Positions 1 to 64,000 of a stretch of 64,000 bases of DNA are shown here, one piece after another. Position numbers and translations under genes: made by a program. Below the pieces are notes generated by a model. That model saw only the letters and a list, made by a program, of their open reading frames with translations. It was not told the DNA's origin and ran no database searches. The first letter of the stretch is position 1. The number at the start of each line of letters is the position of its first letter. Source of the stretch: Candidatus Jordarchaeales archaeon. GTDB taxonomy: Archaea > Asgardarchaeota > Jordiarchaeia > Jordiarchaeales > Freyrarchaeaceae. Location of the stretch: assembly GCA_038889235.1 (NCBI GenBank), contig JAWAHN010000001.1, positions 248,001 through 312,000 on the forward strand. The letters are read 5' to 3'.

Positions 1-92
1 AGTTCTGGTAGTTGTAGGTGGTGTTCGCTAGCTTCTTGTTTTAAATGGGTGTAGAGCACCTTTGTCGTTCAAATTTACAGGGGTGGTTGACT

Positions 93-281
93 GTGGACGT
101 CTTCGAGTTCGTGGAAAAAGAGGTGGAACGGTTGACCTTAGAGGAAGAAAAGGAACTTAGGAGGCTCAACCTCACTAGGGAAAGATTCGCCTTCATGCTG
201 AAGGAGCTGCTGGAAGCTGCTAAGGAGAAGAAGGATAGGCAAAAAATCATAAGCGAAATACTGTCTAAGTACACGAATTGA
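93..281 (+). CDS. Small charged helical protein, unknown function
   Basis: I do not recognise the product. It is a 62-residue, strongly charged (Glu/Lys/Arg) and probably all-helical protein without cysteines. The GTG start at 93 is chosen because an AGGGGTGG ribosome site lies at 79-86; an in-frame ATG at 45 would add a non-helical leader with no such site. The opposite strand is also open here, but its product is Ser/Phe low complexity, as expected for the antisense of a charged helix. The next gene, a flavodoxin, starts about 160 nt downstream on the same strand. Confidence 0.5.
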   Translation: MDVFEFVEKEVERLTLEEEKELRRLNLTRERFAFMLKELLEAAKEKKDRQKIISEILSKYTN

Positions 282-444
282 AACAAGTGGGGGAGGCTCA
301 GTTTTCGGAGAACGCTGGTTAGGATGTTTTGCTTTTTGATCAAGCAGACTGGTTTGGCTCAGGATGCTTTCTTAGTTTTAGGAGGGCAATGGTTTTAAGC
401 GTTGGTGGTTTTTAGTGATGGGGAACTGTGGAAGGTGATGGCGG

Positions 445-891
445 TTGGTGGATGTCGTAGTGGTTTACTCGACTAGATCTGGAAACACCGGAAAGATGGC
501 TAAAGCGGTAGCTGAAGGCGTTGCCGAGAAGGGGTTTGAAGTTAAAGTGTACGATCTTCGCAGGAGCATCTTTGAGGATTTTAGAGAGGAGCTTGAGAAG
601 GCGAAAGGTATAGCGGTTGGTACACCCACTCACAACTATATGCCGGCGTATGAGGTCGGCATTTTCTTGTCTAAGATGAGGGAGCTGAACGTTAAGGGTA
701 AAGCTGCAGCCGTGTTCGGCTCATACGGGTGGAGTGGGGAAGCAGTCTACGAGGTTCAACGGGTAATGAGGGAGCTGGGCTTCGACATTGTGGCTGAGCC
801 TCTAAGGGTTATCGAAGAACCAGGCGAGGAAGAATTGAAGAAGTGCAAGGAGCTAGGTTTAGCGCTAGCTGAGAAAATTAAAGGGAAGTGA
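445..891 (+). CDS. Short-chain flavodoxin-like protein
   Basis: This is probably a soluble FMN electron carrier. The first beta strand runs directly into an STRSGNTGKMA loop (about residues 9-19), the phosphate-binding T/S-x-T/S-x-N-T signature of flavodoxins. Further segments match the flavin-flanking loops: GTPTHNYMP near residue 60 and FGSYGWSGEA near residue 92. At 148 aa it has the length of a free-standing flavodoxin or of the C-terminal domain of FprA-type flavoproteins, with no diiron beta-lactamase domain. It starts at TTG 445 or GTG 448 behind GGAAGGTGATG. It converges on the DUF504 gene with a 6-nt gap. Confidence 0.8.
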   Translation: MVDVVVVYSTRSGNTGKMAKAVAEGVAEKGFEVKVYDLRRSIFEDFREELEKAKGIAVGTPTHNYMPAYEVGIFLSKMRELNVKGKAAAVFGSYGWSGEAVYEVQRVMRELGFDIVAEPLRVIEEPGEEELKKCKELGLALAEKIKGK

Positions 892-897
892 AGATGG

Positions 898-1140
898 CTA
901 CCTTGAAAGCAGGGTTGCCCCCGTCTTAATGTTATATATCTTCTTTATCCTGTGCAGTGGTATAAATGCTCCCGACTTCAAGGCCACGAAGCCTCCTTCA
1001 ACGCGTTCAACATCAGCCAAACTGAACTCCTTGTAGGAGTTTTCGAACCGGTCCACGTAAACCGCCTTAAAATCCTCTGATCTTAGGGAAGGGTCCCACA
1101 AAATTTTGTTCACGACAGATTTGATGCTTCTGGGATCCAT
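898..1140 (-). CDS. DUF504 / MJ1316-type small protein
   Basis: An 80-residue protein of the DUF504 (UPF0248, MJ1316) family, which is thought to recognise cyclic RNA ends and is often found near RNA repair enzymes. The signature is seen as an ILWDP segment near residue 14, a YVDRF segment after SEDFKAV, and the closing FIPLHRIKKI motif near residue 60. It starts at ATG 1140 with TGCCACTCC antisense, giving a GGAGTGGC ribosome site. Function in this organism is inferred from the family only. Confidence 0.75.
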   Translation of the reverse strand: MDPRSIKSVVNKILWDPSLRSEDFKAVYVDRFENSYKEFSLADVERVEGGFVALKSGAFIPLHRIKKIYNIKTGATLLSR

Positions 1141-1355
1141 TTGCCACTCCTCTAGGAAAATGTTTCAACACTTTTAAGTAACAATCAGAAAATCTAAACA
1201 TTTTCATGTTTCCACACATTAGTATTTACAAAATGTCTCGTTTGTTTTCAATTTTTTAAATAAATATGTAAAACAAAAAATATATTCTTTGAGGTATGAA
1301 GTTATTCATTTGGGGAAACAAATAAAGTTTCTCATGTTGGGAGGAAGAGGGGAGG
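1141..1355. promoter_or_regulatory. AT-rich divergent intergenic region
   Basis: This 215-nt stretch separates the divergent DUF504 gene and the helical protein at 1356. It is markedly AT-rich, with candidate TATA elements such as AAAATATATTC near 1276-1286 on the plus strand. I see no ORF or strong hairpin. It most likely holds the two promoters. Confidence 0.5.
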
Positions 1356-2411
1356 TTGAGTGGGATTAATGAAGTCTATAGAGTCTCGCTTTTACTTGAA
1401 GAATTAAACGACTTGGTTAGAAGGGCTGCATCCATTGTTGAAGGGACTTTCTTCGAGTTTGTTTTAAAGTGGTACCTTTCTGGCTTCACGTCTGAGGCCG
1501 ACGAGGCTGTTTGGGAGATTAGGGAACTCGTGGTGCAGTACGGTAAACTTGCTTTGAGGCTGTTGCAATTTCTTCAGGACTTAAACTTGTTCGTTATTAC
1601 GGGGGGAAGGGAGGGAGAGAGGGCTGGTTTGCTGAGGACGGAACTAGAGGCGCTTACAAGTAGGATAAATGAAGCGTTTATAGTTGCAGCTCACAGGATT
1701 AATGAGTTTGAGGGCCTTTTAGAAGCCGTCGGGTTGCTTGAGAGGAGTAGGCGTGTGCTGGTGGAAGCTGTAAACGAGTGGGATGGGATTAAGAAGAGCG
1801 ACATTCTGGTTCTCTATTCAGTGCTTTTGGAGGGAGCCGACCTTAGGAGTGTTGTTTCCAGCATAAATGCTTGCAGGCGGTTTGTCTCTAAGTTTATAGG
1901 CGTATTCGACCTTCTAAATTTGAGAGAAAAGTACGAGGGGAGGGAGTTTGAGCTTCTAGAAGAAATGGGAAGGGTCGGTGAGCTCCTGTTTGACTTTCTA
2001 TGGATGGCGGCTATCGCGGGGTATCACGCTGCTAGAAGTATAAGAACGTTAGTGAGTGAGATTCAGGGGGAAATAGAGGCCGAAGAGGCCATGAAGAAGA
2101 TGCGAAACAACGAGAGCGTTTCACTGGTTATCCGCAACAGTACAAGCGTGGAGGAGATCGCTTTTACGTTGGTTCGTGTGCGACAAGAGATCGAAGACGC
2201 ACTCAGTGCAATTGATAGGGCGGTTGAACTGGGGGATAGGGTTAAAGCGCTGCTTGATGAACGCGATGAAAGCATAAGGAGCAGAGTGATTGACGCGTAC
2301 ATTAGACTTAGAGAGTGGAGGGAAAAGGCGAACCTAGTACTGGAGGATGTCTTAAACTTCCAGAACGTTATTGAAAAGAGGAGAAAGAGGAAGGTTCAGA
2401 AAGAGGCGTAA
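1356..2411 (+). CDS. Long alpha-helical protein, unknown function
   Basis: A 351-aa protein not assignable to a known family by eye. It has no signal peptide, no clear membrane segment and almost no Gly/Pro, with long amphipathic helices and a very basic C-terminus (KRRKRKVQK). It starts at TTG 1356 behind GGGAGGAAGAGGGGA. Segments near residues 265-300 (SVEEIAFTLVRVRQEIEDA) resemble a segment of the helical protein at 22406-23632 (SLEELRVGFIIARANLEDS), so the two may be distant paralogues. Its own AT-rich promoter region and the lack of a co-oriented neighbour suggest a single-gene transcript. Confidence 0.6.
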   Translation: MSGINEVYRVSLLLEELNDLVRRAASIVEGTFFEFVLKWYLSGFTSEADEAVWEIRELVVQYGKLALRLLQFLQDLNLFVITGGREGERAGLLRTELEALTSRINEAFIVAAHRINEFEGLLEAVGLLERSRRVLVEAVNEWDGIKKSDILVLYSVLLEGADLRSVVSSINACRRFVSKFIGVFDLLNLREKYEGREFELLEEMGRVGELLFDFLWMAAIAGYHAARSIRTLVSEIQGEIEAEEAMKKMRNNESVSLVIRNSTSVEEIAFTLVRVRQEIEDALSAIDRAVELGDRVKALLDERDESIRSRVIDAYIRLREWREKANLVLEDVLNFQNVIEKRRKRKVQKEA

Positions 2412-2413
2412 CT

Positions 2414-2626
2414 CTATTTTTTGGTTTGTCGAAGCAGCTTGTTGAGTTCCTCTTCGAGCTTCCTGATCTTCTCTTCAAGGGCCGCGATGTAGCCTAAAAC
2501 GTAGTAATCCTGGTACTTACACCCGGAGCAGATTCTTATAGTCCTAACAGTCCCATCCGGGCACTCCACAGTTATTTGTTCGTATTGTTGAAAGCAGTTT
2601 TTGGGGCATCCTAAACTCCAATTCAA
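2414..2626 (-). CDS. Small Cys-rich protein with C-terminal coiled coil
   Basis: A 70-residue protein. I start it at TTG 2626, where AAGGAAGGTGA precedes the codon and the TTG overlaps the TGA stop of the GH57 gene as TTGA, indicating translational coupling. It has a GCPKNC pair near the N-terminus and a CSGCKY pair around residue 40, a plausible zinc or Fe-S site. A coiled coil of about 25 residues (ALEEKIRKLEEELNKLL) follows. I do not recognise the family. A longer frame extending upstream lies inside GH57 coding sequence and is not believed. Confidence 0.6.
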   Translation of the reverse strand: MNWSLGCPKNCFQQYEQITVECPDGTVRTIRICSGCKYQDYYVLGYIAALEEKIRKLEEELNKLLRQTKK

Positions 2627-3801
2627 AATTTCACCTTCCTTGAAGCTTTTTCCAGAGCCTTCGCGAGAGCCTCCTCGCTTTTCTCTATGGATTCCAGGAG
2701 ATGGCGGTAGCAGAACCTCCTCCTCTCGGGGGCCGCATCCCAACCTCTTCCATCGCTCATTTCTCCGAGCATGAGGTTTCTAAGGGCCTCTTTGAGTGCT
2801 TGCTCCCCTTCATCTACCTTTAGACCCATGCCTTTAAGTGTTAGAATTATGCATCGCGAGAGCTCTAGTCTTCTTCTAGCTTCGCCTATCAGCATGTTTA
2901 TCACGTCGTTTTCGGGCCTGTTAAGCCAGACCGTGAAGCGAGCGTCGTGGCTCCAGCTCCCAGAGGGCATGTAGAAAGCTTTTTTGGGAACATTGTTTTT
3001 AAGGGCGGTTCTCACGCTGCACAGTTTCAGATTCGGAATGCTTTCAGCGAGGTCGTAGATGCGGCTTAGCGCGTCAAGCCCCTTCTTCCACCTGAGCCCT
3101 ATGAGTTCTGCGTCTGTTGAGACCACGAGGATAGGTTTGGTTGCCGCGTAGTGGTGGTAACGCTCCTTGAGGCGTTCCTCCATTAGCACATACTGCTCCA
3201 GTGCCGAAACGAAGTCCTCGACAGACTTCTTCCCTGCATACATCTCCCACAACATTTGACTCAAGCCGTAGTGCTGGAGGACACCCACTATATGCTTTCC
3301 TCTAGCTCCCTCAAGCCAGTATGGGAAGAATATTTCTTCTTCCGGGCATAATGGGTCAGCCATCCTAAAGACCTTGTCGCTGACCACAACCCACTTGAAC
3401 CCCAGCTTCCTGAGGATGTCGGTGAGGAAGGGGCTCCAGGCTAGTTCCGGTGGAAAGAAGCCTTCGGGTGTATAGCCTAAAGCGTCCTTGAAAGTGTCAA
3501 GCCCAAGTTTTATGTCCTCTTCTATCTCCCATGTTGGCGTCAGTGGTAGTATGAGGTGGTAGAAGCCGGATGCTGTTAAATCCACCACTCCTTTGGAAAC
3601 ACAGTCACAGAGGTATGGCACGAAATCCAAGGAGAGCTTCACAGCCTGGTCGATTGTCACCCCAGTCACGTTAAAGCTGACTTCTAGCCCGGACTCTAGG
3701 TGGAATTTGAGAAGGGGCTGGTACGACTTTGACGCTGCCTCCACGAGGTGGCGCTCGTTTCCAGGGGGTTGATGCACGTGCCACAGGAAACACACGAACA
3801 T
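2623..3801 (-). CDS. Glycoside hydrolase family 57 protein
   Basis: A GH57 alpha-glucan-active enzyme (amylase, 4-alpha-glucanotransferase or branching type), 392 aa. The hallmark LWHVHQPPG lies at residues 6-14. A GFFPPELAWSP segment near residue 134 carries the region-III glutamate expected as nucleophile, and VVSTDAELIGLRW near residue 230 matches the region-IV acid. No signal peptide is seen, so a cytoplasmic glycogen/maltodextrin role is likely. It starts at ATG 3801 after GGAGG. It is translationally coupled to the Cys-rich protein downstream. The exact substrate cannot be told from sequence alone. Confidence 0.85.
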   Translation of the reverse strand: MFVCFLWHVHQPPGNERHLVEAASKSYQPLLKFHLESGLEVSFNVTGVTIDQAVKLSLDFVPYLCDCVSKGVVDLTASGFYHLILPLTPTWEIEEDIKLGLDTFKDALGYTPEGFFPPELAWSPFLTDILRKLGFKWVVVSDKVFRMADPLCPEEEIFFPYWLEGARGKHIVGVLQHYGLSQMLWEMYAGKKSVEDFVSALEQYVLMEERLKERYHHYAATKPILVVSTDAELIGLRWKKGLDALSRIYDLAESIPNLKLCSVRTALKNNVPKKAFYMPSGSWSHDARFTVWLNRPENDVINMLIGEARRRLELSRCIILTLKGMGLKVDEGEQALKEALRNLMLGEMSDGRGWDAAPERRRFCYRHLLESIEKSEEALAKALEKASRKVKF

Positions 3802-3882
3802 TAGCTATGCCTCCTGCTTTTGCGCTTCTAGACAATAGGCTAAAAATTAAAGGTTTCCCTGAACGATTTTAAATGGTTCGGG

Positions 3883-4626
3883 GTGAAAGCCTTGGAGCTT
3901 AAGGGAAAGGTGGCGCTTGTAACTGGTGGTAGTGGCGGCATTGGGAGGAGCATTTGCATAAGCTTAGCTGCTAGGGGGTGCGATGTGGCGGTTAACTATC
4001 TTACTAGGCGTGACGAGGCACTGGAGGTTGTTAGTGAAGTGATGAGGCTTGGACGCAGGAGCATAGCTGTGAGGGCGGACGTTTCGAAGATGAGTGAGGT
4101 CGAAGAGATGGTTGAGACAGTTATACGTGAGCTTGGAGGGATAGACATACTTGTCAACTGCGCCGGAATACTAATAGTTAGACCGTCAATACTTGAGTTG
4201 ACGGAAGAGGAGTGGGATAGAACTATCGAGGTGAACTTGAAGGGGGTCTTCAACTGCTGCAAGGCTGTAGCTAAGCACATGATCGAGAAGAGAAGGGGTA
4301 AAATCGTCAATATTTCATCGATAGCAGGCAGGAATGGTGGGACTGTCGGGGTACACTACGCAGCTTCTAAGGCAGGAGTCATAGGGCTTACGATGAGCTT
4401 GGCATCCGAGCTGGCTCGCTTTGGCATAACTGTGAACGCGGTAGCCCCTGGACCAGTTGATACTAAGCTGCTGCCGGACGAGTTGAAGCAGAAGCTGGCG
4501 GCGCTGGTTCCACTGGGGAGGATAGCCCGGCCGGACGAGGTGGCGAGCGCAGTTATATTCCTACTGGAAAACGACCACGTGACAGGGATAACGATAGACG
4601 TTAACGGGGGGAGATGGTACTCCTGA
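3883..4626 (+). CDS. Short-chain dehydrogenase/reductase, FabG-like
   Basis: A classical SDR oxidoreductase of 247 aa. It has the TGGSGGIG cofactor loop near residue 14, NCAG near residue 90, the catalytic Ser in NISSIAG and YAASK (catalytic Tyr and Lys) near residue 157, and a C-terminal GITIDVNGG. An Arg pair after the second strand (YLTRR) favours NADP(H). It starts at GTG 3883; a TTG 9 nt later is an alternative. Archaea lack fatty-acid synthase, so the substrate is open (sugar alcohol, ketone or acyl-CoA). It converges on NadE. Confidence 0.85.
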   Translation: MKALELKGKVALVTGGSGGIGRSICISLAARGCDVAVNYLTRRDEALEVVSEVMRLGRRSIAVRADVSKMSEVEEMVETVIRELGGIDILVNCAGILIVRPSILELTEEEWDRTIEVNLKGVFNCCKAVAKHMIEKRRGKIVNISSIAGRNGGTVGVHYAASKAGVIGLTMSLASELARFGITVNAVAPGPVDTKLLPDELKQKLAALVPLGRIARPDEVASAVIFLLENDHVTGITIDVNGGRWYS

Positions 4627-4673
4627 AGAGAGACTGGCACGTGAACTACTAAACCTTGGCATAACGGTGATTG

Positions 4674-5492
4674 CTAATCTTTCCTAGCCTTGCGCAGCGA
4701 CTGGAGCAGTGGCTTTGGAACGGGGCTCCTCTTGTGCTCGCTTCTTGCGACCATTGAAACCACTTTCTTCACCGTCTCCAAAGGTATCCCGGTTTCTTCT
4801 GAGACCTTCTCCTGCGTGTAGCCGCACTCAACGAGACCATAGAGGACTAGGTCGAGAACCTCATACTTTATGCCCATTTCTTCCTCGTCTGTTTGCCCGG
4901 GCCACAACCCCGCTGTCGGAGGTTTCCAAATTATCCTTTTCGGGACTCCGAGCTCCTCCGCAAGCCACCTTACCTGCGTCTTGTAGAGGTCGCCTATAGG
5001 AAGTATGTCAACTCCACTGTCCCCGTACTTGGTGAAGTAGCCGACCATTATTTCGCTTTTGTTCCCCGTGCCTACGACGAGCATGTTTAAGGAGTTAGCA
5101 TAGTAGTAGAGCGTTGTCATTCTTAAGCGTGATTTGAGGTTCCCCGCGGCTAGCAGCTTTTCAGGGTTGTAACGTGGGCATGCTTTGGCGAAGGCTTCTT
5201 CGATGGGCTGTATGTTAACAACCTCAACTTCTATTCCTAGAAGGTCGGCAACGGCAAACGCGTCTTCGGTATCCTGCGCAGGGGTTGTCGAGGACGGCAT
5301 TATTAGTGCTAGCACTTTTTCCGGATTAAGGGCGTATGTAAGAAGGAAAGCAACAGTCGACGAGTCGACTCCACCGCTCAGCCCAAGAACGGCCCCGTTC
5401 GACCCAGACGTCTCCACCATCTCCCTAATGAAGGATGCTATTCGCTCCTTAACGAGGGCGAAGTCAAGCCTTAAGTCGTCGAGGCACAGCAA
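4674..5492 (-). CDS. nadE: NH3-dependent NAD+ synthetase
   Basis: Converts deamido-NAD+ to NAD+ with ATP and ammonia. It is a 272-aa protein with the N-type PP-loop SGGVDSS at residues 39-45. The family block GTGNKSEIMVGYFTKYGD occurs around residue 143, followed by DILPIGDLYKTQV. No glutaminase (nitrilase) domain is present, so free ammonia is the expected nitrogen donor. It starts at TTG 5492 behind GGGGGTTCAGG. It diverges from a ferredoxin gene across a 121-nt spacer holding a GTTAATATTAAC palindrome. Confidence 0.92.
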   Translation of the reverse strand: MLCLDDLRLDFALVKERIASFIREMVETSGSNGAVLGLSGGVDSSTVAFLLTYALNPEKVLALIMPSSTTPAQDTEDAFAVADLLGIEVEVVNIQPIEEAFAKACPRYNPEKLLAAGNLKSRLRMTTLYYYANSLNMLVVGTGNKSEIMVGYFTKYGDSGVDILPIGDLYKTQVRWLAEELGVPKRIIWKPPTAGLWPGQTDEEEMGIKYEVLDLVLYGLVECGYTQEKVSEETGIPLETVKKVVSMVARSEHKRSPVPKPLLQSLRKARKD

Positions 5493-5557
5493 CCTGAACC
5501 CCCAAGCTGAAGAGCGGGAAAAAACCTAGATTTAACAGTTTTCATCCACACGGAAAA

Positions 5558-5569
5558 GTTAATATTAAC
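5558..5569. promoter_or_regulatory. 12-bp palindrome between nadE and ferredoxin
   Basis: GTTAATATTAAC is a perfect palindrome about 45-55 nt upstream of the ferredoxin ATG and 66 nt upstream of the nadE start. It is A/T-rich and lies where an archaeal TATA box would be expected for the ferredoxin, so it may simply be a promoter core element or a regulator site overlapping it. Confidence 0.4.
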
Positions 5570-5613
5570 CGTTAAGAAAATTCTTTCAAGCCCATCTGGA
5601 AGGGGTGAACCTA

Positions 5614-5826
5614 ATGGGAATCAAGACGTTTAAGTCAGGTGACATAGTGATCAAAATAAACTTCGACAAGTGCAATGGAGATGGCGCCTGCGTCGACGCA
5701 TGCCCCTCAGAGGTGTTCGAGATAAGGGAAGGGAAATCTTACGCGGTAAGAGTTGAGGACTGTGTTGAGTGCTGCAGCTGTGTTGAAGCATGCCCCGAGG
5801 GAGCGATAGAGCACAGCTCCTGCTAA
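5614..5826 (+). CDS. Two-cluster ferredoxin with Asp in first motif
   Basis: A 70-aa ferredoxin, probably a soluble low-potential electron carrier. Cluster motif 1 reads CNGDGACVDACP, in which the second ligand position is Asp rather than Cys. Motif 2 is a full CVECCSCVEACP. An Asp-ligated [4Fe-4S] or a [3Fe-4S] cluster is therefore expected at site 1. I prefer ATG 5614, 5 nt after GGAAGGGGTGA, over GTG 5605. A GGAAGATCTTCC palindrome at 5843-5854 and a T-rich stretch follow the stop and may aid termination. Confidence 0.85.
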   Translation: MGIKTFKSGDIVIKINFDKCNGDGACVDACPSEVFEIREGKSYAVRVEDCVECCSCVEACPEGAIEHSSC

Positions 5827-6002
5827 CAGTGCACCAAAGGAAGGAAGATCTTCCCCGCTTCGACCCAAAACTTTTTCTATATTCTTTCCTTTTACCGCCT
5901 AACTCTCCACGGGTTGTCAGGGTCATGTTTTCTGATAGCCGCCCCCTGTATTGTTGCAAAGCCACCTGTCTTGAATAAAAAAAGAGTGTTGCATGTGGGC
6001 GT

Positions 6003-6320
6003 CTAAAGCTTTCCTTCTTCCTTGCACCACCTGAGCACTTGCAGGAATCTTGGTGCTCCAAGGTATATGAGGAGCAGTAGTAAGAAGTTTTTTAATTCCT
6101 CTTTTGTGAAGCCGCTCCTCATCAGCTCGTTGAGGTGGAACTTAAACTCGTTCTCGTAGCCCTTTGCAGCCAGTATTGTCGTAATTATTATTTCTCTTGT
6201 TTTTACGTCGAAGAAGCTGTATGGAGCCGACACGAGCGCGATGAACTTCTGGAATTCTTCGGGAAAATCTTCAGAGAACTTTTGAAGAGACTTCACTACT
6301 TCCTCTACCTTGGAGGACAT
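6003..6320 (-). CDS. Carboxymuconolactone decarboxylase-like (AhpD fold) protein
   Basis: A 105-aa member of the carboxymuconolactone decarboxylase/AhpD-like fold. The diagnostic block runs from FDVKTREIIITTILAAKG through HLNELMRSGFTKEEL to YLGAPRFLQVLRW. The CxxC thiol pair used by AhpD is absent (EFKFH at the usual place), so a peroxidase role is unlikely. It starts at ATG 6320 after GAGAAGGGGA. It lies 16 nt downstream of an SDR on the same strand and is likely co-transcribed with it. Confidence 0.75.
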   Translation of the reverse strand: MSSKVEEVVKSLQKFSEDFPEEFQKFIALVSAPYSFFDVKTREIIITTILAAKGYENEFKFHLNELMRSGFTKEELKNFLLLLLIYLGAPRFLQVLRWCKEEGKL

Positions 6321-6336
6321 TTTCTCCCCTTCTCTC

Positions 6337-7128
6337 TTAGAGAAGTTTTTCTTCGCCCCTACGTCTTCCACCAGCTGCTAGTAGGCCGCCGTCCACGATT
6401 AATGTTGTGCCCGTCACGTATGAGGCTTCGTCGGATGCGAGGTACAAGGCGGCGTATGCCGTGTCCCAAGCTGTCCCTATCTTCCCTAGGGGGATTACTT
6501 GTTTCAGGAATTCACGCCTTGACTCGGTCATTATTGGAGCAACCATTGGGGTATCCAGGAAGCCGGGTGCTATGCAGTTAACCCTTATGTTGTATTTTGC
6601 TAGGTCGACGGCCATGCACTTCGTCATGTTTATGATTGCCGCCTTCGTCGTGCCGTAGCTTAGGCAGGGATGTGCAACGAAAGCAGCCGCCGATGAAATA
6701 TTTATTATCACTCCGCCGCCGGATTTGATCATTGCCGGTACAGCATGCTTCGACATGAGGAATATGCTTTTCAGATTTGTGGTGATTACTCTATCCCATT
6801 CCTCCTCGCTTGTTTCGAGGAGGCCTAAGCCGCTCGCTATTCCGACGACGTTGACGAGTATGTCTAGTTTTCCGAAGTTTTCGAGTGTTGTGTTAACGAT
6901 TCGTTTAGCATCCTCACTCTTTGTGGCGTCACCCTGGACAGCGATAGCCTTTCCACCTGTCTCGCGGATCATTCTCACAGTTTCTTCCGCCGAAGAGAGG
7001 TTTATGTCGGCGCATGCAACCTTAGCTCCTTCTTGCGCGAAAAGGATGGAAATAGCACGTCCATTCCCTATACCCGGACCGCTAGAACCGGCGCCAACGA
7101 CCAATGCCACCTTATCCTTCAGTCTCAA
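6337..7128 (-). CDS. Short-chain dehydrogenase/reductase
   Basis: A classical SDR of 263 aa. The cofactor loop is the longer GAGSSGPGIGNGRA near residue 12, as in many glucose/gluconate or polyol dehydrogenase-like SDRs. An acidic residue after the second strand (CADINLSS) favours NAD(H). The catalytic Ser sits in NISSAAAF and the YGTTK pair near residue 158. The C-terminal tail is a basic AAGGRRRGEEK. It starts at TTG 7128 behind GGGGGTTG and forms a likely operon with the AhpD-like gene. Confidence 0.85.
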   Translation of the reverse strand: MRLKDKVALVVGAGSSGPGIGNGRAISILFAQEGAKVACADINLSSAEETVRMIRETGGKAIAVQGDATKSEDAKRIVNTTLENFGKLDILVNVVGIASGLGLLETSEEEWDRVITTNLKSIFLMSKHAVPAMIKSGGGVIINISSAAAFVAHPCLSYGTTKAAIINMTKCMAVDLAKYNIRVNCIAPGFLDTPMVAPIMTESRREFLKQVIPLGKIGTAWDTAYAALYLASDEASYVTGTTLIVDGGLLAAGGRRRGEEKLL

Positions 7129-7183
7129 ACTTCTTCAACCCCCTCCAACCTACAAAACAATCGACACGGAAACATACGTGTTT

Positions 7184-7966
7184 TTATTTTTTGTAGTGTG
7201 AAAGGTAGGCTTTTTTGTGCGCGCACGTTGAAAGCAGCTGCCTTGTCCCTCCCCCCTGGCTGACCACTCGGAGCATTTCCTTTGGGTCTGTTATAGTTAC
7301 CCCCATTACTGCTGTTGCTCCGCGGTCGAAGAGGACATCTGGAAGAATGCTTGCGGTCGGGCCTGCGACGGCAACTATCCTTGCTTTCAAGTCCATTTCG
7401 AGGAATTCATCTATAGTCTTGTTTACAAGTGTGCTTCCCGTTATCACAACTACGTCCGCTTTTTTTAGGTGGTTTTCAGCCTCGCTCGGAGGAACGACCG
7501 GCACCATGGCGTTATCTATCTTCGCTATTTCTGAAACGACAACCTTGCACTTCTTGTCCAGTAGCTTTCTAAGGACAGGCTCCATGTAACCGACCATAAC
7601 GACGCTTTCACCCTCATTGACTATGTCTGCGACGTCAAGCGTTACAGGCGTGTAGCTTGGGTCTCTTTCCATTATGACTTGAGAGAGAGCGTTGAGGGCG
7701 GCTACTCCAACGGATGCCTCAACCAAGTTTGCCGAGAGAGAAAGTGCTGCTAGGTCCAGTGGGTCTAGCTCATGGAGCGAGCCGGCGCCATCTATGGGGC
7801 TGCATAAGGAGCTTGCCCTGAAGACGTAAGCCACTCCACCGTGAACGCCGTGGCTGGTGCGCAGAGCCACCCCTGCGTAGAAGAGGCCAACTGCAACTCC
7901 TTCAACTTCTACCTTTAACTCTCCGAGGCGTTCTTTAACCAGTTCGAAGGTCTCTTCAACTATCAC
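7184..7966 (-). CDS. DUF4213/DUF364 protein, putative metal-chelation family
   Basis: A 260-aa protein of the DUF364 (putative heavy-metal chelation) family with an N-terminal DUF4213-like part. The C-terminal half has a Rossmann-like run: VVMVGYMEP, KVVVSEI, DVVVITGSTLVNKTIDEFL, VAVAGPTASILPDVLFDRG. Members occur near nitrogenase-like, metal-insertion and methanogenesis genes, but no reaction is established. It starts at GTG 7966 behind GGGAGAG. It lies just downstream of PEP carboxylase on the same strand. Confidence 0.75.
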   Translation of the reverse strand: MIVEETFELVKERLGELKVEVEGVAVGLFYAGVALRTSHGVHGGVAYVFRASSLCSPIDGAGSLHELDPLDLAALSLSANLVEASVGVAALNALSQVIMERDPSYTPVTLDVADIVNEGESVVMVGYMEPVLRKLLDKKCKVVVSEIAKIDNAMVPVVPPSEAENHLKKADVVVITGSTLVNKTIDEFLEMDLKARIVAVAGPTASILPDVLFDRGATAVMGVTITDPKEMLRVVSQGGGTRQLLSTCAHKKAYLSHYKK

Positions 7967-7985
7967 CTTTTTCTCTCCCGCACTT

Positions 7986-9575
7986 TTACCCTAGTGCCCT
8001 TCTGATTCTTCCGCCGTGCAGGATTAGCTGCCTGGCGACCTCCTCCACCCCTCCGTCCCTAACGAACTCTTTGAGCTCGGAGTTTCTGAGGCTTCCTTCG
8101 TGCATCGATTTCAGCGCAGCATACTCTGAGAACATCATAGTGATAGCCCTATGTGGCAGTGAGCACTCTTCTTCCGGTGAGAGGAAGTCCTTTATGAATT
8201 TCACATCCTCAGCTATGTCTGAAATGAACTGTTCTGGGAAAACTTTCCTTGCAGCGTCGAGACACAGGTATCTCCAAGACGAGGATATGTCTGTCTCCAG
8301 TGACGGGTAGAAGTCGAGGAGATGTTCGATGGCGTTTTTCATCTTCTTCTCCAGTATGTTTATGGCGCGGCCGACGCCTATTAGTTCTGGGGGGACGCCG
8401 AGAGTGTACATTAAAGCCGTGTATTTTACTGGCGGAGGAATGCTGAACGGCTCTGGAGTTGAAGCTTTAGCCCCGAATTTTAGGCATTCTAACTCCTTCG
8501 AAGCCACTTCTACTGCTTTGTTAACTACTGCCTCCCTTCTGTCCGGTACTAGGGGGGCGAGCTTTTCAAGCACCTTCGAGGCCTTCGAAATTGTCTTAAT
8601 GTATTCGTGGGCGAAGACAGCCGTCATCTCTTTGATTTGGGTTTCTTCTTCCTCACTAAACTCTGGGAGGTTTCTCTTTCCGTGCAGCTCCTCTTTCAGA
8701 AGTTTGACTAGATTCGGTGTTCTTTTACCCTCTGAGTCGTAGACGACGCTCGGGGACAGGGCTACCGTGGAGATACCACTGTAGGTTTTAAGGATGAGGT
8801 CTTTTTGCCCGTGACCGATGTTCCCCCTCAGCGGGAGGGAACTAAACTCGAGTATAGGGTACACGGGTATGGAGGAGGACTCGGAGATTTCTCTTAGCTT
8901 GGAGAGGGCTAATCTGATGGTTAGGACGGAAGACACCATTCCAAATTTCGTCGAAATTAATTCTCTAGACAAGTATATTCTCAACTTCTCGATCTCGCCT
9001 TGGGAGTGCATTATTTCGTGTGCGCTGATGTAGCTGGAGGCTATCGCCGCAGCGTTTAGCATGAGGTTTAGCTCGTCAAGTAATGGTATAAGGCGAAGGT
9101 CTTCGACGTCGACAGTCCTTTGCATGTTCTCGTTCTCAACGATATAGTTTTTTATAATGTTGAAGTTGGTTTCAAGCCGAACCAAGCTTCTTACATCGCC
9201 GTTTACGACCGGGTATACAGCCTCCTCAACTATGTTGCTGCCGAAGTACTGGTGGGCGATGTAGTTCGCTTCGATAATGGAGTGAAGTATGGAGGTTCTT
9301 CTCAGTCCGGCGGCGTTTCCAGCCGGCATACGCGGAGTGACTTTTACCCTGGTGCTTTGGAGTACGCCTTTCTCCGCTAAGCGGGAGACTATGCTGACCA
9401 CCTGGTTGCAGGGGGTCATTTTTCCTTCGAAGTCCACCATTAGCTCGTCGAACCCATGCCCGCCCTCATCAGCGGGTGACAGAAACATAACAGCCTCATC
9501 GGGTTCTTCAGACAAGGGAACGTAGGTTGATGCGAAGTCAGGGTTTTGGGTAATCATGACGGCGGGAACTCTCAT
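7986..9575 (-). CDS. ppcA: Archaeal-type phosphoenolpyruvate carboxylase
   Basis: Carboxylates PEP to oxaloacetate, the anaplerotic entry to the incomplete TCA cycle. At 529 aa it has the size of the short archaeal PEPC family, not the 900-residue bacterial form. It begins RVPAVMITQNPD, the family's M-x-TQ-x-PD start. DELMVDFEGK, SSLPLRGNIG (equivalent of the GSLPFRGG catalytic loop), GVPPELIGVGRA and a terminal GGRIRRALG follow. ATG 9575 fits the family start better than the TTG 12 nt upstream. It diverges from the TPR gene; DUF364 follows closely. Confidence 0.85.
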   Translation of the reverse strand: MRVPAVMITQNPDFASTYVPLSEEPDEAVMFLSPADEGGHGFDELMVDFEGKMTPCNQVVSIVSRLAEKGVLQSTRVKVTPRMPAGNAAGLRRTSILHSIIEANYIAHQYFGSNIVEEAVYPVVNGDVRSLVRLETNFNIIKNYIVENENMQRTVDVEDLRLIPLLDELNLMLNAAAIASSYISAHEIMHSQGEIEKLRIYLSRELISTKFGMVSSVLTIRLALSKLREISESSSIPVYPILEFSSLPLRGNIGHGQKDLILKTYSGISTVALSPSVVYDSEGKRTPNLVKLLKEELHGKRNLPEFSEEEETQIKEMTAVFAHEYIKTISKASKVLEKLAPLVPDRREAVVNKAVEVASKELECLKFGAKASTPEPFSIPPPVKYTALMYTLGVPPELIGVGRAINILEKKMKNAIEHLLDFYPSLETDISSSWRYLCLDAARKVFPEQFISDIAEDVKFIKDFLSPEEECSLPHRAITMMFSEYAALKSMHEGSLRNSELKEFVRDGGVEEVARQLILHGGRIRRALG

Positions 9576-9587
9576 AGATGACACCAA

Positions 9588-9705
9588 CCCCTCCTTATGA
9601 ATAAAAGGGGCGTTGTCATGTAAAAAGTTATTCTCCGAAGACCACTTTTAAAAAGGGGTTTGCTTCTCTCTCTTTTCAAGAAGGGGCCTAAAGGAGTTGG
9701 AGCGA
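9588..9705. promoter_or_regulatory. Divergent promoter region ppcA / TPR gene
   Basis: About 118 nt between divergent genes. CTTTTAAAAAG near 9648-9658 is a plausible TATA element for the TPR gene, and AAAGGAG at 9690-9696 is its ribosome site. I see no strong hairpin. Confidence 0.4.
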
Positions 9706-10602
9706 TTGTCCAAGGAGAATTTAAGCCTTTTAGAACTTGGAGAAAGCCTTTTGGTTAGAGGAGAGGTTCGTAGAGCTGAGAAGGTCCTGAAAAAGTCTGT
9801 TAGGAAGCTGAGGGGTGACGAGCGAAAGCTAGCGGACGCCATGGTGAGCCTTGGAGTAGCTCTTTATAGAGGGGGCAAAGTTAAGGAAAGCCTGAAGACT
9901 TTCACTGTGGCGTTAAAGTTGTGTGAGCGAATAGGCTACGGTGCCGGCGTTGCTAGGAGCTACAGCGGGATCGGGATAGCTTACTCGTCTCTCGGGAAGC
10001 CTTTAGACGAGGCTTTAAGGTACCATGAGAAAGCCCTTGAAGCCGCCAAAAAAGCTGGGGATCTGAGTGTTGAGGCTAGAGTGTTGAGTAACATGGGGTT
10101 GACGTATTTGATGGGCGACAAGCCCGAGAAGGCGCTTAGCGTCTTCCGTGAGGCTGTGGAGAAAGCTAGGATGAGTGGGGAGAAGCACGTTGAAGCATTG
10201 GCGCTCACCAACCTGGCAACAGCAATGAGGATTATGGGCAGGTTGGAAGAGGAGGTGAGCGCTAGGAGGAGAGCTATAGAGCTTTTTGACGAGCTTGGAA
10301 ACGTGAGGGATGCTGCTGCGAACAGAGTGGAGCTTGCTTCTGCACTAAGGCAGCTGCGGAGAAGCGGTGAGGCGGTTGAGGTTGCCGAGAGGGCTAAGAG
10401 GGACTTCTTGCAGATCAAGGACAAGAGTATGGTGAAGGTTGTCGACGAGCTCATCAGAAAGATGAGAAGTAGGGAGAGGAAGTGTCCTTCTTGCGGTGCC
10501 GTGATACTGGTTGAAGATCTAGAGTACTGCCCGATATGTGAGGCTGTCCTTGTTGAGGAGAAGAAAGGGAGAAGAGCCTTGAAGCTTAAAGGGAAGCTTT
10601 AA
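9706..10602 (+). CDS. TPR-repeat protein with C-terminal zinc ribbon
   Basis: A soluble scaffold or regulatory protein of about 298 aa. It contains five to six tetratricopeptide-like repeats, e.g. GVALYRGGKVKESLKTF, KPLDEALRYHEKALEAA, GDKPEKALSVFREAVEKA and GRLEEEVSARRRAIELF. The C-terminus is a zinc ribbon with CPSCG and CPICE pairs, followed by a basic tail. I prefer TTG 9706, 9 nt after AAAGGAG; a TTG at 9697 abuts the site. Partners cannot be inferred; the following Nudix and mobA genes are co-directional. Confidence 0.8.
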   Translation: MSKENLSLLELGESLLVRGEVRRAEKVLKKSVRKLRGDERKLADAMVSLGVALYRGGKVKESLKTFTVALKLCERIGYGAGVARSYSGIGIAYSSLGKPLDEALRYHEKALEAAKKAGDLSVEARVLSNMGLTYLMGDKPEKALSVFREAVEKARMSGEKHVEALALTNLATAMRIMGRLEEEVSARRRAIELFDELGNVRDAAANRVELASALRQLRRSGEAVEVAERAKRDFLQIKDKSMVKVVDELIRKMRSRERKCPSCGAVILVEDLEYCPICEAVLVEEKKGRRALKLKGKL

Positions 10603-10639
10603 GTCTAGCCAAGAGGTTTTTGTTAACCCGGGTGGTAGA

Positions 10640-11065
10640 ATGCCTCCCCCTAGAACACCCCTATTAGCAGTTGACGCTGTGATAGTGGGTAAAGATGGGG
10701 AAAGCATTATCCTAGTTAAAAGGTCGAACCCTCCTTTCAAGGACTACTATGCTCTTCCCGGAGGCTTTGTCGAGGTCGGTGAAAAACTGGAGGAAGCGTT
10801 GAAAAGGGAAGTCATGGAAGAAACAGGGTTGGAGATTGAAGTTGAGAGGATGATTGGCGTTTACGACGACCCTAACAGGGATCCAAGAGGACACGTTGTT
10901 ACGGTGGCGTACTTGTGCAGGGAGGTCGGAGGCGAGCTGAGGGCAGCGACAGACGCCAAGGAAGCTAGAAAGTTCGCTTTCGACGAGGTTAAATGTCTCA
11001 AACTGGCGTTCGACCACGAGAAGATCTTGAGGGATGCGGGGGTTTTTGACGCGCGAAAGCGGTGA
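10640..11065 (+). CDS. Nudix hydrolase (ADP-ribose pyrophosphatase-like)
   Basis: A 141-aa Nudix hydrolase cleaving a nucleoside diphosphate linked to another moiety. The full Nudix box G-x5-E-x7-REUxEExGU is present, running GGFVEVGEKLEEALKREVME then ETGL (about residues 34-57). The start RTPLLAVDAVI and the DDPNRDPRGHVVTVAYLC segment are typical of archaeal ADP-ribose pyrophosphatases. It starts at ATG 10640. The 3' end overlaps mobA by 32 nt in another frame, so the two are probably co-translated. Confidence 0.88.
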   Translation: MPPPRTPLLAVDAVIVGKDGESIILVKRSNPPFKDYYALPGGFVEVGEKLEEALKREVMEETGLEIEVERMIGVYDDPNRDPRGHVVTVAYLCREVGGELRAATDAKEARKFAFDEVKCLKLAFDHEKILRDAGVFDARKR

Positions 11066-11723
11066 GAAGTTCTCGGCGGCTATACTCGCCGGGGGATCTT
11101 CGTCGAGAATGGGTGTGGAGAAGGGGCTAGTGAACTTAGCGGGGAAACCGATGATACTATATGTTATTGAGGCGTGTAAGGTTTTAACGGACAACGTGTT
11201 TGTTGTCGCCTGCTCTGACAACGTGAAAGCTTACTCAGAAAGGTTAGCTGGAGTGGTTGAGGTTGTGCAGGACGTTGATGTAGGGTTTAAGTCGCCTTTA
11301 GTTGGAGCTTACACCGCGTTCCTGCATCAGAGGAGAGGATATGTCTTCCTTTTACCTTGCGACGCGCCCCTAGTCAAACCTATAGTGCTCTCATTCCTTG
11401 GAAGCTTAGCCGACAGATGGGACGCCGTTATCCCAAGATGGCCAAATGGCTACATTGAGCCGCTTGTCGCGGTTTATAATGCAAGCAAAGCACTGCACTC
11501 CGCCGGGAAAGCTATCGAGGAGGGACGTAGGGACATGATGGCGCTTGTAGAGAGAATTAAGGCGCTCTATGTTTCAACCCTAGTTATAAGGGAGCTGGAC
11601 CCGGAGCTTGAAACCTTCTTTAACGTTAACACGCCTGACGATCTAAGATCTGCTGAGAGTAGGATTATGAAGAAGCGGGAGAATAGAGGAGAAGAGGTGA
11701 AAGTGGGGTTTGGAGGTCACTGA
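11034..11723 (+). CDS. mobA: Molybdenum cofactor guanylyltransferase
   Basis: Transfers GMP to molybdopterin to make the dinucleotide cofactor used by Mo/W oxidoreductases. The nucleotide loop LAGGSSSRMGVEKG lies near residues 17-31. LLPCDAPLV (metal-binding Asp) near residue 103 and FFNVNTPDDL near residue 200 fit the MobA fold, and 229 aa is the usual size. It starts at ATG 11034 inside the end of the Nudix gene and overlaps the 5' end of hypD by 14 nt. Mo/W cofactor supply is consistent with formylmethanofuran dehydrogenase suggested at the far end of the window. Confidence 0.85.
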   Translation: MRGFLTRESGEKFSAAILAGGSSSRMGVEKGLVNLAGKPMILYVIEACKVLTDNVFVVACSDNVKAYSERLAGVVEVVQDVDVGFKSPLVGAYTAFLHQRRGYVFLLPCDAPLVKPIVLSFLGSLADRWDAVIPRWPNGYIEPLVAVYNASKALHSAGKAIEEGRRDMMALVERIKALYVSTLVIRELDPELETFFNVNTPDDLRSAESRIMKKRENRGEEVKVGFGGH

Positions 11724-12815
11724 GAAGTTTAGGAGCGCTGGCGTGGCAAAGGAAATAGTGGAGGAGATTAGGAGGCTGAAGCCGGACAGAAAAGTGAAGT
11801 TCATGCATGTTTGCGGGACAGCTTGAAGGCCCCGATACACGAGCAGACTGTAAGCCGGTTTGGCCTGAGGAGTCTCCTTCCCGAAGGAGTTGAGATAGTC
11901 GCTGGTCCAGGATGCCCTGTCTGCGTGACGCCAACGATGGCTATTGACAGGGCGGTAGAGCTGGCTCTTAGAGGGGTGACGGTTGCAGTTTTCGGGGACT
12001 TAGTGATGGTGCCGGCTACAAAGATGTCGCTCCTAGAGGCGAGGGCTAGAGGTGGGGACGTCAGGGTGGTTTACAGCGTCTCGGATGCTGTCGATATAGC
12101 TCGCAGGAACCCTGACAAAGAGGTGGTTTTCGTTTCTATAGGATTCGAAACCACTGCTCCAACCACGGCCAACGAGCTCTTGAAGGGTGTACCAGAGAAC
12201 TTTAGTGTGATGTGTTACCATAGGCTGATACCGCCGGTGATGGAGCTTCTTCTCGGCGTGGGTGACATTCAGATAGACGGGTTCATATGTCCGGGGCATG
12301 TGGCAGCCATAATAGGTGTGAAGGCTTTCAGGGTTTTCGCTGAGGCTTACAAGATGCCAACCGTCGTGGCGGGCTTCGAGCCCAACGACGTCTTGTTAGC
12401 TATTCTAATGCTTCTAAAACAGCTGCGTGACGGGGAGGCAAGGTGTGAGAACGAGTATAAGAGGGTGGTTAGGGAGGAGGGAAACTTGAAGGCGCAACAA
12501 CTTATAAGGGAGGTTTACGATGTGACGGGCGCTGTTTGGAGGGGTATTGGAAGAGTTCCCCAGTCTGGCCTAGTGTTGAATAAAGACTTCGAGCACTTGG
12601 ATGCAGAGAAAAGGTACGAGTTCTCTCAAATGGAGCACGTAGACATAAACCCCGGGTGTAACTGTCACTTGGTGATGATAGGAAAAATATATCCCCCTGA
12701 GTGTAAGCTTTTCGGCAAAGTTTGCACACCGCAGAAGCCTTACGGCCCCTGCATGGTTAGCTCGGAGGGGACTTGTAGGATATACTATAAGTATGGTAAG
12801 CAGCTGAAGCTATAA
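11710..12815 (+). pseudogene. hypD: HypD hydrogenase maturation factor, frameshifted
   Basis: HypD works with HypC to assemble Fe(CN)2CO for NiFe hydrogenases. The gene is split between two frames. TTG 11710 opens FRSAGVAKEIVEEIRRL and KFMHVCGTA, then hits TGA at 11824-11826. The rest, from about 11827 in the next frame, resumes as APIHEQTVSRFGLRSLLPEG, followed by GPGCPVCVTP, GFETTAPTTA and the Cys-rich C-terminus (CNCHLVMIG, CKLFGKVC). One added G after GCTTG at 11821-11825 would restore a continuous protein with a short insert between CGT and HEQT. It is either a real null allele or a one-base sequence error; everything else is well conserved. Confidence 0.85.
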
Positions 12816-12867
12816 AAGGGGTGATTGCCGTTTGACCGTTTTTCCCCAGACCGCTGAGGAGCACAAT

Positions 12868-13755
12868 TCACTTTGTCAGTATTGCTGAAAGGTATCCGAC
12901 TATGGCGTCTACCCCGCCTCTTATGTCGTAGCTTGTAGCATACTTCAGTATTTCAGCCTTTCTAGCTCCAAGCCCTCTGGCGGCTACTATCATGCTTGCG
13001 ACAGCGTTCACGCCGCACATCGTTAATCCTTCTTCGTGAACCGTGAAATATAGTCCTTCAGCGTCTAGCTTTTTGATCATCTCCAGTATCCTGCCGTCGG
13101 TGTTGTATATCCATTTTATGACTTTTTCTATGGGAGAGATTCCAGCTGGGGTATAGTCGTACATGGGGCCATAGTGGGTTAAATCGGTGCTCCCCAAAAC
13201 CACAACGTCTCTGCCCAGCTCCTTTGCGGCTTCAGCTACACCCTCCCCGACCTCAACACAAGTTTCGTAGTCCGTTGGTCCGAAGGCTATCGGAACAAAG
13301 CGCACCTCCCCGTAAAGATATTGGAGGAACGGGATTTGAACTTCAAGAGAATGCTCTCTGGCGTGAGCCCTAGGCTCGTCAAGCACTATTGTGGCGTGCT
13401 TCATTATGGCGTTGGCGAGCTCGGAGTCTATTACAGCCTTTCCGAACGGGAGAACCCATGAACCCTTCTTCATTATTGACACGCCCGGGTATCCCATGTG
13501 GCTTGGGCCCATCATGACGAAGCATTCTGGTCTGCCGTCTTCCGCTAGCGCTTTGTAGAGGTGGGCCGCGACCGGACCCGAGTAGTAGTAGCCAGCATGA
13601 GGGGACACACATCCAACTATTATTCTAGCTCCGTTGTCATTTACTTTAGGTATCACTCCGGGGCCATGTTTCTCTTTGAAGCACGACTCTATGGTGCGCC
13701 TTAGCTCGTTGGGGTTTCCGGGGTAGAATCCTACTGCTGCAGGCGCACGCTCCAA
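12868..13755 (-). CDS. MEMO family protein (AmmeMemoRadiSam component B)
   Basis: A 295-aa MEMO protein, a class III extradiol dioxygenase-like fold. It has the N-terminal GFYPGNPNEL, then CVSPHAGYYYSGPVAAHLY (metal-site His) near residue 50 and MMGPSHMG near residue 80. VLGSTDLTHYGP near residue 187 and TMCGVNAVASM near residue 247 complete the pattern. In archaea and bacteria it is often linked with AMMECR1 and a radical-SAM enzyme, but neither is adjacent here. It starts at TTG 13755 behind GGAGGA. Confidence 0.85.
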   Translation of the reverse strand: MERAPAAVGFYPGNPNELRRTIESCFKEKHGPGVIPKVNDNGARIIVGCVSPHAGYYYSGPVAAHLYKALAEDGRPECFVMMGPSHMGYPGVSIMKKGSWVLPFGKAVIDSELANAIMKHATIVLDEPRAHAREHSLEVQIPFLQYLYGEVRFVPIAFGPTDYETCVEVGEGVAEAAKELGRDVVVLGSTDLTHYGPMYDYTPAGISPIEKVIKWIYNTDGRILEMIKKLDAEGLYFTVHEEGLTMCGVNAVASMIVAARGLGARKAEILKYATSYDIRGGVDAIVGYLSAILTK

Positions 13756-13776
13756 GAATCAAATCCTCCTCTACTT

Positions 13777-14358
13777 TCACTTCGCCTTCATCATCCTTTC
13801 TTTCCACTCGGAAACACTGAACATCAGTCTAGTCTTGTCGCCTGGCGATAGGCTGGGCCCACTGTACGACTTTAGCTTCCTAGACCACATATCTATGTGG
13901 TAGACTATTGGCAGGAAGGAGGGGTATTCCTCGTAGATCCATGACTTTATGCTTAAAAGCTCCTCAGCTATTTCGCCTGGCTTGTCACCTTCCTCAATTA
14001 GTTTTTCCAGTCTCTTGAAGCGGTCTTCTATTGGCTTGCGTAATCTTTCAGACACTTTGACGAGATGTTCTTCTCCGGCAACCTCAGCGGCCTCAACTGG
14101 CTTAACTTCGCTGACTGCGGCTACAGACCCGCTTTCCACAGCGCTGACTTTTTCAGCAGCTTCGGGCGCGGCTTCCTCTCTTTTTACCTCTGCAGCTGCT
14201 TCGGCTCCCCCGGTTACCAGCGGGAACTTTACGGACTCCAGCATGCCGACGACTGTTGAAAGAGTGTAGGATGCTTCGTTAACCTTAACAGATACATCCT
14301 TAAGTGCTGAGACAATGCGTTTTAAAAGAGAAATGGCTTCTTGGACGTCTCGAGACAA
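13777..14358 (-). CDS. Helical protein with Ala/Glu-rich linker, unknown function
   Basis: I do not recognise this 193-aa protein. It has an N-terminal helical hairpin (SRDVQEAISLLKRIVSALKD), an Ala/Glu/Val-rich low-complexity linker around residues 55-100, and a C-terminal helical part containing YPSFLPIVYHIDMWSRKL. The TTG start at 14358 follows AGGGGGAGT. The upstream in-frame extension lies in sequence without a ribosome site. It is followed after 21 nt by MEMO on the same strand. Confidence 0.6.
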   Translation of the reverse strand: MSRDVQEAISLLKRIVSALKDVSVKVNEASYTLSTVVGMLESVKFPLVTGGAEAAAEVKREEAAPEAAEKVSAVESGSVAAVSEVKPVEAAEVAGEEHLVKVSERLRKPIEDRFKRLEKLIEEGDKPGEIAEELLSIKSWIYEEYPSFLPIVYHIDMWSRKLKSYSGPSLSPGDKTRLMFSVSEWKERMMKAK

Positions 14359-14470
14359 AATAACTCCCCCTAACACCTTAAAGTATAAAGTAGAAGTAAT
14401 GCCCATAAAAGCTTTCGCTTAAAAAATAAAGAGAAGTTAGACATATGCTGGGTAAACGTGCATCAGTTAT

Positions 14471-14533
14471 CGGTTGCGGGAAAGGTCGGCTGGCGCGGAA
14501 GCCGCTGGCCAGCATGTTTTGGACCGGCAACTG
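14471..14533. ncRNA. Candidate structured RNA (three nested helices)
   Basis: The 208-nt gap between two minus-strand genes contains a nested stem. CGGTTGC (14471-14477) pairs with GCAACTG (14527-14533), with one G-U pair. Inside it GGTC (14484-14487) pairs with GACC (14522-14525). The apical stem is GCTGGC plus GCGG (14489-14498) against CCGC and GCCAGC (14502-14513), with a 2-nt bulge and an AAG loop. The strand is undetermined. It could be a guide RNA, an RNA element in the leader of the downstream gene, or a processed 3' end. No convincing C/D or ACA boxes were found. Confidence 0.4.
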
Positions 14534-14614
14534 CATTGTAATCCGGCATTCAACCAAACTCGCCGAGAAAGTCCTTTCGACTTTGCTGTGAAGTGAGGAG
14601 AGAAAGTGTTTATT

Positions 14615-16060
14615 CTAAGTCTGTTTTGCGGACTGTTGCTTTACGGTTAATTCTAGCACTCTGTTTTTCGCTGCTTTCAACAGTTGTCCTTTGAGGTATA
14701 GGGCCTTAACCATTTGAACTACTTCGGCAATGGTGTGGGCGACTGGAACACCGTTGTACTCGAAGCCTTCTACTATCATGCTGTACTTTGGCAGCCATGG
14801 AACGTGGGCTACCACGGGTTTGTCGTAGAGCAAGGCTATGTTTGAGAGGCGACGTCCGAGGGTGAGACTTAGTGCTGGCGGGTAGGGGAACGAGAGAATT
14901 ATTATTGCGTCTATGTCTTCTTTCTCTAAGAGGAATTTTAGCACGGCTTCCATGTCATCGTCCGTGGCGCTCCCTGTGAGGTCTATCGGGTTTTTCAGCG
15001 TGGCTACATAAGCAGCTGATGGTTGGAGACGTGACCTCAACTCCTTTTGTTCCTCCTCGCTCAGCTCTACGAGTTTTAGCCCGGCCTCAGCGCAGAGGTC
15101 TGAGCAGACCACGGCGTGTCCGCCAGATATGGTTATTATGGCTACGTTGCCTCGCTCTATCGGTTTAAGGTTGAATGAGAACACTTTTGCGAAGCTTATT
15201 ATCTCGTCTTCCGACTGGGCTTCTATTATGCCGTACTGCTTGAGAGCCGCCGAGAAGAGCTTGGGTGATGTCGCCATGAGCCCCGTATGGGAGGCAACGG
15301 TGCGCTTAGCGGTCTCAGTTTTCCCAGCCCTGAAAACGATTATAGTTTTCTTCTCGGCGCACGACCTGGCTGCTTCAAGGAACCTTCTTCCCTCTCCTTC
15401 CTTGAAGCCTTCTATGTATAGGGTTACGGTCTTTGTTCTGGGGTCTTTCTCTAGGTAGTTTAATAGCACTGCTTCATCGACAACCGCCTTGTTTCCCACA
15501 CCTACTGCGATGGACACACCGAGGTTCCTCTCGTAGAACCTTGAGAAGAAGTGGTCAACCATGAAGCCTCCCGACTGGCTTATTATCGCTATGTTTCCTG
15601 GTTGGAGTTTGACCATTCTCTCGCTTGGGAGGAAGAACGTGTCGACGTAAGGGGGACTATATATGCCGAAGCAGTTTGGTCCTATGACTGGTAGGTCGTA
15701 TTTGAGCGCTATTTTTGTGAGCTCCTTTTGCCTTTCGACGCCTTCTCCTCCCGCCTCGGCGAAGCCCCCTGATACTACGACCACTCCTCCGACGCCTAGC
15801 TGGCCGCACTCTTCAACCACAGGGTTTACGTATTCAGCCCTGATAGCTATTACTACTAGGTCTAGGTCGACCGGTATATCGCTCAGCTTCTTGTATATTT
15901 CGCGCCCGTCTAGGACTCCTCCTTTAGGGTTTACTCCGTAGACGTTAACATTCATTTCGTGGAGGTTTTTCCTGAATATGACTGTTGCGGGGTTCATAAA
16001 GTTGCTTGAAACACCAACCACCGCCATATTTTTGGGTTCAAACATTCTTTTAAGGTTCAT
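14615..16060 (-). CDS. ADP-forming acyl-CoA synthetase, alpha-subunit type
   Basis: A 481-aa NDP-forming acyl-CoA synthetase alpha chain, which converts acetyl- or acyl-CoA plus ADP and Pi to acid and ATP. An N-terminal CoA-binding Rossmann domain (MAVVGVSSN, residues 12-20) is followed by GPNCFGIYSP and the ligase domain with IISQSGG (159-165). The phosphorylated His is H258 in ASHTG. No ATP-grasp beta domain is fused and no beta gene is adjacent, so its partner must lie elsewhere. It starts at ATG 16060. It diverges from LysA across a promoter with a 15-nt inverted repeat. Confidence 0.85.
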   Translation of the reverse strand: MNLKRMFEPKNMAVVGVSSNFMNPATVIFRKNLHEMNVNVYGVNPKGGVLDGREIYKKLSDIPVDLDLVVIAIRAEYVNPVVEECGQLGVGGVVVVSGGFAEAGGEGVERQKELTKIALKYDLPVIGPNCFGIYSPPYVDTFFLPSERMVKLQPGNIAIISQSGGFMVDHFFSRFYERNLGVSIAVGVGNKAVVDEAVLLNYLEKDPRTKTVTLYIEGFKEGEGRRFLEAARSCAEKKTIIVFRAGKTETAKRTVASHTGLMATSPKLFSAALKQYGIIEAQSEDEIISFAKVFSFNLKPIERGNVAIITISGGHAVVCSDLCAEAGLKLVELSEEEQKELRSRLQPSAAYVATLKNPIDLTGSATDDDMEAVLKFLLEKEDIDAIIILSFPYPPALSLTLGRRLSNIALLYDKPVVAHVPWLPKYSMIVEGFEYNGVPVAHTIAEVVQMVKALYLKGQLLKAAKNRVLELTVKQQSAKQT

Positions 16061-16097
16061 TCTTCAGTATACCTCAAGGACTGGTTGTTTCACAGAA

Positions 16098-16112
16098 GAG
16101 TTTTTAAAACTC
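16098..16112. promoter_or_regulatory. Inverted repeat in divergent promoter
   Basis: GAGTTTTTAAAACTC is a perfect 7+1+7 inverted repeat between the divergent acyl-CoA synthetase and LysA-type genes. Its core TTTTTAAAA is also a good TATA element about 40-55 nt from either start, so it may serve as a shared promoter core or a bound operator. Confidence 0.4.
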
Positions 16113-16151
16113 AGCTAAAAATGTTTCCAGAAATCTCGTGGAGGTTTACCT

Positions 16152-17462
16152 TTGTTCTTGTACAATGAAAGTTTGAGTGTAAGTAGCGGGCATCTGTGTC
16201 TTGACGGCGTGGATCTCGTGGAGCTCGCGGACGAGTATGGGACGCCACTGTTCGTTTTCTCCGAGGAAACTATTAAGAGAAGGGCTGAGGAAGTTGCAGC
16301 GGCCTTTGGAAGGGAGAACGTCTACTATGCTAGCAAGGCGAACTCGAACTTAGCTGTGCTGAGCTTGATCAGGAAGCTTGGCTTGAACGTGGAGGTTAGC
16401 AGCGAGGGCGAGCTCTATGCAGCGTTAAAGGCTGGGTTTAAGCCAGAGCAAATAGTGTTCAACGGCGTCGCCAAGACGCTTAGAGAGCTACGGGTTGCAG
16501 CGGAGCTTGGACTGCACTGCGTCAACCTTGACTCTCTGTGCGAACTGGAGAGGCTGAAGCAGGTTGCTAGGGAGCTCGGTGTCGAGGTAAACGTGGCCTT
16601 TAGAGTCTCTTCGGGCGTCGTTGCCGGAACACACTTAAGTTTTGAGACGGCGGCACCGTTCTCTAAGTTCGGAGTTACGCCAGAGGAGGCTGAGGAAGCT
16701 TACAGGGAGGCGCTCAAAGGGGACGGGGTGAACCCCATAGGAGTCCACTGCCACATAGCTTCCCAAGTTCCAAGAGTTGAGATATTCGAGAAAGGGGTGT
16801 ACAATGTGAGCAGAGCGATTAAGAGGATTGAGGAAAGAACGGGGTTCAAGTTGCTGGAGTTCAACATGGGGGGCGGAATACCCGTACCTTACGCGAAGAA
16901 TTTCATAGAGGGGTTGCCAGAGTACTTCTACGCTAGAATTCCACCGAGAGAGGTTGCCTCAAAAGTTAGGAAGGTTTTGGACGAGGTGCTGGGCGGCGTA
17001 CGCTTAATAGCGGAGCCTGGGAGGTACGTGGTGGGAGAATCAGCGGTCCTAATAACACAGATACAAAACGTCAAGGTGAAAGGCGGGGAAGCATGGGTTA
17101 TTGTTGACGCGGGCTTTAACGTGCTCCTAGACGCGTTCAGCTACAAGTGGTACTTCCACATGGTCTCGGTGAACAGAGCGGGAGAGGAACATGACCAGCC
17201 TTACATGGTCGGAGGCCCCTTATGCGACGGCGGAGACACGTTATTAGCGGGAGTGAGGCATAGGATGCTCCCCCGCAACCTTAAAGTTGGAGAGTACCTG
17301 GCGTTGCTTGACACAGGAGCCTACACGCTCGAACAGATGTCACAGTACAATGGTCGACCCAGACCGGCAGCTTTAATGATTTCAGGGGGCAAAGTGAAGC
17401 TTATCAGGAGGAGAGAGACCCTGGAAGACATCGTAAGAAACGATTGCTACGAACAAGACTAG
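16152..17462 (+). CDS. lysA: Diaminopimelate decarboxylase-type PLP enzyme
   Basis: A fold-type III PLP decarboxylase of 436 aa, most like diaminopimelate decarboxylase (meso-DAP to lysine). The PLP lysine is K62 in YYASKAN. HCHIASQ, NMGGGIPVPY (phosphate site), EPGRYVVGES, GPLCDGGDTL and DTGAYTLEQMSQYNGRPRP are all in order. The usual CESGD is CDGGD here, a small departure in the active-site loop from the partner subunit. It starts at TTG 16152 behind GTGGAGG. Carboxynorspermidine or other amino-acid decarboxylases of this family remain possible. Confidence 0.82.
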   Translation: MFLYNESLSVSSGHLCLDGVDLVELADEYGTPLFVFSEETIKRRAEEVAAAFGRENVYYASKANSNLAVLSLIRKLGLNVEVSSEGELYAALKAGFKPEQIVFNGVAKTLRELRVAAELGLHCVNLDSLCELERLKQVARELGVEVNVAFRVSSGVVAGTHLSFETAAPFSKFGVTPEEAEEAYREALKGDGVNPIGVHCHIASQVPRVEIFEKGVYNVSRAIKRIEERTGFKLLEFNMGGGIPVPYAKNFIEGLPEYFYARIPPREVASKVRKVLDEVLGGVRLIAEPGRYVVGESAVLITQIQNVKVKGGEAWVIVDAGFNVLLDAFSYKWYFHMVSVNRAGEEHDQPYMVGGPLCDGGDTLLAGVRHRMLPRNLKVGEYLALLDTGAYTLEQMSQYNGRPRPAALMISGGKVKLIRRRETLEDIVRNDCYEQD

Positions 17463-17642
17463 AAACACCACTTCACATTTTTCCTCAACAATTTCCTTCC
17501 CTTTAGCCCCTTCCTACCCCTTCTAGGCAAGGGAACACCCAGGGGACAGCTTAACCTTCTTTTAGGCTGGCCTGCGCTGAAAAATCCTTGTAGTGTCCAA
17601 AAATATGAAAAATGAAAGAGGAGTCTTTAGGTAGACTGTGGT

Positions 17643-18137
17643 TTAAACGAAGAGGGCTTCCACTTCCGGCTTCGTCATGTAAACTAGTACTAGTACACTG
17701 AACAACACTATGAGAAGGCCAATCGCTGTCCCGACGATGGGAAGGAAGATTAGCAAAACTCCAACTAGTATTGCAGCCACCGAGAAGAATAGGACAATTT
17801 TTCTCGCCCAGTTGAACATCTTCAGCAGGCCGCCTCCAACGAAAACCATCACAGTCCCTGGCAGTAGGAGGAACGAAAGGATTGCTGACAAGATTATTTC
17901 GGAAGCTAGTTGTGCTGTCAGCACATGCATTAAGAAAACTACTCTGAAAATAGGCACTAGCCCTTGCAAATCGAAGAAAATCTTTTCAATTAGAAGGAAT
18001 AGGACAGGTAGTGCAGACAGTTCTGAAGCACTCCCTATGACGGAGAGCACGCCAAGTACACCGAGGGCGGCGAACAACGCGCCCACGATCAAGTAGAGGA
18101 CACCTATTAGTGATACACCAAGAGGTCTTTCGGACAT
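17643..18137 (-). CDS. Small membrane protein, four predicted segments
   Basis: A 164-aa hydrophobic protein with about four membrane helices: SLIGVLYLIVGALFAALGVL, a central pair around LASEIILSAILSFLLLPGTVMVF, and a C-terminal pair IVLFFSVAAILVGVLLIF / AIGLLIVLFSVLVLVYM. The N-terminus RPLGVSLIGVLYLIVGALF is a common motif of archaeal DUF-type integral membrane proteins. No function is assigned. It is transcribed divergently from the VIT transporter gene. Confidence 0.65.
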   Translation of the reverse strand: MSERPLGVSLIGVLYLIVGALFAALGVLGVLSVIGSASELSALPVLFLLIEKIFFDLQGLVPIFRVVFLMHVLTAQLASEIILSAILSFLLLPGTVMVFVGGGLLKMFNWARKIVLFFSVAAILVGVLLIFLPIVGTAIGLLIVLFSVLVLVYMTKPEVEALFV

Positions 18138-18275
18138 TCAAAATCCCCCTTTGTACTTTCTTTATTTTCTTCTAGATTTAAGAAGTTGTCGTTCCTGGTA
18201 AACGCACAGTTGGGAGGCAATGTTTTTAATAATTGGGGGCATTGTTGCTTTCAAGTGGCGTAGAGGAGGGTGCTT

Positions 18276-19142
18276 TTGGTGGTTGAGGACACGCTAGGTA
18301 AGATATTGGATGTTCAGAGAGGGGAGATTACGGAGCATTTGATTTACAAGAGACTTGCCGAGCGGGCGAAGGGGGTTAATAGAGAGGTTTTGAAGCGCAT
18401 TTCTGAGGACGAGCTTAAGCATTACGAGTTCTGGAAAAGCTACACTTCTAGAAGCGTGAAGCCGGACATGTTGAAAGTTTTCTTCTACCTCTTAGTAGCG
18501 AGGCTTTTCGGGTTGACGTTTGCTGTGAAGCTCATGGAGAGAGGGGAGGGCAGAGCTGAGGAGAGGTACAAGGAGATGATGGGTCGTATTGTGGGGGTAG
18601 AGGGGCTTGTGAAGGAGGAAGGGGAGCATGAAAGCGCGCTTATAAGGCTGATTGACGAGGAAAGGCTTAAGTATGTTAGCTCGATGGTTTTAGGCTTGAA
18701 CGATGCGCTCGTCGAGCTCACCGGGGCCCTCGCGGGATTCACTTTTGCCCTTCAAGATGCGCATACGGTCGCGATGGCGGGCTTAATTACGGGCATTGCT
18801 GCAGCACTATCGATGGCAGCGTCGGAGTATCTTTCAACCAAGTCTGAGGGAGGTGGGAGAAGTCCGCTTAAAGCTGCCAGCTACACGGGTGCCACGTACA
18901 TCGTCACGGTTTTCCTGCTGGTTTTCCCGTTCATCGTTATAACAAACGTCTACTTGTGCCTGTGCGTGACTATAATGAACGCTGTAGCCGCCATATTCGT
19001 CTTCACGTTTTACATATCGGTTGCAAAAGACTTACCTTTCAAGAAGAGGTTTCTCGAAATGCTATTGGTAGGGCTCGGAGTAGCCGTCCTAAGCTTTGCC
19101 CTAGGCTTCCTAGTGAGAACGCTTTTCGGCGTGGAAACGTAA
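18276..19142 (+). CDS. Ferritin-like domain fused to VIT1/CCC1 transporter
   Basis: A 288-aa membrane protein that probably moves Fe2+ or Mn2+. Residues 1-130 are a helical ferritin/rubrerythrin-like domain with metal-type ligands (GEITEHLIYK, then EDELKHYEFWK carrying E-x-x-H). A VIT1/CCC1 domain follows: VLGLNDALVELTGALAGFTFAL, GLITGIAAALSMAASEYLSTKSE and three further hydrophobic helices. It matches the known erythrin-VIT architecture. I choose TTG 18276, 5 nt after GGAGGG; GTG 18270 or 18279 are alternatives. Confidence 0.85.
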   Translation: MVVEDTLGKILDVQRGEITEHLIYKRLAERAKGVNREVLKRISEDELKHYEFWKSYTSRSVKPDMLKVFFYLLVARLFGLTFAVKLMERGEGRAEERYKEMMGRIVGVEGLVKEEGEHESALIRLIDEERLKYVSSMVLGLNDALVELTGALAGFTFALQDAHTVAMAGLITGIAAALSMAASEYLSTKSEGGGRSPLKAASYTGATYIVTVFLLVFPFIVITNVYLCLCVTIMNAVAAIFVFTFYISVAKDLPFKKRFLEMLLVGLGVAVLSFALGFLVRTLFGVET

Positions 19143-19166
19143 TTAGAGACGACCACTAAGTGATTT

Positions 19167-19952
19167 CTAGTGAGACATTGCCCTACGCTTCACCTCCTCC
19201 TTGAGGAGCTCTATGGCCCTCTTGGCCTTCGCCTCTGCTTCTTCCCTGCTACCCCCTCTCGTCGAGGCGATAACCTTCATTTGCACCTTGCTCCCGAACC
19301 CAGAGGGGTAGGTTTTTATCGACACGTCTGGAAGTTTTCTCATGACTTCTTGCAAAGCGTGGGCGACCAGCGATTCATCTCCCTCATCGATAAAGTCTTC
19401 AACACTCCAGTACACGGTTTTAGGCTTCTCGAGAAGCGGGATGACTTTTTCAAGAAGGTACATCATTTCTGAGGGGACTCCTGGAAGGGCTATGATAAAC
19501 TTGCCCTCTTCCTCAACCACCACTCCGGGTGCCACGCCTACCTCGTTGAAGATGGGCCTCCCTCCCTCTGGTAGGAGGGCCATCTTGGCTCTCTCGCCGC
19601 TTGCTCCGGGTTTCTTCACGTGTCCAAGTTCGTGGAGTTCGGCGTAGCGTTTTTCAATCATTTTAAGCGCCTCTTCGCTCAGGGTGAGTTTTCGGTTTAA
19701 CGCCTCTGCTACGGCTTCAAGTGTAAGGTCTCCGGGTGTGGGGCCTAGTCCACCGGTCGTAACGACCACATCTGCTTTGGACAGTGCTCGCCTCACGGCC
19801 TCAATTATCTCGTTTTTGTCGTCTGGAACTATGGATGCGCCCACCATAGTGAACCCTATGCCGGAGAGGCGCTTAGCTATCCAGTGAGTGTTGTAGTCTA
19901 GAGTGCGGCCGGAGAGTAGCTCATCGCCTACAGCGACAATGTAAACTCTCAA
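19167..19952 (-). CDS. CinA N-terminal / MoaB-like domain protein
   Basis: A 261-aa protein of the CinA N-terminal (MoCF-binding fold) family, linked with nicotinamide-nucleotide pyrophosphatase/deamidase activity. It starts VYIVAVGDELLSGRTLDYN and carries VVTTGGLGPTPGDLTLEAVA near residue 70, the family signature. GVAPGVVVEEEGKFIIALPGVPSEM and a C-terminal KTYPSGFGSKVQ domain follow. No C-terminal amidase domain is present. I start at TTG 19952 after GGTGGTG; 7 extra codons upstream are possible. It converges on the VIT gene. Confidence 0.82.
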   Translation of the reverse strand: MRVYIVAVGDELLSGRTLDYNTHWIAKRLSGIGFTMVGASIVPDDKNEIIEAVRRALSKADVVVTTGGLGPTPGDLTLEAVAEALNRKLTLSEEALKMIEKRYAELHELGHVKKPGASGERAKMALLPEGGRPIFNEVGVAPGVVVEEEGKFIIALPGVPSEMMYLLEKVIPLLEKPKTVYWSVEDFIDEGDESLVAHALQEVMRKLPDVSIKTYPSGFGSKVQMKVIASTRGGSREEAEAKAKRAIELLKEEVKRRAMSH

Positions 19953-19986
19953 AAACACACCACCGTTTTTCAAACAGAAAAAGGGA

Positions 19987-21291
19987 TTATTTCTTCTTGT
20001 CGACCAAGTTTACGAACTCGAGCAGGACCTCTAGCGCTTCTCTCATTTTTCCTGCATCCACGTTTTCGGGCGTGTCTTTTGGTGTGTGCCAGAGCGACTC
20101 AGCTTCCTTTCCTATCCTGAGGAGGGCGCTTGCTAAAAGCCCTCTACGTGAAAAGTTCGCAGAGTCTGTGCCTCCGAAGGGTATGGCACCTACTTTGACT
20201 GGTATTCCTGCTGCTTTACCTGCTTCGGCTAGCAGCGTGTAGACTTCGGGAGAGTGCTTCGTGAGGTACATCGGTTCGGCTGTGGAGGCGACGAGCGGAC
20301 TACCGCACCCCACCATTTCCACGTTCACCGTGTACGCCCTTCTCTCAGCCAGCTCCTTGTAGTGCTTCTCGACGAACCTCTTCGACCCTCTCATGCTCTC
20401 CTCGTTCCCGAAGGCGACAATCCAAACCTCAGTTCTCTCAGGCCTGTTTTGGGATAGGTATTTTGCCGCGCCTATTATCGTTGCAACCCCTGCCAGGTCG
20501 TCGTTTGCCCCAATGACTATTCTTCTAGTATTGACGAAGAAGTAGGAGGCTAGGAAAACGAAAACGGCTCCGATCAGCCATAGGAAAAGCTGAGTGTCCA
20601 GTCTACCGAGCATTACTTTGAGCAGGGATAAAAAGTAGTATAGTGCGAAGTTTAGCGTGGGGATTGTAATCGGCCAGAACGTCAGGTGACCCATTAATAG
20701 GATGCGTGCGAATTTCAGCGCTGATGCCACCATGAGGTTTGTTAATGCCATAAATGCTATAGCCAATATGACATATGAGAAGCGTCCGACCTTGCTTGAA
20801 AGTGTGAATTCGTATGCTGAGTCGACGTGAGCGCCCAGTATCACGAGGCGCTCGGCGCTACCTTTGGGTTTCAACTTGCCAATGACGTTCAGAGAACGCT
20901 TCTTGGGGAAGACGGGGTCTACGAACTCAGCCAAGTACATTAACTGGAGGAAAAGAACGATGAACGCGAACGCTATTATTGCAGCTCCTATTATAGACAG
21001 GGGCCAGAGGGATGCAGGGTTCACGCCGAAAAACCACGCCCAGTCGGTCCAGTAGAGGAGTAAGGCGACGGCGTAGAACCATATAAACCACCTAAAGTAG
21101 CCCAGGAAACCTTTAGGATGGCACTCGTATTCCTCGAGTTCTACAGAGTCGCAGTACTTCTCTAAGATTTCGCCTGTCTTTTTTAGAGCCTCGACCTCGG
21201 CTTGGGAGCAGGATTCACGTGGACCAAACTCTTCGCAGATGCTTTTAACGTAGTCCAGCATCAGCTTCTCGTAACTCTCATCCGTCCTCAA
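19987..21291 (-). CDS. Membrane-anchored M28 family zinc peptidase
   Basis: A 434-aa M28 aminopeptidase-like protein. The zinc-site residues are all visible: His and Asp in GAHVDSAYE, Asp in GANDDLAG, the catalytic pair Glu-Glu in FGNEES, Asp in GGTDSANF and His in LWHTPKDT. Hydrophobic helices near the N-terminus and two to three more inserted between the first and second ligand blocks make it an integral membrane form. The TTG start at 21291 follows GGGGTGAA; the open frame continues 318 nt upstream into sequence that does not look coding. The substrate is unknown. Confidence 0.83.
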   Translation of the reverse strand: MRTDESYEKLMLDYVKSICEEFGPRESCSQAEVEALKKTGEILEKYCDSVELEEYECHPKGFLGYFRWFIWFYAVALLLYWTDWAWFFGVNPASLWPLSIIGAAIIAFAFIVLFLQLMYLAEFVDPVFPKKRSLNVIGKLKPKGSAERLVILGAHVDSAYEFTLSSKVGRFSYVILAIAFMALTNLMVASALKFARILLMGHLTFWPITIPTLNFALYYFLSLLKVMLGRLDTQLFLWLIGAVFVFLASYFFVNTRRIVIGANDDLAGVATIIGAAKYLSQNRPERTEVWIVAFGNEESMRGSKRFVEKHYKELAERRAYTVNVEMVGCGSPLVASTAEPMYLTKHSPEVYTLLAEAGKAAGIPVKVGAIPFGGTDSANFSRRGLLASALLRIGKEAESLWHTPKDTPENVDAGKMREALEVLLEFVNLVDKKK

Positions 21292-21934
21292 CCCTTCACC
21301 CCCTAAGTCGAATTGAGGGAGTGTGTGGTTCTTTAAACTTATAGTCTTTACGCAGCGAATAGAAGAACGCGGGTGGAAAGCACGGGGAATTGTGGCGGTT
21401 AAACCGAGGGTGAAGTCCTTCATTCCCTTTAACGCAGAAAACTGCTGGATTTTGCCACTTTTTAGCTTATTGGAGCACGTTTCAACGAGTAGTATTGACT
21501 TGAGGGGTGCCGTCTTCGACTGGCTTTTTAAAGTACCCTGGTTTATCTTGCGGGTGTGTGTTCCAGTAGGAGAAGATGTATCTGGTTGAAACAACCAGTT
21601 TTTGAGCACTTCGTGTTCAGAAGAGGTGGAGGTAGCTCAGTGGAATGTTGGCGGGCGGTTTTTGACGGCGCATCGAGGAAAGTTTGACAGTGATAGAGTG
21701 CTGTGGCGGCGTGGAGAAATACGCCGGTTTTGACAGCTATTCCCAGAAGTTCCTCTTTTCTAAGTTAATATTACTCAAGCCGTGTTCGTGTGAAATGACT
21801 ACTTAGTAGAGAGTGACTGGCGGTGATGTGTAGAGTGCGATCCTTAGTGGTTGGTGTTCATGTTTGGTGGTAGTCTAGATGTTTTTCGAGAAATTTATTA
21901 GAGACTTACTTGGTTTACTTTTCTGGTGTTGGGG
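21292..21934. other. Long non-coding stretch with weak hairpins
   Basis: About 640 nt without a credible gene. Frames are open on both strands near 21323-21609, but neither product looks like protein. A GGCGT...ACGCC hairpin lies near 21707-21724, and a GAGGAAAG box near 21674 recalls RNase P RNA, but the other conserved RNase P blocks are missing. AAATTTATTA near 21891-21900 is a plausible TATA box for the gene at 21935. Confidence 0.35.
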
Positions 21935-22228
21935 ATGGTTGTCCTTGAAGTATCAGAGGAGAGTTACCGTAGGCTTAAGGCTCTCAAGAAGATAGTTGAC
22001 GCTGTTCTGGGAGACACTTTCAAGGACGAGTCAGAGTATGCCGAGTTTGTGCTGCTTGCAGGCATAGAGAAGATGTTGGTTGACCCCCTTCCCGACGATG
22101 AACTGTTAAGGAAAACTATCGTTGCAATGTTCAGGGAAAACCCGGAGTTCATTGCTGAGTTTATAGCAAGAACTATAAAGAGTGGGAGCGCTGCGAGGGA
22201 GGAGAAAAGGGAAAGTTACACTACGTGA
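21935..22228 (+). CDS. Small helical protein, unknown function
   Basis: A 97-aa charged protein. The N-terminal segment VVLEVSEESYRRLKALKKIVDAVLG looks like a beta strand followed by a helix, as in ribbon-helix-helix or antitoxin-like proteins, but no family is certain. ATG 21935 is chosen over TTG 21926. The protein contains LLRKTIVAMFRENPEFIAEFIART and a disordered charged tail. The 177 nt after it, up to the next gene end at 22406, holds nothing I can identify. Confidence 0.55.
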   Translation: MVVLEVSEESYRRLKALKKIVDAVLGDTFKDESEYAEFVLLAGIEKMLVDPLPDDELLRKTIVAMFRENPEFIAEFIARTIKSGSAAREEKRESYTT

Positions 22229-22405
22229 CCTAAGCCTTGAATAGTAGCTTTCGTCGCTACACGGCTTCCCCGACGGTTACGAGGGGGTCTTGAACAGGGG
22301 TTGCACTGCTTCGCGTGCGCGCTCGGCCATGTTGTTTCTGATCAGGCAGCTGACCGACGCACCGATAGGTGGCTTTTCACGGGTTGGTGTGGGCGAAGTT
22401 TAGGT

Positions 22406-23632
22406 TCACTTGTTGGGTTCCGTCAGCTTCATTCTTTTTAGCTCCTCTACGGCTTTGTATATCTTGAAGTTGGCGTCCTTGGCCAGTCCTAGTGCCTGGT
22501 TAATTGAGCGCGTTGCGTGATCTATTAGCTCGCGCTCATTTCTGCAAAAGTCCCTTATAAAGGGGGCATTGAAGAAGACTGAGAAAAACGAAACCTTTTC
22601 CAGCATAAGTTTGAAATGCGGTAGTTCCCTTGCGGAGTCTTCAAGGTTTGCCCGCGCGATTATGAAGCCTACTCTGAGCTCTTCCAGGCTTATTTTTTCT
22701 GGCATTTTCAGAGGCGGTTTCCCGCCTCGCGACAGCCCATATAGAGCTCGGTTTAGGAGTTTAGATGCCTCATCGTACCCGTACAGTGCTCTTAGCATGT
22801 GGAAAAGCGTGTTCACCCAGTAGTTGTAAACCGTGGAGCAGGCTTTAAGCCCCCTTAGGACGACGGGGGCTGCTGCTTTCGCGGACTGCACCAATTCGGA
22901 GAGGTTCTCGAGTGGGTGGGATGCAGGGTCGAAGCCAGCGGCGAAAGTTGACGCTATCCTTTTCAGCCCGTCTAAGAGAAGTTTTGGGCCAGACATCAAG
23001 TTCAAAACTTCTTTCACAAATGACTCCTCACAGTCAGCTTTAAGCGCCCTATTATACGCGTCTATCACAGCACTCCCTTCCCCAATCCACCTACTAATCT
23101 CCCCTTCAGCTAAACCCCTCAGCCTTTCAGCCGTATCCCTGTCGAGTGGAGTCACCATGTTCGAAAGCCTAAGCATGCGCCCCCAAACCACGTGCACTTG
23201 TTCGTCAAACTTGGGAAATCCTTCTTCGAAAAGCTTTTTTAGAAAAAGCTTGGCAGAGTTGAAAGTGACGGCTAGGTGGGGGGAACAACTACCTAGTGAC
23301 GGTGAGAAGTTCAGGATAGACAGTAGCTGCGATATGAAGACACGCGTCTCGTAAACAACTTGAAGATAGTCCCTTACGAAGAGAAAAGCCTCATAAACTG
23401 CGTTGTGCCAGAGTTCTAGGCAAGCAGTAAATTCGTTAAAACTCGCGCACCTATACTTCGAGGAGACGGCTTCTATAAAATCAACTACCACTGCGAAAAA
23501 ATCCCTCACAATGCCTCTCAAATGCTCTAAGAGCTCAACGAGTCCCCCACTGGACAGGAGATGGCCCCCCAAAAATCCTTTACAGAAAATAACATGGAAG
23601 CAGATATAAATTGTGGGGATTAAGTAGCGCAT
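22406..23632 (-). CDS. Large helical protein, unknown function
   Basis: A protein of up to 408 aa, almost entirely helical, with scattered Cys and aromatic residues and no recognised domain. The N-terminal 25 residues from ATG 23632 are hydrophobic (RYLIPTIYICFHVIFCKGF) and could be a membrane anchor, but no ribosome site precedes that ATG; an internal TTG about 20 codons later (after AAAGG) is an alternative. It lies 18 nt downstream of the large surface protein, so the pair is probably one transcript. Parts resemble the helical protein at 1356-2411. Confidence 0.6.
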   Translation of the reverse strand: MRYLIPTIYICFHVIFCKGFLGGHLLSSGGLVELLEHLRGIVRDFFAVVVDFIEAVSSKYRCASFNEFTACLELWHNAVYEAFLFVRDYLQVVYETRVFISQLLSILNFSPSLGSCSPHLAVTFNSAKLFLKKLFEEGFPKFDEQVHVVWGRMLRLSNMVTPLDRDTAERLRGLAEGEISRWIGEGSAVIDAYNRALKADCEESFVKEVLNLMSGPKLLLDGLKRIASTFAAGFDPASHPLENLSELVQSAKAAAPVVLRGLKACSTVYNYWVNTLFHMLRALYGYDEASKLLNRALYGLSRGGKPPLKMPEKISLEELRVGFIIARANLEDSARELPHFKLMLEKVSFFSVFFNAPFIRDFCRNERELIDHATRSINQALGLAKDANFKIYKAVEELKRMKLTEPNK

Positions 23633-23650
23633 GAAAAAGGAAAAACGCGG

Positions 23651-26600
23651 TTAAGGTTCAGAGTTGGATGGTTGCTGCTGTTCTTCTCCTTCTTCCTCTC
23701 TTTCTTCCTTTTCCTTTCTTTCCTCTTCTTTTCTCGTTTCTTCTTTTTCGAGCTCGCTTAGTATTATGGTGCTTATGTCTGGTGGCACGCCTACGGAGGC
23801 GAGCAAGCGCTCCCTTTCTGCCGGCGGGTTAGCCTTCAGCTCCTTTAGGAGGGTGACCGCGACGTCCTCGCTCAGCCCTATCTCCGTTAGTAGTGGAAGA
23901 AGCTTGTCAAAAACTTCGGCTGGCACGTAGGCTTCAATTCTTGGCTCGACACCTACTATGGCAAGCTCCTCCATGAGGAGAGACTTTATCAGATCTATTC
24001 TCGTCAGCGGCTTCTTAATCTCGACCGGCTTACCCTTCTCTATAGCCTCAATTAGACTGTCAATCTTCCTTATGATGGGCGGCATTCTTAACCGTCTCAC
24101 GTAAACATAGCTTGCAAGGCTCGCGGGAGGCGAAATCACAGCTAAACTTAAGACGGCAAGTATTGTGAGGGGCACCCTAATGTTTAACCCAGGTATGGTG
24201 ACGCCGCGCTCTTTAACCGTCAACACCTGGAACGACTGAGCAGACTCGTAGTTTTCAGCAGAAGCGCTAATCACAAACGGGAGAGTAGACGGAGGAATAC
24301 CCGTCGGCACCACTAGCATGTACCGTCCGTCTCCGATGTGTGTTAGTGGTAAGCCGTTGGCTGTGACTGTGGCTCCAGGAACAGGGTTACCATAAGCATC
24401 CCTGTACTCAAAAACAAGAACAACAAAGGGAACACCATTCTCAACCTCACCATAACCTCCAAGCAGGACAAGGTAGGGGGTGAAGCCGCCCAAGACTGTG
24501 AAGCTTGCCGGCGTCACTGCGGCGGCTATCCTCTTTATCTCGAAGTTAACCTGCCTCGGCTCAGCCGAGTAGTTACCTTTATACGCATAGATTAAGGCGG
24601 TGTATTTGCCTGGAAGCATGTCCTGTGTGTCGACGCTGAGCACGTAAGTTCCGTTGCCTAACGATGTGAACTCGGCTACTAGAACCACCGAGCCATCCTT
24701 GAGCACGGTGCAGTTGACCACGGCATCCTCAACTGGAACATTGTTGTGAGCATCCCAGAGTGTGACTGTCAAGTTGAGAATCTCCTTCCAACGCGTCTCG
24801 GAAACATAAACCGACTTGGCGGCCATGGGGATTGGCTTAACGAAAAGCCACAACTTGTCCTCCACTAAAGAGTAGTTGGTAAGGAAAACTCTGAACCTCA
24901 CACTATAAGAGACATTCGACGGTAGAAGGGATGCGTCGAAGGATTCCGTGTAGTTTCCGTTGCCGTTATCAACCAACGAGCCAAAGAAGTCAGTGCCCTC
25001 AATCACGTAACTGACCTGGGCACCAGCTAATGGAGCTCCGGTTAGGCCGTCCCTGCAGTAAACGTAGAACACAAACTCATCGCCAAAGAACACATCGTAT
25101 GAAGGAGTGAAACTTAAATTAACCAACCTTGGCGAAATACTAACTAGTCTATCTTTAATATATGTAGTGTAGTTTGTGCATTCCACTCTAAAAGTCACAG
25201 TGTAATAGCCTGGGGGAAGAAGGTCTTTCGGTATGAAGCCCGTGTAGTTTCCGTCTTCGTTATCGGTTAGCTGGAAGCACCCAAACCCTCCAATAGACCA
25301 CGTTACATTCGCACCAATCACAGGGAACCCATTAGTATCATCGTAAACTTTAACCACCAACGGAATATCAGTATGATTCCAGTAGTAGAGTCCCAACAGA
25401 ACAGGTATTTTAACATTCGACTCGTTCAACTCAACAGGTTCTATTATAACGGTTGTGTGGTTCGTAGCAGTTTCAAGCCCAACTCCTCCAGCCATGAATT
25501 CAACGGTATATGTTTTTCCGCCGAAGAGAAGCCCGGTGAGGTCAGCCACGTAACAGAGCTCAGACTGCGTCAGATTTGTCCAGTCTAAGACCGCTTGCCC
25601 CGATGAAGAATCGACAACCCTATACTTGAAGTAGTAAGACGCGTTTGCAGAGCGATCGACAAAGGTTCCATCGCTGCTGTTCGTCCAGTTAGCTACGAGC
25701 AGGAGAGTGGAAGGCGTCCAAGCGCGCGTAATCAATGTGCCGTTCATGATAGGTATCTTCGTTATTGTGACTGTAGTATAATCGGTACAAACTAAAACGA
25801 CAGTAAGATTTGATGAAACCTCAACGGGGAGGTAGTCTGAACCGTTAACTTTTCTAAGCTGGCCATCCTCGTACAAGGAAATGTTGTATGAGTTTGGTGG
25901 CAGGCGGAAGTGTATACATCCCGTGGCGTTTGTTCTCCCTGATGAAACAAGACCAGACTCGTTCGTTATTGTAACGTTAATGTAGGGGAAGATGTTGCCG
26001 GATGGGTATATTACATGGCATATTAGGTTAACCACGTTCAATGTGACATCTAATAATAGGTGCTCTGCTAAATTAATTTGAGTAGTGGTGTTCTCATATG
26101 TTTGGTATGTTATTCCTTCATGTGTTTCATTCCAGACGACCCGGACATTGTAGCTGCCACCATAAAGGTAGAAGGAAGCGTGTCCGGTTCCGTTCGCCGT
26201 CTTGCTGAGAAGCAGCTCGCCACTACTAGCATCTCTCACTTCGACAAGAGCACCGCCCAAATCGTAGCCGTCCTTGTCTAAAGCGTGGACGGTTAAGTTG
26301 AAGAAGCGCTCCTCAGCACAACCGACGGACACAGACCTACTCTTCACCGCCTCAGCGAACACTTCAAACGGATCGGATCCCTGAGTTCCATTCCAAACAT
26401 AGAAAGCATAACATTCACGTATAAAATCTCCGAAATTAACGCTTAATCTAGTGGCGATAGGAGACCTATACCAGCTTTCTGAACTACTACTGTAACTCAC
26501 AGTAAAACTCCAAGATGCTAATGAAGGACTTGTGACGTTAAATTGCGGAGGCTCGACGTCCACTATGCCAGCAGCAACACCAGAGCTTTTATCCAACGTG

Positions 26601-27607
26601 CAGAACCAGTCCGCCGAACCCAACTGATAAACGCCCCCAATGCTCATTTCTTGCTCAGCACGGTTGCCACTCGTTTTGTATATCAGATTAGGCATAATTC
26701 TAGGGTCAAAAGAGTAACCACAACACCGATACGAAGAGATAGTAGAGGACCTTTGGAATACGGTTGTTGTTTCGCAAATCCAGCCCCACTCGAAGAACCT
26801 ATAGGTTATGTTGGCGTAAGTGTTATTCAACGTGTTACCGTAGATATCTTTAAACAGGACACTAGATGTAACGGTGACGAAGAGTGGGCCTGAACTATAA
26901 TTCAAAGAAAAACTAGAGGGGGAGCCGTTAGTATAGTAGGTTCGGCCGCCGCTTCTAAATGTCGGGTTGTTGTGGAATGGTGTTTGGCTCCAGTTGCTTT
27001 CGGAGATTGTGTTGTAGCATTCGAATATTTTTCCGCCATAGGCGGTTCTGTTAATGTACGCCGCGTAGTACTTTCCTGTCACTGTTATTATTTGGCCTTG
27101 GATTGTGGCGTTTACTTGTGGGGTGAATGATGGAGCTTCCATGTTAGTGTCACTGAAATATATGTAGTACGTAGTTGTTCCATAAGCTGTCACGTTGGCG
27201 TGGAATGTTATTGTTGCTTTGAGGATGTGTCCGGTTTCGTTGGCGGTTTCGTTCCAGACTTGGTATGGTAATCCGGGTTGGGGTAGCCATGAAAAGCCGT
27301 TCCAGAACTGGACTCTTAAGCTGCTGTTGTGACAACTTACGCCGAGTGCTTGGAAGTCTATGTAAACATCCACCGGGATGGTTGCGTTTGCACTGGAACC
27401 AACACTCACATTGACAGGTATTCTATATTTGAAAGTGGTGTCCCACCATGGAGGTGCGTCCTGTGGTGGTATAGAGTAGGTTTTTGGTTGGTTTTGTGCG
27501 GCTGTTGCCGTTGGTGAGGTTATTGATTGGTTTGGTAGAAGTAGGAGTGTTGAGAGTACGAGCGTGAGAATTATCGTTGTGGCTGCAATTTTGGTTTTTT
27601 TATCCAA
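23651..27607 (-). CDS. Giant cell-surface protein, DUF2341 plus Ig-like repeats
   Basis: A 1318-aa exported, membrane-anchored protein. An N-terminal signal (KIAATTIILTLVLSTLLLLP) is followed by a DUF2341-like domain (WWDTTFKYRIPVNVSV, residues about 52-165) with many N-x-S/T sites. A carboxypeptidase-regulatory-like beta domain (GGALVEVRDASSGELLLSKT) and at least four Ig-like/invasin-type repeats follow; FPVIGANVTWSI, APLAGAQVSYVI, VPVEDAVVNCTV and NPVPGATVTANG mark successive repeats. A single TM helix lies near residue 1165. The cytoplasmic tail ends in a Glu/Lys/Arg coiled coil. TTG 27607 follows GGAGGAGGGGGAAG. An S-layer-associated or adhesive role is inferred. Confidence 0.82.
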   Translation of the reverse strand: MDKKTKIAATTIILTLVLSTLLLLPNQSITSPTATAAQNQPKTYSIPPQDAPPWWDTTFKYRIPVNVSVGSSANATIPVDVYIDFQALGVSCHNSSLRVQFWNGFSWLPQPGLPYQVWNETANETGHILKATITFHANVTAYGTTTYYIYFSDTNMEAPSFTPQVNATIQGQIITVTGKYYAAYINRTAYGGKIFECYNTISESNWSQTPFHNNPTFRSGGRTYYTNGSPSSFSLNYSSGPLFVTVTSSVLFKDIYGNTLNNTYANITYRFFEWGWICETTTVFQRSSTISSYRCCGYSFDPRIMPNLIYKTSGNRAEQEMSIGGVYQLGSADWFCTLDKSSGVAAGIVDVEPPQFNVTSPSLASWSFTVSYSSSSESWYRSPIATRLSVNFGDFIRECYAFYVWNGTQGSDPFEVFAEAVKSRSVSVGCAEERFFNLTVHALDKDGYDLGGALVEVRDASSGELLLSKTANGTGHASFYLYGGSYNVRVVWNETHEGITYQTYENTTTQINLAEHLLLDVTLNVVNLICHVIYPSGNIFPYINVTITNESGLVSSGRTNATGCIHFRLPPNSYNISLYEDGQLRKVNGSDYLPVEVSSNLTVVLVCTDYTTVTITKIPIMNGTLITRAWTPSTLLLVANWTNSSDGTFVDRSANASYYFKYRVVDSSSGQAVLDWTNLTQSELCYVADLTGLLFGGKTYTVEFMAGGVGLETATNHTTVIIEPVELNESNVKIPVLLGLYYWNHTDIPLVVKVYDDTNGFPVIGANVTWSIGGFGCFQLTDNEDGNYTGFIPKDLLPPGYYTVTFRVECTNYTTYIKDRLVSISPRLVNLSFTPSYDVFFGDEFVFYVYCRDGLTGAPLAGAQVSYVIEGTDFFGSLVDNGNGNYTESFDASLLPSNVSYSVRFRVFLTNYSLVEDKLWLFVKPIPMAAKSVYVSETRWKEILNLTVTLWDAHNNVPVEDAVVNCTVLKDGSVVLVAEFTSLGNGTYVLSVDTQDMLPGKYTALIYAYKGNYSAEPRQVNFEIKRIAAAVTPASFTVLGGFTPYLVLLGGYGEVENGVPFVVLVFEYRDAYGNPVPGATVTANGLPLTHIGDGRYMLVVPTGIPPSTLPFVISASAENYESAQSFQVLTVKERGVTIPGLNIRVPLTILAVLSLAVISPPASLASYVYVRRLRMPPIIRKIDSLIEAIEKGKPVEIKKPLTRIDLIKSLLMEELAIVGVEPRIEAYVPAEVFDKLLPLLTEIGLSEDVAVTLLKELKANPPAERERLLASVGVPPDISTIILSELEKEETRKEEERKEKEEREEEGEEQQQPSNSEP

Positions 27608-27710
27608 ATCTTCCCCCTCCTCCGATAGACCCTTCCCAGGAGGGAAGAAATCTTCAGAAAAGGGGGAGGGCTTTTTCTTGTTTAAAAAGTTTGTGGTAAA
27701 ATTTTTGATT

Positions 27711-28976
27711 TTATCGCGGTTTTTGTTTTGTTGGGATGTGTATGGGGGCGACTATTTTTGCTGTGACTGTTTGGAGTGGGTTTAGTGGGTTTTGCAGTTT
27801 TTTGCCTGTTATTTTTAGAAGGTGGGAGAGTGTTTTTGCGGGGTGGCCGCATTTTTCTACTAGGTGTACGTTTTCTTTGCCGTGTTTCTTCTTGAAGTAG
27901 GCTGCTGTTTCTTTTATGGCGCAGGGGCCGACTACGAGTACTGGTGGTTTTGTTTCGTCTACTTCTTTGATGTTTACCCCTTTTCCGTAGACTACTGTTA
28001 GGGGTGTTTTTATTTGTTGCTGGGTGTTTAGTGCTTCTAGTATTGTTAGTGTTGCGCCTTTGCATCCTTCGGGGCAAGCCATTTCTCTTCCTTCTATTAT
28101 CTTGACTTTTTCTGGCAGTTTTTGGTGGTCCTCGTGTTTTTTGAGCGTTGGGAATTCTCCTATCACTTTTATTTTTGACTGCTTGCCGTATCCTAGCCCC
28201 TGCTCGTCTGCGAGCTTTAAGTGTTTTACCTCGTCGAGTGTGTATCCTAGGATTCTGGCTCCTACGGCGTCGACTGCAACTGAGTCAACTCCTCCGATTA
28301 GCATATTTAGCTGTGGGGCGAAGTTGTTGATGGACTCTATTGGGGGGATTCCGCCGCGCACTACGGCTCTAAGTCCGTCGATGACCGTGAAGTCTGGTCT
28401 TACGAGGCGGTATATGTCGGTGATGAACTGGTGGAGTTGGTGGTTGAGCTTGTCCAGCCTGCTTTCGTAGCGGATGAGATTGAGTTGGCTTTTCAGTGAG
28501 AGGGAGACCGTGGTTGTGCGGCTTGCCTTAAGCCTTGGTAGCGAGAGGTAGAGGTTTTCCTCTCTTTCTCTTAGCAGGCTCTTGTACAGTATTCTTGGGA
28601 AGAGCACGTCGTAGCCCTCCTCCCCGATCTTTAGCCTGACGGAGATTTGCTCGTCGAGATAGAGGGGTTTGCCTCCGCTGCGTTTCACTACTTTGTCTAG
28701 TCCTGTCACTTTGAAGGCGTAGCGGGTAAGGAAACCGTGGGGGGCGCCATCCATCACGTAGACGCCGCCGACACCTGTCTCCCTTAGAAGCTCGACTACG
28801 GATGCTACGATTTCGGGCGATGTGGAGGCGTGTGGCTTGAGAGGGAAGGCGTCAACTTTAACGAAGACTTTGTCCTTCCCTTCGACTAAGTGGTCTAATC
28901 CTCCGAAGAAGTTGAAGATTCTCGTCAAGGATTCCTCAATGCTATTTGAAACATGTTCAACAACAACCAGTGACAA
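27711..28976 (-). CDS. DUF362 domain protein
   Basis: A 421-aa member of the DUF362 family, whose members are sometimes fused to ferredoxin domains. The family pattern is seen in VFVKVDAFPLKPHASTSPEIVASVVELLRE, VYVMDGAPHGF, LPRLKASRTTTVSLSLKSQLNLI and TVIDGLRAVVRGGIPP. IGGVDSVAVDAVGARILG with DEVKHLKLADEQGLG follows. The C-terminal about 110 residues contain Cys residues (ACPEGCKGA, VGPCAIKE, EKCGHPA) that could hold a cluster. It starts at TTG 28976 with only a weak ribosome site. The reaction is unknown. Confidence 0.75.
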   Translation of the reverse strand: MSLVVVEHVSNSIEESLTRIFNFFGGLDHLVEGKDKVFVKVDAFPLKPHASTSPEIVASVVELLRETGVGGVYVMDGAPHGFLTRYAFKVTGLDKVVKRSGGKPLYLDEQISVRLKIGEEGYDVLFPRILYKSLLREREENLYLSLPRLKASRTTTVSLSLKSQLNLIRYESRLDKLNHQLHQFITDIYRLVRPDFTVIDGLRAVVRGGIPPIESINNFAPQLNMLIGGVDSVAVDAVGARILGYTLDEVKHLKLADEQGLGYGKQSKIKVIGEFPTLKKHEDHQKLPEKVKIIEGREMACPEGCKGATLTILEALNTQQQIKTPLTVVYGKGVNIKEVDETKPPVLVVGPCAIKETAAYFKKKHGKENVHLVEKCGHPAKTLSHLLKITGKKLQNPLNPLQTVTAKIVAPIHIPTKQKPR

Positions 28977-29036
28977 TCACTTAGACCCCCAAGTAAAAAT
29001 TGAGGGAGGAGAAGATAAAAAGGTTCCTTTACTTTT

Positions 29037-31385
29037 CTATATCAGTCTAGCTTGCCTAACCGTCTTCTTTTTTAGGAGTGCTTCTTCTTTTACTCCGAAT
29101 TGTTCTAGAACCCTCATCGCTGCCGGTATCACCTGGTTTGTTATGTAGTATTCTGTGTCTACATGCTCTGGTTGAACGAGGCTGTAGGGGTATGCTCTCT
29201 CTGATATTTTCTCGCTTCCCTTGACTATTATGTAGCCTATTTTGCTTCCCGCCTCAAGCCTTCCTCCAGCTTTGATTAGTCTTAGTGCCGCTGTTATGTG
29301 GGGAGCCCTGACTTTGTACTCTTCAGGAGACTTGGTGAGGGTCTCCCAGATGACGAACTTTTCGAGGGGGACCTGTCCTGCGGTTACGGCTTCTATAACA
29401 CCCCTCACGTAGTTCACGGCTTCGTCGACGTTCTCGCTCCTGAGTACGATGTCTATGACCTTCTCTTGCACCTCCCTCGCTATCTCCGGCCAGTCTCCTC
29501 TCACCACTTCGAACCCTACGATGTCCAGTGTACCGTCGCTGAGTAGTCCGGCGTAGCGCTTCTTAGCCCCGGAGAAGAAGACTTTCGCGTAGATCTTGTC
29601 AGGCTTCATTTCAAGTCCTAGTACTGATTCGACTTCGCGACTGAACGCTTCAACTTTCTCCGGAATATTGTTTATGAACACGCTGTCGGTGTCGGCGTAG
29701 AGTACTGTTAACCCGTGCTTTTTGGCCAGCTCGATGGCCCTCTTTATGGTCTCCCTGCCCCACGCCGCTGTTGCTTCAGCCACCTCTCGCAGGTACCACT
29801 TCGCCCCGGTCCAGCCGCAGTAACCGTAAACGGCATTGGTCATCGTCTTCACAGCCCTTTGCCTCTCGTCGAGGAGTAGGTAGTCTGGGCTATCCGGGGG
29901 CAGTTTCTTCATCCGCTCCCTTATCTCCTTTCTCACCTTGAGGAGTTTTTCCAGAACCCTCTTGTAGAATCCGGGTGGATCTCTCCTGAACTTGTGGTTG
30001 ACCTCGGGCGCAACGTGGACTTCTTCTTCCGCCACTTTCTCATCTGGCGGGACATAGGTGTCTGGTGAAACATTGAACTTTATCATTATGTTGGGGTACA
30101 TTGACGCGAAGTCTAGGACGGCGACATCTCTGTATATGCCAGGCTTTGGTTCTAGGACGTAGCCTCCAACGTACGGCTGCCTGGCGCGCTCGCCTCTGGA
30201 CGGGACAAGTTCGCCCGAGGCGTGGGCTTCTCTCATCAACATGTTCTCAACTCTGAAGCCCACGCCGGCCCTCATTACCTGGTCTAGTGGCATCCCCGCA
30301 ACCTGGGACATTGAGATCGCTGCTGGGAGGAGCTTCTCTGCAATTCCACGTATGAGCTCTACGTCGTGGCGTGATGCTTCTAGGATCTTGCCCTTCAGTG
30401 ATGGGTCGTCCCAGTAGCGTGGGATCCGTGTGAAGTCGACGCTCACTCTTGGTGTTTTGGCTTCAACTTTGAGGTAGTCTGCTATGTTTCTCAATGTTTT
30501 CAGCTTCACTTCTGGCAGTATGGTGGCAACGTCGTAGAGGTCGACGTGCGCCCTTCCTACGATCGACACGTGTCCGTAGACGCTGACGTGAGGCTCTGAG
30601 CCATCTCTGTTTATCGTGAGCTTGACTCCGAGGTGTTTTGCTCTGCTGACGAGATATTGGAGGTCGAAGAAGTTAGAGTAGAAACCCACGATGACGTCAG
30701 GGTCGTAGTCTGAGACGTAGGAGACGAAGGATTTTATGGCTTCTTTGTCATCGTGTCCGTCGGCTTCGAACTGTCGGATCGCCCCATCACCTGTAACTGT
30801 CGATATCAGTATTACTGGGTCTGCTTCGGGGTTCATTGAGCCCGTGGGACTGTAAACGTCTATCTTGAAGCCGAGCATTTTGAGGCGTGGCGGGCGTTCT
30901 ACGACAGATGGCTTAGGGTGTTCTTCGGCAACGTAGGTCTTGTAGCGGTCCCCGCCTTCGGGGCGAACTTCAACTGTGTGCCAGCAGCATGGTGTGACTC
31001 CTACATAGTTGAGGTACTTCGTGTAAAACCTTATGTCCGCCTCAAAGCACCCCTCAACACCTGGGATCCTTTCAAACTTTTTGGCGTACTGGGAGGAGTA
31101 GTCTGGGTCCTCGAACGACACCATGAGGCACTTCACCGGCTTTCCCAGCAAGCGCCGCTCCACGACTTCAATCCCCGTTATCGGGGACGCGTCAGTAGAT
31201 GATGCTTTAACAGCCTTGATAAGGGATTCAAGTGGTGTGTCTGGCTTGGGAACTAGGTAGAGGTGGGGGGTGAACGTGTCGAAAACCAAAACTCGCTCGC
31301 CTTTGTCGTTAACTCCCCATAAAAGGACGCGTGGGTTCCTACCAGTCTTCTGTCCAACGTCGAGTATCCAAAACGAGAGTTTCAA
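29037..31385 (-). CDS. Family B DNA polymerase with degenerate exonuclease site
   Basis: A 782-aa replicative or repair-type family B polymerase. The polymerase motifs are intact: motif A LDFASMYPN (Asp 425), motif B KTMTNAVYG (Lys 513 to Gly 521) and motif C YADTDSVF (Asp 565 and 567). The 3'-5' exonuclease motifs are not. Exo I, normally F-D-I-E, reads FKID (Lys 174, Asp 176). Exo III, normally Y-x3-D, reads ASRHD (Ala 337, Asp 341). Exo II keeps its Asp (SNFFD). I prefer TTG 31385, 7 nt after GGAGGG, to TTG 31400. It resembles crenarchaeal PolB sequences around VYSPTGSMNPEADPVI. Confidence 0.9.
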   Translation of the reverse strand: MKLSFWILDVGQKTGRNPRVLLWGVNDKGERVLVFDTFTPHLYLVPKPDTPLESLIKAVKASSTDASPITGIEVVERRLLGKPVKCLMVSFEDPDYSSQYAKKFERIPGVEGCFEADIRFYTKYLNYVGVTPCCWHTVEVRPEGGDRYKTYVAEEHPKPSVVERPPRLKMLGFKIDVYSPTGSMNPEADPVILISTVTGDGAIRQFEADGHDDKEAIKSFVSYVSDYDPDVIVGFYSNFFDLQYLVSRAKHLGVKLTINRDGSEPHVSVYGHVSIVGRAHVDLYDVATILPEVKLKTLRNIADYLKVEAKTPRVSVDFTRIPRYWDDPSLKGKILEASRHDVELIRGIAEKLLPAAISMSQVAGMPLDQVMRAGVGFRVENMLMREAHASGELVPSRGERARQPYVGGYVLEPKPGIYRDVAVLDFASMYPNIMIKFNVSPDTYVPPDEKVAEEEVHVAPEVNHKFRRDPPGFYKRVLEKLLKVRKEIRERMKKLPPDSPDYLLLDERQRAVKTMTNAVYGYCGWTGAKWYLREVAEATAAWGRETIKRAIELAKKHGLTVLYADTDSVFINNIPEKVEAFSREVESVLGLEMKPDKIYAKVFFSGAKKRYAGLLSDGTLDIVGFEVVRGDWPEIAREVQEKVIDIVLRSENVDEAVNYVRGVIEAVTAGQVPLEKFVIWETLTKSPEEYKVRAPHITAALRLIKAGGRLEAGSKIGYIIVKGSEKISERAYPYSLVQPEHVDTEYYITNQVIPAAMRVLEQFGVKEEALLKKKTVRQARLI

Positions 31386-31490
31386 GCGTAAACCCTCCAA
31401 TCCTCTCCAAGAAAAGAAGTGGAACTGGGCTAGAAATAAATGTTGACGTTGAAACCCCCCGGGGCAGCAGTGTTCATGCCGAAGAGGGGT

Positions 31491-32915
31491 TCAGCGTTGC
31501 CTTCTCAGCTTCTCTCTAACTTGCGTGTAGTGGTATAGTAGGGCAAGTGCTTTGACAGCTTCTTCTATCGTGAAGAAGAATGGAACTTCTGCCTCTTCTA
31601 AGGTTTGGTAGAGGTTTATGATGTCTTCAATCCTCGGGCCGTAAGCCCAGACAGCTATAGGCTTACCTGTTTCTCGAAGGTGTGACAGTTCCCTGGCTAT
31701 TTCCTTATGGGGGAGCCAGCGGGTTGCGTAGAGCGTTATTAGTGCGGCGTCAACGTTCTCGTCGTTGAGCACTATCTCCCAAGACCTCGTGTAGAGTTCT
31801 ATAGGGTTATCGTAGACTGGGAAGGCCGGCCCTATGTCGACGGGGTGAGATGCCATTGAGGGGTGTATTGATGCGAGCTTTTCAGTGGATTCGCGTGAAA
31901 GCCTCGCCAGCTTTAGCCCCATGCGGGAGGCTGCATCTATCGCCATGACGCCTCCTCCCCCCGTTATGGTTACTATTCCGAGGCGGTTTCCACGTGGAAG
32001 GGGCTGGTAGGCGAAAATCTTCGGGATGCTTAGCAGCTCCTGAAATGTGTCTACAGGGAGCACACCCGCCTGTCTCATTGCTGACTCGTAGACAGCGTAG
32101 TTTCCCATCAACGCCCCTGTATGCGACTGCATGGCTTTAGCGCTCTCCTCTGTTCTCCCAGGCTTGAGAACTATGACAGGCTTCTCCGCCGCTACTTTTC
32201 TAGCCACTTGAATGAAGCGACGGCCGTCTTTCACATCTTCGAGGTGCATGGCTATTACCTTTGTGTTTGGGTCTCCCCCGAGGTACTCTAAGAGGTCGGA
32301 TTCGTCGACGTCGCACTTGTTGCCGAGGTCGCACACCTTGCTTAGGGGGAGGCGCATGTCACAGAAGCTCATTGCCTGAGGCCCGATTATGCCTGTTTGA
32401 GCCACGAGAGCCACGGAGCCACGTCTAACTGAGTCGTAGTCGATGAAGTAAGGGTTTGTGACGACGCCGGTCCAAGCGTCCAGGACACCTATAGTGTTGG
32501 GGCCGAGAACCCGAATACCCCACTTTCTCGCCGCATCGACCAGTTTCTTTTGTAGTAGCGCCCCCTCAGCTCCTCTCTCGGCGAAGCCGTCAGCCACCAC
32601 CACTGCTGCCCTAATTCCTTTTTCCCCGCAGTCTCCTATCACCGCTGGAGCTGCCTCTGCAGACGTTATTACGACTGCCAGGTCGACTTCGCCCGGAACA
32701 TTTTTGACATTCGGGTATACTTCAAGCCCGTCTATGGTCTTGTACTTTGGGTTGACAAGGTATATCTGTCCTTTGAAGCCGAAGCGTCTCATGTTGAAGG
32801 CTACGATGCGGGCTCCGAAGAAGGGTGAGCCCATGGAGCCTATGATAGCCACGCTGTTGGGGTTAAAGAATGGGTCTAAGGGCAACTTGTTGTTTGAAAC
32901 CACTACACCTCCCAC
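31491..32915 (-). CDS. ADP-forming acyl-CoA synthetase, alpha-subunit type (second)
   Basis: A 474-aa paralogue of the protein at 14615-16060. It has a CoA-binding domain (SVAIIGSMGSPFFGARIV), VLGPNTIGVLD and the phospho-His in MQSHTGALMG (H265). The usual SQSGG loop reads AQTGIIG here. There is no fused ATP-grasp beta domain and no adjacent beta gene. A different acyl-CoA preference from the first copy is likely but not deducible. GTG 32915 opens the frame; GTG 32903, just after GGAGGTG, is equally plausible. It lies directly upstream of the polymerase gene, on the same strand. Confidence 0.85.
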   Translation of the reverse strand: MGGVVVSNNKLPLDPFFNPNSVAIIGSMGSPFFGARIVAFNMRRFGFKGQIYLVNPKYKTIDGLEVYPNVKNVPGEVDLAVVITSAEAAPAVIGDCGEKGIRAAVVVADGFAERGAEGALLQKKLVDAARKWGIRVLGPNTIGVLDAWTGVVTNPYFIDYDSVRRGSVALVAQTGIIGPQAMSFCDMRLPLSKVCDLGNKCDVDESDLLEYLGGDPNTKVIAMHLEDVKDGRRFIQVARKVAAEKPVIVLKPGRTEESAKAMQSHTGALMGNYAVYESAMRQAGVLPVDTFQELLSIPKIFAYQPLPRGNRLGIVTITGGGGVMAIDAASRMGLKLARLSRESTEKLASIHPSMASHPVDIGPAFPVYDNPIELYTRSWEIVLNDENVDAALITLYATRWLPHKEIARELSHLRETGKPIAVWAYGPRIEDIINLYQTLEEAEVPFFFTIEEAVKALALLYHYTQVREKLRRQR

Positions 32916-33055
32916 CTTTAAGGGCTGTGAGAGTTCTGGAGAGACACCGTCTTAAGTGTAATGGTAGGTTCCTCGTAAAGGAGAGTCGGGAAGCGTTTCC
33001 TATGGGAGAGTTCAGCACGGTTGCTCGTCTGGGCTAAGGGATTACTGTGTCTGTT

Positions 33056-34093
33056 TCACTCTTTTCTTGCGACGACTATAGATGAAATGTAGACTTTGCC
33101 TTGTTTGAAGCCAGCGTTTTTTAGGAGTGTAAGTATCTCTTTTTTAGAGTACGACTTGTTTGCCCCGAAAAGCCGGGTTGTTATGTCTATGGGGCTCTTT
33201 TCCCTCTTCCTTATCGATGTGACAAGTATAAGGGTTCCATTCTTTTTTAGGACTCTCGCAAACTCGTTCATCGTCTCCTGAGGCTTGTGGCTCCACTGAA
33301 ACTGGTCGAAGCTTAAGACTACGTCGACGCTCTCGTCAGGGATTGGCCACTTGGAGTTCAGTAAGGGGTCTAGGAGGACGAATTTGACGTTGCTTAGCTC
33401 CCCGAGCCTTTTAACTGCGGAGCCCGGGGGCTTAACCGTCATGTGAGCGCACTCGTCCAGGGTGTTAGGGTAGAAGTCTGCGCATATCACTTGGCAGTCG
33501 AAGTTCAGGTAGTCGAGTAATGTAGCTGTCCCTGTCCCGAAACCGCAGCCAACATCAAGTATCACTTTCCCCTTAAGTTTCTTTCCGCCCCCAAACTCTA
33601 GGGCAAGGCGGCGCGCGAAGTCGAAGAGAAAGTGTTGTCTCTGAAAGTATAATACCATTGCGACTTCCGGTGAGACGAACTCAACCCTAGCCCCTTTAAG
33701 GGTGTCGAGCGCGACCCTGTAGAGAAAGTTTTCAATTCCTTTCAGTAGGGTTTCGAAGGAACGTATAGCGGGGTGCTTCTTCCTCGTAGCAAGGAGTTTT
33801 TCAACCTTCCGCCAGTTGACCCTAAACTTGCCGCCTTCTTCTATGAGGACGCCTGCCTTCCTTAGAGCTGAGAAGATGTCTTCTAACAGGTCAGGTCTTT
33901 TAACTTCACCAAGGAAGCTTGAAACCTCGCCTATGCTGCGTGGTTCACTCATGAATTTCAAGACGCCCAACCTGTCAAAGCAGATCACTAGCTTCAGAAC
34001 GGCGAGGGTGTCGAGGGACCAACTCGCGGGCAAAACATGCCGCATGTAACGTATGTTTTTCAGGAATACGTGTAGCAGTTTGAATACGGACAA
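33056..34093 (-). CDS. SAM-dependent methyltransferase with winged-helix N-terminus
   Basis: A 345-aa class I methyltransferase. The N-terminal 110 residues form a helical/winged-helix domain of the O-methyltransferase dimerisation type (LDTLAVLKLVICFDRLGVLKFM, then FSALRKAGVLIEEGGKFRV). SAM motif I is VILDVGCGFGTGTATLLDYL near residue 175, with CADFYP after strand 2 and DVVLSFDQFQWSHKP as motif IV. It starts at TTG 34093 behind GAGGGGGATAA. The substrate is unknown. Confidence 0.82.
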   Translation of the reverse strand: MSVFKLLHVFLKNIRYMRHVLPASWSLDTLAVLKLVICFDRLGVLKFMSEPRSIGEVSSFLGEVKRPDLLEDIFSALRKAGVLIEEGGKFRVNWRKVEKLLATRKKHPAIRSFETLLKGIENFLYRVALDTLKGARVEFVSPEVAMVLYFQRQHFLFDFARRLALEFGGGKKLKGKVILDVGCGFGTGTATLLDYLNFDCQVICADFYPNTLDECAHMTVKPPGSAVKRLGELSNVKFVLLDPLLNSKWPIPDESVDVVLSFDQFQWSHKPQETMNEFARVLKKNGTLILVTSIRKREKSPIDITTRLFGANKSYSKKEILTLLKNAGFKQGKVYISSIVVARKE

Positions 34094-34402
34094 TTATCCC
34101 CCTCACCCAAAAGCTATTTTTAGAAGGCGCTTGCAAGCGTTGCCAAATTTATTTATCAGTTAGCGGTTATTTAACTATTAACTTTTCCGATTGAAAGGCA
34201 TTGAATTTCCCGGGAGTTTCACGAGCCAGCGTTGGAAGGCTTGTGGAATTCCAGAGAGAACATAGTTCAGATAAGAGGGGGGATTTAGGAGCCTTGTGTT
34301 GCGAGGTAAGAGGGGTGTGTCTGATGTTGGTGATGCTAGTTTAGTTTGTTGATAAAGCTTATAGAGGTGGCGTCACGTCTCTTTCTGCTGGAGGAGGTAA
34401 GA
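34094..34402. promoter_or_regulatory. Divergent AT-rich region
   Basis: About 310 nt between the methyltransferase and the gene at 34403. The first 100 nt are AT-rich (AAATTTATTTATCAG, then TTATTTAACTATTAAC near 34168-34183) and would supply promoters. The remainder is a GC-balanced leader with no ORF that I trust. GAGGAGG at 34391-34397 is the ribosome site of the next gene. Confidence 0.4.
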
Positions 34403-34933
34403 ATGAAGAAATCGGATGAGAACGTGGTTCCCATACACGCTCACACATACTTTAGTGTTTCAGAGTCTGGGGAGTTCTTCCAGTACTTAATTTACGATTA
34501 CTATGACCCGGACTGCTACTACGCCTCTCTGGAAGGTGACCCAGACGAGTATGCCAGGGAAATGGGGAGGTTGTGGGACAACATGCAGAGTTTCTTAGAC
34601 GAGGAGAGGAACGAGGTTAACGGAGAGCCCGTTCACCCTGAAGTGGTGTTCATAGACTTGGGTTTTAGGGGGAGGGATGAGCTGCCGTTTATAACGTGGG
34701 TCATCACTTTCAGGGGGAACCTTATTCCGGGAATTAACACTTACACAGCCTGGAGCGAGGAGGAGGAGCTCGAGTACGACTGCGAAGCTGTATGGGTTTT
34801 CCCAGAGGGAACAGAGATAATTGATGTTCGAACTTTGATGGAGTACGAAATACATGCCAACATACTTTCGTTGTGGGCAAGGGAAAGAGATATAATAGGA
34901 GGGTACGAGGAGATAGTTTTCAGAATCCCGTGA
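34403..34933 (+). CDS. Acidic, aromatic-rich protein, unknown function
   Basis: A 176-aa protein that I cannot assign. It is strongly acidic and rich in Tyr/Trp (YLIYDYYDPDCYYASLEGDPDEYAREMGRLWDN), apparently cytoplasmic, with mixed beta strands in the middle (EVVFIDLGFRG, FITWVITFRGN). I start at ATG 34403, 5 nt after GAGGAGG; an upstream TTG would add 19 residues without a site. It ends 95 nt before the hexapeptide transferase gene, in a spacer with a tandem repeat. Confidence 0.6.
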   Translation: MKKSDENVVPIHAHTYFSVSESGEFFQYLIYDYYDPDCYYASLEGDPDEYAREMGRLWDNMQSFLDEERNEVNGEPVHPEVVFIDLGFRGRDELPFITWVITFRGNLIPGINTYTAWSEEEELEYDCEAVWVFPEGTEIIDVRTLMEYEIHANILSLWARERDIIGGYEEIVFRIP

Positions 34934-34957
34934 TGTCTATATGGAGGATTGGGGAGA

Positions 34958-34985
34958 GAAATATACGATTCGAAATATACGATTC
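34958..34985. repeat. Exact tandem 14-bp direct repeat
   Basis: GAAATATACGATTC occurs twice back to back, 34958-34971 and 34972-34985, about 44-71 nt upstream of the hexapeptide transferase ATG. The AAATATA within each copy could act as a TATA element, so the duplication may double the promoter core or provide two half-sites for a regulator. Confidence 0.7.
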
Positions 34986-35028
34986 ATGGTGATTTTTCCT
35001 TATGGTTTATTGAGAGGAGGGTGGTCTT

Positions 35029-35784
35029 ATGAGTAAGGGTGGGAAAGGACCGAACATCACCGCCCGGATTTACGGTATCCTAGTGGGTTCAGGTTTAATA
35101 GCATTCCCAATAGTCCTCGCTTTTTGCTACGCTGTTCACACCTTTTTCCCCGGTCTGCCCATTTACGTCTGGGCCGCTCTGACGCCACTGATATATGTGG
35201 TTGCTAAGTGGGTGTTCAACTTCGCTGCTCTAGGTTTAATTAGGGCTTCCCTTAGACCAGTTGAGGAAGGGTACTACGAGATGGACCCGTCGAATCCAAA
35301 CGTTGGGAACTGGATGCTCAACGCGTCGCTGACATCGCTGGGACGCTACTTGGTAGGCTTCCTCCCCCTCGGTCAACCCGGGCTCGCAAGCCATGTTCTC
35401 AAGATAATCGGGGCTAAGATGGGGCGTAATGCAATAGCCTCGTCGATCATAGACCCGCCGCTCGTGGAGATGGGTGAGGGGTCTGTTGCAGGCGGCGGCT
35501 CAATAATTTCGGGGCACGCCCTCGATGGCAAGAAGATCTACGTTGGAAGGGTGAAGATAGGGAAAAATGTGCTAATAGGCGGGAACACCATAGTTCTTCC
35601 TGGCGTTGAGATAGGGGATGGAGCTGTCATTGCAGCAATGTCACTTATTCCGAAAAGAACGAAGATACCGCCGAGGACTGTTTGGATGGGGATACCGGCG
35701 AGGCAGGTGGGTTATGTGGACGACGAAGGAAACATAGTGATAGAACGAAAAGAGGGAGAAGGTAGCGTTAGCGGACACCTCTAG
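35029..35784 (+). CDS. Membrane-anchored hexapeptide-repeat acyltransferase-like protein
   Basis: A 251-aa protein with two N-terminal membrane helices (IYGILVGSGLIAFPIVLAFC and LPIYVWAALTPLIYVVAKWV) and a left-handed beta-helix C-terminal half. The hexapeptide rungs read as VKIGKN, VLIGGN, TIVLPG, VEIGDG and AVIAAM, closing with WMGIPARQVG, the usual cap of acetyltransferases such as those for sugars or polyprenol-linked glycans. The N-terminal anchor suggests action on a membrane-bound glycan or lipid. It starts at ATG 35029 behind GAGAGGAGGGTGG. Confidence 0.78.
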   Translation: MSKGGKGPNITARIYGILVGSGLIAFPIVLAFCYAVHTFFPGLPIYVWAALTPLIYVVAKWVFNFAALGLIRASLRPVEEGYYEMDPSNPNVGNWMLNASLTSLGRYLVGFLPLGQPGLASHVLKIIGAKMGRNAIASSIIDPPLVEMGEGSVAGGGSIISGHALDGKKIYVGRVKIGKNVLIGGNTIVLPGVEIGDGAVIAAMSLIPKRTKIPPRTVWMGIPARQVGYVDDEGNIVIERKEGEGSVSGHL

Positions 35785-35895
35785 ATAAGAAATACTTGGT
35801 AAAATAGGGTTCTTTTTATTTAAAACGTTCTCTCGTCCTCAAGTGGTAAGATTGCTTTATATTTTCCGACAACTTATAATTTTCTGGTGGCATAA

Positions 35896-36135
35896 ATGTT
35901 AGAAGAAATGGTGAGAGTTGGGAAGAAGAACGTCATAGTTATACCTTCCAACATTAGGAAGAAAGTTGGGATTCAGGAGGGGGATCTACTTAGGATTCGT
36001 GTTGAAGGCGAAAAGATACTGCTTGAAAAACTCTCAGCGGGGGCTTTCAGTGTCCTCGCCGAGGTTATCGGTGAGCCGTATGAGGAGGAAGTGGATGAAA
36101 AGAGGGCGGAAGAATGGTTGAAAAAGGGGCGATGA
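35896..36135 (+). CDS. vapB: AbrB/SpoVT-type antitoxin (VapB)
   Basis: A 79-aa swapped-hairpin AbrB DNA-binding protein: VRVGKKNVIVIPSNIRKKVGIQEGDLLRIRVEGEKILLEKL is the canonical fold. The acidic C-terminus (EEEVDEKRAEEWLKKGR) is the usual toxin-binding tail. It starts at ATG 35896 behind GGTGG, with CTTTATATTTTCC near 35856-35868 as a probable TATA region. It is followed after 1 nt by a PIN-domain toxin, so this is a type II VapBC pair that is likely autoregulated. Confidence 0.85.
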   Translation: MLEEMVRVGKKNVIVIPSNIRKKVGIQEGDLLRIRVEGEKILLEKLSAGAFSVLAEVIGEPYEEEVDEKRAEEWLKKGR

Positions 36136-36136
36136 A

Positions 36137-36541
36137 ATGCCCGTAGCTGACACCGAGTTTCTTTTCGCCCTAAATCCTAGGGATAAAAAGCATGAGAAAG
36201 CTTTGAAAACACTGTCCATAAAGGATCTAAAGGTTCCAGACACGGCGCTCTTAGAGTTTCAGGCTGTTTTGAGAGCTAGGGGTAGAACAGCTGCAGATGT
36301 GGCGAAGGCTATGGTTGCACTTAAGCAGATATTTGGTAGAAAGATTAAGGAGGCCTCAACGATAAGTACAAGTTTGCTCATTGTGCAAGCCGAGATCGAG
36401 GAGAAATACGGGTTAAGCTACTTTGACAGCTTGATAGCTGCTTCTGCTCTAACTCTCGATGGCGTGATAGTATCAGATGACGAAGCATTTGACAAGGTCG
36501 AGGGGCTAAAAAGGGTGCCACTTGGTGGAGGCGAAATTTAA
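36137..36541 (+). CDS. vapC: PIN-domain ribonuclease toxin (VapC)
   Basis: A 134-aa PIN-domain protein, an Mg2+-dependent RNase. The expected acidic residues are seen: Asp 5 (ADTEFLFAL), the mid-protein Glu in DTALLEFQAV, Asp in LSYFDSLIAASAL and a final Asp in IVSDDEAFD. All four are present, so the toxin should be active. It starts at ATG 36137, one nucleotide after the VapB stop, and is presumably neutralised by that antitoxin. Confidence 0.85.
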   Translation: MPVADTEFLFALNPRDKKHEKALKTLSIKDLKVPDTALLEFQAVLRARGRTAADVAKAMVALKQIFGRKIKEASTISTSLLIVQAEIEEKYGLSYFDSLIAASALTLDGVIVSDDEAFDKVEGLKRVPLGGGEI

Positions 36542-36592
36542 AAAGGGATTTAGTTGCCCACCGTAGCCGCGGTCTCTTTGCTACAAGCATCT

Positions 36593-37285
36593 TCACTCTT
36601 TTTCACCTAGTATTTTGAATATCTCTGTTAGCGTTGAAATTTCGTAGTCTGGGATTTCTTCCGACGTTCTTGGGGTCTCCGAACGGTGTACCCCTCTCTT
36701 CACGCGGACTGTCATCAGTCCGGCAGCTTTCGCTTGCGCTATCTCCTCCGAGAGGGAGCAGCCCACGAACATGGCGTCTTTGGGGGAGACGTTTAGCGTC
36801 TTAAAAGCTTCTTCGAAAACACGTGACTCAAGCTTTTCGCAACCAACTTCCCTAGCTATGACCACTTGGTGGAATATGTGCTGCAGCCCTAGGCGTATGA
36901 GCTTTTCCCACTGCTTGACCGGGTTTCCGGCTGATACGACACCTATTTTATAGCCCCGCTCCCTCAGCTTTATAAGGGTTGGAACCGTCTCCGGGTGAGG
37001 TTTCAGGTAGGCGAACTTAGTGTCATGGTAGGCGGCAACCGCCGCGGCTATGATCCTGGCGTTAACCTTTAATCCGAGACGCTCAAGGGTCCTATCAAAG
37101 TGCCTGTCATAGTCCTCTCCGTACTCAGCTACGACAACCTTTAAAGTGTTAAACGTAGTTTCAGGATCCACGGGAAGTCCCGCCTCTATCATCGCTCTCA
37201 CAGCGTTCATCCTTGCAAGGTACTTCTGAAGGGACGCATCGTAAAGCGTGTCATCTATGCCAAACAAAATACATTTAACAATCAT
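36593..37285 (-). CDS. HAD-like protein with altered catalytic residues
   Basis: A 230-aa HAD superfamily protein. Motif I, normally F-D-x-D-x-T, reads FGIDDT, so the nucleophilic Asp (residue 9) is Gly. Motif IV, normally VGDSLxxDI, reads VGCSLSEEI. Motif II (VVSAGN) and the motif III Lys (CEKLES) remain. The fold is therefore conserved, but phosphatase activity is doubtful. ATG 37285 follows GGGTGAATATTC, with the site overlapping the end of the SIS gene, so the two are coupled. It is the third gene of a PaaK-SIS-HAD operon. Confidence 0.8.
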   Translation of the reverse strand: MIVKCILFGIDDTLYDASLQKYLARMNAVRAMIEAGLPVDPETTFNTLKVVVAEYGEDYDRHFDRTLERLGLKVNARIIAAAVAAYHDTKFAYLKPHPETVPTLIKLRERGYKIGVVSAGNPVKQWEKLIRLGLQHIFHQVVIAREVGCEKLESRVFEEAFKTLNVSPKDAMFVGCSLSEEIAQAKAAGLMTVRVKRGVHRSETPRTSEEIPDYEISTLTEIFKILGEKE

Positions 37286-37291
37286 GAATAT

Positions 37292-38311
37292 TCACCCGCC
37301 TAGATCGGCCTTCTTCAATTTTGAAATGTAGCAAGAGAAAAACTGCAAGGGTATGATGAAAAGCACAGGGGAGAGGAGGGGGTCGTTGGCTGGGACGAGT
37401 AACTGGTTGTCGAAGCCACTTTCCCAATCGGCTACCACGATTACCTTGGAGCCGAGCTTCTCAAAACGGCTGGCTGCCTCTATGTAGACTTCAGCTTGCT
37501 TTCTAGGTGGAAGAAGCATTATCACTGCTGTCTTCTCGTCGACAGGTTGAACTGGCTCGTGTAGAAAGGCGCTTGCGGAGAGGCCCTCAGCCGGCAAATT
37601 TGCAACTTCTTCAAGTTTTAGGGCCGCTTCAAGAGCCGTGGCATAGTTTGCCCCCGACCCCAGGATTAGGAAAAGCTCGGCTTCACGGCACTCCTCAGCA
37701 ACGCTTTTAGCCTGCTCCTGCGAGAGAGCGACAGTTTTTCTCACACTTTCCGGCAGATCATAGAGAAGTGGCTTGAACGCCGCCGCCTCCTTGCACCCTT
37801 TAACCTCGCCTAGAAACGCTGCAAGTAAGTATAGTGCCGCAAGCTGGGAGACATAGCTTTTCGTCGCCACACCAGACTTCTCGTCCCCAGCCCTAGTGAG
37901 TATGAAGAAGTGAGATAGACGGGCAAGGCTGCTCTCGCCATTATTCGTGAGAGCCAGCACTGTGGCGCCGCGACTTTTGGCATATTTTGCCGCGTTCAAA
38001 GTGTCCAGTGTTTCCCCCGAGCGGGAAACCGCTACAACCATCGTACCTGCGCCTTTCATGGAAGTCCAGTGAGTGAACTCCGACGCGGGTATTGATGAGG
38101 AAAGAGTGGACGAAAGACGACTTAGAGCGTACTGCCCCACAATAGACGCGTGATAGCTGGTTCCACTCCCGGTAAGGTAGACGAAACCAGGGGGAGCTAA
38201 GCGTGGAGCGATCTCTCCTAAGAAATTGGACACTGCGTCTATGGTCAACTTAACCGCAACATCTTCTTCTAGTATATCTCTTAGAGCCAGAAACGCCCTG
38301 CGGCCTGGCAA
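37292..38311 (-). CDS. Tandem SIS-domain sugar isomerase (GlmS C-half-like)
   Basis: A 339-aa protein with two SIS domains: VYLTGSGTSYHASIVGQYAL and VVAVSRSGETLDTL in the first, LFLILGSGANYATALEAALKLEEVANLPAEG in the second. This equals the isomerase half of glucosamine-6-phosphate synthase without the glutaminase (Ntn) domain, so it cannot use glutamine itself. An aldose-ketose isomerase or ammonia-dependent deaminase role is likely. It starts at TTG 38311 behind CTTGGAG and lies 15 nt after PaaK and 6 nt before the HAD gene. Confidence 0.82.
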   Translation of the reverse strand: MPGRRAFLALRDILEEDVAVKLTIDAVSNFLGEIAPRLAPPGFVYLTGSGTSYHASIVGQYALSRLSSTLSSSIPASEFTHWTSMKGAGTMVVAVSRSGETLDTLNAAKYAKSRGATVLALTNNGESSLARLSHFFILTRAGDEKSGVATKSYVSQLAALYLLAAFLGEVKGCKEAAAFKPLLYDLPESVRKTVALSQEQAKSVAEECREAELFLILGSGANYATALEAALKLEEVANLPAEGLSASAFLHEPVQPVDEKTAVIMLLPPRKQAEVYIEAASRFEKLGSKVIVVADWESGFDNQLLVPANDPLLSPVLFIIPLQFFSCYISKLKKADLGG

Positions 38312-38326
38312 GTTAGCAACTCCAAG

Positions 38327-39619
38327 TCATGTAGTGAGTTTTTCGCGGTATTTTTCCAGAAAGGATTTCAAAGCCTCATCGTACTCTGTCTGTCCTCTAA
38401 GGTCTATAACCTTCTTCGCCTTCCTCCCTATCTCTGGTATGCCCCCCTTGTCCACACGGTGTACGAACGTCGGCGTGAAGCACACCACCCCACCCAAGCG
38501 CTCAGCTAGGGACGCTAAAATTTCGGGTTTATCTTCATCAGCGTCTATGAACAGGTCTATTCTGTCCGCTCCATTTTCTTCCCTAATCACGAGAAGGTAG
38601 TCGCGCACTCCCTCATGCCTAAAGACGGCCGCATCTATAGCGAATGGACTTGTAAGGGCGCCCTTGATCTTTATTAAGCCGTCAAGCCTGTACTCTGGGG
38701 GAAGAACTCTGCGGGTCACTCTTCCGCAACTACACTTGTCCTCAATTATACAAGAGTAGTCCCTTGAGCGGTAGCGTAAGGCTAGGGTGCCCGTACGCGT
38801 GAGCGTGGTGAAGACAAGCTCACCCTTCTCCCCTTCACCAAGGCGCTCGCCTGTTTCAGGGTCTACGACTTCGACAAACGTGTGATCCTCCGGCCAGTGA
38901 ACACCGTAACGCTCTTCGCACTCCCCTCCACTACCCGCCTCGGTCAACCCGTATCCGACTCTGACTTCAGCCCCCCATATATCCTCTATTCTCTTCCTCT
39001 TCTCTTCGGGTAGGGGTTCGCCGAGCGCATACACTTTTTTTAGGCCAACTTCTTTTGGATCTCCGAAAAGCTCCTCGTAAACATAACCCCACTTGAGGAT
39101 GAACTGAGGTATTCCAATCAAGCCAGTCGGCCTAAAGAAGTTTATAATCCAAGCCTGTTGTTTGGCTGTTGGCTGTTTACCGGCGGGGACCACGACAGCA
39201 CCTATTCTCCTCGCCGCTTCGTGGATGTCTATTCCGGCGAAGAACATGCCGTAAGGGGTAGTGTTCTGCACAACGTCTCCTTTCCTAAAGCCTGCGGTGA
39301 GGAGGTTCCTTGCCTCGAGGGAGATCTGCACCTCCACGTCGTTGTTCGTAAAGCAGACAACGGTTGGCGTGCCCGATGTCCCAGAAGTTGTGTGGAACAC
39401 TGATATGTCGGATGGGTCTCCAACAGCCCCCATGTAGTCGCTTACCAAGTCGACCTTGCTCGAGAAAGGAAGCTTGACGAGGTCTTCCGTGGTTCTTATG
39501 TCAGACGGCTTAAGCCCAGCCTCGTCAAACTTTCTTCTGTAAACTCTAGTGTTGTATGCCAGCTTCACGACTCTTCTAATAAGCTTGTTCTGGTGCTCCT
39601 CGAGCTCACTCCTCGACAT
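38327..39619 (-). CDS. Phenylacetate-CoA ligase family (PaaK) adenylate-forming enzyme
   Basis: A 430-aa AMP-forming ligase of the PaaK family. The phosphate loop TTSGTSGTPTVVCFT is near residue 80, the acyl-adenylate loop YGLTEAGSGGEC near 235, and RYRSRDYSCIIEDKCSCGR near 310 carries the ribose-binding Asp and a likely zinc-binding Cys cluster typical of PaaK. The C-terminal domain (GVRDYLLVI) is complete. I use ATG 39619 behind AAGGAGCC. The acid activated is unknown; archaeal PaaK homologues often act on aryl or branched-chain acids. Confidence 0.85.
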   Translation of the reverse strand: MSRSELEEHQNKLIRRVVKLAYNTRVYRRKFDEAGLKPSDIRTTEDLVKLPFSSKVDLVSDYMGAVGDPSDISVFHTTSGTSGTPTVVCFTNNDVEVQISLEARNLLTAGFRKGDVVQNTTPYGMFFAGIDIHEAARRIGAVVVPAGKQPTAKQQAWIINFFRPTGLIGIPQFILKWGYVYEELFGDPKEVGLKKVYALGEPLPEEKRKRIEDIWGAEVRVGYGLTEAGSGGECEERYGVHWPEDHTFVEVVDPETGERLGEGEKGELVFTTLTRTGTLALRYRSRDYSCIIEDKCSCGRVTRRVLPPEYRLDGLIKIKGALTSPFAIDAAVFRHEGVRDYLLVIREENGADRIDLFIDADEDKPEILASLAERLGGVVCFTPTFVHRVDKGGIPEIGRKAKKVIDLRGQTEYDEALKSFLEKYREKLTT

Positions 39620-39731
39620 TACGGGCTCCTTGACCAAGACAGAACCTCCATTAGAAACGGGGGTGTAAGCAACCTTAAAAATTATTCCAAGAAATTGGAA
39701 GGTAGTGGGTAGTGCGGGAGGCGAAACGCGG

Positions 39732-40459
39732 TTACTTAGTTGCTTTTGCCGCCAATAGTGCTGTGAGGAATGATGCCGCCGTACACACCGAGCCTATCTC
39801 CAGTATCCACGCACGGTGCGACTCAGCGAAACCGTAGTAGAACATGCTAAACAAGCTGGGTTTTAATAGGTCTCTTGGTGAAAAATCTATTCCATGAATA
39901 TTTTTGAGAAAGAAACCCCACTCTGAACCGTAAATGTTTGTGAGCTGATAGTCAACATTAACGCATAACAATTGCACTATTCTAGTTTCCAGCGAGAGTA
40001 TGGACGTTATATTCCACACGGAGACGGACAAGTATACTGTTACAACGAGTACTATCAGGGAGGCTAGAGCTATGTACGGGTTTCTTGAAGCCGCAGTTGC
40101 CACTACCACAGCCGCTGAAAGGAGTAATATACATGCTGCGAACTTAAGAACAAGCTATTCACGACGAAGTCCAGTATCGCGCAGGGAGCACAGAGCTGCA
40201 CTCCATTAACGTAGCTCGCCAATGCTCTAACTCCACTGAAAAAAGCTAAGAAATCAGAGTAGCTTTCCATCGGGTCACGCGTCGCATTAGACAAGAAGTA
40301 GTAGACACTGTGAACGCGCTGGTATGCGAGCAACGAGTAGCCGTCGAGACTAACAACCAAAGATTGGAAAACGATAAATGCTAAAACGAAAAGCGCAACG
40401 GAGCCTAAAATAAAAACGCCCAGACCACCCCGACTATAACGACGGTAACGCTTTCCCAT
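39732..40459 (-). pseudogene. Membrane protein split by a single-base frameshift
   Basis: Two overlapping open frames (40103-40459 and 39732-40109) together describe one membrane protein of about 240 aa. The first part supplies an N-terminal TM helix (GVFILGSVALFVLAFIVF) and an external loop with CAPC. It then runs out of frame at about 40140. The second frame, read from slightly further upstream, gives a perfect TM segment (FAACILLLSAAVVVATAAS) continuing where the first stops. One extra A in the AA of CTTAAGTTC would fuse them. The family is not recognised. It is either a real lesion or a sequence error. Confidence 0.65.
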
Positions 40460-40557
40460 TTACACCACCTGAAAACAGTTTACAAATAAAATAAAATTTA
40501 TTATCAACCTTTTTCTTTTTTCTAATTTATTGAGCCCTTTGTTTCGGAGGTGGTTGT
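40460..40557. promoter_or_regulatory. AT-rich divergent promoter region
   Basis: A 98-nt spacer between the split membrane gene and the epimerase. AATAAAATAAAATTTATTATC near 40485-40505 is very A/T-rich and holds probable TATA elements for both directions. GGAGGTGG at 40546-40553 is the ribosome site of the plus-strand gene. Confidence 0.5.
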
Positions 40558-41592
40558 TTGAGTGGGGAGGTAGCGTTGGTTACTGGGGCTTGCGGTTTTA
40601 ACGGGAGGTACATGGTTGAGTTGCTGTCTAGGAAAGGGTTTCATGTTAGGGCTACTGACGTGAAGGATGATGTTACGGGCGAGGTTAAGGCTGTTGGTGC
40701 TTCTGAGTTCGTGAAGGCAGACTTAACTAGGAGAGATGGACTGGAAGAGCTGGTTAAAGGTGTAGACGTTGTTTTTCATATCGCGGCGCTGTTCGATTAC
40801 TTGGCTCCCATTGAGAAGCTTAGGCTGGTTAACGTTGAGGGGACGAGGAACTTGTTTGACGCGCTGCTTAAAGAGGGAAAGGTGCGAAGGATTATTCTTT
40901 GGAGTTCTGTCGCCGTTTACGGGATAGTTAACGAGAAAAACTATAAGCTTCCTGTGACTGAGGATCAGCCTTTGACTCCAGAGTGCCCTGGGGCCTACGA
41001 TAGGTCGAAGCGGGAACAAGAAGAGCTGGCTTTAAAGTATTGTAAGGAGCATGGGCTGCCTGTTACTGTGATAAGACCAGCACCCATTTACGGTCCGGGC
41101 AACGTCTACGGGGTGTACAACTTGATTTGGTTTGTCGCTAAGGGGGTTTTGCCCTTCCTTCCTGAAAACGCGGCTAAGGTTTCGCTGCCATTAGTCCACG
41201 TGGCTGATGTTTGTGAAGCAGCGTACTTTTTGGCTGAAAAGGAGAATACTGTTGGCGAAGTTTACAACGTTGTCGATGACAACACGCTTAACGCGAAGGA
41301 AAGCTTGGAGCTTATAGCCGCGCTGACTGGAGCACACCCCGTAGAATTTCCTGTCGCACCGTTAAGACTGCTCGCGAAAGTCATCAGGCAGCTGTCCAAG
41401 GTTTCCGGCTTTATGGCTAAGCGTAGGGGGGAAAGGCAGAAGCTTGAACCGGACATGCTGAACTACCTCCTCGGAAACTTTTACTTCTCCAACGAGAAGC
41501 TCAAAAGGGCAGGATATAAGTTTAGGTATCCTGACAGGAGGGTTGGGTTAGCTGAGACTATTTCGTGGTATATTGAAAGAGGGTTGCTTTGA
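40558..41592 (+). CDS. NAD(P)-dependent epimerase/dehydratase (extended SDR)
   Basis: A 344-aa extended SDR. The dinucleotide loop is GACGFNGRY near residue 11, followed by ATDVKDD. The active-site pair appears as WSSVAVYG and YDRSKREQE (Tyr and Lys). RPAPIYGPGNVYG and PLVHVADVCEAAYFL are typical of sterol/3-beta-HSD-like and sugar-nucleotide epimerases. It starts at TTG 40558 behind GGAGGTGG. A small membrane protein follows after 12 nt, suggesting a role in lipid or cell-envelope sugar metabolism. Confidence 0.83.
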   Translation: MSGEVALVTGACGFNGRYMVELLSRKGFHVRATDVKDDVTGEVKAVGASEFVKADLTRRDGLEELVKGVDVVFHIAALFDYLAPIEKLRLVNVEGTRNLFDALLKEGKVRRIILWSSVAVYGIVNEKNYKLPVTEDQPLTPECPGAYDRSKREQEELALKYCKEHGLPVTVIRPAPIYGPGNVYGVYNLIWFVAKGVLPFLPENAAKVSLPLVHVADVCEAAYFLAEKENTVGEVYNVVDDNTLNAKESLELIAALTGAHPVEFPVAPLRLLAKVIRQLSKVSGFMAKRRGERQKLEPDMLNYLLGNFYFSNEKLKRAGYKFRYPDRRVGLAETISWYIERGLL

Positions 41593-41604
41593 GAGGTGAG
41601 AGGT

Positions 41605-42069
41605 ATGAGCTTCCTACTAGACGTCTTCCTCCTCCTCGGGATAGGCATCGCGATCTCATGGACTGTTAAGCGTAAGAGGTTCAACCACTTAAGGAAAACC
41701 CTGACACTACTGCTATCAGTGGTAACCATAGTGATCTTTTACTCTGTGGCGATATCGCTGTACGTGAACAACATATACTTCCCACCGTACTGGATGATGA
41801 TGAACTTCGTCTGGTCTCTCCCCCTGCCAGTCTTCTCGTTCATGGGGCGAGACTTTATGATCAATAGCGGAGTGCTCTGGATAACGACACCGAACCCGTT
41901 AGACCTACCTGCAAGCGTTTTCGGAGTATTCATAACGGACCCGGTAAGTTTAACAATAGCCATAGTACTCTTCGCCCTCTATCCGTTCTGGCTCTACCTT
42001 GGAATATTGCTCGGCAGATTTCTATTCGGCTCTAGGCCCGAAGAAAAGGGCATGTTGGGAGCCTTTTAG
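41605..42069 (+). CDS. Small integral membrane protein
   Basis: A 154-aa protein with about four membrane helices: FLLDVFLLLGIGIAISWTV, TLLLSVVTIVIFYSVAISLYV, a weaker central one (MMMNFVWSLPLPVFSF) and a C-terminal VSLTIAIVLFALYPFWLYLGILLG. No family is recognised. I use ATG 41605 after GAGAGGTGAGAGG. It lies 12 nt downstream of the epimerase and is probably expressed with it. Confidence 0.65.
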   Translation: MSFLLDVFLLLGIGIAISWTVKRKRFNHLRKTLTLLLSVVTIVIFYSVAISLYVNNIYFPPYWMMMNFVWSLPLPVFSFMGRDFMINSGVLWITTPNPLDLPASVFGVFITDPVSLTIAIVLFALYPFWLYLGILLGRFLFGSRPEEKGMLGAF

Positions 42070-42151
42070 AGGAATTGAACACAACGGACAAGGAAAACTT
42101 ACACTTCTTTCTCCTCTTTTCTCATTCGTTTCTAAGCTCTGCGGAGGTAGG

Positions 42152-42168
42152 CTTAAGTTTATATAAAC
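42152..42168 (+). promoter_or_regulatory. TATA-box promoter of the LeuD-like gene
   Basis: CTTAAGTTTATATAAAC holds a strong archaeal TATA box (TTTATATA at 42158-42165), about 44-51 nt upstream of the ATG at 42209. This predicts transcription starting some 25 nt downstream, near 42190. Confidence 0.6.
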
Positions 42169-42208
42169 GATTGATGGGTTTGTTGTTTCACTAGGCAGGT
42201 GGCGAGTG

Positions 42209-42712
42209 ATGAAGGTTCGCGGTAAGGTTTGGAAGTTTGGCGACAACATCGATACTGACGTAGTGATTCCTGGAAGGTATCTAACTCTCCGAGACCCTGA
42301 CGAGATGGCTTCCCACGCTATGGAGGTCATTAGGCCGGAGTTTGCCAAAATGGTGAAGCCGGGTGACATTATAGTTGCGGGAAGGAATTTTGGGTGTGGT
42401 TCCAGCAGGGAGGAGGCGGCGTTCGTCCTCAAGCGCCTTGGCGTTGGCGCAGTAGTCGCAGAGTCTTTCGCGAGAATATTCTTTAGGAACGCGATAAACC
42501 TTGGGCTTCCCGTGGTTGAATGTAAGGGTGTTTCTGAAGCTGTGAATGAAGGGGACGAGGTTGAGGTGGATCTTGAAAAAGGTGTTCTTAGAAACGTGAC
42601 AAGGAACGTTGAGCTAAGCTGCACGGTTCTACCGGAGTTCTTAATGGAGTTCATAAAGAGCGGGGGGGCTATAGAGGCATTGAAAAAGAAACTTAAGGCT
42701 CAGACTAAGTGA
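42209..42712 (+). CDS. leuD: Isopropylmalate/homoaconitate dehydratase small subunit
   Basis: A 167-aa swivelling small subunit of an aconitase-family hydro-lyase. It begins VRGKVWKFGDNIDTDVVIPGRYL, the family N-terminus, and carries GRNFGCGSSREEA near residue 68. The substrate loop reads YLTLRD, which does not let me separate isopropylmalate (leucine) from homoaconitate/citramalate branches. The large catalytic subunit is not in this window. ATG 42209 follows GGTGGCG. TATA box at 42158-42165. Confidence 0.82.
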   Translation: MKVRGKVWKFGDNIDTDVVIPGRYLTLRDPDEMASHAMEVIRPEFAKMVKPGDIIVAGRNFGCGSSREEAAFVLKRLGVGAVVAESFARIFFRNAINLGLPVVECKGVSEAVNEGDEVEVDLEKGVLRNVTRNVELSCTVLPEFLMEFIKSGGAIEALKKKLKAQTK

Positions 42713-42756
42713 GAAATAGGAGGAAAGGAGCGGAGAAGCGCCGTGCGGTGAGAAAG

Positions 42757-43194
42757 CTACTTTTGCCGCGTTTTTATTTCTAGGTTTACCGGTATTCCCC
42801 GCTCCACGGACTTGGTGACTATGCAATAGTTTCTGAATATCGAGAGACACTGCTCGGCTTTCTTAGCTGTTTCGCTGTCGAGTTCCACGATTAGCTCAAC
42901 GTCTACGTTCTTAACTCTAAGGTACCCGTTTTCCCTTACAACGACAACCTTAGACTTCACGGAAACATCGTAAGGGGAGAGCTTCGCCTTTTTGAAGCAG
43001 AACATTAATGCCGCTGATAAGCAACCGCCAATTGATGCTGCCAGAAGGTCGAGAGGGCTAAACCCGGACGCGTCGCCGCCTATTTCCCGGGGCTCGTCCA
43101 TTATTAGAGGTGGAAATCCATCTATTTTAGCTTCGAAGCTGAGTTTCTCACGCCACTTCAATTCTGCTTCAGCCACAAGAACGGGTTCACTCAT
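42757..43194 (-). CDS. OsmC/Ohr family protein
   Basis: A 145-aa OsmC-like thiol protein. The two conserved cysteines are in ASIGGCLSAALMF near residue 60 and NYCIVTKSV near residue 125. The DEPREIGGDASGFSPLDLLAAS start block is typical. In bacteria the family reduces organic peroxides; archaeal roles are less clear. It is a paralogue of the protein at 56021-56446. It starts at ATG 43194. Confidence 0.83.
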   Translation of the reverse strand: MSEPVLVAEAELKWREKLSFEAKIDGFPPLIMDEPREIGGDASGFSPLDLLAASIGGCLSAALMFCFKKAKLSPYDVSVKSKVVVVRENGYLRVKNVDVELIVELDSETAKKAEQCLSIFRNYCIVTKSVERGIPVNLEIKTRQK

Positions 43195-43854
43195 TAATCC
43201 ACCCCTCTGACACGAAAGAAAACACTAGGTGGAGCTAGCGGCTTTTCTAAGCCTAGAAAACGCATATAACTCTTTTGCCAGCGGTGTTCCAATGTGAAAG
43301 CCGCCTGCTTTCAGGCACTACATGAAGTAACAAATAGGAAGACTTCAACTGAGTGCAGGCAAGAGGTTCAACTACCGAGTTGAGGACATTAACCCGCCGA
43401 AAGCCGCAACGGCTACACTTACCATCTGAAAATTTTCTTTTCAATAGATCCCTCTTCGTGGCTTAAAACGGCCGATAATTTATTTATAAATTTAAGTGTT
43501 TATTGTTGTCTCAAGCGTTTCACTTTGAATCATTGTGGCTGCAGGGGAATTGGCGCCCGGTAATGTAATTGTCTACGTGTTATTTTATTCCTTCCTTCAC
43601 ACTTCTCGTTAATGTGAGGCCCTCTTCTCTCAAATGACTCGTTTTTACTGCTGGCTTTTTCTCTTCTCGAGCCTAACGTCAATACCGTGAGGCGATCTGG
43701 CAAAAACGACGTTAATTTTTTGAAGAAGGTTGAGCGATTAAAGTTACACGGGGAAAGTTTTCCCCTTATTTTAAGTGAACTTTTCCGCGGACCTAAAAAA
43801 CCAAAAAGTTTTTTGGGTTCTCTGAGCCTCTTCGTGAGAGAGGGGTGGTTTATT
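43195..43854. other. Non-coding stretch with three short hairpins
   Basis: About 660 nt between OsmC and the nitroreductase. Three perfect short hairpins cluster here: GCCTG/CAGGC at 43303-43316, TCAACT/AGTTGA at 43368-43383 and AGCCG/CGGCT at 43402-43414. A small open frame on the minus strand over this segment does not look like protein. The AT-rich block GATAATTTATTTATAAATTTAAG near 43475-43497 may be a promoter. The segment could encode a small RNA, but I see no family hallmark. Confidence 0.35.
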
Positions 43855-44376
43855 GTGGATTTCTTCGAAGTAGTAAGGGCAAGGAGGAGTGTGCGAAGCT
43901 ATTTGGACGAAGATGTTTCTGACGGTGAGGTGAGAAGGCTTCTTGAGGCGGCGATTCTTGCTCCCTCAGCTGGAAACTGCCAGCCGTGGGAGTTTATCGT
44001 TGTAAGAGACGAAAAACGCAAGGAGGCTTTGTCTAAAGCCGCCCTTGGGCAGAGGTTTATTGCCGAGGCGCCTGTGGTTATAGTTGTGTGCGCTAACATT
44101 CCGAGGACTGCAGCCCATTATGGGCCTCGGGGGGCGAACCTCTACGTGATACAGGACACGGCGGCAGCCACTCAGAACATACTTCTCGCGGCAACAGCTA
44201 TGGGTTTAGCAACTTGTTGGGTTGGGGCTTTTGACGAGAGGAAGGTGTCAGAAATACTGGAACTACCGGAAGAGGTAAGGCCGCTTGCGATAATACCAGT
44301 CGGCCGACCGAGAAAGGTTCCACCTATGCCTCCGAGGATACCGTTGGAGCGCGTGGTTCACTACGAGAAGTGGTGA
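43855..44376 (+). CDS. Nitroreductase family flavoprotein
   Basis: A 173-aa FMN-dependent nitroreductase-fold oxidoreductase. It opens DFFEVVRARRSVRSYLDEDVSDGEVRRLLEAA, the family's FMN phosphate-binding R-S-x-R start, with APSAGNCQPWEFIVV near residue 42 and a central LLAATAMGLATCWVGAF. GTG 43855 follows GAGGGGTGG; an open 5' extension of 56 codons is not believed because the family start coincides with GTG 43855. The natural substrate is unknown. Confidence 0.87.
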   Translation: MDFFEVVRARRSVRSYLDEDVSDGEVRRLLEAAILAPSAGNCQPWEFIVVRDEKRKEALSKAALGQRFIAEAPVVIVVCANIPRTAAHYGPRGANLYVIQDTAAATQNILLAATAMGLATCWVGAFDERKVSEILELPEEVRPLAIIPVGRPRKVPPMPPRIPLERVVHYEKW

Positions 44377-44388
44377 ACATCTTCCCCT

Positions 44389-44661
44389 TCACTTTATTTT
44401 GAAATCCTTGAACTCTCCCTTGTATTCCTCCCAGAAGATTTCCACGTTAGTCACCCTGGCAGCTGGCGGTCCTCTTTTACAGAACTCAATGAGGGCTTCG
44501 ACAGCCTCTTTTTCTCCCTCAAAAACGGCCTCCACTCGTCCGTCTGGGAGGTTTCTAACCCACCCTGTTACGCCACGTTGCTTAGCTTCCCTTCTAGTAG
44601 TGTCCCTAAAGAAGACCCCTTGAACCCTCCCACTAACGATAACCCTAGCTCTAACCTTCAA
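44389..44661 (-). CDS. acyP: Acylphosphatase
   Basis: Hydrolyses acyl phosphates. At 90 aa it has the full length of the family. The active-site block [18 protein letters not shown] near residues 9-26 contains the catalytic Arg, and [17 protein letters not shown] near 33-49 contains the catalytic Asn. It starts at ATG 44661. It converges on the nitroreductase gene with a 12-nt gap. Confidence 0.93.
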
Positions 44662-44796
44662 GGAAATTCGAACCCTCCCCTCCGAGCGGTGGACATTTGG
44701 TGAGTAGCCCAGTGATGGGGGCTTTACAGTGTTCAGCGGTGCAAAGTTTAAACGTTTTGGCTAAAGGATTTGGAGAAGTGATGAGTTGTTCAACGT

Positions 44797-45483
44797 TCAC
44801 CTGCGTCTTGGTGGCCTTTTTATTGAGACGAGCCTTATGAACTCTGCCGTGTCTTCTGCAGAGTCGGCTATTCCCTCAACGAAGTCTATCATGTTGCTTA
44901 AGGTTATCGCCGCGAATGGAGGAATTTCACTGCACTTCCATTCTTGAAGCGACTTCCTTAGAGCTAAGTGGTCTTGGTCCACTTCAAACTCTATGCGGTC
45001 TACCTCGTCTACGAGAGGTATAATGTCGCGTCCCTCTCTGAGAGCATCTATGGTTTCTAATAGCTTCTCCACGCACTTCTTGGCGTCGTGCAACATTCTT
45101 ACGAACTGTTCGCCTAGCATCCTGATATACTGTGGGTCCAAGATGGAGATCCTTCTGGCAACAGCGTTAGCGTTGTTGGCTACGGCGTCAAGCCGTTTAG
45201 TCAGGTGAACCAAGTCTTCTCTCTCGGAAGGATCCAGCCGTCCCTCTGAAAGCGTAGTGAGGATGCTTCTCCTTATGATGTCTGCCTCGTGTTCTATCTC
45301 ACCAACCCTGCGTGCTACAACAGATATTTCCTCGGGGCTGCAACCGCTCATTATCAGTTCAACTAAGCTGACAAGTTCTGTAACGCAGTTGAAAACCTTC
45401 CTGGTGTGCTCGTCTATCAAACTGATCGATTTTTCCTCTCTCCTAACGCGGAACCAACTGGCTAAATCAGGCAACACAACCAC
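44797..45483 (-). CDS. DUF47 / PhoU-like protein
   Basis: A 228-aa all-helical protein of the DUF47 family, PhoU-like regulators usually encoded beside PiT phosphate transporters. The metal-binding repeat E-x3-D is seen as VGEIEHEADIIRRSI near residue 65 and VDRIEFEVDQDHLAL near residue 165. No phosphate transporter gene is adjacent here. It starts at GTG or TTG around 45483 in an AT-rich leader. A role in phosphate uptake control is inferred from the family. Confidence 0.8.
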   Translation of the reverse strand: MVVLPDLASWFRVRREEKSISLIDEHTRKVFNCVTELVSLVELIMSGCSPEEISVVARRVGEIEHEADIIRRSILTTLSEGRLDPSEREDLVHLTKRLDAVANNANAVARRISILDPQYIRMLGEQFVRMLHDAKKCVEKLLETIDALREGRDIIPLVDEVDRIEFEVDQDHLALRKSLQEWKCSEIPPFAAITLSNMIDFVEGIADSAEDTAEFIRLVSIKRPPRRR

Positions 45484-45669
45484 CCTTCAATAAGAAAACA
45501 ACTTCAAACCGTAAGGTGCAAGAGACATTATTTTAACCTTGAGATATTGAGACCTTTTTAGGTTTTTCCTAGGTTTCTTCCCAAACAGTTTTTCCATGAA
45601 GTGACTGAAAAAAGGGGGGTTATTGTTCTTTTTAATGACGTAGGCAGACGGCCTCCAACGCGTGTAGCC
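45484..45669. other. Intergenic region downstream of metF
   Basis: A 186-nt gap between the start of the DUF47 gene and the end of metF, both on the minus strand. It contains ATTATTTTAACC near 45529-45540 as a possible promoter for DUF47 and a T-rich metF 3' flank on the minus strand. No gene or hairpin of note is visible. Confidence 0.35.
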
Positions 45670-46566
45670 TTACGCCTTCAGCTTCGACGCCAGCTGGTTA
45701 ACGGCTTGTTCCATTCCGGGGGCGTGCAAACTACACCCTGCGAAGCCTTCGTCTTTGAGTGCTTTAATGAACTTCGTGAAGAACTCTATGTTCACCTTTA
45801 AGCGCGCTTTTACTTTTTCTTCTCCCTCCAGCGTTTCGGCTTTCTCAAGAGCATTTATCAGCTCTGGGGGAACGATGACTCGCGGGTCTTCGTTTAAGCG
45901 TCTCGCGTCGGCCACGTTAGCAGGTATCCTAATGCCAACTACCACCGGGACGCCGAGAAAACTAACAGCTTTCTTGAAGCTCTTCAAAGCTTCAAAGTTG
46001 AAAGTGGGATAGGTGACTATGAAGTCTAATCCGGCTTTAGTCATTCTTTCAAGCCTCTTCACCTCGACCTCAATGGGAGAAGCCGCTGGAAAGGCTATTG
46101 CCCCAACGCATAAGTTCGGTGGCTCCGGAATCTTCTGCCCAAAAACCTCCCCTTTTTCGGACAGTGTTTTCAACATCTGGACTAGTTGGGCGGAGTCTAA
46201 GTCGAAGACTGCCATGGCATGTGGAATGTCGCTCATCTTCGGGTGACTGCCATCGGTCACCAGGAAGTGGTTGACACCAAGCATTCCAGCAGCTAGGACG
46301 TCTGAAAGTAGGGCTGCCCTATTCCTGTCCCTGCACGTGAGCTGGCATATGACTTCCAACCCGGTCTCTTTCTTCACAACTCCAGACACGACGACAGTGT
46401 TAGCCACGCCCAGCGTTTCTCTGGGCTCGGAAACTATGACCGCTGAAACCTTACCCATGGATTTAACTGCTTCAACAATAGCTTTCAGGTTGGTAACCCT
46501 TGCAGAGTCCACTTGGCCTATGACGGCGAACCCTTTCTCCAAAAAACCCTTCATCTTCAACCACAT
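45670..46566 (-). CDS. metF: Methylenetetrahydrofolate reductase-type protein (MetF)
   Basis: A 298-aa MTHFR-fold flavoprotein, expected to reduce a methylene-pterin to methyl-pterin. The TIM-barrel pattern reads VIGQVDSARVTN at the start, EVICQLTCRDRNRAALLSDVLAA (pterin/flavin site) near residue 70 and HFLVTDGSHP. AIAFPAASP, FIVTYPTFNFEALK, VVVGIRIP and a C-terminal GCSLHAPGM follow. It overlaps metV as TGATG (ATG 46566); ATG 46554 is an alternative start. The adjacent MetV supplies the zinc/Fe-S subunit, as in acetogen MetVF. Confidence 0.85.
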   Translation of the reverse strand: MWLKMKGFLEKGFAVIGQVDSARVTNLKAIVEAVKSMGKVSAVIVSEPRETLGVANTVVVSGVVKKETGLEVICQLTCRDRNRAALLSDVLAAGMLGVNHFLVTDGSHPKMSDIPHAMAVFDLDSAQLVQMLKTLSEKGEVFGQKIPEPPNLCVGAIAFPAASPIEVEVKRLERMTKAGLDFIVTYPTFNFEALKSFKKAVSFLGVPVVVGIRIPANVADARRLNEDPRVIVPPELINALEKAETLEGEEKVKARLKVNIEFFTKFIKALKDEGFAGCSLHAPGMEQAVNQLASKLKA

Positions 46567-47225
46567 CACCACACGAGCTTAGCTGCCCCGACTTTGACAT
46601 TCCTGTCGAGTGGGGGATTTATTTTGAGAAAGTCTGCTTCCCTTCCCTCGCTCTTCATCCTCTCCCACACCTTCACCCAGACGCAGTCAACTTCATCCCC
46701 GATAACCCCACACTTGCCGTTAATCATATCTTCGCACGGCCCGTTCATGAGCCCCTTCGCGCACAAAACCTTAGGACATAACCCCTCTGTCTCGTTGAGG
46801 ACGCATACCCCACACTCTCTGCACCTTTCTAAAAATCGTCCTATGTGCTCCACCTCCCCAAGGAAGACGGTGTCTAGGGCGGCCACTGTCTTCTTTCCGC
46901 TGGCTTCACCTACAGCTTGCACCCCTGCACCGCAAGACATGACAAGCAGAGCATCAGCCCTTTTGACCTCCTCATCGATTCTCTTTAGGTCACGTCTGTT
47001 TATCCTAACGTCGCAAGGTGATTCTATTACTATTGAGGCTAGGACGTTTTTGCCCCACTCCAGGAGCTTCTTAACCATCTCCTTCACTTGATCCTCGCCA
47101 CCGGTCCTACATATCGTGGCGCATGTACCACACCCGATGACTACTATGTCGCGGTATGGTTCAAGCGCCCGCTTTACCTCCTCATCAGACTTAGCCACGG
47201 TAACTATCAATTCAAAAACCCCCAA
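46566..47225 (-). CDS. metV: MetV-like MTHFR C-terminal Cys-rich protein
   Basis: A 219-aa partner of MetF (MTHFR_C family, MetV of acetogens). It opens with GCGTCATICRTGG and contains a C-terminal Cys cluster (CRECGVC, GLCPKVLCAKGLMNGPC, GKCG) that would bind Fe-S and zinc. VIESPCDVRINRRDLKR and VMSCGAGVQAVGE are family blocks. In Moorella-type systems MetV connects MetF to HdrABC/MvhD. Here HdrABC lies only about 3.5 kb away, so the same complex is plausible. It starts at ATG or GTG 47225 and is transcribed into metF. Confidence 0.85.
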   Translation of the reverse strand: MGVFELIVTVAKSDEEVKRALEPYRDIVVIGCGTCATICRTGGEDQVKEMVKKLLEWGKNVLASIVIESPCDVRINRRDLKRIDEEVKRADALLVMSCGAGVQAVGEASGKKTVAALDTVFLGEVEHIGRFLERCRECGVCVLNETEGLCPKVLCAKGLMNGPCEDMINGKCGVIGDEVDCVWVKVWERMKSEGREADFLKINPPLDRNVKVGAAKLVW

Positions 47226-47381
47226 CTGCCGGGAGACAAAACTAATTGGCTCGCAGGCATAATTTAAATGTTGTTTTCCGCCACCACATGAGAAGGCCAG
47301 AGTCTTTGTCTGAAAATTTTATAACTAGGGAGGAAAACATGAAAAAACTAAAAAGTAGGCACGAACCGGTGGGTTCTAGGC

Positions 47382-48290
47382 TTGAATGAGGCGAGTAGGC
47401 AGCTTATACATGCTTCCTGCTTAAGCACTACTTGGAAGCTTTTCCTTAACTGTAGGCCGTGGAATGCAGCTAGCTGGGCTAGCTTAGTAGTGTTCGGGTG
47501 GACGACGACAATTAAAGAATTCTCACTTGTAGACTTCTTCGCCAACTTAGTTGTTCTAGGCTTCTTTTCAGTACTTCTTAACGGAGTCTCCTTCGCTGTC
47601 AACAACGTTTTTGACATTGAAGAGGATAGGAGGGCTTCTAAGAGGAACCTCGTCGCAAGTGGAGAGGTCGATGCGAGAAAGGTACTTATGTTCTCCCTAG
47701 TTATTAGTGGATTCTCGCTTGTCTTTTTCGCCTACACCTGCGGGCTAGAGGGAGCGCTACTTGCGCTATCCTGCCTCGTGCTTGGTTTGCTCTACTCGGC
47801 GCCGCCTTTCAGGTTCAAGGAGAGGCCCATGCTAGATGTGGCATCCCACGGCCTTTTCTTGGGATCCCTCCTAGTTTTACTGGGGGCTTACTTTAGAGAC
47901 GGGGCGCCAAACAACGTGACCTATGCTTACTCGATAGCCTTCTTCTTCATCTCGTGCATCTTCCAGCTTCAGAACCTGCTCGGGGACTATGCTTTCGACA
48001 GAGACGCGGGAGTTAAGACGAGTATTGTGAGACTTGGCTCTCTTGAAAAGGGACGGGTGATTTCCAGCATTTTCATCGCTGTCGGGATCGTTGTAACCGT
48101 GGTGGCTGCGTGGCATTTCAACATTAACCCGCTACTATTAGCTGTCTTGCTTTCCGTGCAGGTCTTGAATCTTCTGCTCATCCAGCCTAAAACTCCAGTT
48201 TACGCGGTTTACGTTTTCCAGAAGAAGGTTCAGCCATACCTAATGACGTGTTGGGGAACTGTTCTGCTTTTCGCAACGCTAGTCTCTTGA
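47382..48290 (+). CDS. UbiA-family prenyltransferase
   Basis: A 302-aa membrane prenyltransferase with about eight TM helices. The two Asp motifs that bind the prenyl diphosphate are NNVFDIEED (residues 74-82) and DYAFDRDAGVKT near residue 202. In archaea such enzymes make ether lipids (geranylgeranylglyceryl phosphate to DGGGP), quinones or decorated haems; sequence alone does not decide. It starts at TTG 47382 behind GGTGGG. It converges on the inositol-phosphate synthase gene. Confidence 0.83.
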   Translation: MNEASRQLIHASCLSTTWKLFLNCRPWNAASWASLVVFGWTTTIKEFSLVDFFANLVVLGFFSVLLNGVSFAVNNVFDIEEDRRASKRNLVASGEVDARKVLMFSLVISGFSLVFFAYTCGLEGALLALSCLVLGLLYSAPPFRFKERPMLDVASHGLFLGSLLVLLGAYFRDGAPNNVTYAYSIAFFFISCIFQLQNLLGDYAFDRDAGVKTSIVRLGSLEKGRVISSIFIAVGIVVTVVAAWHFNINPLLLAVLLSVQVLNLLLIQPKTPVYAVYVFQKKVQPYLMTCWGTVLLFATLVS

Positions 48291-48320
48291 TAAAATAAGG
48301 GGTTTGTGAGCCTTTAACGG

Positions 48321-49370
48321 TCACTTCCTCAGAAATTCCGCGATAAGTCTCTCAGCGTCGGATAGCCTTACGGAAAACGGTGGCTTCTTGAAGCCGTAAG
48401 CGCAAAGGGGAAGTATAACGCCGCCCATCCCCTTGTCCATTGCGAACTTGACCCCTCTTATTACGTCGACGAGTATTCCGGCGGCGTTTGGCCCGTCCAC
48501 GGTGTTGAGGAATATGTCTATTTTCACCGGCGTTCTGTTAAAGTAAAGTCCTCTAACCCAGAAGTAGGATGCCCTAGAGTTTTTCATGAAGCTTATGTAG
48601 TCAGTTGTTCCCGCTACAACCGGCGCGTCGTATGGAAGCGAGGCTTTAACCGCCGCAGTCTTAACCCGCCTTTTGAAGTCACCCCTATCCCTCTGCAGAG
48701 TGTTTAGAGCTTCCAAGCCACCGCCTATGTCTAGCTGGTATGTTTCCTCTACCTTGACACCCCTTTTCACGAGGAACTCTAGGATCGCCTTGTGCAGGAC
48801 TGTGGCGCCTATCTGGTCCATTAGGTCGTCTCCGACTAAAGGTAGGCCGGCCGACTGGAACTTTGAGGCCCACTTTTCGCTCACGGCGATCTCAGCCGGC
48901 GTCGCGTTTATGAACGCGCAGCCAGCCTTGAGAGCTTGTTCAGCATACCAATTTGAAGCCTCAACGCCGCCAGTGGGTATGAGGTTGACTAATATTTCGG
49001 CACCGGACTCTTTGAGCTCTTTAGCTACGTCCACCGGTTTCTCCTCGCTCACCTTAACATAGTCGGAGATGTATTCGCCGATCCCGTCCTTAACCTCGCC
49101 CATCTTGACCTTGACACCAGTTTTCGGGACGTCATAAATCTTCTCGTAACAATTGGGTTCAGCGAAAATGGCTTCCGAGAGGTCTTTCCCAACCTTGCGT
49201 GCGTCAACGTCAAAGGCAGCCACAAATTCTATGTCACCAACAGTGTATCCGCCGAAAACTTCGTGCATTAGCCCGACGGTATCACCATGATTCTTGTACA
49301 TGTAAACCCCTTGGACAAGAGCGGAGCAGCAGTTTCCAACGCCTGCAACCGCAACCTTGATCTTACCCAT
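48321..49370 (-). CDS. ino1: Myo-inositol-1-phosphate synthase
   Basis: Converts glucose 6-phosphate to L-myo-inositol-1-phosphate, the source of inositol lipids and of the di-inositol-phosphate thermolyte. A 349-aa protein of the archaeal short form. It starts KIKVAVAGVGNCCSALVQGV (NAD loop), then VNLIPTGG, GDDLMDQIGATVLHKAIL and LDIGGGLEALNTL. PYDAPVVAG and a C-terminal KFAMDKGMGGVILP follow. ATG 49370 follows CGGAGGG; the frame is open another 345 nt upstream but enters the mer coding sequence and is not used. Confidence 0.92.
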   Translation of the reverse strand: MGKIKVAVAGVGNCCSALVQGVYMYKNHGDTVGLMHEVFGGYTVGDIEFVAAFDVDARKVGKDLSEAIFAEPNCYEKIYDVPKTGVKVKMGEVKDGIGEYISDYVKVSEEKPVDVAKELKESGAEILVNLIPTGGVEASNWYAEQALKAGCAFINATPAEIAVSEKWASKFQSAGLPLVGDDLMDQIGATVLHKAILEFLVKRGVKVEETYQLDIGGGLEALNTLQRDRGDFKRRVKTAAVKASLPYDAPVVAGTTDYISFMKNSRASYFWVRGLYFNRTPVKIDIFLNTVDGPNAAGILVDVIRGVKFAMDKGMGGVILPLCAYGFKKPPFSVRLSDAERLIAEFLRK

Positions 49371-49588
49371 ACCAAAGCCCTCCGAGACGTGAAAACAGGG
49401 GAATGCCGCAAAATCCCTAGCTGGGGGTACATTAAAAAAGGTTGCGTTTAGCAACTTTGCAACCCAAGAATCTAACGGCTTAAAGTCAAGCATGCGTCCT
49501 TTAAACGGCAAAGGATGAGAAGACACAACCTGGGAGCTGAGTGCAAGAAAAGCGGGGAGGTCGTTTTTGGTTCCAGGAAAAAGGGAGT
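49371..49588. other. Spacer between mer and inositol synthase
   Basis: A 218-nt gap on the minus strand between the end of mer and the start of inositol-phosphate synthase. It is GC-balanced, with an AT-rich TTAAAAAAGG near 49432-49441 that could be the promoter of the synthase. No gene or strong hairpin is seen. Confidence 0.35.
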
Positions 49589-50572
49589 TTAGAGCGTTGG
49601 GAGAATTTCTTTCCCAATAAGCTCTATGGCTTTCATCTTGTCCGCCGCTATAGGTGAGCCGACGACCAACTGTGTAACTCCTATCTTTACTAGTTGCGCC
49701 ATTTTCTCCGCGCACTCGCTCGGTGTGCCGTATATCGAGAAGGCTTCAAGCATGTCGTCGGTCACGCTCTTAGCCGCCTTCCCTATCTTGCCAGACCCTA
49801 TCAGCTCCCTTATTTGCTGAACCGCGCTCTCAGAGATCCCGTGCCTTTCGAGCACAACGCTCGGAGCGGCCGCAGCGATGAACGCTACGACGTATGTAGC
49901 CATTTTCTTCGCTTCCTCCCTGTTCGCGTCCACCGAGAAGCTGGTGTAAGCTACTATGTCGAATTCCTTCTTCCCGGTTTTACTTAGCGTTTCCTTGATT
50001 ATCTTAACTGCAGGCTCTATGTCCTTCGGGTTTGAGGCGTTGATGAGAGCGCCGTTCCCGATTTCAGCCGCTAAGGCGAGCATCTTTGGACCCTGAGCCC
50101 CTATGTATATGGGAATTTCACCTGCAGGCTTGTAGCTGAGACGGGCGTTCTTTATCTTGAACATCTGCCCGTCGTACTTGACGGCTTCGCCCTTCCAGAG
50201 AAGGCGGCATATTTCGACTACTTCCTTCACAGCAGTCAGTGGGTTCTTCCACTCTACTCCAAGCTGGTCAAGTGTGCCTTTGTCACCTGCCCCTATCCCC
50301 ATCACGGCTCTTCCTCTAGAGATCTCGTCTATTGTAGCTACTGCTGAAGCCGTCACAGCAGGGTAAACCAAGAACGGGTTGGTGACGCCGGGCCCCAACC
50401 TTATCTTGCTGGTGTTTGCTGCCGCCACCGCCAGAGTGGCATAAACGTTGCGATTGTTGTAGTGATCAGTTACCCAAGCGTAGTGAAAACCATTCTCTTC
50501 AGCGTGTTTAATGTATTTGACCGTCTCCATAGTGTCCCTTTCCGGGACTAACTCTATTCCTATCTTGACCAA
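49589..50572 (-). CDS. mer: F420-dependent methylene-H4MPT reductase (Mer)
   Basis: Reduces methylene-tetrahydromethanopterin to methyl-H4MPT with F420H2. A 327-aa luciferase-like TIM barrel that follows the Mer pattern closely. The blocks are KIGIELVPERD, FHYAWVTDHYNNRNVYATLAVAA, RLGPGVTNPFLVYPAVTASAVATIDE, GRAVMGIGAGDK, IPIYIGAQGPKML, GALINASNPKD and GVTQLVVGSPIAADK. ATG/TTG 50572 is near GGGAGGCG. It diverges from hdrA across a promoter region with a perfect 17-bp palindrome. Confidence 0.92.
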   Translation of the reverse strand: MVKIGIELVPERDTMETVKYIKHAEENGFHYAWVTDHYNNRNVYATLAVAAANTSKIRLGPGVTNPFLVYPAVTASAVATIDEISRGRAVMGIGAGDKGTLDQLGVEWKNPLTAVKEVVEICRLLWKGEAVKYDGQMFKIKNARLSYKPAGEIPIYIGAQGPKMLALAAEIGNGALINASNPKDIEPAVKIIKETLSKTGKKEFDIVAYTSFSVDANREEAKKMATYVVAFIAAAAPSVVLERHGISESAVQQIRELIGSGKIGKAAKSVTDDMLEAFSIYGTPSECAEKMAQLVKIGVTQLVVGSPIAADKMKAIELIGKEILPTL

Positions 50573-50632
50573 GGATATACGCCTCCCTCACCTTGAAGCG
50601 ATTTTCGATTTACCTTTGTTTTAAACTTTTCT

Positions 50633-50649
50633 TTTTAACAATTGTTAAA
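50633..50649. promoter_or_regulatory. 17-bp palindrome between mer and hdrA
   Basis: TTTAACAAATTGTTAAA is a perfect 8+1+8 inverted repeat in the middle of the 140-nt spacer between the divergent mer and hdrA genes. It sits 5 nt upstream of the hdrA TATA box (50655-50663) and about 8 nt upstream of the probable mer TATA (TTTTAAA near 50618-50624 read on the minus strand). That position overlaps the BRE regions of both promoters and is what an operator for a shared regulator would look like. Confidence 0.55.
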
Positions 50650-50654
50650 CAACA

Positions 50655-50663
50655 TTTATATAA
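50655..50663 (+). promoter_or_regulatory. TATA box of the hdr operon
   Basis: TTTATATAA at 50655-50663 is a strong archaeal TATA box. It predicts transcription starting near 50688, so the hdrA mRNA would have a leader of about 25 nt before the TTG at 50713. Confidence 0.65.
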
Positions 50664-50712
50664 CTACTAGGTTACCGTTACACACGAGAAAGCACGAAGG
50701 GAGCGCAAAGGT

Positions 50713-53088
50713 TTGGAAGGCAAGTGTAAGATAGGTGTTTTCGTGTGTCATTGCGGGCACAACATAGCTGGTGTGGTTGATGTTCAAGCAGTGGTAGATG
50801 AAATAAGGAAGCTCCCGGACGTTTACTGCGTAGATCACACTTACGTCTGCTCTAAGTCTGGTTTGAACCTGGTAAAGGAGAAGATAGCCGAGGAAGGGCT
50901 TAACAGGGTTGTGATAGCGGCGTGCACTCCCAAGTTACACGAGAAACTGTTTCAGAAAACGCTGGAAGAAGCTGGGCTTAACAAGTACTTGTTGTCACAG
51001 GCTAATATTAGGGAGCAGTGCTCGTGGGTTCACAAGGCGAGCCCGAGGAAGGCTACTTTGAAGGCAATAGATTTGACGAAGATGGCTATCGCGAAGGCTA
51101 GGCTTCTCCGAGAGCAGAACAAAATAGAGGTTCCAGTGGAAAGGGCGGTGCTCGTCGTAGGGGGAGGCATAGCTGGGATAACAGCGGCGCTGAACCTCGC
51201 CGACCTCGGTCACAAGGTTTACCTGGTCGAGAAGAAGCCGTCGATAGGCGGGCACATGGCGATGCTCGATAAGGTTTTCCCCACAAGGGATTGCTCGATA
51301 TGCATACTCGGCCCCCTCATGGTTGAGGTCAGCAGGCATCCGAACATAGAACTTATAACGTGCGCGGAGGTGACCCGGGTTTCTGGGTGGATAGGGAACT
51401 TCGAGGTTGAAATAACGAAGCACCCACGCTTTGTAAAGGAGGACGAGTGCACGGGTTGCGGTGTGTGCGCTGAGTTCTGCCCGGTAGAGGTCCCAAACGA
51501 GTTTGACCAGGGGCTTGGAGTTAGGAAGGCTATTTATCTCCCCTTCCCACAAGCGGTACCATTAGTTTACGTTATAGACCCGGAGCACTGTATAGGGTGT
51601 AGGGCGTGCGAGGCAGTTTGCGAGAGGGAGGCCATCGACTTTAACCAGAAGGAGGAGAAGATCAGGGTTAAGGTTGGTGCGATACTCATAGCTACAGGGT
51701 ACGACACGTTTAACCCCGCTGAGAAAAGAAACCTTGGCTACGGAATTTTCAAGAACGTTGTAACCTCGCTAGAGCTTGAAAGAATGCTTTCGCCGTCAGG
51801 GCCGACAATGGGAGAAGTGGTGAGACCCTCTGACGGTAGAGTTCCAAGACGCATTGTTTTCGTGCAGTGCGTTGGATCAAGGGATGAAAGCGTCGGTAGG
51901 ACTTATTGTTCGAGGGTTTGCTGCACTTACGCGGTTAAACAAGCGCTGGAGTTGAAGGAGCGCATACCCGGAGCTGAGGTTTACATTTTCTACCAGGATA
52001 TGAGGACTTTCGGTAAGGGGTTCGAGGAGCTTTACAGGGAGGCGTTGAGGGAGAGAATCAGGTTTGTCAGAGGGCTGGTGAGCAAGGTTGTTGAGGACGG
52101 GAAGACGGGGAACTTGATAGTTAGGGCTGAGGACACTCTTATGGGAGCCCCGGTCGAAGTGGAAGCCGACCTCGTAGTTTTATCTGTCGGCATGATCCCC
52201 TCCAAGGACACTGAAAGACTGCTTTTCGTTCTCAACGTCCCGGTTAGCGAGGATGGCTTTGTCATGGAGGCGCACCCCAAGCTCAGGCCAGTTGAGACAC
52301 AGGTTCCCGGGATATTCGTCGCTGGATGCGCTCAGGGGCCTAAGGATATACAGGATAGTGTTGCGCAGGCGAACGCGGCCGCATCCAAGATATCAGCCCT
52401 CCTATCTAAGGGTGTTGTGGAGCTTGAACCCTTCGTTCCGATGGTAAACTACGAGGTGTGTGTAAGGTGTGGCCTGTGTGTCGCGGCGTGTGACAGGGAC
52501 GTGTTGAAGCTTGATAAGGAGAAGGGTGTAGAGGTTAAGGGTGTGGGTTGTGTTGGCTGCGGGGCATGTGCTGGAGCATGTCCGACGGGAGCACTACAGA
52601 TAGCGCTGTTGAGCGACGAAATGATAAGGGCGCAGATAGACGCAGCCCTAGAAGAGAAGAAGGAGCACCCGTTAGTGATAGGCTTCCTCTGCAACTGGTG
52701 TGCTTATAGCGCGGCGGACACTGCTGGAGTCGCTAAGATACAGTATCCGACGAATATTAGAACGATATGGGTTCCGTGCGCTGGGAGAGTTAACCCCATC
52801 TTGATCCTCGAAGCGCTGGAGAAGGGAGCTGACGGTGTCCTAGTGCTTGGCTGCTATCCTCAGGACTGCCACTACCGGACGGGGTTTGATAAGGCTAAGA
52901 GGAGGGTCGAAGCGCTGAGGGAGCTGCTTAAAGCTGCAGGCATAGACCCTAGGAGGGTTAGGATAGAGAGCATGGCTGCGTCTGAGGGAAAGAAGTTCGC
53001 GACCGTCGTAAGAGAGTTCGTCGAGGAGCTGAAGAAGATGCCAGTTCTGGGGGAGGAGCTGGTTAGGGTTGCTGAGGTGAAGAGGTGA
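50713..53088 (+). CDS. hdrA: HdrA fused to an MvhD-like C-terminal domain
   Basis: A 791-aa flavin-bifurcating type HdrA. The N-terminal domain carries CHCGHN (12-17) and further Cys at 39, 46 and 71. The FAD loop VVGGGIAGITAAL is at 148-160, with GGHMAMLD at 179-186. Four 4Fe-4S motifs lie at 246-256 (CTGCGVCAEFC), 293-303, 583-593 and 613-623. Residues about 653-775 are an MvhD-like [2Fe-2S] domain (FLCNWCAYSA, VPCAGRV, LGCYPQDCHY), separate in many methanogens. It starts at TTG 50713. It is the first gene of the hdrA-polyferredoxin-hdrC-hdrB operon. Confidence 0.93.
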   Translation: MEGKCKIGVFVCHCGHNIAGVVDVQAVVDEIRKLPDVYCVDHTYVCSKSGLNLVKEKIAEEGLNRVVIAACTPKLHEKLFQKTLEEAGLNKYLLSQANIREQCSWVHKASPRKATLKAIDLTKMAIAKARLLREQNKIEVPVERAVLVVGGGIAGITAALNLADLGHKVYLVEKKPSIGGHMAMLDKVFPTRDCSICILGPLMVEVSRHPNIELITCAEVTRVSGWIGNFEVEITKHPRFVKEDECTGCGVCAEFCPVEVPNEFDQGLGVRKAIYLPFPQAVPLVYVIDPEHCIGCRACEAVCEREAIDFNQKEEKIRVKVGAILIATGYDTFNPAEKRNLGYGIFKNVVTSLELERMLSPSGPTMGEVVRPSDGRVPRRIVFVQCVGSRDESVGRTYCSRVCCTYAVKQALELKERIPGAEVYIFYQDMRTFGKGFEELYREALRERIRFVRGLVSKVVEDGKTGNLIVRAEDTLMGAPVEVEADLVVLSVGMIPSKDTERLLFVLNVPVSEDGFVMEAHPKLRPVETQVPGIFVAGCAQGPKDIQDSVAQANAAASKISALLSKGVVELEPFVPMVNYEVCVRCGLCVAACDRDVLKLDKEKGVEVKGVGCVGCGACAGACPTGALQIALLSDEMIRAQIDAALEEKKEHPLVIGFLCNWCAYSAADTAGVAKIQYPTNIRTIWVPCAGRVNPILILEALEKGADGVLVLGCYPQDCHYRTGFDKAKRRVEALRELLKAAGIDPRRVRIESMAASEGKKFATVVREFVEELKKMPVLGEELVRVAEVKR

Positions 53089-53093
53089 GAGAC

Positions 53094-54428
53094 ATGGCTG
53101 AACAGGTTGAAGTCAGGAAGGAGGCTGAGTTTGAAGAGGAAAGGATGCTCTTCAAGTGGTCGACCGAGAAACTTGAGAAGAAGCTGATCTATGACGCTGA
53201 AAGGTGTGTTGGGTGTGGTCTCTGCAAGGAGGTTTGCCCTTCAAATGCCATAGAGCTTGGACCGATTCCCGAGATAGCCATGGGGGAGGTTGAGGCGCCT
53301 AAGATAATGATAAATCAGGATGCGTGCAGCTACTGCGGGTTGTGCTCAGCGGTTTGCCCTGTTAAGGCTATAAGGTTCGAGATGAAGGGCAAATCCATCC
53401 TGGAAATGGAGGAGTACCCGAGGCTGATCAAAGAGGTCAAGGTGGATGAGGAGAAGTGTGCTCCCTGCCTCATATGCCAGTACACGTGTCCAAATGACGC
53501 CATAAAAGTGAACCTTTCCATCAAGAAGAAGGACAAGTTAGTTAGGTACAAGGAGAAGCCGCCGGGTAAGATTGAGGGAACTATAAGGATCGACAAGGAG
53601 AAGTGCGTGCTCTGCGGAAGGTGCGAGGTTCTCTGCAACGCCATAGAGATCAGCTGGAAGGACGTGAAGCCGAACGACCCGAGGCCAGGCTACGATATAA
53701 GGGTGGTGGAGGAGGAGTGCGATTACTGCGGACTATGCAAGGAAGTGTGCCCTTACGACGCGATAGAGGTCGAGTGTAAGACGAAAGTTGAGAGGGAGAT
53801 AGAAAAACCCGAAGTTTCAGGCAAGGTTGAAGTGAACCTCGACGACTGCATAACATGTGGCTGGTGTGCTAAATCTTGCCCGAAGAAAGCTATAACGGTG
53901 AACAAGGCGTTTGAGGGGGAGCTATCTATAACCGACATAGACAAGTGTGATCCAGTTGGGTGCAAGGCTTGCCTGAAAATATGCCCGGGGAACGTGTGGT
54001 TCGTCCCCGAGACGCTCGAGGAAAAGAAAAGGTTTCCTAAGATAGCGTTCGTGACGGATTACTGCGGCTTCTGCGGCGCCTGCCAGAACGCCTGCCCGGT
54101 TAAGATAATAAAGGTCAAGAGGACAAAGGTGAGATACACTAAGCCGAAGGGGATGGCTTGGTCTAACGCTTGGGAGAGAGCTTTCAAGAAGCTCATAGGG
54201 AAGGCAGGAGACCAGCCAAAGGCTAGGTTGCCGAGGATAGAAAGAGAGCCGGTGACCCCCATTGTTGAAGAGGAGGGAGTGATCCCGAAGCCAAGGCCAG
54301 ATTTAATGCAGCGGTTCATCGACGTCATGGAGAGGTTGAAAAGACTTCTCAGTGATAGGGGGGCGAGAGTTCTCTTAGAGAGGGGTAAAACGGAGAAGCT
54401 GTTGGAAAAGTTTAGGGAGGCGGTTTGA
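53094..54428 (+). CDS. Polyferredoxin with eight 4Fe-4S motifs
   Basis: A 444-aa soluble polyferredoxin. Eight cluster motifs can be read in order: CVGCGLCKEVCP, CSYCGLCSAVCP, CAPCLICQYTCP, CVLCGRCEVLCN, CDYCGLCKEVCP, CITCGWCAKSCP, CDPVGCKACLKICP (two extra residues before the second Cys) and CGFCGACQNACP. It would act as an electron wire to or from HdrABC, like MvhB or the FwdF-type polyferredoxins. ATG 53094 follows AGGTGAGAGAC, 5 nt after the hdrA stop. The C-terminal 90 residues are a basic helical tail without Cys. Confidence 0.9.
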   Translation: MAEQVEVRKEAEFEEERMLFKWSTEKLEKKLIYDAERCVGCGLCKEVCPSNAIELGPIPEIAMGEVEAPKIMINQDACSYCGLCSAVCPVKAIRFEMKGKSILEMEEYPRLIKEVKVDEEKCAPCLICQYTCPNDAIKVNLSIKKKDKLVRYKEKPPGKIEGTIRIDKEKCVLCGRCEVLCNAIEISWKDVKPNDPRPGYDIRVVEEECDYCGLCKEVCPYDAIEVECKTKVEREIEKPEVSGKVEVNLDDCITCGWCAKSCPKKAITVNKAFEGELSITDIDKCDPVGCKACLKICPGNVWFVPETLEEKKRFPKIAFVTDYCGFCGACQNACPVKIIKVKRTKVRYTKPKGMAWSNAWERAFKKLIGKAGDQPKARLPRIEREPVTPIVEEEGVIPKPRPDLMQRFIDVMERLKRLLSDRGARVLLERGKTEKLLEKFREAV

Positions 54429-55027
54429 TGGATAGGGTTTCCGTTCTTTCTGCGAGCAAGTGGAGCTGGAGGCTTCTCGAGGAGGCTAAGAAATGGGGTA
54501 TTCAGAGGCCGGAGGAGTGTTTGTCTTGTGGGGCGTGTGTGGGTGCTTGTCCGGCGGCGAGAACCTCGTCTTACAACTTTAGGAAGATAATTAGGGATGT
54601 TGTGCTTGGAAACGAAGAGAAGGTTTTGAGTAGTAGGGAGATATGGTACTGCTTTTACTGCTTCTACTGCACAAGCAAGTGTCCATCAAATGTGGAGATA
54701 CCGTACTTCATCATGAGGTTGAGGAGGATCGCCATGGAGAGGGGTTATGGGGGGGATGTGCTCCGCGTTGTGATTCATACCAGCAGCAACCTGGTGGAGC
54801 ACGGGGTCTCGGTGCTTCCGAGCGATTATGACAGAATGGACCCTGCAAGGGCTGAGGAGAAAATGGTTAAGTTGAGGGAGAAACTTGGACTACCGCCGGT
54901 CATGAAGGTCTCCGAGAGAGCTATGGAGGAGCTGAAAACTATATTCAAGGAGACCGGCTTTGGCGAGGAAGTGATGAAAATCCGCTCAGGTAAATGGCCG
55001 TTTAAGGGAATATCTGAGAAGTACTAA
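54428..55027 (+). CDS. hdrC: Heterodisulfide reductase subunit C
   Basis: A 199-aa iron-sulfur protein of the soluble HdrC type. It carries two 4Fe-4S motifs: CLSCGACVGACPAARTS near residue 32 and CFYCFYCTSKCPSNVEIP near residue 75, the latter matching the HdrC CxxC-x-x-C pattern. No haem or membrane segment is present. ATG 54428 overlaps the polyferredoxin stop as TGATG, so translation is coupled. It passes electrons from HdrA to HdrB. Confidence 0.9.
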   Translation: MDRVSVLSASKWSWRLLEEAKKWGIQRPEECLSCGACVGACPAARTSSYNFRKIIRDVVLGNEEKVLSSREIWYCFYCFYCTSKCPSNVEIPYFIMRLRRIAMERGYGGDVLRVVIHTSSNLVEHGVSVLPSDYDRMDPARAEEKMVKLREKLGLPPVMKVSERAMEELKTIFKETGFGEEVMKIRSGKWPFKGISEKY

Positions 55028-55040
55028 GAGGGATGGACTA

Positions 55041-56003
55041 ATGGTTAACGAAAAGTGGCTGGAAAAGATCCCGGCGGATGGACCCTTCTACCTGTTCCAG
55101 GGGTGCTTCATCAACCACAACTATCCGGGCATAGAGGCGGCGACGCGGTTCGTCTTGGACAAGTTGGGGGTCAAGTACTTTGTGAGTGAAGATCAGAGCT
55201 GCTGCGGTCTCCCGGAGTTTGGCACGCTTGCCAACCCACTCATACTCACCTGCCTAGTTGGCAGAAACTTGGACGTAATGCGGGGATATGCTTCATACGT
55301 GATGACCGCCTGTAACGGGTGCTATTCGGCTTTCCACACTTCAGTAACTCTCATGAAGGACCCAGAGGTTGCAAGGAAGACGGAGGAGGTGCTCGGGAAG
55401 CTTGGAAGAAGGTACTCCCCGCTAAGGGTTGTTCACTTTGCAGACTTCGTCTACAAGAGGCTTGAAGACATAGTTGTGAAATCTGTTAAAGTCCTCGGCG
55501 GGCTGAAGATGGCCGTTCACTATGGATGCCACTACTTTGTCTTCGAGGAGAAGGGGCTGGACAGCAGGGAGAACCCTTCGTTCGTTGAGGAGGTAATAAT
55601 GAGGCTGGGGGGAGAACCAGTAAACTACATGGCTAAAGACGAGTGCTGTGGCTTTGGAATGATACAGCAAGTGGTTCACAAGAATATGGCTTACGCAATA
55701 ACGGAGGAGAAGATAAATAGCATACTTGATGCGGGAGCGGAGGCGATACTCGTCATATGCCCCTACTGTCTCAACGTGCTGGACAGGAACCAGAGAGTTC
55801 TCAGAGACATAGAGCTGATAGAGAAGGCGATCCCAGTGATCCACATATCGCAGCTGGTGGCGCTAGTGCTGGGAGCCAGCCCCGAGAAGATGGGGTTCGA
55901 ACTGCACAGCGTGGACGTTAAACCATTCATAGAGAGGATTAAAGAGAGAAAAATGGAGTTTAAAGGTTGGACGTCGAGGGAGGTGACCGCCTCACTAGAG
56001 TAG
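55041..56003 (+). CDS. hdrB: Heterodisulfide reductase subunit B
   Basis: The catalytic subunit carrying the non-cubane Fe-S clusters (320 aa). Two CCG domains are seen. The first is QGCFINH then SEDQSCCGLPE and TACNGCYSAF. The second is VHYGCHYF then KDECCGFGM and VICPYCLNVL. This is the C-x(n)-CC-x(n)-C-x-x-C pattern of HdrB. It would reduce CoM-S-S-CoB or an analogous disulfide, or serve as an Fe-S relay in non-methanogens. ATG 55041 follows GAGGGATG, 14 nt after hdrC. Confidence 0.92.
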   Translation: MVNEKWLEKIPADGPFYLFQGCFINHNYPGIEAATRFVLDKLGVKYFVSEDQSCCGLPEFGTLANPLILTCLVGRNLDVMRGYASYVMTACNGCYSAFHTSVTLMKDPEVARKTEEVLGKLGRRYSPLRVVHFADFVYKRLEDIVVKSVKVLGGLKMAVHYGCHYFVFEEKGLDSRENPSFVEEVIMRLGGEPVNYMAKDECCGFGMIQQVVHKNMAYAITEEKINSILDAGAEAILVICPYCLNVLDRNQRVLRDIELIEKAIPVIHISQLVALVLGASPEKMGFELHSVDVKPFIERIKERKMEFKGWTSREVTASLE

Positions 56004-56020
56004 CCTAAAACTTCTTTCCG

Positions 56021-56446
56021 TCAGATTTTCACTTCGACGCTGACAGGGATCCCTCGAGTCACAGACTCCGTAACTATGCAGAACTGCCTGAAAACGTTTG
56101 CGCACAACTCAGCTCTCTTCCTAGACGAGCCCCCTGCAGGCGTGAGCTCAAGCCTAACAGCAATGTGTTTAACTCTCATTCTGCCTTTCTCCCACTCGGA
56201 CTCAGCCCTAGCCGTGGCCCGAGCCTCCTTAAGCTTAACCCTAGCCTTCTTGGCGCAGTAAAGGTATGATGCTAGGAGACAGCTTGCCACTGAGGCGGCT
56301 AACAGGTGTACCGGGCATGGACCCGTGTCCGTTCCACCCATTTCAGGAGGCTCGTCAAGTATTATTTCTGGGAAGTTCTTCACCTTGAGCCTTGATTTGA
56401 AGCCTTCAAGCCACTCGACTTCCACTTCTGAAACCATTTTTTCCAT
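56021..56446 (-). CDS. OsmC/Ohr family protein (second copy)
   Basis: A 141-aa OsmC-like protein, paralogous to that at 42757-43194. The two Cys blocks are ASVASCLLASYLYCAKKA near residue 56 and RQFCIVTESVTRGIPVSVEVK near residue 121. The N-terminal DEPPEMGGTDTGPCPVHLLAAS replaces the more usual GGDASGFSP. ATG 56446 follows AAAGGGGG. It converges on hdrB with a 17-nt gap. Confidence 0.82.
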   Translation of the reverse strand: MEKMVSEVEVEWLEGFKSRLKVKNFPEIILDEPPEMGGTDTGPCPVHLLAASVASCLLASYLYCAKKARVKLKEARATARAESEWEKGRMRVKHIAVRLELTPAGGSSRKRAELCANVFRQFCIVTESVTRGIPVSVEVKI

Positions 56447-56529
56447 GTAGAACCCCCTTTAGGCTTACTTTTTCAGGCAATGTTTAAAAGATTCTCACTT
56501 GAGGGGTTGTTGGAGGTGGAAGGATATTC

Positions 56530-57384
56530 TTCGGCATCATGACCTAAAAAAGAGCTGTGCTGTGGAAAAACTGCCTGAGGCTCTTGAGAAGCGGAAGATA
56601 CCAGATGCTCGTGGACCCGAGCGGCGTGGTGGCGGAAATCGGAGGGGATATCACTTTTAAGAGACGAAGCCTCCTGGAACTGGACGACCTTTTTCAAGGG
56701 TTTCGGTTACTGTTCAACTGAGCAAAATCTTCTTTACAATGAGCTCGCTGCACTCACTTGAAAAGCCTGGGGTCCTTGTAGTCAACTCTCCTCCCTCCAT
56801 TGAAAGGACAAGCGACAAGTATTACGCGTCCTTCCTGTTGAAGCAGGCTGGAATACCAACGCCCAGAACAGTTGTGACTGAAGACTTCGACGGAGGCTAT
56901 GAGAGCTTTCAGGGAGATGAGAAATGTGGTCATTAAACCGTTATTCAGCGCCCGAGGAAAAGGCGCAGTCAGAGTCACGGACGAGGACGTCGCGTACAGG
57001 GTTTTTTAGGGCGCTGGCACTCAACAACATGGTTTTCTACATACAGGAATTCATACCACACGGGGGAGGGACATAAGGGCATTTCACCATAGAGGGGCGT
57101 GTCGTAGCATCAATTTACAGGGTGGCAGACGGGTGGAAAACGAACGTTTCGCAGGGGAAAGGCTGCCGCCTGCAAGCTTACGCCCGAACTCGAGGAGATG
57201 AGCGTGAAGGCAGCGGAAGTGATAGGCTGCGAGTACGCGGGAGTAGACATAGTGGAGGGATAGGGACGGGGCTTACGTGCTCGAAGTAAATTCCACGCCA
57301 ACATGGGAAGGCCTTGAGGCCGCAACAAGGGTCCCTATAGCGGACATACTCATCGACCACATAATCAGCAAAATAAGGAGGTGA
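56530..57384 (+). pseudogene. Decayed RimK-type ATP-grasp ligase
   Basis: A broken gene read by stitching frames: LVDPSGVVAEIGGD (56608), FKGFGYCSTEQNLLYN (56693), MSSLHSLEKPGVLVVNSPPS (56739), FREMRNVVIKPLFSARGKGA (56908), RALALNNMVFYIQEFIPHGG (57008), FTIEGRVVASIYRVADGWKT (57083), AACKLTPELEEMSVKAAEVI (57162), RDGAYVLEVNSTPTWEGLEA (57262), ending at TGA 57382-57384. At least eight frame shifts occur, mostly net +1 and several in homopolymer runs. The order and content match RimK/MptN/LysX-type amino-acid ligases. The stop-free protein segments suggest recent decay. Confidence 0.85.
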
Positions 57385-57422
57385 CGGCTGGCGAATGAAA
57401 CTATAAGAAAACAGGAAGATTC

Positions 57423-57899
57423 TCACAGCATTTTCAGCGCTTCGCTCAGCGTGGCCACTACTAGTCGGGAACTTGGCTTCCTGTAATCGGGGTACTTGTA
57501 GTGGAGTAGCTCTGCTAGCTCCCTCATCCTCCCAGCTTCAAGGGTAACTAAAATGTCCGCTTCAACGTAAGCAGAGGCGAGAATGGAGCAGTCGATGTAA
57601 TCCCTGTGGTGAACGTAAACCCCCGTAGCAATAAAATCTATTTCAGGCAGGTGGAACGGAACCACACTAAAATCCTTCCCCCGAACAACAAGTTCCAACC
57701 CGCTTCTGAAGGAGTCTAAAACCTCGGGACACTTCTTAGAGAGCTTGAGAACAACCCACTTCGCCTCTAAAATGCTAAGAGAGTTCACCAGCAGAGTGGC
57801 TTTCCTAGATAAGTGCAGCAGCTGCCCCCTTACGTCGGGAACATCCACGTCGACCCCAAAAACCGGAAGAATGTAACTGGTATCAAGCAGAACCTTCAT
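57423..57899 (-). CDS. vapC: PIN-domain ribonuclease toxin (VapC)
   Basis: A 158-aa PIN-domain protein starting at ATG 57899 (MKVLLDTSYILP, first Asp 6). Further acidic residues are seen in SLSILEAKWVVL, the central HRDYIDCSILASAYVEADILVTLEAGRM block and the C-terminal half. It overlaps the 3' end of the antitoxin gene by 17 nt. Together they form a second type II toxin-antitoxin pair in this window. The RimK pseudogene ends 39 nt beyond on the opposite strand. Confidence 0.8.
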   Translation of the reverse strand: MKVLLDTSYILPVFGVDVDVPDVRGQLLHLSRKATLLVNSLSILEAKWVVLKLSKKCPEVLDSFRSGLELVVRGKDFSVVPFHLPEIDFIATGVYVHHRDYIDCSILASAYVEADILVTLEAGRMRELAELLHYKYPDYRKPSSRLVVATLSEALKML

Positions 57900-58143
57900 G
57901 AGCAAAACCTCTCTCCAGCTCTTCGCGCAGCTCCCTTCTAAGTCTGGCAAGCTCCTCAAGCGAAATCCTAGCTTTAGGCTGAGCCGTAAGGAGCTCTTCA
58001 AGCGACGGGATCTTCCTGACAATAACCTCCCCCGGGCGGCCCATTATCAACACCGTGTCACCAGGCTTTATCCCCGCAATTTCTCTCTCAGCCTTTCTCA
58101 GAACAACCTCACCTTTCTTTCCGACCTTAGCTAGAGAAGTCAT
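57883..58143 (-). CDS. vapB: AbrB-like antitoxin (VapB)
   Basis: An 86-aa protein starting at ATG 58143. The AbrB-type DNA-binding hairpin reads TSLAKVGKKGEVVLRKAEREIAGIKPGDTVLIMGRPGEVIVRKI, followed by a helical, charged C-terminal tail (ISLEELARLRRELREELERG) that would bind the toxin. The open frame continues upstream as a hydrophobic stretch, but that part is AT-rich leader. It overlaps vapC by 17 nt. Confidence 0.78.
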   Translation of the reverse strand: MTSLAKVGKKGEVVLRKAEREIAGIKPGDTVLIMGRPGEVIVRKIPSLEELLTAQPKARISLEELARLRRELREELERGFAHEGSA

Positions 58144-59093
58144 ACAATAACACCATTCAATAAGTAAAATCGGAAAAATTAAAAATTTTCCGAAAAATTC
58201 CAACATTAGAGAAAAGGTAACAGTCGAAAGTGGAGGAAGCAGTAGAAGAGCAACCCGGTAAAAGACGTTGAAAGCTCCGCGCTTTATCCAAGATTCCACT
58301 AGGCATGTTAGCGCAGTCCAAAGTGAGGAGAGACGGCTACTTATTAGTTCGAAAAATGCAGACAGAAGGCTGCGAAGTACAAGCCCGCTTTAAGGGGAAG
58401 GGTTGTAGCAGCATAAAAGGTGAGCTTAACGAAGAGAAATTCGAGAAAAATAAAGATCTCCCTGCAAAAACGTAAAGGCGTCCTCCAAGTTTAGTTTGCC
58501 CTTCTACAAGCCAAAGCAACATCAACAAGCATATGCTAACACGCGAAAACCCTTACGCATCCCCGGAAACCTGTTACGCATTAATCCCAAACATTCAGAA
58601 AAGAAAAAAGGGGCCTAGCTTCAGACACCACCGAGCGGCGAAGAGGAAGACACCGCCAAAAAGGGGGGACAGACGGTAAATAGCCAGAAAAGCTGCTGGG
58701 GAGCGGCCTCTCAAACAAAACCAGCTGACACTTTCCAGCCACCTGACGTCTAATGTCTGGCAGTAACCTTACACTTCCGTTGAGACGTATTTGAACCATT
58801 CACAGGGACGCAAACGTCTCATATGAGAACGCTAATAGCGAATTACTCTGGTTCGTTTAACGGAAGAACAGAGCACTGCAAGCGTTCTCATAAACTGCCA
58901 TGCAAAAATAGGAGGAAATTCCTCCATTTTTCGTTCACGCAATTTTTATCTCTCTTTGAACTTTTTTAAACGATTATGAACGTTTATTTTTTCTTTCTCG
59001 CCATAGTTTCCCCGATTTATTTTAAACAATGAAAAATTTAAAAGAAATGTTTAAATATCAAATATATTTTTATATTAAAATTGGTGATAAAAA
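58144..59093. other. Gene-free stretch, structured then AT-rich
   Basis: About 950 nt without a trustworthy gene. 58150-58800 has only short open frames on the minus strand that look non-coding, with a TTACGCAT octamer repeated at about 58552 and 58572. 58807-58931 holds a strong set of hairpins. 58935-59090 is very AT-rich, with repeated TTTAAA and TATATTTTTATAT elements near 59060-59075, suitable as the promoter of the gene at 59094. Confidence 0.5.
58807..58931 (+). ncRNA. Candidate structured small RNA with terminator-like hairpin
   Basis: GACG-CAAA-CGTC (58807-58818) is followed by a long stem: TATGAGAACGCT (58822-58833) pairs perfectly with AGCGTTCTCATA (58881-58892). An inner CTCTGGTTC (58846-58854) pairs with GAACAGAG (58866-58873) through one bulged G. 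A third hairpin AAAAAT(A)GGAGGAA / TTCCTCCATTTTT (58904-58931) ends in a run of T, as a terminator would. The strand is inferred from that T run. No known RNA family is recognised. Confidence 0.45.
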
Positions 59094-60251
59094 ATGAAGA
59101 AAGGGAAAAGCCTAATGGCAACAGGCATCCTAACAGTACTAATCCTAGCAACACTATTAACAGCAACACTAGCAACCCCAATACTAGCAGCCACGAACCA
59201 GCCAACAACAAGCAAGATGTCCATATCAGACGATCTAAAAAAGATACTAGACGAGATACTAAACGAGATACAGCAAGGAAAAATAGTCACCAGTTATCTA
59301 TCAATGAAGTTCGCCGAACGATGTGACGAAACGCTCAATGTCCTTCCAAAATGGAATATAACACCGCGAAACCTAGGCTTCGAATTCAGTATAAATCTGG
59401 CACATATAATAGAGTTCAACTACAGTGACAACGACAAAAGCCTGAGCAGCAACGACACAATACTAAGAAAGATAGAACTTGAGAAAATAAACTGGGGGAT
59501 AATATATGATGTAAAAGAAATAGAAAATAGGGTCATTGTTACTCTAACAGGAACATATAATGAAAGCGGCCAAAAAATCCTTTGTTTAACAGTAAGGATT
59601 TATGTTTATCTTAAGGACACTAATGTTACAGGTCCCAAATATTGGGCTGTGGTTCCAGGATTAAGGGCTGTTAAAATAGACATAGTAATCAACAAGTATG
59701 AGTGGGTGGATGGCAGCGGTGCGAGCAAGTTAGCTTTGGTTATGGTTTTGAAGTGTCACCAGTTTGAGAAAGAATACGAGTACAGATACAGGTTAGCGAA
59801 TGGTACAACTTTCAGCGATGAAGACGCAATGTCCGGGTTTATCTTTCGGGCAGATAGGGACGAGGATGAAAGTGGTGAGGATGAAAGTGAGATAGGGCTT
59901 GTCAGGGCTACGAACGAACACGAGGTGAGGGCTAGGTTCAGATGGTTCAACTATGCCTTACGCCTTGACACCCAGGAAGAAGTTATCGGTGTGACCTCAT
60001 ACTTTAACGTGACTGGAGACGGAATCGAACTGCAGCTTTGCGTTGACCACTTTGGAAATAGTAGTGTTTCGTTTGACCCGTACTTTGAAGTCTTAAGTGT
60101 GGAGAAAGGGCTCCCTGCTACCGGAACAATTCTGCTGCTTTTGCAGTACCAGTACGCTGTCAGGTCGGGTCAAGTAGTGGCGTTGGCGGGTGCTACTATG
60201 TTACTGGTCGCCGGTGTTGCTGCAGCGCTTTACCTTAGAAAGCGGCACTAG
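59094..60251 (+). CDS. Secreted, membrane-anchored surface protein
   Basis: A 385-aa protein with a signal peptide (GILTVLILATLLTATLATPILA) and a C-terminal TM helix followed by RKRH (VVALAGATMLLVAGVAAALYLRKRH), so it is anchored with the bulk outside. The ectodomain is beta-rich, with several N-x-S/T sites and an acidic DRDEDESGEDESE stretch near residue 265 that could bind Ca2+. The family is not recognised. The 5' half is more AT-rich and uses CTA/ACA/GCA codons more than the 3' half. It starts at ATG 59094. A membrane-bound regulator gene follows 72 nt after it. Confidence 0.7.
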   Translation: MKKGKSLMATGILTVLILATLLTATLATPILAATNQPTTSKMSISDDLKKILDEILNEIQQGKIVTSYLSMKFAERCDETLNVLPKWNITPRNLGFEFSINLAHIIEFNYSDNDKSLSSNDTILRKIELEKINWGIIYDVKEIENRVIVTLTGTYNESGQKILCLTVRIYVYLKDTNVTGPKYWAVVPGLRAVKIDIVINKYEWVDGSGASKLALVMVLKCHQFEKEYEYRYRLANGTTFSDEDAMSGFIFRADRDEDESGEDESEIGLVRATNEHEVRARFRWFNYALRLDTQEEVIGVTSYFNVTGDGIELQLCVDHFGNSSVSFDPYFEVLSVEKGLPATGTILLLLQYQYAVRSGQVVALAGATMLLVAGVAAALYLRKRH

Positions 60252-60323
60252 CTGCCTCTACAGAAACGTATTTCCTCAACTTTTCTTATTTTTTATTTTG
60301 TCAATTTTTGGCGGGTGACTTGT

Positions 60324-61361
60324 TTGCGTGGCCTGAGGGTTGCCGTCTTGATTATTTTTGTTGGGATTATTGTGGCGGCTGTTCTGCCTTGCTGTGATGG
60401 GGTGATGGTTTCTCCAGTTTTAGGACAGGCTGTGGTTGAGGACAAATCCGTGTCGTATGAGTTCGGTGAGGAGAGGATTAGTGTCGTTCTGCTTGATGAG
60501 GGAGAAGCTATATTCAACATATTCCTGCGCGTGATTAATGTTGGTAGCGAAGATATTACGCTTTTGGGTTTTACTATTGAGCTGACCGATTGCTCAAACA
60601 TTTCCGTCACGAATATTTCAGCTCCTCTTTACCCCTGTGAGCCCGAGTATAAAGTTAGACGCTATGACACTGTGATCTATGTTAACACGTCGATTCCACC
60701 GGGAGAGACGGGAGAATTCTTAGTCAGCTTCACCACCAGGCAGGTTGTCTCAAAAATCTTTGGTTATTTTCAGTTCCTGTTTAGTGAGAAGTTCGAGGTG
60801 AACGTTGGAAGGTTTGTTCTTGAAGTTTGGCTCCCACCGGGATGCTTTCTCTATAGTGGCGGGATTGAACCCATAGTGCCTGCGCCTACTGACAACTTTA
60901 CTGACGGGGAAAGGCTTGTTTTCAGGTGGGAGTACGAAAGAATAGAAGCGGGAGACTACGAAACATTTATTATACGTTACCTCCCTGCAGTCGCTGACGA
61001 GCCTAGCCTAATTGCCGTCTTTTTGCCCCTTCAAGTCCACTCCATGTGGGAATGGTGGATTTTAGCTGGAGGCTTGGCTGCTATGGCCGGCGTCACGCTC
61101 GAAGTCTTCATCTCTCGCAGAAAGGGGAGGAGGGTTTCCGAGGTCATTCTCCCACTGCTCAGCGACGCTGAAAGGGAGGTGCTAAAACTGCTTTCCGCTT
61201 CTGGGGGCGTGATGAGCCAGAAGGAAATAGAGAAAAGTACAGGGTTTAGTAAGGCCAAGGTAAGTGTGACTCTCAAATCGCTGGAAAAGAAGGGGTTGGT
61301 TGAAAAGGAGGCGAAAGGGCGGACAAAGATAGTTAGACTCACCAGCAAAGTAAAAGTATAG
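60324..61361 (+). CDS. Membrane-tethered winged-helix regulator with ectodomain
   Basis: A 345-aa one-piece sensor-regulator. An N-terminal signal/TM helix (VAVLIIFVGIIVAAVLP) is followed by a beta-sandwich ectodomain of about 220 residues with several N-glycosylation sites. A TM helix near residue 240 (WWILAGGLAAMAGVTLEVFI) and a cytoplasmic C-terminal winged helix complete it. The wHTH reads LSDAEREVLKLLSASGGVMSQKEIEKSTGFSKAKVSVTLKSLEKKGLVEKEAKGRTKIVRLT, like MarR/DUF7343 domains. TTG 60324 follows GGGTGA; GTG 60315 is an alternative. It is co-directional with the surface protein upstream and may control it. Confidence 0.78.
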   Translation: MRGLRVAVLIIFVGIIVAAVLPCCDGVMVSPVLGQAVVEDKSVSYEFGEERISVVLLDEGEAIFNIFLRVINVGSEDITLLGFTIELTDCSNISVTNISAPLYPCEPEYKVRRYDTVIYVNTSIPPGETGEFLVSFTTRQVVSKIFGYFQFLFSEKFEVNVGRFVLEVWLPPGCFLYSGGIEPIVPAPTDNFTDGERLVFRWEYERIEAGDYETFIIRYLPAVADEPSLIAVFLPLQVHSMWEWWILAGGLAAMAGVTLEVFISRRKGRRVSEVILPLLSDAEREVLKLLSASGGVMSQKEIEKSTGFSKAKVSVTLKSLEKKGLVEKEAKGRTKIVRLTSKVKV

Positions 61362-61523
61362 GTTTGGATCTAAGCTTTGATGCAGCGTTCCAACCGAGCT
61401 TCGCCCTGCGGTTTTAATATGGTTCTCAGGGGGTAAGAGTTTTCGCAACAATCCACCAATAAATTTAAAAGTGTATCTTTGTCGTAGTGTTGACTGCCAA
61501 CCGTTGAGAGGGGGGAGAAAGAT

Positions 61524-62579
61524 TTGGATTTTCTGTTAGCTGTTATCCTGCTAGTGATCGCAGGGTTAGCTGTTGGGTTTGCCAACGGGTTCTTTGGAGT
61601 TGGCGGTTGCTTCCTTATGATACCAGTTATGTACTACATTTTCGTGAGTCTAGGGGTTCCATCGGACTTAGCTATTAAGATGGCTTTTGGAACAAACATG
61701 GCGGTTGTCGTGCCGACAGCGGTCATGGGCGTGTGGACCCACAAAAAGCAGAAAGGAGAGTTCATACACGTCGGCGAGTGGAAGGACCTCATAGCAGGGG
61801 TGACTGTGGGTAGCACTCTAGGTAGCATTGGGGCTTTCTTGGCTCCTGGTGAGCTTCTGAAGTTCCTTTTCGGTCTTTTCTGCCTCATAGGGGCATACAG
61901 GTTCATGACGGCCAGACCGAAGCCCATAGAGGAAATGCCTAGACAGCACAGCACGCTGAAAGCGGCGGTTAGCGGCTTCATCGGCGGAGGAACAGCCCAG
62001 TTCCTGGGGATAGGTGGCGGTTTGGTCTACCTCATAATACTGAACATGGTACTGGACATGCCCATTCATGGAGCTATAGCAATGTCCCTCGCAACGATGA
62101 TCTTCGGCTCAGGAGCCGGGGCAACTGTATTTGCGGTGCTGGGCTCAACCATACCATGGACTGTGGTTTACCTCCCAGATCCACTAAGCACTCTAGTACC
62201 GAGACTAAGTTTCCAATGGACGCTGTCCACACTGAACAGCCTAGTTCCCGGAATTGCAGCACTCTACTGGACGGACGTGATGCTCACGTACTTTAACCCC
62301 GTGCTACACCATGTGTTGAGGATAAGCTCCGTGCTGGGCGTCGCACCAATAATTAACCAGCTTAACCCCTTAAAGATAGCACCCCCGCTATCGGTGGGAT
62401 TCGTTAACCTAGTGGCGTTCGCGGCACTAGCGGCCACCAGCATACCAATGTCGAGGGTGGGAGCACGGGCAGCTCACAGGGTCTCACCGAAGAGGATGGG
62501 CATACTTCTAGCAATGGTTTACGTCTATGTCGGGCTGAAACTAATGGGAGTCTTCTCGCTGCTAGGACTACCAATCTAG
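61524..62579 (+). CDS. TauE/SafE (TSUP) family anion exporter
   Basis: A 351-aa polytopic membrane protein of the sulfite/sulfonate exporter (TauE/SafE) family. It has about eight TM helices in two related halves; GLAVGFANGFFGVGGCFLMIP and AVSGFIGGGTAQFLGIGGGLVYLII are the paired G-x-x-x-x-G-x-GG motifs. The substrate may be sulfite, sulfolactate or another organosulfur or organic anion. TTG 61524 follows GAGAGGGGGGAG. The 160 nt upstream hold no gene; a TTTAAAAGTG near 61464-61473 may be its promoter. Confidence 0.85.
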   Translation: MDFLLAVILLVIAGLAVGFANGFFGVGGCFLMIPVMYYIFVSLGVPSDLAIKMAFGTNMAVVVPTAVMGVWTHKKQKGEFIHVGEWKDLIAGVTVGSTLGSIGAFLAPGELLKFLFGLFCLIGAYRFMTARPKPIEEMPRQHSTLKAAVSGFIGGGTAQFLGIGGGLVYLIILNMVLDMPIHGAIAMSLATMIFGSGAGATVFAVLGSTIPWTVVYLPDPLSTLVPRLSFQWTLSTLNSLVPGIAALYWTDVMLTYFNPVLHHVLRISSVLGVAPIINQLNPLKIAPPLSVGFVNLVAFAALAATSIPMSRVGARAAHRVSPKRMGILLAMVYVYVGLKLMGVFSLLGLPI

Positions 62580-62638
62580 CATCCTTTTTTATTTTGAAGA
62601 TAAACCCGGTCTGTAGAGCGGAGTTTCCTAATTTAAGC

Positions 62639-63480
62639 TTAGTTTATGCTCAAAAAAGGATTGCTGAACAGTTCGTCTACTAGGCGTTTGCACAAGTCGA
62701 GTGTTTCTCTCGCCGGTCTGAGCGCTTCTTCAGCGTCCTCCTACTGAAGATTTTCCGATGACGGTTTAAGTTCTGACTCGTAACCTTACATCACTGGCAC
62801 CTCGCTAGGTCTGACGATATCGCCGAGAGAGGTAGGGATCTTCGATGGGAACCACTCCGGCGTCTTGCTTTCTATCAAGTGGAGAGCGTCTCCGACATCG
62901 TTCCGTTTAGGGGGTTACGGCGAACACCCTCAACATGGCTTTCAGGCTTAGTTCAACGCGTTCCTGGGCGCGCCTCACAGTCATAGCGTAATCCCCATCC
63001 AAGGAAGCATTTCCAGACCCGGAAAAGACACCTCTGAGCTTTCTTCGAGTAGTCTTTGTCCACGGCTTCGATGTTCAAGGCTCTACAACTCCTCTGCTTT
63101 AACATCCGGTTTAAACACCCAGAAGCCGCCCAGACCTCCCTAGCCCCCAGCTCCTCAAGTCTCCTCTTCAGTTTTTCGAGCTCACTCCTCAGGCGCCCCT
63201 TTGTCGTTAGAGTATTCACACGTGCTGGGTAAATGTCGAGCGAGATCAGCGGGTGGGATTTCAGCTCCTCGCTTAACATGTGCTCTTGTATCACGAGGGC
63301 CCACCCATACCTGGAAGTGAAAGCTGAGTACTCCTCGCCTTTTTTTCAGTCTTCCCCTCGCACCGTCCGGGAGCAGGTCCTCTCGAGGCCATGCCGCTGA
63401 CGTGCTGTAAAATTATGAGGCCGTCTATGTCACTTTCTGGGTCACCCTAGCAAGCCAAAAACGGCGCCATTTGACAGGTT
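62639..63480 (-). pseudogene. Decayed nucleotidyltransferase-HEPN gene
   Basis: Reading the minus strand in changing frames gives a degraded protein. GAVFG then GDPESDIDGLIIL near 63440 is a minimal nucleotidyltransferase signature (S-D-x-D). A middle segment EEYSAFTSRYGWALVIQEH to LEELGAREVWAASG follows (63330-63100, still open). Then comes an HEPN-like domain, DYAMTVRRAQERVELSLKAM (near 62990), NDVGDALHLIESKTPEWFPS, and EDAEEALRPARETLDLCKRL to the TAA at 62639-62641. Several frame changes and in-frame stops separate these parts. It is probably the remnant of an MNT-HEPN toxin-antitoxin-like gene or fusion. Confidence 0.6.
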
Positions 63481-63591
63481 TTTAGAGTTCTCCCCTTAAA
63501 AGGGGAACGTATTTTCTTGACTAAGCGTCACTCAGGTGGGGACGCCACGTAAACCACCACTCTACGAGTTAGCGTGGTTTTAAGAGGGGGG

Positions 63592-63999
63592 TTAAAAGTT
63601 AGTTTTCAGCTTGTAATATTTTTCCTTCGTGGCGCACGGTATGCAGAGGCGTCTACCGTTCACGCTTAACGTCAAAGTTTCCATCGTCAGTTCCCCGCAC
63701 TCGTCGCAAGCTACCGAGTTTCTTATTTGGGCTTGTGGGGGGATCTCAACGATCACTCTCTGTATCTTGAATAGATCCTCGTCCCGTATCCTTTCTATCG
63801 CTTCCAAGGCTCCCTTTCTTGCTTCTTTATCTTGGCTGAAGAATCCTTTGTCTGAAAGAGCGCTGAGGAGCTTTTGTCTACCTTCTTGCGTGAGGACCAG
63901 CCTGTAGGCTTCCCCGGTTTTCCTAGAGTAGAACGTTGCAGCCATTTTACCGTACATTTTGACGAAAAGGTTCCCCTTACCTAGTGACGCGCCGACCAC
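63592..63999 (-). CDS. FmdE-like protein, C-terminal part (cut by window edge)
   Basis: The 5' end lies beyond the window; 135 residues are visible. VGASLGKGNLFVKMYGKMAATFYSRKTGEAYRLVL matches the G-x-T-x-GKGN / YGK / F-x-R-K-TG block of FmdE (formylmethanofuran dehydrogenase subunit E family). The C-terminus is a zinc ribbon (CDECGE, then LCIPC). The helical segment between them is the usual linker. It supports an active C1 branch alongside Mer and MetVF. It could be a stand-alone FmdE homologue rather than a dehydrogenase subunit. Confidence 0.72.
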   Translation of the reverse strand: MVGASLGKGNLFVKMYGKMAATFYSRKTGEAYRLVLTQEGRQKLLSALSDKGFFSQDKEARKGALEAIERIRDEDLFKIQRVIVEIPPQAQIRNSVACDECGELTMETLTLSVNGRRLCIPCATKEKYYKLKTNF

Positions 64000-64000
64000 G

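Follow-up and report, generated by a model that had tools for sequence, protein, structure and literature searches.

A PolB3-type DNA polymerase of the Asgard archaeal genus Jordarchaeum with a predicted inactive proofreading site

Family B DNA polymerases with an inactivated exonuclease are known from archaea (PolB2) and from eukaryotes (Pol alpha and Pol zeta). In the accessible literature, archaeal PolB2 forms the inactivated group and PolB3 the active one (PMC4104785, PMC7544198, PMC2527604). PolB2 is described as an archaeal extender of mismatches and lesions that lacks an exonuclease (PMC8764526), and Pol alpha and Pol zeta retain the exonuclease domain without its catalytic site (PMC2527604). 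The standard exonuclease-minus mutant of archaeal PolB, D141A/E143A, carries its substitutions at the matching exo I positions of the polymerase described here (PMC13136892). Within the openly accessible papers, no published report of an exonuclease-inactivated PolB3 was found.

We analysed a stretch of 64,000 nucleotides (the window) from a Candidatus Jordarchaeales genome of 2.14 Mb and 95% completeness. It encodes a family B polymerase of 787 aa when counted from the first TTG; a start five codons further in (gene end at 31385, as in the initial annotation) is equally possible. The coordinates of the gene, its motifs and related features are listed in Table 1. Pfam searches with the protein scored 227 bits for DNA_pol_B and 70 bits for DNA_pol_B_exo1. 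The best solved relative is Pyrobaculum calidifontis PolB (5mdn; E 1.4e-217), followed by PolBs of the Pfu/KOD type, and identities to PolB3s of the TACK archaea are mostly 40-51%. The corresponding locus in a sister genome, Candidatus Jordarchaeum sp. JNZ_1113, showed 85% identity. In the genome collection the class comprises eight species in two families, the second of which corresponds to Candidatus Freyarchaeota.

Table 1. Positions of the polymerase gene, its motifs and the DP1 genes (window positions unless a genome or locus is named)
Feature	Position	Strand	Basis
PolB3-type family B DNA polymerase gene, predicted exonuclease-dead	29037..31400	-	ORF, Pfam/NCBIfam, 5mdn match, tree
C-terminal tail RQARLI-stop, with truncated PCNA-interacting (PIP) motif	29037..29057	-	Alignments, downstream frame check
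Polymerase motif C, LYADTDSVF, intact (D570, D572)	29676..29702	-	Alignments
Polymerase motif B, KTMTNAVYGY, intact (K518)	29820..29849	-	Alignments
Polymerase motif A, LDFASMYPN, intact (D430)	30090..30116	-	Alignments
Exo III motif, ILEASRHDV: Y342A; Asp346 kept	30360..30386	-	Alignments
Exo II motif, VGFYSNFFD: Y240F, N241Y; Asp246 kept	30663..30689	-	Alignments
Exo I motif, LGFKIDVYS: catalytic Asp to Lys (K179), Glu to Asp (D181)	30849..30875	-	Alignments
Jordarchaeum and Freyarchaeota DP1 genes	L139-L147; query genome G000:C1:945132-946664		PGGHD motif, nine DP1s

A tree of the polymerase domain placed the protein within archaeal PolB3, inside the Asgard PolB3 clade (SH-aLRT 96-100), with PolB1 and PolB2 outside, and motifs A, B and C carry the catalytic Asp and Lys residues (D430, K518, D570 and D572). 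The protein also resembles the described PolB3 enzymes (5mdn, Pfu/KOD) in its full-length alignment and fold, but differs from them in replaced exo I, II and III residues and a truncated PIP motif. Both the active exonuclease set (DxE, Nx3FD and Yx3D; K/D, Y-D and A-D in the query) and the C-terminal PIP motif are usual in PolB3 without defining it. PolB2 (Dpo2) lacks the exonuclease, as is predicted for the query, but in addition exo III is missing from it, and its motif C is typically altered, with only one Asp; the intact YADTDS motif C, the presence of the exo III region and the tree position exclude the query from PolB2. The operon typical of PolB2 (inactivated RadA and arCOG07300) is absent around the gene. 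Pol zeta and Pol alpha, likewise B-family enzymes that keep an inactivated exonuclease domain as a structure (PMC7544198, PMC2527604), are not orthologous to it: they match far more weakly than archaeal PolB3, and the query has no zinc-binding C-terminal domain. A viral origin was rejected, a scan of viral contigs giving one remote match at 24%, and matches to plasmids were all below 60% identity, with eight listed at 23-27%.

The genes next to the polymerase encode an acetate-CoA ligase-like protein, a DUF362 protein and a methyltransferase; this gene order is conserved within the genus only, and the neighbours gave no link to repair. Also beside the polymerase (window 23651-27607) lies a gene for a 1318-aa protein, probably secreted or membrane-bound, with carboxypeptidase-regulatory-like and Ig-like repeats and 74% conservation in the sister species. 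Further along (window 50713-54428), an HdrA/MvhD-like fusion with a FlpD domain and many 4Fe-4S clusters is followed by a polyferredoxin, a pair of the electron-bifurcation type.

Alignment to 5mdn was gap-free around the motifs. It bore out the intact polymerase motifs that the initial annotation had reported, and showed K179 and D181 in place of the Asp and Glu of exo I and A342 in place of the Tyr of exo III, again as annotated, with D246 and D346 matching the two remaining Asps of exo II and exo III. The inventory of the exonuclease site was thus correct for exo I and exo III, but had missed the change in exo II (YN to FY). These replacements are common to all three PolB3-bearing Jordarchaeum species, the two others being 84-85% identical to the query; the exo III Tyr position is Ala in the query and Ser in one sister species. 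A site was called conserved if at least 93% of the intact PolB3s, leaving out the Jord/Frey/Baldr group, agreed on it. By this measure the exonuclease domain has 21 conserved sites, five of which are changed in all three Jordarchaeum sequences; of the 67 such sites in the polymerase domain, one is changed (Fisher p=0.0026). The five are exactly the active-site residues (179, 181, 240, 241 and 342). Since two further species share the changes and these sit at the most conserved active-site positions, chance or sequencing error is ruled out. From these residues we conclude, with good confidence, that the 3'-5' exonuclease of Jordarchaeum PolB3 is likely to give no useful proofreading, and the annotated combination of a non-proofreading polymerase with an active synthesis site holds as a prediction. 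The Tyr7-equivalent of the uracil pocket is Gln in Jord- and Freyarchaeota PolB3s alike.

An AlphaFold2 model of the query showed the usual fold (mean pLDDT 90.8), with 5mdn as the best PDB match (TM 0.87). K179 and D181 lie on strand 175-182, D246 in helix 242-257, and A342 and D346 in helix 333-368. Metal ligands at shifted positions, which the initial annotation had named as grounds against a dead site, are unlikely given this canonical predicted layout and an exo I without insertion or deletion. Among the three Jordarchaeum species, pairwise dN/dS was 0.03-0.10 for the exonuclease domain and 0.03-0.11 over all three domains. Many dS values are near saturation, so more weight goes to the dN ratios; the ratio of exonuclease to polymerase domain was 1.0-1.7 in Jordarchaeum pairs and 0.75-2.4 in the other PolB3 pairs compared. 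The protein is a maintained enzyme whose predicted-dead exonuclease domain is under purifying selection, and a pseudogene is rejected by the dN/dS values.

The C-terminal tail is altered as well. Baldr- and Sifarchaeota PolB3s keep the PIP motif (RQVSLFDF, KQASLDRFF) and, like most TACK PolB3s, run on into a QxxLxxFF-like PCNA-interacting sequence, whereas in Jord- and Freyarchaeota every PolB3 whose gene is intact at the 3' end terminates at RQ-x-[RK]-L-x (one reads KQAKLI). No continuation of the motif was found downstream of the query stop in any frame. The loss of the motif argues against high processivity, and the initial description of the enzyme as processive is unsupported.

Comparison across PolB3 showed how the exonuclease site changed. 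Scoring of 79 rows, PolB1 among them, gave 63 as intact, 3 as partial and 13 as dead. The sites are fully intact in Baldr- and Sifarchaeota; Freyarchaeota PolB3s have an intact exo I with Asn replaced by Asp in exo II, and two of them also have Glu for Asp in exo III. As the tail is lost in both Jord- and Freyarchaeota while exo I is intact in the latter, the PCNA tail was lost before exo I. Other dead PolB3s were found in Bathyarchaeota, a Brockarchaeota MAG, Methanodesulfokora, and one MAG each labelled Thaumarchaeota and Methanomethylicota. The exo-dead PolB3s of Bathyarchaeota, Brockarchaeota, Methanodesulfokora and the Thaumarchaeota MAG belong to the same subfamily and, like the query, have lost ligands and kept the polymerase motifs; their genomes all encode PolB1, and most encode PolD. 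They differ from the query in other exo I residues (e.g. S-I, H-V, A-L), and most retain a DFF-like C-terminal tail. A common origin was rejected, since the tree test excludes a single clade of all dead sequences (p-AU 0.00014), whereas one clade is compatible with the ten exo-dead sequences from TACK taken alone (p-AU 0.70). These clade tests imply at least three independent losses among the PolB3s surveyed, in the TACK group, the methanomethylicote and Jordarchaeum. Loss of the exonuclease site thus arose independently inside the Asgard archaea and is fixed across the genus Jordarchaeum, so that the initial framing of a crenarchaeal PolB with lost residues does not fit this Asgard PolB3.

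Two sequences in the comparison stood out for other reasons. The PolB3 from a genome of another Asgard family (L026, G159:C252) falls within the Freyarchaeota-type PolB3s, and the DP1 and PolB1 of that genome are likewise Freyarchaeota-like, pointing to misplacement, contamination or transfer. A PolB3 of Pyrodictiaceae (L093, 6001-9492) has a large in-frame insert that splits motif C between YGD and TDS, the pattern an intein would produce.

The initial annotation had suggested that another PolB or PolD may do the replication, and candidates for this are present: a PolB1 whose exo motifs are canonical (DIE; NGDNFD; YCWQD) and a PolD consisting of DP2, with the catalytic NCDGDED motif, and DP1. 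No Y-family polymerase (PF00817 IMS domain) was detected in four Jordarchaeum and four Freyarchaeota genomes, all of them incomplete MAGs. Among the other genomes with an exo-dead PolB3, 10 of 11 yielded a PolB1; of five genomes that combine an exo-intact PolB3 with PolD (L090, L091, L096, L102, L104; from Methanobacteriota, DPANN and, in one case by label, Thermoproteota), none did. DP2 occurred in 7 of 11 exo-dead and 7 of 39 other genomes (Fisher p=0.006), a difference confounded by phylogeny and MAG incompleteness. PolD as the sole cause of exonuclease loss was rejected in view of this phylogenetic confounding, and euryarchaeal and DPANN PolB3s keep the exonuclease alongside PolD. The distribution agrees with, but does not prove, a pattern in which PolB3 sheds proofreading only in the presence of other replicative polymerases.

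The query genome holds a third family B piece (L003, G000:C3:463332-464261), a C-terminal palm/thumb half of ~340 aa with intact motifs B and C that is closest to PolB3 (31%) and has an XPF/Hef-like nuclease ORF immediately after it; it is a truncated gene or an assembly artefact. A Baldrarchaeota PolB1 (G011:C17:180297-184163) seems to carry an in-frame insert of ~440 aa near residue 636, by motif C, which is probably an intein.

The proofreading subunit of PolD is altered too. N450 of P. abyssi DP1 is a metal-coordinating residue of the PolD exonuclease (PMC10721889). The DP1s of Jordarchaeum (four of four) and of the Freyarchaeota type (five of five) read PGGHD instead of PGNHD (N450G) and keep the essential catalytic His451, whereas Sifarchaeota, Bathyarchaeota and other DP1s retain Asn at 450. 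This substitution suggests that proofreading by PolD is weakened throughout the class. Together with the exonuclease loss in PolB3, it leaves PolB1 as the only polymerase found in the genome whose proofreading site is fully canonical. Inactivated DP1s have already been described for some archaeal lineages (PMC7544198). DP1s of the Baldrarchaeota type (G009, G010, G011; L159-L161) were strongly altered at motif III (PGEND, PGDAD, PGDSD) and elsewhere, and DP2 was not found in these three genomes, which seem to have lost PolD and kept a modified DP1.

We consider it probable that PolB3 acts in Jordarchaeum as a non-proofreading specialist in mismatch or lesion extension or in gap filling, with PolB1 and/or PolD as the replicases. 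With two metal ligands gone and a Lys in the metal site, the enzyme would be unable to proofread. Replication by PolB1 and PolD would free it for tasks where proofreading hinders, the most likely being lesion or mismatch extension in the manner of Pol zeta or archaeal PolB2, or the filling of short gaps. The extender role is proposed by analogy and from the lack of a detected Y-family polymerase in the lineage. A more far-reaching version, which we put forward tentatively, holds that proofreading has been lost wholly in PolB3 and partly in PolD (through DP1 N450G), that PolB1 would be the sole full proofreader, and that PolB3 would serve as a Pol zeta-like extender in a lineage that lacks Y-family polymerases.

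A less likely reading, though one with some weight, keeps PolB3 as a replicative enzyme, for example in lagging-strand synthesis or Okazaki maturation, with PolB1, PolD or mismatch repair correcting its errors in trans in the way known for Pol alpha. In Thermococcus, PolB has been mapped to the lagging strand, and an exonuclease-minus PolB is tolerated there (PMC13136892), Pol alpha is itself an exonuclease-inactivated primer extender (PMC7544198), and the strong purifying selection on PolB3 is consistent with such a role; however, the missing PCNA-binding tail is unexpected for a fork enzyme, and with a metal ligand absent from the PolD proofreading subunit, correction in trans would fall mainly on PolB1. 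It is improbable that the exonuclease still works. Two of four carboxylates (Asp246 and Asp346) are intact and the change of Glu to Asp181 is conservative, so that weak binding of one metal by Asp181 and slight residual activity are conceivable; yet a Lys occupies the key exo I Asp position, the Asn of exo II and the Tyr of exo III are lost, this state is fixed in three species, and the absence of insertions or deletions leaves no room for shifted ligands. A protein that is non-functional or degenerating as a whole, be it a pseudogene or a purely structural relic, could account for the stepwise erosion along the Jord/Freyarchaeota lineage but is highly improbable given intact polymerase motifs, almost unchanged conserved polymerase sites and low dN/dS in every domain.

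Read as the loss of proofreading in a specialist PolB3, these data add to the known inactivated family B enzymes a repeated natural loss within PolB3. The intermediate kept in the sister group and the earlier loss of the PCNA tail would provide a testable series from replicative polymerase to specialist, and this series lies in the phylum nearest to eukaryotes. PolB3 and the altered DP1 together predict that PolB1 is the main high-fidelity polymerase of the lineage. If the proposed division of labour is true, it would be a convergent, stepwise parallel to the eukaryotic split between proofreading and non-proofreading family B polymerases.
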